The translations under genes were made by a program, and so were the position numbers. DNA of 22,810 bases from a virus: positions 26,804 to 49,613 of IMG/VR virus record IMGVR_UViG_3300030451_005683; one strand, 5' to 3'. Below are positions 1 to 22,810 of this stretch, piece by piece (positions within the stretch are counted from its first letter, which is position 1; the number at the start of each line of letters is the position of its first letter). The notes beneath the pieces are model-generated. The model saw only the letters and a list, made by a program, of their open reading frames with translations, made no database searches and was not told the DNA's origin.

Positions 1-578
1 GAACTGGTAAAACTTTTGTGGTTTTATATCATGCCCTCAAGGAAGTCCTCGATCCTATTACACCATATAACAGGATTGTAATAGTAAGATCTCTTGTATC
101 TACAAGAGAGATAGGTTTCCTTCCCGGAGATCATGATGATAAGTCAGCACTATACCAGATTCCATACAAGAATATGGTAAAGTATATGTTTGAATTACCT
201 ACAGACAATGACTTTGAAATGTTGTGGGGTAATTTGAAGACACAGGAGAGTGTCAAGTTTTGGTCAACCAGTTTTGTCAGAGGCACAACACTTGATGATT
301 GTATTATGATTGTTGATGAGTGTCAGAACTTGAATTTTCATGAGTTAGATAGTATAATAACAAGAGTAGGAGAGAACTGTAAGATCCACTTCTGTGGTGA
401 CGCTGCACAAACCGACTTAGTAAAAACAAATGAGAAGAATGGTATCCTTGACTTCATGAAAATACTTGCAGCAATGCCTGAGTTTGATTCTATTGAATTT
501 GGTATTGAAGATATAGTAAGATCAGGATTAGTCAAGAGTTATATTCTCAACAAACTGGCAATGAGTATTGATGTTTAA
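1..578 (+). CDS. phoH: PhoH-like P-loop ATPase (5' end outside window)
   Basis: The reading frame is open from base 3, so the start lies upstream of the window. The first residues read TGKTFVVLYHALKEV, the end of a Walker A motif (GxGKT). A Walker B motif follows (CIMIVDECQN), and then FCGDAAQTD, a conserved PhoH/helicase-like segment. PhoH proteins are ATPases of the P-loop superfamily. The bacterial gene belongs to the phosphate-starvation regulon and the phage copy is very common in marine T4-like cyanophages, but its role during infection is not settled. The stop overlaps the start of the downstream exonuclease by 8 bases, which suggests translational coupling. Family assignment is firm. 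Regulation cannot be judged because the upstream region is missing. Confidence 0.9.
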   Translation, partial: TGKTFVVLYHALKEVLDPITPYNRIVIVRSLVSTREIGFLPGDHDDKSALYQIPYKNMVKYMFELPTDNDFEMLWGNLKTQESVKFWSTSFVRGTTLDDCIMIVDECQNLNFHELDSIITRVGENCKIHFCGDAAQTDLVKTNEKNGILDFMKILAAMPEFDSIEFGIEDIVRSGLVKSYILNKLAMSIDV

Positions 579-1236
579 TCATGTAGAGTGTGATCTTCCT
601 GCACTATCAAGGAAGACTATCGATGGTGTCCGATATTATTCGGTTGATGATAGACCGATGGTATCCATCACCTCTGTCACATCATATTGGAACAGAGAAA
701 TCTTCAAGAAATGGAGAGCGAGAATTGGTGAGGAGGAAGCAAACCGAATCACTAAGAAGGCAACCAATCGTGGTACAAAAACTCACGAGTTGATAGAACA
801 CTTCTTACTCAATGAAGATGTTGTGTTAGACAACCCTAGCACTAAGATGTTATTCACTCAAGCAAAAAAAGAGTTGAAAAACATAAATAACATCTATGCG
901 TTAGAGAAATCTCTATACAGCAGAGAATTAGGAGTAGCAGGGACGGTAGATTGCATCGCAGAGTACAAAGGAGAACTTGCAATCATTGACTTCAAAACTG
1001 CAGAGAAACCTAAACCTGTTGATTGGATCGAGAACTATTTTGTACAGGCAGCAGCATATGCTTGTATGTTCTATGAGATCACAGACATCCCCGTCAAGAA
1101 ACTTGTCATTCTCATGACATGTACCAACGGAGAGGTGAAAGTTTACGAAGAGTATGATAAGATGAAATATATGAGAAAACTTGTCCAGTACATCCAACTA
1201 TTCGTCGAGGAAAAACTAAATGAAATCAAAAAGTGA
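571..1236 (+). CDS. PD-(D/E)XK exonuclease, cyanophage type
   Basis: This 221-aa protein shows the PD-(D/E)XK nuclease layout: GTKTHELIE around residues 69-76 (His72), Glu112 in an ALEKSLYS context, GTVD with Asp127, then IIDFKT (Asp140 and Lys142), and a helix carrying QAAAYA at about 159-164. This is the arrangement of RecB-like and MGME1-like exonucleases, and the order of metal-binding acid, D-x-K and Gln-helix is intact. A likely role is processing DNA ends during replication, recombination or host-genome degradation. I chose ATG at 571 over the in-frame TTG three bases upstream. The gene overlaps phoH by 8 bases and gp33 by 17 bases. The family call is strong. The exact substrate is inferred. 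Confidence 0.85.
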   Translation: MFNHVECDLPALSRKTIDGVRYYSVDDRPMVSITSVTSYWNREIFKKWRARIGEEEANRITKKATNRGTKTHELIEHFLLNEDVVLDNPSTKMLFTQAKKELKNINNIYALEKSLYSRELGVAGTVDCIAEYKGELAIIDFKTAEKPKPVDWIENYFVQAAAYACMFYEITDIPVKKLVILMTCTNGEVKVYEEYDKMKYMRKLVQYIQLFVEEKLNEIKK

Positions 1237-1483
1237 AGTCAAGGAGATGATCAAGAAGAACTTTCTCTGTTCAGAGAAGTTTGCTATGGAGATCGAGAAA
1301 CTTGTCAAAGAAAATGAATCTATGAATTACATAGAGGCAATTTGTCATTACTGTGAAGAGAATAGTATAGAGATTGATAATGTCAACAAACTTATATCTA
1401 AACCATTGAAGGAGAAGTTGAAGTGTAATGCTATCAACCTAAATTATTTGAAGAGAACATCTAAAGCAAAGTTTACCATCTAA
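1220..1483 (+). CDS. 33: gp33-like late-transcription co-activator
   Basis: This 87-aa protein has the pattern I recognise from cyanophage gp33: a hydrophobic helix, an I-E-A-I-x-x-x-C-E-E-N segment (YIEAICHYCEENSIEIDNV), then K-L-I-S-x-P-L-K-E-K-L and A-I-N-L-N-Y-L. In T4, gp33 bridges the host RNA polymerase beta flap and the gp45 sliding clamp, allowing activated transcription from late promoters. T4 gp33 is 112 aa, so this version is shorter, as is usual in cyanophages. An AG-rich ribosome site (GAGG) precedes the ATG, and the gene starts 17 bases inside the exonuclease. The stop abuts the next ATG directly. The T4-type late promoters elsewhere in the window (TATAAATA) fit with a gp33-dependent system. 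Confidence 0.7.
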   Translation: MKSKSEVKEMIKKNFLCSEKFAMEIEKLVKENESMNYIEAICHYCEENSIEIDNVNKLISKPLKEKLKCNAINLNYLKRTSKAKFTI

Positions 1484-2677
1484 ATGGCAGGAGTTTACTG
1501 CAAGTTTCCATTCATGCATCTGTTCAGTGATTCATATCACATGATGATGCCATGTTGTTATACAGTTTGTGATCATCCATATAAATCTGAGAAGAATGCA
1601 TCATTCAAAGCGGTGCATCTGAAAGAAGGAGCATACGATTTTTTCAAGAGTGAACCAATGAGTCAGTTGAGACGGGACATGATGAAACCCGATCCACTGA
1701 CTCCTTTAGTGAGAGATGTGTGTAGAAATTGTATTGCTGCTGAAGAAGCAGGATTAGAGTCACCAAGAAAACCATTAGCAAAAGTTCCTCTTGGTAGAGT
1801 GATTGATATCAAGATGAGAATATGGGGTAATGCATGCAATCTCACATGCTTTATGTGTAATATAAAAAACTCTAGTAGTAGGCAGATACAAGCAAAGAAA
1901 TTAGTAGAATATAATCCAAAGGTCAGAGAATTTTTGGGTATGGATCACGTTGATAATTTCAATGAGGGTGAGATAGGATATGATTTGGCGATTGATAATC
2001 CAGAACTGTTTGATATACAATTACAATCATTCAGAAAACTAGCACCTAAGATAAGATCATTCACCATCATAGGTGGAGAACCATTTGTCATGCCATCACA
2101 TTATAAGTTGTTGGACATGTTGATTGAGTCAGGTGAGTCAAAGAATATCAAGATCATCTATATTTCCAATATGACAACCTTACATTGGAATGAAAAGAAG
2201 ATTACAGATTACTTCAAGCATTTCAATGAGGTAGAAATCAGTTGGTCAGTTGAGGGTTATGGTAAGTATAATGATTATATGAGAAACAATTCTGACTGGG
2301 GTAAAATTATAGACAACATCAAGGAGTTTACTCCTCACTTATCTTTATTCCAAGCAGGAATTACTCTATCATCACTGTCTGTTCTACAACTAGATAAACT
2401 TGTAGACTGGTGTATCAAATGTAATATACCATACAAGTTCAACAACGTAGTTAATCCACAGGTCTGTAGGATTGATGCTCTTCATCCTAATGTCAGAAAA
2501 AGATTGGCAGACAAGTATGAAGGAACTAATTTGGAGTTCTTATGTCAAGCATTGAGAGAGGACATTCCAGACTGGGAAGAGCGTTGGAATAATTTCTTGG
2601 AATACACTGAAGCGATTGATCATGTTAACAAAACAGACTACAAAGAAGTTTTCCCAGAACTGTGTGATTTGTCTTAA
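1484..2677 (+). CDS. Radical SAM protein with auxiliary Cys motifs (twitch/SPASM-like)
   Basis: This 397-aa protein carries the radical SAM signature C-x3-C-x2-C at Cys118, Cys122 and Cys125 (ACNLTCFMCN), followed by a GGEP motif (IIGGEP) that contacts S-adenosylmethionine. N-terminal to the core are Cys6, a PCC pair (24-25), Cys29 and CRNC at 80-83. Such cysteines in twitch/SPASM-type relatives can bind an auxiliary Fe-S cluster. Enzymes of this group generate a 5'-deoxyadenosyl radical to modify peptides or small molecules. The substrate cannot be told from sequence. The ATG follows the gp33 stop with no gap, so the gene is fused into the gp33 transcription unit. It is the first gene of an accessory cassette with three sugar-related genes, so a nucleotide-sugar or surface-modification role is possible but is inference. 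Confidence 0.85.
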   Translation: MAGVYCKFPFMHLFSDSYHMMMPCCYTVCDHPYKSEKNASFKAVHLKEGAYDFFKSEPMSQLRRDMMKPDPLTPLVRDVCRNCIAAEEAGLESPRKPLAKVPLGRVIDIKMRIWGNACNLTCFMCNIKNSSSRQIQAKKLVEYNPKVREFLGMDHVDNFNEGEIGYDLAIDNPELFDIQLQSFRKLAPKIRSFTIIGGEPFVMPSHYKLLDMLIESGESKNIKIIYISNMTTLHWNEKKITDYFKHFNEVEISWSVEGYGKYNDYMRNNSDWGKIIDNIKEFTPHLSLFQAGITLSSLSVLQLDKLVDWCIKCNIPYKFNNVVNPQVCRIDALHPNVRKRLADKYEGTNLEFLCQALREDIPDWEERWNNFLEYTEAIDHVNKTDYKEVFPELCDLS

Positions 2678-3350
2678 GATAGGCAAGTTATATTCACATG
2701 AGTATGTAAACAATCTATACAAAGCGATCAGAGAGCAGACTGATGATGATGTGCTATGTTTTACTGATGATCCTACAGGAATACATCCAGACATTTACAC
2801 ATATGATATGCAACCACGAGTAAGTGAAGGGTGGTGGCCAACTTGGAATAAGGTAGAGATATTTGGTAGAGATGAGTTGTTGAGATATGAACGTAAGTTT
2901 TACTTTGATTTAGATCTAATCATACAAGGAGATCTGTCTCCTATATTTGAATCGAAAGAAGATTGGGCAGTGATCAGAGCAGTGTGGAAGGGTGTCAAGT
3001 TTAGGGTTGCACATCCACATGAACCACAGTATAATACCAGTGTCATGACTTGGTTAGACAACAGATGGATCTATGAAAGATGGGAGTCTGATTGGAGAAC
3101 CATTGTAAAGAACATAGTTGGAACTGATAAATGGTATCATAGATCAGGTATCAAACCAACATTCTTTCCAAAGATTTTCTACTCTTACCGTGAAGGTTGT
3201 CTTCCAAAACATTACTGGGAGAATGATATGAAACCATGCTTTGAATACAGACCTGAGTTCTCAGTCTGTTTGTTCCATCAGGAACCACCCATCACAGATC
3301 TATCTAAAGATCATCCATTGTACAAACACTGGAGCAAAATTGACTTTTAG
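2622..3350 (+). CDS. Putative glycosyltransferase with DLD (DxD) motif
   Basis: The protein is about 242 aa. The central FYFDLDLIIQGDLSPIF (about residues 93-109) matches the metal- and nucleotide-sugar-binding region of GT-A fold glycosyltransferases such as family GT8, where the usual form is LYLDxDxxxxGDL. The N-terminal VICLKIGKLYSHEYVNNLY resembles the first strand and helix of that fold. Acceptor and sugar are unknown. The ATG at 2622 overlaps the radical SAM gene by 56 bases. A GTG at 2664, just before ICLKIGK, is a serious alternative start because the fold should begin there. The final codons (SKIDF-stop) belong to a 75-nt module repeated at 8153-8227. Confidence 0.65.
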   Translation: MLTKQTTKKFSQNCVICLKIGKLYSHEYVNNLYKAIREQTDDDVLCFTDDPTGIHPDIYTYDMQPRVSEGWWPTWNKVEIFGRDELLRYERKFYFDLDLIIQGDLSPIFESKEDWAVIRAVWKGVKFRVAHPHEPQYNTSVMTWLDNRWIYERWESDWRTIVKNIVGTDKWYHRSGIKPTFFPKIFYSYREGCLPKHYWENDMKPCFEYRPEFSVCLFHQEPPITDLSKDHPLYKHWSKIDF

Positions 3351-3406
3351 TTTACCAGATTCCGGAAAAAAAATCCCGGCAAAATTTTACCCCCTAGGTT
3401 TTTTAT
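3332..3406 (+). repeat. 75-nt gene-end/leader module, copy A
   Basis: This stretch aligns without gaps to 8153-8227, with about 55 of 75 bases identical by hand count. It covers the last codons of the glycosyltransferase gene (SKIDF-stop), a CCGG-A8-TCCCGG core, and TAGG followed by T6 running into the epimerase ATG. The stem is weak here (only CCGG/CCGG) and no long U-tract follows it directly, so termination should be poorer than in copy B. The TAGG at 3396-3399 is well spaced to serve as the epimerase ribosome site. Confidence 0.75.
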
Positions 3407-4364
3407 GAGAGTATTAGTGACAGGTGGATGTGGATTCATAGGACATAGAGTCGTACATCTACTTGAGAAACAAGGACATGATGTTCTGATTGTAGATAAT
3501 CATACTACCTATGGGTCGATTGAATCTGATGAGTTAGTAGATCTTGTAAAGGAAAGAAAAAGATTTATAAAATCTAAGGTATTGACGACAGATATCTGTG
3601 ACTTCGTAGCATTATATAAAGCAATGGAATTTGATCCTGATGTAGTAGTGCATCTAGCATCATTCCCTAGACAAAAGAGTGTTGACATTAATCCTCAAGA
3701 GGGTGTCAAGACTATGATGGAAGGTCTCTTGAATGTCTTAGAGATATCTAAGAACAGAAGATTGATTTATATCTCATCATCTATGGTGTATGGTGATATG
3801 AATGGTCCTGCTAGAGAAGATGATCCATGCAATCCGAAGGGTCTGTATGCTATCATGAAGTATACTGGTGAGAAGATGGTGAAAGATTATGGTAGAAGAT
3901 TTGGTATGGAATATAATATTATAAGACCATCAGCAGTTTATGGTCCTCGTGATGTGGGTGACAGAGTGGTTGCAAAATTCTTACTCAACGTTAGAACAGG
4001 CAGACCTCTTACAGTCAATGGTGTAGAAGAGAAACTAGATTTTAGTTTTGTAGATGATACTGCTAGTGGTATCTGTAGAGTTGTAAATGTTGGTTTACCA
4101 AATGAGACTTATAATATAACAAGGGGGCAGGCAAGAACAATCTATGATGCAGCACAGTGTATAATAGATATGGTTGGTGATGGTGAGGTAATAGTTCAAG
4201 AAAAAGATGGCAAGTTTCCTAGCAGAGATGCCCTGTGCATTGATAAAGCAAGGGAACAACTCGGATACAATCCAACAACAAACTTAGAGGAGGGTCTACA
4301 AATTTATTATGATTGGTTCACAGAGTTCTACGATCACGTTCACTGGTTTACAACGTCAGTATAA
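3405..4364 (+). CDS. NAD-dependent epimerase/dehydratase (extended SDR)
   Basis: This 319-aa protein is full length for the extended short-chain dehydrogenase family. It has the Rossmann glycine motif GGCGFIG at residues 7-13, Asp31 after the second strand (LIVDNH) for NAD ribose binding, the catalytic serine region ISSSMVYG (about 123-130) and the Y-x3-K dyad at Tyr148/Lys152. NIIRPSAVYGPRD is the usual motif of UDP-glucose 4-epimerase and dTDP-glucose 4,6-dehydratase relatives. It probably interconverts a nucleotide sugar, and the adjacent DegT aminotransferase suggests a keto-sugar product later aminated. The precise reaction is not readable. A TAGG site lies 5 bases before the ATG. The DegT gene starts 56 bases before this stop. 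Confidence 0.88.
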   Translation: MRVLVTGGCGFIGHRVVHLLEKQGHDVLIVDNHTTYGSIESDELVDLVKERKRFIKSKVLTTDICDFVALYKAMEFDPDVVVHLASFPRQKSVDINPQEGVKTMMEGLLNVLEISKNRRLIYISSSMVYGDMNGPAREDDPCNPKGLYAIMKYTGEKMVKDYGRRFGMEYNIIRPSAVYGPRDVGDRVVAKFLLNVRTGRPLTVNGVEEKLDFSFVDDTASGICRVVNVGLPNETYNITRGQARTIYDAAQCIIDMVGDGEVIVQEKDGKFPSRDALCIDKAREQLGYNPTTNLEEGLQIYYDWFTEFYDHVHWFTTSV

Positions 4365-5286
4365 GTTTCTTCGAGATCAAATACTAGAGGCAACTGATCA
4401 TGTGTATTCTACGGGTCAACATATGTTGGGTCCGAATACAAGATACTTTGAGCAGTGGTTGACAAAGAAGAACAAACAACCCACACTCACAGTAGATAAT
4501 GGTACACAGGCATTAGAAATTGTAGCAGAGTGGTACAAGAAAACTTATGATGGCACTGTATATCTTCCTGCATTCTCATTCATTGCTACAGACAATGCAT
4601 TCAAGAGAGTGGGTTGTAAGATAAAGTATGTTGAGGTAGATGAATATGGATTGATGCAAGATGCACATGCAGAGGAGTGGACAGATCTTGTTGTATTGGT
4701 AGGACTATACGGAGCAGCACTCAAACCACAGAAAGGAATCATATGTGAAGATGGTGCACAGAATTGGACAGGTAATGGATTCAAAAGAATTGGTGATATA
4801 TGCACAATGTCATTCGACCCAATGAAAAACCTACCTAATTATGGGAATGGTGGTGCTATTTGCACATCTATACCTGAGTTGTATGAGTTTATAAAAAACT
4901 TCCGTCACCATCATCATCCAAAGTACACAGATGTAGCAACTAATTCAAAGATGAGTGAGTTAGATTGTGCATGCATGATGATCAAGGCAAAGTATTTGGA
5001 GGAGTGGGAAAGAAGGAGAAAAGAGATCGCTAAGTATTGGATGGAGAATTGTAAGCATAAGGTATTGATAAATGATTTGTACTCACATGCTGTACAAAAG
5101 TTTGTCATTCAACTTGATGATAGGGATGACTTTAGAGAGAAAGTATGTTATCCTACTAGAATCAACTATCCATACACACTAGCACCCACAGAGAATGCAG
5201 TGAAGTTATCTAAGACAGTTGTATCGTTACCAATTTATCCTGAGTTGACAGATGCTGAAGTCGAGATTATCAATGACACCCTTTGA
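4309..5286 (+). CDS. DegT/DnrJ/EryC1/StrS-family PLP aminotransferase
   Basis: This 325-aa protein has the features of sugar aminotransferases: a VDNGTQALE phosphate-binding turn (about 62-70), LPAFSFIAT (86-94), the EDGAQ segment with Asp148 and Gln151 that contact the PLP ring, and the Schiff-base lysine Lys173 in SFDPMKNLPNYGNGG. These enzymes transfer an amino group from glutamate to a keto nucleotide sugar. It lies directly downstream of the epimerase with a 56-base overlap, so the two probably act in sequence. The protein is somewhat shorter than typical cellular members (about 370 aa), and its C-terminal part is compact. GAGGAGG lies about 14 bases before the ATG. The next gene (gp59) overlaps its 3' end by 14 bases. 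Confidence 0.87.
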   Translation: MIGSQSSTITFTGLQRQYKFLRDQILEATDHVYSTGQHMLGPNTRYFEQWLTKKNKQPTLTVDNGTQALEIVAEWYKKTYDGTVYLPAFSFIATDNAFKRVGCKIKYVEVDEYGLMQDAHAEEWTDLVVLVGLYGAALKPQKGIICEDGAQNWTGNGFKRIGDICTMSFDPMKNLPNYGNGGAICTSIPELYEFIKNFRHHHHPKYTDVATNSKMSELDCACMMIKAKYLEEWERRRKEIAKYWMENCKHKVLINDLYSHAVQKFVIQLDDRDDFREKVCYPTRINYPYTLAPTENAVKLSKTVVSLPIYPELTDAEVEIINDTL

Positions 5287-5857
5287 CACCTATAAAATAT
5301 ATCTTGCAATGAAGAGTCACTTCACCAGAGAGAAGTATGATTACTTTCAGTATGGTGGTAAGACTAATGCTAGTGTAGATTCATTTTATAAAAGAAAGGA
5401 CAGATATTTTTTCGAGAAAACATCAAGGAAGTATCCAGATGAGGAGGTCAAACAATTCTTTGTTGCTAATTTTGTAGAGTCAACTGATCCTCAGAGTCTT
5501 TGGATAGGGACAATCGCTAGGACAGGTGATGCAAATTACTCAGCATGGCAGAAGAGACAGCAGAGTTTATACTATAAGTTTACTCAAGAGATAGATGAAT
5601 TATGTAAAGTTCCTTTTGCAGAGTGGTTCACAGGTAAAGGTCATCCACACATACTCAAGTGCCATCTAAGAGATGAATTGAGTATTGAGAATATGATAAT
5701 TTTAGATAAGGTGTTTGGATATAAGAAGAACTTTGATAAGACTTTGACTGACCCTGTATGGGAGAAAATTAGTATGAAAATGAAGAAGTATTCTCCATTT
5801 CTAAATATTGATGTATTTAAATACAAAACCTATCTAAAGGAACAACTTTATGAGTAA
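5273..5857 (+). CDS. 59: gp59-like DNA helicase loader
   Basis: This 194-aa protein begins MTPFDTYKIYLAMKSHF and contains the cyanophage gp59 signatures GKTNASVDSFYKRKDRYFFEK and TDPQSLWIG, and near the C-terminus LTDPVWEKISMKMKKYSPFLNID. T4 gp59 (217 aa) binds forked DNA and gp32 and loads the gp41 replicative helicase. The start is set at ATG 5273, not the ATG at 5252, because the family begins MTPFDxYKxY. The location fits: gene 59 sits between 33 and 32 in T4, and the same order is kept here apart from the inserted sugar cassette upstream. It overlaps the DegT gene by 14 bases and the next gene by 8. Confidence 0.85.
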   Translation: MTPFDTYKIYLAMKSHFTREKYDYFQYGGKTNASVDSFYKRKDRYFFEKTSRKYPDEEVKQFFVANFVESTDPQSLWIGTIARTGDANYSAWQKRQQSLYYKFTQEIDELCKVPFAEWFTGKGHPHILKCHLRDELSIENMIILDKVFGYKKNFDKTLTDPVWEKISMKMKKYSPFLNIDVFKYKTYLKEQLYE

Positions 5858-6179
5858 ATTCTTCGGGTCACAGATCATACAAGAAGAACTACAAGACATA
5901 TTTGAGACACAAAAAGATCTCTACTCTGTCATAATGCAGTTTGCCACCATGAGTGATGAAGAGAAGAAAGAACATATGATAAAACTGATAGATCTTATTG
6001 ATAAGCAAGAAGTTATGTGGACAAGACTGTCTTTATCAGATGATCCGGATGCGAAGAAGATGCAGGAAAAAATTCAAATGACCTCTGCTGCTATGGGATT
6101 CAAAGAAGTTAATATGAACACAATATTCAAGAACATGAGACAAACTTTACGAGAATTATCTGATAAATTACATACATAA
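5850..6179 (+). CDS. DUF1825-family protein
   Basis: This 109-aa protein begins SKFFGSQIIQEELQDIF and contains a helix with MWTRLSLSDDPDAKKMQEK, then MRQTLRELSDKL at the end. This matches the DUF1825 family, found almost only in cyanobacteria and their phages. The function is unknown; it appears all-helical and soluble. AGGA precedes the ATG, which lies in an 8-base overlap with the gp59 stop (ATGAGTAA). It shares the gp59-gp32 operon, so expression in the early/middle phase is inferred. Confidence 0.75.
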   Translation: MSKFFGSQIIQEELQDIFETQKDLYSVIMQFATMSDEEKKEHMIKLIDLIDKQEVMWTRLSLSDDPDAKKMQEKIQMTSAAMGFKEVNMNTIFKNMRQTLRELSDKLHT

Positions 6180-6200
6180 TATTATATTACTCATTAGTAC

Positions 6201-6500
6201 ATGTTATCAACAGCATACCGCCTTCGGTTAGAAGGTATTTGCAAATCAATTGCAGCAGGAACAGAAGTTAGTGTAGAAGATATGATATGGGCACAGAAAT
6301 TGTCGAAAGCAAATACATCTGCTAGAGGTATGTTGAGTACAGCAAGAAGAATGAGAACAAATCCTAACGATTCTTTTCTGAATAACTTGAATATAGGAGA
6401 CCCCGATTCAAGTAATCATCGTAGGGGTTTCGGATCTCCAGAAGATGTGTTAGACTGGTTTCATCAGGACAGACCTGATGATTGGAGGCAACGAGACTAA
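6201..6500 (+). CDS. Conserved cyanophage hypothetical protein
   Basis: This 99-aa protein has a basic helical N-terminal half (YRLRLEGICKSIAAG, MIWAQKLSKANTSARGML) and a C-terminal GDPDSSNHRRGF segment ending in DWFHQDRPDDWRQRD. I recognise this as a pattern recurring in T4-like cyanophages between gp59 and gp32, but no function is known to me. There is a 21-base gap upstream containing AT-rich sequence. The stop and next ATG overlap by one base (TAATG). Confidence 0.7.
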   Translation: MLSTAYRLRLEGICKSIAAGTEVSVEDMIWAQKLSKANTSARGMLSTARRMRTNPNDSFLNNLNIGDPDSSNHRRGFGSPEDVLDWFHQDRPDDWRQRD

Positions 6501-6787
6501 TGTTAGCATTTTTATTCACAGCAGCAGGGTTTCTAAACCTGATGTTTTACATATTCGCAATTGGATTTGTAATATCTCTGCTATTAGAACAGTGGTTGAA
6601 ATTTAGACCACTTTCTGCTGACTCAACAATGAATGAAAGAAATATGTACATTGTACAGAGCAATAGAAGATACTGTTGGAGACAGGCATGGGTGACCAAT
6701 TTATTCTGGTTCTTATGTAATGTAGGATTGTATATTGTATCAAGGAATATGCAAACTCCATCAGACACATTCTGGAATGGGATATAG
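6500..6787 (+). CDS. Small putative membrane protein
   Basis: This 95-aa protein has a long hydrophobic N-terminal segment (about residues 1-30, MLAFLFTAAGFLNLMFYIFA onwards) and a second hydrophobic stretch (TNLFWFLCNVGLYIVSR, about 69-85), which suggests two membrane spans joined by a polar loop. ATG at 6500 is preferred over the TTG at 6482 because GGAGG (6484-6488) is properly spaced for it. The function is not recognised. It is translationally coupled to the upstream gene through a TAATG overlap. Confidence 0.65.
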   Translation: MLAFLFTAAGFLNLMFYIFAIGFVISLLLEQWLKFRPLSADSTMNERNMYIVQSNRRYCWRQAWVTNLFWFLCNVGLYIVSRNMQTPSDTFWNGI

Positions 6788-6793
6788 AGAACT

Positions 6794-6943
6794 ATGTTAG
6801 GACTAACACTACTAATTCTGTGTATCCCCTTTGTTGTGCTGACACTATTTTTTGGTACAAAAGGAGGGTTTTATGACAGTGATGACTATGATGGACATGG
6901 CACTGCTCATAAGGTTTTAGTTGATGATGAAACCGAGATATAA
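6794..6943 (+). CDS. Very small membrane-anchored protein (49 aa)
   Basis: The ORF encodes MLGLTLLILCIPFVVLTLFF followed by GTKGGFYDSDDYDGHGTAH and an acidic tail. This gives one N-terminal transmembrane helix and a glycine- and aspartate-rich polar end. It starts 6 bases after the preceding stop and has the same bias and orientation as its neighbours. I believe similar mini-proteins occur upstream of gp32 in other cyanophages. No function can be proposed beyond membrane association. Confidence 0.6.
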   Translation: MLGLTLLILCIPFVVLTLFFGTKGGFYDSDDYDGHGTAHKVLVDDETEI

Positions 6944-6946
6944 TAC

Positions 6947-6975
6947 TTGACCTTACCTAAATAGTATGTTATATT
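6947..6975 (+). promoter_or_regulatory. Sigma70-like promoter for gp32
   Basis: TTGACC at 6947-6952 and TATATT at 6970-6975 are separated by exactly 17 bases. This is a good match to the bacterial housekeeping promoter consensus. Transcription would start near 6982, giving a leader of roughly 60 bases before the gp32 ATG at 7044. The host polymerase should read it without phage factors, which fits early or middle expression of gp32. Confidence 0.6.
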
Positions 6976-6981
6976 AATCTT

Positions 6982-7043
6982 GTTGTATGCAAGGTGCTAA
7001 TCCACCGATTTATTCAATCCGACGAATCCAACTAATCAAACTA
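6982..7043 (+). promoter_or_regulatory. gp32 5' leader with two short potential hairpins
   Basis: Two small inverted pairs are visible: GGTG-CTAATC-CACC and GATT-TATTC-AATC. T4 gp32 represses its own translation by binding a leader pseudoknot and the unstructured sequence next to it, so this leader is the place to look for an analogue. The stems are only 4 bp each, so this is suggestive only. An upstream in-frame ATG at 6987 is not preferred as the gene start. Confidence 0.3.
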
Positions 7044-7958
7044 ATGTCATTCGCAAATCTAAAGAAACAGTCACGACTAGGCAGTCTCACTTCTAAACTT
7101 ACAAGTGAGATCGAAAAGATGAACAAAGGCACTACTAATGGTGCTGATGAGCGTCTTTGGAAACTAGAAGTTGACAAAGCAGGTAACGGTTATGCTGTAA
7201 TCCGTTTTCTTCCTGCACCCGACGGGGAAGAACTTCCATGGGCAAAGGTATGGTCACATGCTTTTCAAGGTCCCGGAGGTTGGTACATTGAGAACAGTCT
7301 CACCACACTAGGTCAGAAAGATCCAGTGTCGGAGTACAATAGACTACTATGGAATAGTGGTAGTGATGACGATAAAGATCAAGCAAGAAAGCAGAAGAGA
7401 AAACTCTCATATATCTCAAACATATATGTTGTAAAGGATCCTGCTAATCCACAAAATGAAGGTAAAGTATTCTTATACAAGTTCGGTAAAAAGATCTTTG
7501 ATAAGATAACTGCAGCAATGCAACCTGAGTTTGAAGATGAGGAAGCAATTGATCCATTTGACTTCTGGCAAGGTGCTAACTTCAAGTTGAAGGCAAAGAA
7601 CGTTGCCGGTTATAGAAACTACGATTCAAGTGAGTTCACAAAAACTGAAGCATTATTGGATGACGATGATGCATTAGAAACCATATGGAAAGGACAATTT
7701 TCATTGGAAGAGTTCACAAAGGCAGATCAATTCAAGTCCTATCAGGATTTGGAGAAGAGAATGAATGCTGTATTGAATCCATCTACTGCAAGAAAGGCAC
7801 TCGACCCTGAAACTTTTGACGAGCAAGAGGAAGTTACTCTCAAGTCTCGTGAGCAAGTCAAGGAAGAGGCAAGTGTCATAAAAGAACCAGTTGCTGTGGC
7901 AGCAAGTGAAGACACTGATGATGCCCTTTCATATTTCCAACGTTTAGCGGAGGAATAA
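7044..7958 (+). CDS. 32: gp32 single-stranded DNA-binding protein
   Basis: This 304-aa protein begins MSFANLKKQSRLGSLTSKL, the cyanophage gp32 start, with a basic N-terminal region for cooperative binding. The OB-fold core includes LWKLEVDKAGNGYAVIRFLP (about 38-57), GGWYIENSLTTLGQKDPV (78-95) and GKVFLYKFGKKIFDKI. The C-terminus is acidic and ends DTDDALSYFQRLAEE, matching the domain that recruits other replication proteins. The protein coats single-stranded DNA during replication and recombination and works with gp59. The ATG at 7044 is chosen over the one at 6987 because the family begins MSFANLKK. No cysteine is present, so the zinc site of T4 gp32 (His64, Cys77, Cys87, Cys90) is missing. 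Confidence 0.92.
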   Translation: MSFANLKKQSRLGSLTSKLTSEIEKMNKGTTNGADERLWKLEVDKAGNGYAVIRFLPAPDGEELPWAKVWSHAFQGPGGWYIENSLTTLGQKDPVSEYNRLLWNSGSDDDKDQARKQKRKLSYISNIYVVKDPANPQNEGKVFLYKFGKKIFDKITAAMQPEFEDEEAIDPFDFWQGANFKLKAKNVAGYRNYDSSEFTKTEALLDDDDALETIWKGQFSLEEFTKADQFKSYQDLEKRMNAVLNPSTARKALDPETFDEQEEVTLKSREQVKEEASVIKEPVAVAASEDTDDALSYFQRLAEE

Positions 7959-7959
7959 T

Positions 7960-8154
7960 ATGGCAGGATCAGACCTACTTGCAGCAGCAAGTCTCAACCT
8001 CAATGAAGCATGGAACATGTCATGGGGTGAGGGTATTCAATTCCTAATCGTATTGATTATCCTATACTATATCAAGAAACGTATTGACTTGCACTTCACA
8101 AGAAAGAATGCAAAGAATACTATCTACAAAGTAAAAATTGTAGACAAACCTTGA
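7960..8154 (+). CDS. Small single-span membrane protein
   Basis: This 64-aa protein has a hydrophobic helix at about residues 26-39 (GIQFLIVLIILYYI) followed by a basic stretch (KKRIDLHFTRKNAKN), which suggests one membrane span with a positive cytoplasmic side. It starts 1 base after the gp32 stop and is the last gene of the rightward block, followed by a strong terminator. The function is not recognised. Confidence 0.65.
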   Translation: MAGSDLLAAASLNLNEAWNMSWGEGIQFLIVLIILYYIKKRIDLHFTRKNAKNTIYKVKIVDKP

Positions 8155-8227
8155 GCAAATTCGACTTTTAGTTCCAAAAATACCGGAAAAAAAACTCCGG
8201 TATTTTTTTTGTCTTAAGGTTTTTTAT
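8153..8227 (+). repeat. 75-nt gene-end/terminator/leader module, copy B
   Basis: This is the second copy of the module at 3332-3406, aligned without gaps. Bases 8154-8171 would read SKFDF-stop, matching the SKIDF-stop that ends the glycosyltransferase gene in copy A, but here they lie just after a TGA and belong to no gene. The distal AAGG-T6-AT matches the ribosome site and spacer that lead into the epimerase ATG in copy A, but here no ATG follows. Confidence 0.75.
8176..8210. terminator. Intrinsic bidirectional terminator
   Basis: AAAAATACCGGA (8176-8187) pairs perfectly with TCCGGTATTTTT (8196-8207) around an A-rich loop, and T8 runs from 8203 to 8210. The A-run on the other side provides a U-tract for the opposite strand. 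It sits between convergent genes, ending the gp32 operon on the plus strand and the gp4-gp53 operon on the minus strand. Confidence 0.9.
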
Positions 8228-8889
8228 CTAGGTGACAGTACTCTAAGATTGTCGCCTTTTTTAGTGCGACTATCAATATATTGTGAACTATCTGTATATC
8301 TCATTATTTCCTTCATATCTAAGAATATCTGTGTTAGGAAATTAGTTCTAAGTAAATATATGGTTCTCTTGGCATCATTCTTATTAACTTCATACTGGTA
8401 ATTAGTAACTGCACCCATTACCTCAGTTCCTAATTTAGTTTTGTTACCTTGATCATAATAATTGAATTGAAATGTAGAATCTACCACCAGACCTTCACTA
8501 AGAAGTAATGCACCGGTGCTAGGATGAACTATCTCTTTAGTTTCATAATGATGAACATCATTGAGGTGCTCTTGAGTATATTTGTTATCTAAGTAACGGT
8601 TTAGATCTGTGTCTGACATTGGCCACTCATCACGAACATTCAATATATTATTTGACAATAAAACCACCCAATCAAGGTTTGAATCCCCATATGCTTTGAA
8701 TGCTACATTATCAGGTCTATCATCACCTTGTATTGCAAATTCTTCAAATGCCACTGCATCACGAAATATATCATCACGAATTTTTGCACGTTTGAATAAA
8801 TTTTTAGATTTTACAAAATCAGTACTAGAATTCCTATTATCAGTAAAGGATGGTAGTAAAATATCGGGGAAATTGGTGAAATATGCCAT
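8224..8889 (-). CDS. 53: gp53 baseplate wedge subunit
   Basis: This 221-aa protein begins MAYFTNFPDILLPS and has the gp53 features YTDNRN-like (FTDNRNSSTDFVKSKNLFKR), an AYGDSNLDWVVLLSNNI segment that resembles LysM-like wedge proteins, and the C-terminal AKRTIYLLRTNFLTQIFLDMKEIM. T4 gp53 (196 aa) joins adjacent wedges to complete the baseplate around the hub. The ATG complement overlaps the upstream gp48 stop by one base, so translation is coupled. It is the last gene of the leftward operon. The assignment is supported by order: 4 and 53 are also close in T4. Confidence 0.82.
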   Translation of the reverse strand: MAYFTNFPDILLPSFTDNRNSSTDFVKSKNLFKRAKIRDDIFRDAVAFEEFAIQGDDRPDNVAFKAYGDSNLDWVVLLSNNILNVRDEWPMSDTDLNRYLDNKYTQEHLNDVHHYETKEIVHPSTGALLLSEGLVVDSTFQFNYYDQGNKTKLGTEVMGAVTNYQYEVNKNDAKRTIYLLRTNFLTQIFLDMKEIMRYTDSSQYIDSRTKKGDNLRVLSPR

Positions 8890-10874
8890 TAGAATCCTGT
8901 ATCCTCCAGTGAAATTGGTTCAAATCCTCCTAAACCTTTTGGACTTCCAAATTCATCAGAGAAGTCCAAAGGACTTCCCGGTTCAAGATCATTGAGGTAA
9001 TCATTACGGAATATTGGGGTAAGTTCGGTAAAGTTCAAATTCATAATAGTTCTAACCGGTGATGACCCTGCTGCAGAGTCCTCATATGATTGATACACTC
9101 CATCAGGAGCATAATTTATCTCACATGTTGTGAGTGCACATATTTTATGTACTGGCAGACCCTTTATTCTTTGCCCTTCATTTGTTCGGTATCTAATTCT
9201 GAAGATATTTGGAGATCCTAAAAATATTCTATTTGCGTTAGCTCTTCCCGGTGCCATACCTTGTTTGAAGAATCTTTGTATTCTTCTCATTACAGAGGCA
9301 TCTAATTCATCATTTGGAGCAAAATTGAAGGAAAATACAAAATTTCTCAATTTAGGACCATTGAACAATAATTCTAAGTTGGGGTTTATGACTGTTCCTA
9401 CTGTTCTTGCCAACATTTGATTTGCATCAACATTTATTCCTGCTCTACTCAAAGCAAATTGTGATATTATGGCACTAATTGCTTCTCCTGTTGGACCACT
9501 TACTGATCCTCCTTGTATGCTATTCAGAATCTTCTTTATATCTCCTCCTATCTGTCCAAACGCTTGTCCAAAATCTCCACCTCGCACCACTTGCCTTACT
9601 GCATTTTGTGCGGTCATAAATGCTGCCATTTCTAGAGGATTTGCTCTTCCATCTCCCCATGCAACACCATTTGAAAACGTGAGGTTATTTGGAATTGGCA
9701 TTTTTACCATACCTAAAAAGTTTCTTAGCACAGAATTTCTTTGTACACCCTCAAGATATGGAGATCCGGTAGTAGCCTCATTAGCAATATTCGCATTACC
9801 GTCTTTCAATTGGTTTTGTTGAGGAGGACTGTATGAAAATTGTTCTAATATGATATGATCTTGACCACCTATAGTTCCTTCACTTCCATATACAGCATCA
9901 TGTGGATATTTCAAAGCAACAAAAGTATCCTTCTCAACACCAAATGATTTTACGAATCTTTCATCATCTTCTTTGAATAATTCATTAATAGCAACATCTT
10001 TAGCATCATATATTGCTATTCCAGCAGATTCACCATGATTCTCTAGTTCATCCTCAATAATTGTCTTTGTATCGTCAGTTTGATCTTCTGCTATTTCCTC
10101 AAAAACTTCAACTGTATTTAATTCGGAGGTAGTAGACCCACTTTGGGTTTTTCTTTCTTCTAAAGATTCAATTGTGTATCCATCTCGTAAGAAACCCTCA
10201 TGAGTAAGTTCTTTATTAGCAATTTCTTCATATCTATCTGCTACCCAATGTGCTCCATTTCCTCTTAGTTCTTTTATCAGTTGTTCTTTATCTAAATTAT
10301 AGGTATCAGCATACAAATCTAACTGAAATAGTTGTGTGAGAAGAGCAACTTTTGTATTTGGGTGGTCGTAAATGGCGTTATAAGCGTTGACATTATATTC
10401 CTCTCCTGCACCAATATACAACCCCTCTCCAGATGCTTTGTATCTTCCCTGCCCGAAAAATGGCATGGTGAAGTTTTTTACATTCTTGAATCCGAAGTTC
10501 TTATCCATCAAACCAAAAGTCGGACTACCCGGAGTAAGATCTATCATTCCTATAAATTGTTCTGCTTCTGCACCAACTACAGCAGTTTCATATTTTATTT
10601 CACCATCTACGTAGGTGGTTACTTTTAGACCTTCTATATTTGGTATCTCTGAATTTATTCCATTTATAAATTCACCATTAGCATTATTAGTATGAACATG
10701 ATCATTACTCTGTATATAAACTTCAATTCTTCCATCTGGTAAAGTAATAACATTTGAACCATTAGTCTGATCAATAAATTCACGTAGATTTTTGAATGTA
10801 TCCTGCCAACCACCTTTATCTGTATTCAGAAGAAGGTCATAAGAACTCATTATGTCATCTGTTTCACCACTCAT
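8889..10874 (-). CDS. 48: gp48-like baseplate tail-tube cap protein, enlarged
   Basis: This 661-aa protein carries the gp48 signature in its C-terminal quarter: LFNGPKLRNFVFSFNFAPND, then ASVMRRIQRFFKQGMAPGR, and later GLPVHKICALTTCEINYAPDGVY and MNLNFTELTPI. In T4, gp48 caps the hub and, with gp54, starts tail-tube polymerisation. T4 gp48 is 364 aa. The extra sequence here is an acidic N-terminal half (about 1-330) with no motif I recognise, apart from repeated beta-rich stretches, then a glycine- and alanine-rich linker (about 415-480). One-base overlaps or abutments link it to both neighbours. The structural role is secure, the exact gp48 orthology likely. Confidence 0.72.
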   Translation of the reverse strand: MSGETDDIMSSYDLLLNTDKGGWQDTFKNLREFIDQTNGSNVITLPDGRIEVYIQSNDHVHTNNANGEFINGINSEIPNIEGLKVTTYVDGEIKYETAVVGAEAEQFIGMIDLTPGSPTFGLMDKNFGFKNVKNFTMPFFGQGRYKASGEGLYIGAGEEYNVNAYNAIYDHPNTKVALLTQLFQLDLYADTYNLDKEQLIKELRGNGAHWVADRYEEIANKELTHEGFLRDGYTIESLEERKTQSGSTTSELNTVEVFEEIAEDQTDDTKTIIEDELENHGESAGIAIYDAKDVAINELFKEDDERFVKSFGVEKDTFVALKYPHDAVYGSEGTIGGQDHIILEQFSYSPPQQNQLKDGNANIANEATTGSPYLEGVQRNSVLRNFLGMVKMPIPNNLTFSNGVAWGDGRANPLEMAAFMTAQNAVRQVVRGGDFGQAFGQIGGDIKKILNSIQGGSVSGPTGEAISAIISQFALSRAGINVDANQMLARTVGTVINPNLELLFNGPKLRNFVFSFNFAPNDELDASVMRRIQRFFKQGMAPGRANANRIFLGSPNIFRIRYRTNEGQRIKGLPVHKICALTTCEINYAPDGVYQSYEDSAAGSSPVRTIMNLNFTELTPIFRNDYLNDLEPGSPLDFSDEFGSPKGLGGFEPISLEDTGF

Positions 10875-11266
10875 TACTGATACCTCGCTATATTTACTGG
10901 CATTTCAATACCACCTAGAACTCTTACGAATTCTGATAATGATAAACTAAATGCTTTTTCCCAATCCGACATAGGAACTTCTGAAAAATTTGACCTTACG
11001 TAACCGTACAGGTATTTATGGTATCCTGTGATGACTGTTGGATCATTATTTTCATCAATATATCTCATGATTGCCATTCTGTTTGATGGTTTGGTGTAAT
11101 GAAGGTTTATACCATAAAAAGCACCTGACTCTGTTGCTAAGACATAGCATAAGGGGTGTTTATCGTAGAAAGGGAGTGTTTCTTTATACTTTGCAGAGTA
11201 TCTGAACAGTAAAAGTTTTCCCGGCCTGACGTCGGATGGTTGAGTGTTGAGTAAACTAGATGCCAA
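10874..11266 (-). CDS. Conserved phage protein, structural/packaging neighbourhood, function unknown
   Basis: This 130-aa protein has a pattern of alternating polar and aromatic residues: GKLLLFRYSAKYKETLPFYDKHPLCYVL, then GAFYGINLHYTKPSNRMAIM. I recognise the form G-K-x-x-x-F-x-Y ... Y-D-x-x-P-L ... G-x-N-x-H-Y-x-x-P as recurring in T4-like and related phages, but cannot name a function with confidence. Databases sometimes attach DNA-end or tail-completion names to such genes. It lies between gp4 and gp48, with an 11-base overlap with gp4, so a role in virion assembly is inferred. Confidence 0.6.
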   Translation of the reverse strand: MASSLLNTQPSDVRPGKLLLFRYSAKYKETLPFYDKHPLCYVLATESGAFYGINLHYTKPSNRMAIMRYIDENNDPTVITGYHKYLYGYVRSNFSEVPMSDWEKAFSLSLSEFVRVLGGIEMPVNIARYQ

Positions 11267-11690
11267 GTTCTTTCTCCGTTATGATTTGAAAGTTCCACTT
11301 ACGATCTTTGCAGAATGATTCTGCTGCCTTCCATTTTGCTTGGTTTTTAGCAAATTCATATACCTCTGCAATGTACTTCTTAGTTCTTCTTTTCTGTATA
11401 GTAGGACCTTTGACCTGTTTTTGTGGTTTGACCTCAATGAGTCTTTCCTCTATTTTACCAGTAGAACTCTTCATTTTGACATAAAAGTCTGGAAAATACC
11501 TATGAAAACGATTGTCAATAGGTGATTTGTATGGTATAACTACCTCTTCACTAGACCATTTCAATATATTCACATTACCATCACACCATCGCATGAATTT
11601 CAGTTCCCATAAAGAGCGATATATCACCTTAGTGGGATCACCTTTATACTTTTTTGGGTTGGAAGGTCGGAACTTCCCCTTATATGACAT
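11256..11690 (-). CDS. 4: gp4 head completion protein (nuclease-like fold)
   Basis: This 144-aa protein (T4 gp4 is about 150 aa) shows the gp4 pattern KGKFRPSNPKKYKGDPTKVIYRSLWELKFMRWCD and RYFPDFYV. Asp68 (in PDF) and Glu86-x-Lys88 (in IEVKP) form a PD-x(n)-E-x-K arrangement, the catalytic core of the PD-(D/E)XK or TnsA-like nuclease fold. In T4, gp4 completes the filled head before tail joining; the nuclease-like fold suggests DNA-end trimming, but that is not proven. It is the first gene of the leftward operon. A late promoter candidate lies 21 bases upstream on the minus strand. Confidence 0.87.
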   Translation of the reverse strand: MSYKGKFRPSNPKKYKGDPTKVIYRSLWELKFMRWCDGNVNILKWSSEEVVIPYKSPIDNRFHRYFPDFYVKMKSSTGKIEERLIEVKPQKQVKGPTIQKRRTKKYIAEVYEFAKNQAKWKAAESFCKDRKWNFQIITEKELGI

Positions 11691-11697
11691 ACATAGT

Positions 11698-11705
11698 ATA
11701 TACTG
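11698..11705 (+). promoter_or_regulatory. Candidate late promoter for gp54 (degenerate)
   Basis: TATATACT in the context CATAGTATATACTG resembles the plus-strand late promoter context CATAGTATAAATAGG at 22725-22739. It matches only 5 of 8 bases of the T4 consensus TATAAATA and lies 13 bases before the gp54 ATG. Position and the parallel layout support it more than the sequence does. Confidence 0.35.
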
Positions 11706-11711
11706 TCCATC

Positions 11712-11719
11712 TATTTAGA
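11712..11719 (-). promoter_or_regulatory. Candidate late promoter for the gp4-gp53 operon
   Basis: On the minus strand the bases read TCTAAATA, 7 of 8 matching the T4 late consensus TATAAATA. It ends 21 bases before the gp4 ATG, a suitable spacing for a short leader. It overlaps the gp54 start codon on the other strand. Confidence 0.5.
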
Positions 11720-12525
11720 TGCCTAATTCAAGAGTTTTTTCAAAAGATAGATTTTACTTGAGAACAGAAGAGTTGTATAATCTCGGTGGGTTCAATAATG
11801 CTGTACCTGCATTTAATAATCTTTATGACGTTTATATCAACTTCAATACTCAGGGTGGAAATCCTAACCTCATGCAGTTTATAAAGCAGCATGTGGTATT
11901 ACCCGCTAATGATGTAATGAATGAACCGGGAGATAATTTAGCAATATTCTGTTCAGAAGCGGTTTTACCCGGTTCACAGATTCAAACTGCCTCTGTCAGT
12001 GGTTTGAGACAAGGTATAACACAAAATTATGCTGTATACAGGAGATATCCTGATTTCAATCTCACCTTCTATGCTCAAAAAGACTATTTTACTCAAGAAG
12101 TATTCAATGCATGGTTAGAATATATTTCACCTATACAAATTGAAGATCGGAATCATGGTAGTATAGATCGACAAAGAGGTAGAGACAATGCTTATAAAAA
12201 ACTAAAATATCCTAGATCCTATAAATGTGAGATGGAAATTACAGCGTTTAGTAGTGATTTTCTAATGCCTGAGAGTAGATTGGAGGATTCAAGTCGTATA
12301 CGTAAGAGGACACCTAACTTCATCACATATTATATGAAGAATTGTTTCCCTGCAAGTATTATTGCTGCTCCTCTGGCGTATGGAAAGGCAGAGTTGGTGA
12401 AAACCACTATCACTTTCAAATATGACTACTTTACTATTGATAGAGGTGCAAGAACTAATGATGAAGAAGCTTCACTGCAACAAAAAGCAAGAAAATTAAT
12501 AAGTCCATTTATGCTTGCTATATAA
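11719..12525 (+). CDS. 54: gp54-like baseplate/tail-tube initiator
   Basis: This 268-aa protein has the tail-tube-type pattern shared by gp54 and gp19: an N-terminal FDVxI-like strand (YDVYINFN), CSEAVLPGSQIQTA (the conserved LPG turn), NYAVYRRYPDFNLTFYAQKDYFTQEVFNAWLEYI, and a C-terminal MKNCFPASIIAAPLAYGKAELVKTTITFKYDYFTI. T4 gp54 (320 aa) sits on gp48 and nucleates the tube. A 28-base divergent intergenic region with late-promoter-like sequences separates it from gp4. It is the first gene of the hub operon. It could be a tube paralogue; gp54 is preferred from position next to gp48 and gp26. Confidence 0.72.
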   Translation: MPNSRVFSKDRFYLRTEELYNLGGFNNAVPAFNNLYDVYINFNTQGGNPNLMQFIKQHVVLPANDVMNEPGDNLAIFCSEAVLPGSQIQTASVSGLRQGITQNYAVYRRYPDFNLTFYAQKDYFTQEVFNAWLEYISPIQIEDRNHGSIDRQRGRDNAYKKLKYPRSYKCEMEITAFSSDFLMPESRLEDSSRIRKRTPNFITYYMKNCFPASIIAAPLAYGKAELVKTTITFKYDYFTIDRGARTNDEEASLQQKARKLISPFMLAI

Positions 12526-12544
12526 TATACTGAATTGAAAAATT

Positions 12545-13273
12545 ATGCCATTACCAAAGGTTTCAACCCCGGTATTTGAACTAGATTTGATTTCATCTAA
12601 TAAAAAGGTAAAATTTCGCCCCTTTTTAGTAAAAGAGGAGAAATCATTACTTGTTGCATTAGAAAGTGGTGATGATAAGACTATCTACAATACACTCAAA
12701 AGTGTGTTGAAGTCTTGTATTCTCACTCGTGGCATCAAAGTAGATGAACTACCTAGTTTTGACTTAGAATACTTATTTTTGAATATAAGAGGTAAATCAG
12801 TTGGTGAAACTGTAGAATTACTTGTCACATGTAAGGATGATGGGGAAACTCAAGTCCCTTTGACTATAGAAATGTCAGATATAAAACTAAATGTGCCTGA
12901 TGAACATAATGATACTATTGATTTAGGAAATAACCTATTTCTAAAACTAAAGTATCCTTCACTTGAACAATTTGTACAAAATAACTTTATTGTTTCCGAA
13001 TTAAAAAGCACAGATTTAGTTGAAAAGACATTTGATAGTGTCGCTGATTGTATTGATCAAGTTTATAATGAAGATGAAGCGTGGTCTGCAAGTGAATGTA
13101 CAAAAAAAGAATTATTAGATTTTGTTGGGCAACTAAGTTCAAATCAATTTCAAAAAATTGAAGAATTTTTTACCACAATGCCTAAGTTGTCATATAAAAC
13201 CACAGTGAAGAATCCTAAAACTAAAAAGGATAATGATGTTGTAATTGAGGGTTTATCAAATTTTTTCGCGTGA
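12545..13273 (+). CDS. 26: gp26 baseplate hub subunit (T4 baseplate family)
   Basis: This 242-aa protein begins MPLPKVSTPVFELDLISSNK and continues KVKFRPFLVKEEKSLLVALESGD, a clear match to the T4 gp26-like baseplate family (T4 gp26 is about 208 aa). Family members help assemble the central hub. A region around CILTRGIKVDELPSFDLEYLFLNIRGKSVGE is also typical. The gene ends TTATCAAATTTTTTCGCGTGA, where T6C forms a slippery heptamer in the reading frame. The downstream ORF overlaps the stop (TGATG). The 19-base gap upstream contains TATAATATAC, a weak late-promoter-like sequence. Confidence 0.85.
   Translation: MPLPKVSTPVFELDLISSNKKVKFRPFLVKEEKSLLVALESGDDKTIYNTLKSVLKSCILTRGIKVDELPSFDLEYLFLNIRGKSVGETVELLVTCKDDGETQVPLTIEMSDIKLNVPDEHNDTIDLGNNLFLKLKYPSLEQFVQNNFIVSELKSTDLVEKTFDSVADCIDQVYNEDEAWSASECTKKELLDFVGQLSSNQFQKIEEFFTTMPKLSYKTTVKNPKTKKDNDVVIEGLSNFFA
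13261..13267 (+). promoter_or_regulatory. Candidate -1 frameshift slippery heptamer TTTTTTC
   Basis: In the gp26 frame the bases read as T-TTT-TTC, the X-XXY-YYZ layout required for tandem -1 slippage. A slip would replace the last Ala-stop by Arg-Val and continue into the downstream 61-codon ORF, giving a gp26-gp51-like fusion of about 303 aa. The stop follows only 3 bases later. I saw no convincing downstream pseudoknot. Confidence 0.4.
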
Positions 13274-13455
13274 TGATGTATCATGAGTCTCTATCATCAT
13301 ACATGGAAAATATGTTTGCTCTGGTTCAATTCCATTCATGGAGTATATCAGAGGTAGAGAATATGATACCGTGGGAAAAACAAACCTACATTGAAATGCT
13401 TCATAATTATGTTGAAAAGAAAAATTTAGAAGCACAGCAAGCAAAGAATGGCTGA
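13273..13455 (+). CDS. gp51-like baseplate hub assembly protein, short
   Basis: This 60-aa protein (ATG at 13273; another ATG follows at 13276) has FHSWSISEVENMIPWEKQTYIEMLHNYVEKKN, a compact helical motif typical of short chaperone-like ORFs downstream of tail or hub chaperones. In T4 gene 51, a hub assembly catalyst, follows gene 26, so position suggests a gp51 counterpart, although T4 gp51 is much longer (249 aa). The ATG overlaps the gp26 stop by one base and a GTG lies at 13270. It can be expressed by reinitiation or by frameshifting from gp26. The 3' end overlaps the next gene by 8 bases. Confidence 0.55.
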   Translation: MMYHESLSSYMENMFALVQFHSWSISEVENMIPWEKQTYIEMLHNYVEKKNLEAQQAKNG

Positions 13456-14704
13456 ATCAAACCAAAAATTAGTGATGCAGGGAGGTATGATGCTCCCTGA
13501 GAATTTGGTGCGTTCTAATACTCCTATGTTACCAGCAGGGGAAAATAAGCAGAATAATGAAAATATAACAAAAACTCCAAAATTTTCTGGGGTGGTTCCT
13601 CTTTCACGTCGAATGGCAAATGCATTCGATAGAATGCAAGAAAAGGTTGATGTTGATAAGGGATTGCAGAAAAAAGATACCATAGCACTCGGTAAACTTC
13701 TTTTAGAGATTGAATTAGTTAATAATAATCTAAAAAATATAGCAAGTGAAGTTCTAAAGTCAAATAGAAAAGTAAAGGAATTAGCAGATAAAGAAGAGGA
13801 GATACTAGAGGATGAAGGGAAGAAACTAACAGGATTAGCAGCGAGTTTTCAAAATCTAAGACGCCAATTTGGAGCATTTGCCGGTTTAGTTTCAGCAAAA
13901 GAGTTTCTTGAGGGAGATACTGGATCAGGACTAGAGAATGCAGGCATTGCTGTAACAGCATTCTTACCTGAGATTATAAAGGTTGTCAGCACAGTGGTGA
14001 TGGCAAGGTTTTTGTTAGGTGGACGTGGAGGTGCTTCTACGGTTGCTTCTGGGGGTAGAGGAAATTTATTATCACAACTTCTAGTTGGTGGTGGATTACT
14101 TACTACAGGTGCAATATTAGGTTCTAGGGGAGATTCTGATCAGAGAAGATTTGAATTGCAGAAGAGACAAATTTTACCTAACTTACTTACAAAAAATGAT
14201 GTGGGTAGATTCAGAGCAACTACTACAAGATTTGATAGTATATTGGATGGCACACAGAGACCTATCATAAACCAAGAGGTAGCATCAACAATAGATGATG
14301 ATGTTGAAATGCCTGATGGTCCAAAAGATCTCGTAAGTAATTTTTTCAATAGATCAGAAGAGAAAGGTGATGAACTTGAACTTGAGAGTAATGTAGAGGG
14401 TGGTGAGGTAACTGAAGAAGTAGGCACAGACACTGCTAATATATTTGATTTCAATCCGAAAGAAGTTACAAGTCTTTTTCAGGAATCTGATATGATGTTT
14501 ACTAATGATGAATCTTTCCTCAGTAATATATCAGGACTCAATTTATTTGATATTGGTGGTGAAGAGGATGAGAATATTGATCAGAACAATACAGTATTCA
14601 GTCCCGGAACTTCACCGGGAAGTAGTTTTATTACTGTAAATCCAGAATATGAGAATATTGTAAAAATACCATTCATATTACAGTATGGCACATACACAGA
14701 ATAA
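13448..14704 (+). CDS. Putative hub/tape-measure-like virion protein 1
   Basis: This 418-aa protein has a disordered N-terminus (1-50), a helical, charged segment likely to form a coiled coil (about 60-125, including LEIELVNNNLKNIASEVLK), then two hydrophobic helices at about 165-190 (IAVTAFLPEIIKVVSTVVMA) and 207-226 (LLSQLLVGGGLLTTGAILG), linked by a glycine-rich loop. The C-terminal third is acidic and low in complexity. The combination of coiled coil and hydrophobic segments in a hub operon is reminiscent of tape-measure or pilot proteins (T4 gp29 occupies this part of the operon), but I cannot show homology. It overlaps the gp51-like ORF by 8 bases and abuts the next gene. Confidence 0.55.
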   Translation: MAESNQKLVMQGGMMLPENLVRSNTPMLPAGENKQNNENITKTPKFSGVVPLSRRMANAFDRMQEKVDVDKGLQKKDTIALGKLLLEIELVNNNLKNIASEVLKSNRKVKELADKEEEILEDEGKKLTGLAASFQNLRRQFGAFAGLVSAKEFLEGDTGSGLENAGIAVTAFLPEIIKVVSTVVMARFLLGGRGGASTVASGGRGNLLSQLLVGGGLLTTGAILGSRGDSDQRRFELQKRQILPNLLTKNDVGRFRATTTRFDSILDGTQRPIINQEVASTIDDDVEMPDGPKDLVSNFFNRSEEKGDELELESNVEGGEVTEEVGTDTANIFDFNPKEVTSLFQESDMMFTNDESFLSNISGLNLFDIGGEEDENIDQNNTVFSPGTSPGSSFITVNPEYENIVKIPFILQYGTYTE

Positions 14705-16177
14705 ATGAATATACAAGTACTACTAAAACATTCACAGATTGGTCTTAGGACTGGCACTGCATCACTAAAGAATGCCCTAACTCAATCTATCTTAGTCGAT
14801 ATTCAATCACGAACTAGACTATTAGAGAAAAAGAAGGAAGCATCAAAGAAAAGAATTAGAACTCTTGCTAATATACAGAGCAACTTAGTACAAGAGAAGA
14901 GAACTGATAGATTAGTTGATAATATTGCTTCAGGTGCAGGATTACTTAGTTTAGGTATTGGTGGTGGGAGAGGAAGTAATATAACTCCAAGAAATAATAT
15001 TGTATCTACAAGAGGACTTAGAACTAAACCCGGAAGATTTAGTGGATTATCCAGATTCAAAAATATTAGAGGTATAAGTAGAGGTAACGTTATTCTTAAC
15101 ACTGCATTTGCAGGACTTGATTTCAAGAATAGAAAATCGTTAGGTCAAACAAATACACAAGCATTAGCAGGTGCAGGTGGTGGTGCAGTTGGTGGTATTG
15201 CCGGTGCTGCAATAGGTCAAGCATTGATACCAATTCCTGTTATTGGTGCTCTTATAGGTGGTTTTCTAGGTGCTAACCTAGGTTCTGGTATCGCTGATCG
15301 TATGAGTGGAGTCACATCAGCAGATTTCAGAAGAAGAGAAGAAGAGAAACAAACTAATCTGAGAGAAAATGCAAGAACAGAATTTACAGAGGGATTAGAT
15401 AGATTTGATAGTGCTTTAGATAAGTTTGGTAGATATAATGAAGAGACAGACCTTTTCATTCTCAAAGCAACAGGTAGAGATAAGGATGGGAACCTTATTA
15501 GAATACCCCGTGGTGGCGGTGGTGGAGTTGGTCAAGCATTTGTAAATGAGGCATATAGAAAAGGTATTCTTGTAGGTGCATCAGGATTAGTTCTTGCAGT
15601 TGGAGGAACCTTCCTTGCAGTCAAAACTGGAGGAGTCTTTGTTGGATTGGGTAAAAAATTGCTTATACCGATGTTAGCGAAATTTGGAAAGACGAAATTA
15701 TTTCAAAATGTATTGAAATTTTTCAAAAGAAATGCAGAACCAACTAAAAAATTAAAAGAACAACTTATCAAGAAAAGATTATCAGAACAGTCAGAAAAAG
15801 AAAGGTTGATTGAAAAGATACTAAAAAACTTCAAAAATAATAAGGATTTAGAGGAGAGTATAAGATTAGGAGAGGAATTTTCAAGGAAAGTAGACACGTT
15901 GACTGGTGGATTGAAGAAAGGTGCTATAAAAAAGGAATTTTCAACTAAGGTAGGTGATAAAGTAAAAATAAAAGATTTTCTAGATGACTTATTAGATAAG
16001 GAGGGTATTACAAACATAATCAAAAAATCGAAGATCAATAGAACCAACACTAACTTGAAGTCTGATGCTAGTATAATTGATGGTGGAAGTGGTAATAGTA
16101 TCGCATATAATACTGAAGATTCTCCTTATAATGGCACAATAAATAGCATACGTGCTTTCAATCAGATGACGGTATAA
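14705..16177 (+). CDS. Putative hub/tape-measure-like virion protein 2 with glycine zipper
   Basis: This 490-aa protein starts with a basic helical region (about 22-75, rich in Arg and Lys). A glycine- and alanine-rich hydrophobic segment follows at about 155-196 (AGAGGGAVGGIAGAAIGQAL, then IPVIGALIGGFLGANLGSGI), with G-x3-G spacing typical of glycine-zipper membrane helices. A second hydrophobic stretch lies at about 284-325 (LVGASGLVLAVGGTFLAVKT). The C-terminal half is very lysine-rich and helical. Such features suit an ejected pilot or tape-measure-type protein that contacts the host membrane. The ATG follows the previous stop without a gap, and the two proteins share the same layout, suggesting a split or duplicated function. 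No family was recognised. Confidence 0.55.
   Translation: MNIQVLLKHSQIGLRTGTASLKNALTQSILVDIQSRTRLLEKKKEASKKRIRTLANIQSNLVQEKRTDRLVDNIASGAGLLSLGIGGGRGSNITPRNNIVSTRGLRTKPGRFSGLSRFKNIRGISRGNVILNTAFAGLDFKNRKSLGQTNTQALAGAGGGAVGGIAGAAIGQALIPIPVIGALIGGFLGANLGSGIADRMSGVTSADFRRREEEKQTNLRENARTEFTEGLDRFDSALDKFGRYNEETDLFILKATGRDKDGNLIRIPRGGGGGVGQAFVNEAYRKGILVGASGLVLAVGGTFLAVKTGGVFVGLGKKLLIPMLAKFGKTKLFQNVLKFFKRNAEPTKKLKEQLIKKRLSEQSEKERLIEKILKNFKNNKDLEESIRLGEEFSRKVDTLTGGLKKGAIKKEFSTKVGDKVKIKDFLDDLLDKEGITNIIKKSKINRTNTNLKSDASIIDGGSGNSIAYNTEDSPYNGTINSIRAFNQMTV
16138..16145 (+). promoter_or_regulatory. Candidate late promoter AATAAATA upstream of the gp27-like gene
   Basis: AATAAATA matches 7 of 8 bases of the T4 late consensus and lies 31 bases before the next ATG, almost the spacing seen for the perfect TATAAATA at 22730-22737 (32 bases). 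It lies inside the end of the preceding gene, so it may be a chance match in AT-rich DNA. Confidence 0.35.
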
Positions 16178-17508
16178 TGGCAAAGTCTGGATATTACTCA
16201 AAAGGTGCTGAGATAAAGGTTTTCAATGTTATGAATCCTAATGGATCAGTGACACATGATATGAAAACTCTTTTAGGACCAATTTCAGTATATGAGGATC
16301 TAACTGATGCTTCAATTCATATTAATGTAACTATACTTGATACGTTTGGTAAAAAGGAACATGTGCCAATAAGAAGTGGTTCTAAGGTTGAACTGTTCAT
16401 CGAAACTCCTTCTGGTGATATTGATTTCACAGATTATCCATTATATATTAGTAATATAGTTGCTAGTGGAAGTACAGAGAAGAAAGATGTCTATGTGTTA
16501 GAACTTGAAACTGTGGGGATGTTCAATAATAACCTAACAAGATTGTATCAGAAATATAATGGTAAAGCAGATGTTCTCATTGCTCAGTTTCTAAAACAAC
16601 TTGGTGTTCCTGATTTTTGGGCAAAGACGGAAAACCTTGAGAAACCAAAATACCCAATACAATTCATGGGTAACTATAAAAGAATTTTGCAAACATGTAT
16701 AAGTTTAGCAACAAAATCTTTACCTGTGATAGAAGGGGGCACTGGTACAGACACCTCTAATGAAGGTAGTGGTGGATTTTTCTTTTGGGAAACAATTAAA
16801 GGGTATTACTTCAAGAGTATAGATAATCTCTTCAAAGCAGCAAAAGAATTGAAAAGAACAGGAAAAGTTCCAAAATATTTTCAGTCATCTACTATGGATG
16901 CATTAGATATGAGAAATAATTTTAGAATCGTTAGTCAACCATCTTGGTCAACTAATCACAATCTACTTCAAAAATTGATGTCGGGTCAGTATGCATCATT
17001 TAATACTTTCGTAGATTTGAATGGTAACGTTCATACCATACCTGTAAGAGATGCAAAAGCATCACAACAATTTCAACCAACATATGATGAGGATGGTGCT
17101 GTGTTGGCAAACGAGGTAACTCATAACCCAGAAGAATTTCTGAAGGAGTCTAGGATAATGTTATCAGTTATTGATAGTCGTACATTTGATGCCGGAGAGG
17201 AATTTGATGCTGACAGTACTGGCAAAACTAACCAAGAACATGTATTATACAAGAGTAGGATTCAATCTCGTTACGCATCATTATTCTCAGAAGTGCTTAC
17301 TATCACTGTTCCCATGAATGTGGGATTATCTGCAGGATCTGTTGTAGAAGTTGAATTTCCTAGACTAAATATAGATGAACCTAATAGTGGGCACGTAAAT
17401 CCCGCATCAGGTCTCTATATGATCAAATCACTGTCTCATCAACTACTTGCGGAAGGTGATTACACTGGACTCAAATTAGTTAGAGACTCTTATTCAGAAC
17501 TATCATGA
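16177..17508 (+). CDS. gp27-like baseplate hub protein
   Basis: This 443-aa protein opens with a beta-rich domain (GPISVYEDLTDASIHINVTILD, then PIRSGSKVELFIETPSGDID) that resembles the tube-like beta domain of T4 gp27 and of gpD/VgrG hub proteins. LYISNIVASGSTEKKDVYVLELETVG fits the second tube strand set. The C-terminal section (SAGSVVEVEFPRLNID, ASGLYMIKSLSHQLLAEGDYTGLKLVRDS) matches the end of the same fold. T4 gp27 is 391 aa and forms the trimer ring onto which gp5 attaches. The gp5-like gene is only one small ORF downstream, which supports the call. It is coupled to the next gene by ATGA. Confidence 0.68.
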   Translation: MAKSGYYSKGAEIKVFNVMNPNGSVTHDMKTLLGPISVYEDLTDASIHINVTILDTFGKKEHVPIRSGSKVELFIETPSGDIDFTDYPLYISNIVASGSTEKKDVYVLELETVGMFNNNLTRLYQKYNGKADVLIAQFLKQLGVPDFWAKTENLEKPKYPIQFMGNYKRILQTCISLATKSLPVIEGGTGTDTSNEGSGGFFFWETIKGYYFKSIDNLFKAAKELKRTGKVPKYFQSSTMDALDMRNNFRIVSQPSWSTNHNLLQKLMSGQYASFNTFVDLNGNVHTIPVRDAKASQQFQPTYDEDGAVLANEVTHNPEEFLKESRIMLSVIDSRTFDAGEEFDADSTGKTNQEHVLYKSRIQSRYASLFSEVLTITVPMNVGLSAGSVVEVEFPRLNIDEPNSGHVNPASGLYMIKSLSHQLLAEGDYTGLKLVRDSYSELS

Positions 17509-17732
17509 AATCTATCGAAGATCACATAGCACACGACAAAGAGGTTATCGAAGACCCCATTGCAAGTCCTGCTGCTAGAAGGCATGCAAAGGAAGAATTG
17601 CATGAACTACAAGAATACATGGATCACCACAAGAAAGAGATTGATGCAGGGGATCACCATGATCCTAATGCATTAGAACTATTCTGTGATATGCATCCAG
17701 ATGAACCAGAATGCCTTATTTACGACGATTAA
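17505..17732 (+). CDS. Small protein with CP12-like C-terminus
   Basis: This 75-aa, very acidic and histidine-rich protein has a helical first half (ARRHAKEELHELQEYMDHHK) and ends LELFCDMHPDEPECLIYDD. The last 19 residues match the CP12 C-terminal motif, where two cysteines eight residues apart (here Cys61 and Cys70) are followed by R/L-V/I-Y-D-D; in CP12 this redox loop binds GAPDH and stops the Calvin cycle. The N-terminal cysteine pair and the AWD-VEEL core are absent, although EELHELQ aligns loosely with VEELQ. Length equals that of many CP12 proteins. It starts within the gp27-like stop codon and lies 3 bases before the gp5-like gene, so a structural or chaperone role is equally possible. 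Confidence 0.6.
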   Translation: MKSIEDHIAHDKEVIEDPIASPAARRHAKEELHELQEYMDHHKKEIDAGDHHDPNALELFCDMHPDEPECLIYDD

Positions 17733-17735
17733 ACA

Positions 17736-19709
17736 ATGTCGGGTAATCCATTTCTTTCATATACTGGTTCAAGTTTTGGCGGTGAAGACGGACTCAAATG
17801 GTTTTGGGGTCACGTCACAACTGATGCAGCTTGGAGAGAACATCATAAAGAATATGGATATAGGGTAAAGGTTAGAATCATAGGAAAACACCCTGCGGAG
17901 GGAGGTGAAGATGGAGTCGCCGATAAGGATTTGCCTTGGGCGATCGTAATGGTGAATCCTGTTTTAGGAGCAGGAAAAGACCATGCAGGAACCTCTTTGA
18001 CATTCCGTGGGGGTGAGTTGGTGTGGGGTTTTTATGCTGATGAAGAGCAACAAATTCCAGTAATAGGTTTATCTCAGTTTGCCGGAAAAAATGTTGAGAA
18101 TATAATACCTTACCTTGATAGTGATACTTTCTCTTATGAATTCAAAGCACCATATTCAAATCCTAATATTGTATGGTCTCTTGTAAATCAAACAATAGAC
18201 GGTACTGATCCCGGTGCCACTAATGGTTTATTTGACGAGAATAACTCGTATGAGGGAGTAGGAACAAGACAGATACACATTGATGAACAACAGGAAGTTG
18301 TAAGAAAACCTGAGAAATGTAAAGGTGATAAGTCCTTTATGAGTCAACTCTCAAGATCTCTTGCATCTTTTATAGAAGTTGCAGAAGGATTGACAGAGTT
18401 TCAAGATACTTACATCGATCCTATCATGGATGAAATGAAGGATGTTCAAAAACTTGTAAGTGACACAGCACAAATAATATCAGGAGCATATGCTCAAGTC
18501 ATTAGACTAGCAAGAAAGTTCTTATTTGCCAAAATATATGACTTGGTTGAGAAACTTATGGGGTTTCTACAACTTGATAGTTTATTGAAAGACATTGCTG
18601 TCAAGAAAGCAGTGGATAAAATTTATTGTGTGATAGAGAAAATAATAAAAGCACTACAAAAGGTTATAGAAGACTTCTTAATAGGATTGATCGGAAAGAT
18701 TATACAAGCACCACTCTGTGCAGCAGAGCAGTTTTTAGGTGGATTGAATACAAAAATGTTCAATCAGATTGAAGAAGCGATTGGGGATGCAATGAGCACC
18801 TTATCAGGAATTTTAGGACCTATTGGATCGTTTATGGGATATATTGAAAAGGCGATGGGTTATGCTCAAATAGGATTGAAGTTATTATCATGTGAAGATC
18901 AAGAATGTGAACCAGAACCTTATGACTGGGCACTAAATTTTGGACCAACTAAAAAGACAAAACTCGATTTCAAGAAAACAATTGATATCTCTTCAAAATT
19001 CAATGTTGCAGGAATCGGTAAGTCTATTACAGATGGTATAGACAAATTCTTTGGATTAGATGAAGATGACCTCGAAAATGCAGAAAGAGTTGCAGAGATT
19101 ATTGGTGACTGTCCAATCAATAATAAAGTTTGTGGTCCACCTAAGATAGAAATATTTGGTGGTGGAGGAATAGGTGCAGTGGCAAATGCTGTTATTAATG
19201 AAGTTGGTGCTATTGTGGGTGTTAATATGCAATCATTAGGTGTGGGATACGACCCTGCATCGACTTATGTTAGTATTATAGACAACTGTGAAGGTAGAGG
19301 AGCAGAAGGTGAAGCAATAGTGAAAAATGGTCAAGTTATCAATATTATAATAAGAAGAGGTGGTGGAGGATATCAAACTCCTCCAGACGTATCTGACAGT
19401 GAAGGTGTGAATGTTGTCGGTGAGATTGAGGATATAGAAGTAGTGAGAACAGGCAGAGGTTATAGAGAAGGTGATCTTATCGTGAGTGCATGTGGAACAT
19501 TCAAACCACTTTTAGATGATTTTGGAAGAATCGTTGGTGCGACAGTTGTTAGTGCTCATAAAGGTTGTAAAGTCATTCCTGACCTAACAATAAATACAGA
19601 CACTGGTTATGGAGCATTATTGAGACCCATTATGAGATTCAACAAATTTGAGGGTGTTATCATTCCTGATGGTGCTATGAAAGTAATTGATTGTGTTGCA
19701 GCATACTGA
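17736..19709 (+). CDS. gp5-like baseplate hub protein (no lysozyme domain seen)
   Basis: This 657-aa protein starts with a domain (about 15-130) including WFWGHVTTDAAWREH, YRVKVRIIGKHP, LPWAIVMVNPVLGAG and WGFYADEEQQIPVIGLSQ, which fits the OB-fold of T4 gp5 and similar spike proteins. The middle (about 205-390) is mostly helical, with long amphipathic stretches. The last 180 residues contain glycine-rich beta motifs of the G-x-G-Y type (SLGVGYDPAST, RRGGGGYQTPP, TGRGYREGDL). I do not see a T4-type lysozyme motif, so hub function is inferred from the OB-fold and position. The protein is larger than T4 gp5 (575 aa). Its stop overlaps the next ATG by one base. Confidence 0.6.
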   Translation: MSGNPFLSYTGSSFGGEDGLKWFWGHVTTDAAWREHHKEYGYRVKVRIIGKHPAEGGEDGVADKDLPWAIVMVNPVLGAGKDHAGTSLTFRGGELVWGFYADEEQQIPVIGLSQFAGKNVENIIPYLDSDTFSYEFKAPYSNPNIVWSLVNQTIDGTDPGATNGLFDENNSYEGVGTRQIHIDEQQEVVRKPEKCKGDKSFMSQLSRSLASFIEVAEGLTEFQDTYIDPIMDEMKDVQKLVSDTAQIISGAYAQVIRLARKFLFAKIYDLVEKLMGFLQLDSLLKDIAVKKAVDKIYCVIEKIIKALQKVIEDFLIGLIGKIIQAPLCAAEQFLGGLNTKMFNQIEEAIGDAMSTLSGILGPIGSFMGYIEKAMGYAQIGLKLLSCEDQECEPEPYDWALNFGPTKKTKLDFKKTIDISSKFNVAGIGKSITDGIDKFFGLDEDDLENAERVAEIIGDCPINNKVCGPPKIEIFGGGGIGAVANAVINEVGAIVGVNMQSLGVGYDPASTYVSIIDNCEGRGAEGEAIVKNGQVINIIIRRGGGGYQTPPDVSDSEGVNVVGEIEDIEVVRTGRGYREGDLIVSACGTFKPLLDDFGRIVGATVVSAHKGCKVIPDLTINTDTGYGALLRPIMRFNKFEGVIIPDGAMKVIDCVAAY

Positions 19710-20254
19710 TGAGTAAAGAAACAGAACCACTCATAATAAACACACCGGAAGATGGTTTTCTTCGTATTGGTAAAACCACCGATGAAAAAAAACTAAGACC
19801 TGATCAGGTGCAATTAGCTGGTGGTTGTGGATCTAGTCTGAGAATTTTCGAGGATGGTGGATGGGAACTTAGATCTAGAGAAAATAAAAAAGGTTGTAAC
19901 CTTATAGCAAAAGGAGACGGTGGTTTACACATCTATTCAGAGGGTGATGTTAATATAGATGCAAGAGGTGACTTCAATGTTTCTGCAAGAAATATTACGA
20001 TGGAAACCACTGCTGATGATGGAGACTTTACTGTTTTCTGTAAAAGGGATATAATGTTAGATGCAGACAATAATTTCAAAGCATTTGGAACAAAGTGTGT
20101 TATTACAGCATCAGATACTCTAATATCACACTCAAAGGGATGGAATGTTGTTGCCGGTAATCCAGTGTATGTGTATGAGAAGAAGACCAAACTTATACCA
20201 ACATCAGCACAGGATATCCTAAACTCGTTATTTGAACAATTCTTATTAAATTGA
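19709..20254 (+). CDS. Beta-helix spike-like protein (gp5 C-terminal/VgrG type)
   Basis: This 181-aa protein is chosen to begin at ATG 19709, in a TGATG overlap. After a short N-terminus it has regularly repeated beta strands: GGLHIYSEGDVNIDARGDFN, VSARNITMETTADDGDFTVF, and KRDIMLDADNNFKAFGTK. The spacing of G-D/V-x-I/V-x-A turns resembles the triple-stranded beta-helix of the gp5 needle and of VgrG proteins. Because the preceding gene carries the OB-fold part, the two probably form the membrane-piercing spike as separate chains. The helical end (TSAQDILNSLFEQFLLN) may be a trimer cap. The fold is inferred from the repeat pattern. Confidence 0.6.
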   Translation: MSKETEPLIINTPEDGFLRIGKTTDEKKLRPDQVQLAGGCGSSLRIFEDGGWELRSRENKKGCNLIAKGDGGLHIYSEGDVNIDARGDFNVSARNITMETTADDGDFTVFCKRDIMLDADNNFKAFGTKCVITASDTLISHSKGWNVVAGNPVYVYEKKTKLIPTSAQDILNSLFEQFLLN

Positions 20255-20517
20255 TGGTATTTTTTTCTATTATATTATCATTCTTTGCTAATCATCTACC
20301 TGTGATGTACGTTCAAGTACCACAGTGGACAGATGACTGGGCAGTTTGTGCTGTAGATATACCTGATGCAAAGTGTCACTGGTATATCGTGTCACCTGAC
20401 AATACATTCGGTGAAGGTTTTGACTGGGAAACAGCACCATGGTTCGATGCTAATGGACTAAATGATATAGCACCCATGCAAGCAAAAACAGTCGTGGAAA
20501 AACTACAGGAAAGGTAA
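20254..20517 (+). CDS. Small protein with hydrophobic N-terminus
   Basis: This 87-aa protein begins MVFFSIILSFFANHLPVMYV, which could be a signal peptide or membrane anchor. The rest is polar and tryptophan-rich (VPQWTDDWAVCAVDIPDAKC, WETAPWFDANGLND) with two cysteines that could pair. ATG at 20254 is preferred because it lies in the usual TGATG overlap; a TTG lies one codon upstream. I do not recognise the family. Its location between the spike and a fibre protein suggests a tail accessory. Confidence 0.55.
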   Translation: MVFFSIILSFFANHLPVMYVQVPQWTDDWAVCAVDIPDAKCHWYIVSPDNTFGEGFDWETAPWFDANGLNDIAPMQAKTVVEKLQER

Positions 20518-21377
20518 TGGAATCACCAGAAGTATCAGCAGGAAAAGTTTATATCGGTCCAAGTATACCGGTAAAACTTGATCTATCAGCATTTACACTC
20601 AACTCAAAACTTCCTTTCAATGGAACGTTAGCATGTGTGGGTCCTGCATTTTTTGGTGCAGTACCACCAACAGGTTTTGCGAGAGCAATGTGTCAGATGG
20701 GTCCGGGGATACCACCGTTTATATCAGCAGTTCCGGGTCTAACACTCGAAGTTACGGGTGGCACACACCTAATGGGATATCTGAATGCCTTTGGTCTAAA
20801 CTCTATGATAGGTGTGACCAACAATATTGGTGTTCATAATGGTATAGGACTCAAGAATATGCTTGGGTTTCATAACAGGGTAGGAAAGCAGACAGCAGTT
20901 GGTGGAGAAACATCAGCAGAACCGAAGAAGTTCTGTGCAGCACCAACGATGACTCTTACATCTGTAAATGGAACACTCAGAGGTAGTTGGAATCATAATG
21001 GTGTGCCACTGACTCTCCTGCATGCTCATTCAGATAGAAGTCTAAAGAAGAATATACAACCTATACTATCACCTCTGTCTAAAGTTCTACAACTTCAAGG
21101 CGTTACATTTGAATGGAATCATAAGACTTTGGCAAAGAACAGACCGGGAACTATGATAGGATTGATCGCTCAAGATGTTGAAAAAGTAGTTCCAGAAGTG
21201 GTCATAAATACTCGTATCGATACTGATGGTAAAAACCATGAAGTCAAAGGTATCATGTATGAAAACCTTACTGGTCTCTTAGTTGAGGCGATCAAGGAAC
21301 AAAACAAGCGAATTGAACATCTAGAACAATGCATTGCTACACTACAAGCGGAAAAGTCCACATCGACGGAATCATAG
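20517..21377 (+). CDS. Tail fibre/spike protein with C-terminal S74 chaperone domain
   Basis: This 286-aa protein ends in a clear peptidase S74 (endosialidase chaperone) domain: SDRSLKKNIQPI at 172-183, LQGVTFEWN at 193-201, IGLIAQDVEKVVPEVV at 214-229, then a leucine-zipper-like helix (YENLTGLLVEAIKEQNKRIE, 248-267). The catalytic Ser172 and Lys177 keep the S-x4-K spacing of endosialidase chaperones, so autocleavage just before Ser172 would release a mature protein of about 171 aa. That part is rich in glycine and contains a short repeat (NNIGVHNGIGLKNMLGFHN, 102-120). S74 domains help trimerise beta-helical fibres. It starts in a TAATG overlap. Confidence 0.85.
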   Translation: MESPEVSAGKVYIGPSIPVKLDLSAFTLNSKLPFNGTLACVGPAFFGAVPPTGFARAMCQMGPGIPPFISAVPGLTLEVTGGTHLMGYLNAFGLNSMIGVTNNIGVHNGIGLKNMLGFHNRVGKQTAVGGETSAEPKKFCAAPTMTLTSVNGTLRGSWNHNGVPLTLLHAHSDRSLKKNIQPILSPLSKVLQLQGVTFEWNHKTLAKNRPGTMIGLIAQDVEKVVPEVVINTRIDTDGKNHEVKGIMYENLTGLLVEAIKEQNKRIEHLEQCIATLQAEKSTSTES

Positions 21378-21628
21378 AATTACCAGAAGATTGGCAGGGT
21401 AACATCAAACCAGAAACAATTTCTGTACAACTGACTGCAATAGGGACAGCTCAGGAGTTGTTTGTAAAAGAAATTCAGTGGGGAGCGAAGGTTATAGTAA
21501 GAAACGGTGGAGGTGGTGCATTGAATGCATATTATACTGTAACTGCAGAACCAATCAAGGTCGAACAGGCACCGGAACCAATTGTGTTGAATGACTTCAA
21601 ACCAAAAAAGAAAAAGTTGACTGCATAA
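21329..21628 (+). CDS. Small beta-rich tail accessory protein
   Basis: This 99-aa protein includes GKVHIDGIIELPEDWQGNI, ISVQLTAIGTAQELFVKEIQ and AYYTVTAEP, ending in a lysine-rich tail (KPKKKKLTA). This pattern (IELP..W.G......V.LT..G...L.V) recurs in C-terminal parts of phage fibre proteins next to S74 domains in cyanophages. The ATG lies 49 bases inside the S74 gene, so it is read in another frame and is probably translationally coupled. A structural role next to the fibre is inferred. Confidence 0.6.
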   Translation: MHCYTTSGKVHIDGIIELPEDWQGNIKPETISVQLTAIGTAQELFVKEIQWGAKVIVRNGGGGALNAYYTVTAEPIKVEQAPEPIVLNDFKPKKKKLTA

Positions 21629-21644
21629 GTACCTGTGGTATAAT
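21617..21644 (+). promoter_or_regulatory. Strong sigma70-type promoter
   Basis: TTGACT (21617-21622) and TATAAT (21639-21644) are spaced by 16 bases, and TGG immediately before TATAAT gives an extended -10. It is the best housekeeping-type promoter in the window. Transcription would start near 21651, about 16 bases before the ATG of the 57-aa ORF. Its -35 box overlaps the end of the preceding gene. Confidence 0.7.
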
Positions 21645-21666
21645 AGGGGAGTACCCGACTTTTATT

Positions 21667-21840
21667 ATGATTGATGAATTTGTAGATCTCGTAGAGGTAA
21701 ATATCGCTGCGAGATCTTTTTCTTTGTTTGGTTCTAATGGATCCTCAAAGATCATTGATGGACTAACAGTAAATCAATTCATGGCAGTCCTAGAAGTGAT
21801 TAGGGCAGCAGAAGATGATACGGAAATACTTTATGTATGA
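21667..21840 (+). CDS. 57-aa hypothetical protein
   Basis: The ORF encodes a small protein beginning MIDEFVDLVEVNIAARSFSL and ending VLEVIRAAEDDTEILYV, a mixed alpha/beta composition. No function is recognised. The stop overlaps the next ATG by 4 bases (ATGA), which supports it as a real gene. A terminator-like hairpin (21684-21717) lies within its first codons. No well-placed ribosome site is visible: GGGG at 21646-21649 is too far upstream and would mostly be outside a transcript starting near 21651. Confidence 0.55.
   Translation: MIDEFVDLVEVNIAARSFSLFGSNGSSKIIDGLTVNQFMAVLEVIRAAEDDTEILYV
21684..21726 (+). terminator. Terminator-like hairpin inside the 57-aa ORF (possible attenuator)
   Basis: AGATCTCG (21684-21691) is perfectly complementary to CGAGATCT (21710-21717), with an 18-base loop, and is followed by a T-rich tract (T5 at 21717-21721, then CTTTG). 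Counted from the strong promoter just upstream, termination here would yield an RNA of about 70-75 bases. The loop is long for a classical terminator and the stem is half AT, so efficiency is uncertain. Confidence 0.45.
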
Positions 21841-21986
21841 GCAAAATAAAATGCCCTGTATGCGGACATATCTGCAATAGCAGAATCGAATTTGGTTCGC
21901 ATATAAGGCGGTGTCAAGCAATAACAGGAGATAGAAATTTCAAGTTCAATAGAAAGAAGAACTCAAAGAAGAAAAAGAAAAAATAA
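21837..21986 (+). CDS. 49-aa CCHC zinc-finger-like protein
   Basis: The ORF reads MSKIKCPVCGHICNSRIEFG followed by SHIRRCQAITGD and a very basic tail (RKKNSKKKKKK). Cys6, Cys9, His22 and Cys27 form a plausible zinc finger. A zinc finger plus a lysine tail suggests nucleic-acid binding or binding to RNA polymerase, but this is inference. It is coupled by ATGA to the 57-aa ORF, and its TAA is immediately followed by the stop of the convergent gene. Too short for standard ORF cut-offs, it is easily missed. Confidence 0.55.
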   Translation: MSKIKCPVCGHICNSRIEFGSHIRRCQAITGDRNFKFNRKKNSKKKKKK

Positions 21987-22727
21987 TTATTCTCTTATAA
22001 ACTGAGCAAGATCAGGGTCTTGTAGTGTCTGCACTATCAAATTAGCACTGCTAATATCAGAATCTAATTCAACTTGTGTCTTACGATATCCATATCTTTG
22101 TAATTGATATTCTGATCGTGCTGCTTTCAATTCATTTATTGGTAATGTGACAGCATCTCGTGTTGCTTGTGCTGCTGTAATTTCATTATTCTTCGCAGTG
22201 ATACTACTTGCATAGGATGTGCACACTGCTTCTGTTCCAGTCAAAGCAAAAAATGTTCCAATACTGACAGTTATTATACCAGTATAAGTTGCAATACCAA
22301 CATTAGATGTGGTCATTGCAAAATTACTTTCGTTGAATGGATCTTCACCGGTATAGGAATTATCAGTGTAATCGTAATTATATAATTGAACTACATCCCT
22401 TCTTATATCTACAACTGCTGTGGCATCAGATACATAAGACGAACATCCTACTTGTGCAGCACCCGTGTATAGATTGAATAAATCTGTCTGTGCATCACTA
22501 ACAGGAGTGTTGAGTGTTAATATACGATCGTCTAGTCCTTTTGTAATGGGATCGAATCTGTTTATAACTTCATCTAGATTTTCTATTTTAGCAAGAATGT
22601 TATCTTCTGAATCTTTTATTTCAAAACCTTCTTGAGTTTTTGCTACTTCAGTTTTATCTTTCGCTGCTTTCTTTGCCTTCTCTTGAAAGGTCACTATTAG
22701 TTTTTCGGTTTGAGGACCAGATGCCAT
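21987..22727 (-). CDS. Putative virion structural protein (coiled-coil, leftward)
   Basis: This 246-aa protein has a charged helical N-terminus (LIVTFQEKAKKAAKDKTEVA), a beta-rich middle with several Ser/Thr/Tyr repeats (YNYDYTDNSYTGEDPF, NVGIATYTGIITVSIGTFF), and a long helical C-terminus (AKNNEITAAQATRDAVTLPI, TQVELDSDISSANLIVQTLQ). It resembles cyanophage virion proteins in composition but no family is recognised. It is transcribed against the neighbouring genes from a TATAAATA late promoter at 22759-22766, so late expression is likely. Confidence 0.55.
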   Translation of the reverse strand: MASGPQTEKLIVTFQEKAKKAAKDKTEVAKTQEGFEIKDSEDNILAKIENLDEVINRFDPITKGLDDRILTLNTPVSDAQTDLFNLYTGAAQVGCSSYVSDATAVVDIRRDVVQLYNYDYTDNSYTGEDPFNESNFAMTTSNVGIATYTGIITVSIGTFFALTGTEAVCTSYASSITAKNNEITAAQATRDAVTLPINELKAARSEYQLQRYGYRKTQVELDSDISSANLIVQTLQDPDLAQFIRE

Positions 22728-22729
22728 AG

Positions 22730-22737
22730 TATAAATA
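22730..22737 (+). promoter_or_regulatory. T4-type late promoter TATAAATA (plus strand)
   Basis: A perfect copy of the T4 late promoter consensus, 32 bases before the ATG of the structural gene at 22770. It lies just upstream of the start codon of the divergent minus-strand gene. Confidence 0.75.
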
Positions 22738-22758
22738 GGTTGAAGGAGATAGTGTCAG

Positions 22759-22766
22759 TATTTATA
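22759..22766 (-). promoter_or_regulatory. T4-type late promoter TATAAATA (minus strand)
   Basis: TATTTATA on the plus strand gives a perfect TATAAATA on the minus strand, 31 bases before the ATG of the leftward gene (22727). It faces the plus-strand late promoter at 22730-22737, so each promoter sits in the other's leader. Confidence 0.75.
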
Positions 22767-22769
22767 GGT

Positions 22770-22810
22770 ATGCCGTTAAGCAGACTCGAAAATTTTCTCA
22801 AGAATGTCAC
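22770..22810 (+). CDS. Virion structural protein, N-terminus only
   Basis: Only the first 13 residues are present (MPLSRLENFLKNV). SRLENFLKN is a start I recognise from a large conserved cyanophage structural protein family whose members begin in the same way, so this is probably a complete gene cut by the window edge. It is preceded by a perfect T4 late promoter. Confidence 0.55.
   Translation, partial: MPLSRLENFLKNV

Follow-up and report, generated by a model that had tools for sequence, protein, structure and literature searches.

A conserved host-type promoter of a DUF7294 gene and a clade-specific terminator-like hairpin in the late region of a T4-like cyanophage

Introduction

Cyanomyoviruses are without the polymerase modifiers of T4 (PMC2984593), and their early genes are thought to be transcribed by the unmodified host polymerase from sigma70-like sites (PMC2984593; PMC5931967). 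As regards the ends of transcripts in their hosts, Rho is absent from cyanobacteria, and canonical terminators account for only a minority of operon ends (PMC13289151); intrinsic signals may matter more in cyanobacteria since they are without Rho. Here we describe a locus at which a sigma70-type promoter and a terminator-like hairpin lie close together in the late structural region of a cyanophage. The source is an IMG/VR virus record of 49.6 kb, of which bases 26804-49613 form the stretch described here; this whole stretch of 22,810 nt is referred to as the window, and the coordinates below are those of the window.

Results

The proteins of the window are of the T4-like cyanophage type, and its gp32 homologue is nearest to those of uncultured marine viruses and of the Prochlorococcus phages P-SSM2/P-SSM5 (70-73% identity). 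The promoter and hairpin are ringed by baseplate hub, tail, and fibre genes. Because a DNA-level search of annotated phages gave little, its sole match being to P-TIM68 over 130 nt of the upstream gene, relatives were found via protein searches. Among these relatives, L001, L002, and L004 lack the 88-aa gene located at 20251-20517 of the window (PHROG 14182 ‘esterase’ / 1187), which L003 does have, and L001 carries an insertion of ~320 nt at 21989. A further contig, L145 (PAZU01000022.1), holds a close relative of the phage region inside a MAG labelled Euryarchaeota and is probably a mis-binned phage contig.

The promoter at 21617-21644 (plus strand) matches the sigma70 consensus at 11/12 positions. 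Its -35 hexamer, TTGACT (21617-21622), lies partly within the final codons of the preceding gene (21329-21628) and is separated by a 16-nt spacer, within the 16-18 nt of host-sigma70-type early promoters, from an extended -10 element, TGG-TATAAT (21636-21644, with TATAAT at 21639-21644). This is the best of 13 matches between 20000 and 22810, where shuffled sequences average 9.9 matches of any strength, and it agrees with a preliminary description of this DNA, which had placed a strong sigma70 promoter with an extended -10 within the late structural region; the coordinates given there hold. Judged from the position of the -10 element, transcription would start near 21651, giving a predicted short 5’ leader (21651-21666) ahead of an ATG at 21667. 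The sequence AGTACC flanks the -10 element on both sides (21628-21633 and 21650-21655); both copies read AGCACC in L004, a matched change, and the upstream copy is missing in L001-L003. Two other signals were considered and ruled out at this site: the late promoter motif TATAAATA, since the actual sequence at 21639-21646 is TATAATAG, and an NtcA-type GTA-N8-TAC site, since its spacing is not matched here. The only late motif nearby, a T4-type late promoter CTATAAATA, is found on the minus strand at 22767, upstream of a 246-aa gene on that strand (21987-22727), the first codons of which do not vary among close relatives.

For comparison of the promoter across relatives, redundancy was removed from 133 loci, which left 85 upstream regions; in each, the 100 nt preceding the DUF7294 gene, the 57-aa gene that begins at 21667, were scored. 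At least 10/12 positions matched in 80 of the 85, and 51 carried a perfect 12/12; background segments from the same loci reached 12/12 in 0/1,755 cases and at least 10/12 in 3.2%. As 80/85 relatives have a sigma70 promoter just upstream of the same gene, the assignment of 21617-21644 as the conserved host-sigma70-type promoter of the DUF7294 gene is well supported by this sequence comparison. Most relatives also share a GGTAATCAA motif after the -10 element, at the expected transcription start (80-90% per position; for example L007, L021, and L025); it is largely specific to the DUF7294 locus within each genome, and the clade of this virus is without it. In seven named cyanophage genomes, near-consensus sigma70 promoters number 7 to 34 per genome and lie nearly all on the forward strand, where consensus sigma70 promoters were counted at 22-34 in five genomes and at 7 and 14 in the others; a reversed-pattern control gave mostly 0-2, with a maximum of 6.

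Downstream of the DUF7294 gene, many relatives carry tRNA genes (Leu-UAA, Thr-UGU, Ile, Met) or cpeT and oxygenase genes. The promoter and gene head a tRNA cassette before a large fibre gene in L006, L007, L011, L012, L021, L042, and others; the clade of this window has no tRNA at the DUF7294 locus. Given the conservation of the promoter, what has been published on early promoters, and the tRNA or cpeT and oxygenase genes downstream, host RNA polymerase very probably uses the promoter early in infection, and a small cargo island within the late region very probably receives its early transcript from there, the timing being our own extrapolation.

The 57-aa frame (21667-21840, plus strand) had been described as a weak leader ORF, an account that its family membership does not support. 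The protein matches DUF7294 (PF23966) at 33.6 bits against a curated cut-off of 27 and PHROG 662 at E 1e-6; 401 stretches encoding relatives were found in one viral scan, and nearly all relatives compared have the same promoter. In named cyanophages the gene is T4-like gene cluster 29 (PHM2_028 in P-HM2 and SSM2_021 in S-SM2, for example), usually found between baseplate/tail genes and the giant fibre gene, and AlphaFold predicts a beta-beta-beta-alpha-beta fold with a pLDDT of 93.6. With profile matches, relatives, synteny, and a confident fold in agreement, the frame is a genuine conserved gene, not a leader peptide of convenience. The observation that it has no good ribosome site is correct for this virus, but that is usual for the short leaders of the family. 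At its stop, the 57-aa gene overlaps (ATGA) with a 49-aa zinc-finger-like ORF (21837-21986, plus strand), which is probably on the same transcript and matches Pfam zf-C2H2 at E 0.043, short of the cut-off. The DUF7294 gene is also present, yet unannotated as a protein, in Synechococcus phage records OQ504982-OQ504984 and OQ319121. The AlphaFold model resembles the periplasmic/N-domains of FtsH, with five of the top 19 PDB matches being FtsH chains (prob 0.94-1.0, TM 0.52-0.63, E 0.02-0.13), a weak match for a small fold. FtsH acts in the turnover of the photosystem II protein D1 in cyanobacteria, and a phage mimic of it would for this reason be of interest, should so weak a match reflect one.

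Within codons 6-17 of this gene lies an 11-bp terminator-like hairpin (21684-21717, plus strand), beginning at about +34 from the predicted start. Its arms, AGATCTCGTAG and CTGCGAGATCT, form 11 pairs, one of them G.U, below a further 3-bp apical helix, and are followed by TTTTTCTTTGTTT within a T-rich tract, TTTTCTTTGTTTGG (21718-21731). The perfect 8-bp stem with a T-rich tail reported earlier is thus the core, AGATCTCG/CGAGATCT, of a longer stem. A stable 11-bp stem directly followed by TTTTTCTTTGTTT is the arrangement of an intrinsic (Rho-independent) terminator, and the position of stem and U-tract inside the 57-aa frame is consistent with the earlier proposal of a terminator that overlapping translation could melt. 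A scan for consensus terminators missed the hairpin because loops were limited to at most 8 nt.

The predicted fold of 21651-21730 is dominated by the hairpin and has a minimum free energy of -21.1 kcal/mol (z = -3.3 against dinucleotide shuffles, 1/200 of which was as stable). Of the 11 terminator-like hairpins that the 49.6-kb record contains, this one has the lowest energy, -17.7 kcal/mol, and its d-score is +15 to +21; the window has two other candidates with a long stem, and both score negative. In the fold of the full 340-nt transcript, the inner eight stem pairs have probabilities of 0.96-1.0, and no alternative pairing of the hairpin arms appears in the minimum free energy structure. 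No run of one amino acid that could serve as sensing codons occurs in the 57-aa frame.

The main rival to attenuation is that the promoter serves the DUF7294 gene while the hairpin is an incidental by-product of codon choice in a short, conserved piece of coding sequence, with little or no termination in vivo, an account that we find quite possible though somewhat doubtful. In a recoding null, the protein was fixed and codons were drawn with the codon usage of the phage: a stem of at least 11 bp with a T-tail arose in 178/20,000 synonymous recodings (0.9%), and as stable a fold in 13/1,000 (1.3%). In favor of incidental structure, about 1% of recodings yield such a stem, and this one was picked from a large window. 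Against it stand the best terminator score in the record and two rare codons in the stem arms, CTC (9%) and GCG (8%), which are retained in all six relatives. The hairpin is above chance and not extreme (p ~0.01, picked from a 22.8-kb window), which is not overwhelming alone; its place 34 nt past a near-consensus promoter gives it added weight.

Four closely related viral contigs carry the hairpin, as does a phage contig that was binned in an archaeal MAG. Its stem is identical in six close relatives except for a single internal change in the apical part, A to G at 21703 (Ile/Val), after which a G.U pair can still form. Across the six clade members the -35 hexamer, extended -10, leader (21654-21666), stem, and U-tract are invariant, and the spacer and flanks vary. 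Synonymous changes number 0/17 in codons 4-21 and 15/30 over the remaining codons (p = 2.4e-4, for boundaries set post hoc); for codons 6-18 the counts are 0/12 and 15/35 elsewhere (p = 0.005). Since other gene starts in this virus group are often synonymously conserved too, that of the minus-strand gene at 21987-22727 being equally invariant, the conservation supports some nucleotide-level constraint without proving that the hairpin is its reason, and incidental structure could owe its invariance to this general conservation of gene starts. A reading of the same invariance at the level of DNA, in which a dimeric repressor would bind the inverted repeat as an operator placed shortly after the promoter, draws on the perfect 8-bp repeat at about +34 to +67, whose arms do not vary. 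Neither does the loop, so that conservation does not discriminate, and the one-sided T-tract and the RNA stability fit a terminator better; we regard an operator as highly improbable.

Beyond this clade the hairpin disappears. It is absent from the next relatives (49-53% protein identity), and among other loci of the DUF7294 family no equivalent terminator hairpin was found, a single weak 8-bp case at +103 in L018 aside. In a set of 80 relatives, the predicted transcript tends over its first 80 nt to be less structured than its shuffles (mean z +0.9, mononucleotide shuffles); this clade has three members in the set, and they are its three strongest outliers, toward more structure. This family-wide trend toward unstructured 5’ ends speaks against incidental structure; confinement to one shallow clade and absence from all other family members speak for it. 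Stem-breaking synonymous substitutions in an otherwise preserved ORF had been named as evidence against a functional hairpin: none occur in the close relatives, but distant relatives broadly show the equivalent, keeping the ORF without the stem, and any claim for the hairpin is limited to this clade for that reason. By comparison of these sequences, the hairpin is a derived, clade-specific addition and not part of the conserved promoter-gene design. Being absent elsewhere, it is not needed by the gene, which counts against attenuation as well.

The same distribution bears on the proposal that the ~70-75-nt RNA has a function of its own as a free-standing small RNA with host or phage targets, for which the promoter is partly kept. 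Promoter, leader, hairpin, and U-tract are conserved nearly as one block in the six relatives, as such an RNA would have it. Neither the promoter-leader block nor the hairpin was found away from the DUF7294 gene in the viral collection, however, an Rfam search of the window gave no match at E <= 1, there is no hairpin outside the clade, and the promoter is accounted for by the DUF7294 gene in all relatives. The earlier suggestion that the promoter was made for a small RNA is not supported by this comparison, given that the same gene lies downstream in almost all relatives, including those without an equivalent hairpin, and we consider a functional small RNA very unlikely.

Discussion

These results are consistent with a model of intragenic attenuation, to which we give roughly even credence: a promoter-proximal terminator within the DUF7294 gene would attenuate that gene, with termination presumed and an RNA of ~70 nt as its by-product. 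The promoter would give the DUF7294 gene and the zinc-finger ORF a transcript of their own inside the late structural region, and an intrinsic-terminator hairpin would have arisen in the first codons of the DUF7294 gene in the clade formed by this virus and its nearest relatives. On the predicted layout, with the start at ~21651, the AUG lies at ~+17, the stem at +34 to +67, and the U-tract extends to ~+80, so that polymerase would be at the U-tract ~70 nt after the start, when a ribosome would barely have loaded. Because the U-tract is reached very soon after the AUG emerges, termination would be frequent unless translation starts at once, and a sizeable share of transcripts may end at the U-tract as an RNA of ~70-75 nt. 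Read-through would be expected of transcripts on which translation of the first codons is already under way, and of those that come in from upstream late promoters. By the general footprint of a ribosome, one positioned on the AUG stops just short of the stem and would not melt it, and one that has moved past the first couple of codons would melt it. The net effect would be attenuation of the DUF7294 gene. In a stronger version, which we think unlikely, the terminator would be gated by translation and the gene expressed only if ribosomes load quickly enough, with the translation capacity of the infected cell setting the yield of DUF7294 protein and zinc-finger ORF against that of the ~70-nt RNA.

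A widely conserved, nearly perfect host-type promoter inside a cyanophage late structural region, almost always before one small gene and often ahead of phage tRNAs, points to a probable early role for that gene. If the hairpin terminates transcription, it would offer a clean natural case for the study of transcription-translation coupling in bacteria without Rho.

Among described systems, the psbA gene of S-PM2, with its structured 5’ UTR and the antisense RNA CfrI (PMC5931967; PMC2984593), is alike in having RNA structure near the 5’ end, a likeness by description; the gene is a different one, its hairpin lies in an untranslated region, and CfrI is antisense. Promoter-proximal intrinsic terminators and attenuators share with this locus a GC-containing stem and U-tract less than ~80 nt from the start and an overlap with a translated frame, translation of which could keep the stem from folding. 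Unlike known attenuators, the hairpin here lies inside the coding sequence of the very gene that it would regulate, and neither an antiterminator hairpin nor sensing codons were found, though control by ribosomes alone is conceivable; the hairpin may simply work like an attenuator, and we do not claim its membership of a named attenuator class. The host-sigma70-type early promoters of T4-like cyanophages (S-PM2, Syn9; PMC2984593) are alike in their TTGACA/TATAAT hexamers, forward strand, and non-structural gene just downstream, whereas the promoter described here has a 16-nt spacer, an extended -10, TTGACT as its -35 hexamer, and a predicted start without the GGTAATCAA leader. On its sequence features, the promoter fits the known early-promoter class of T4-like cyanophages.
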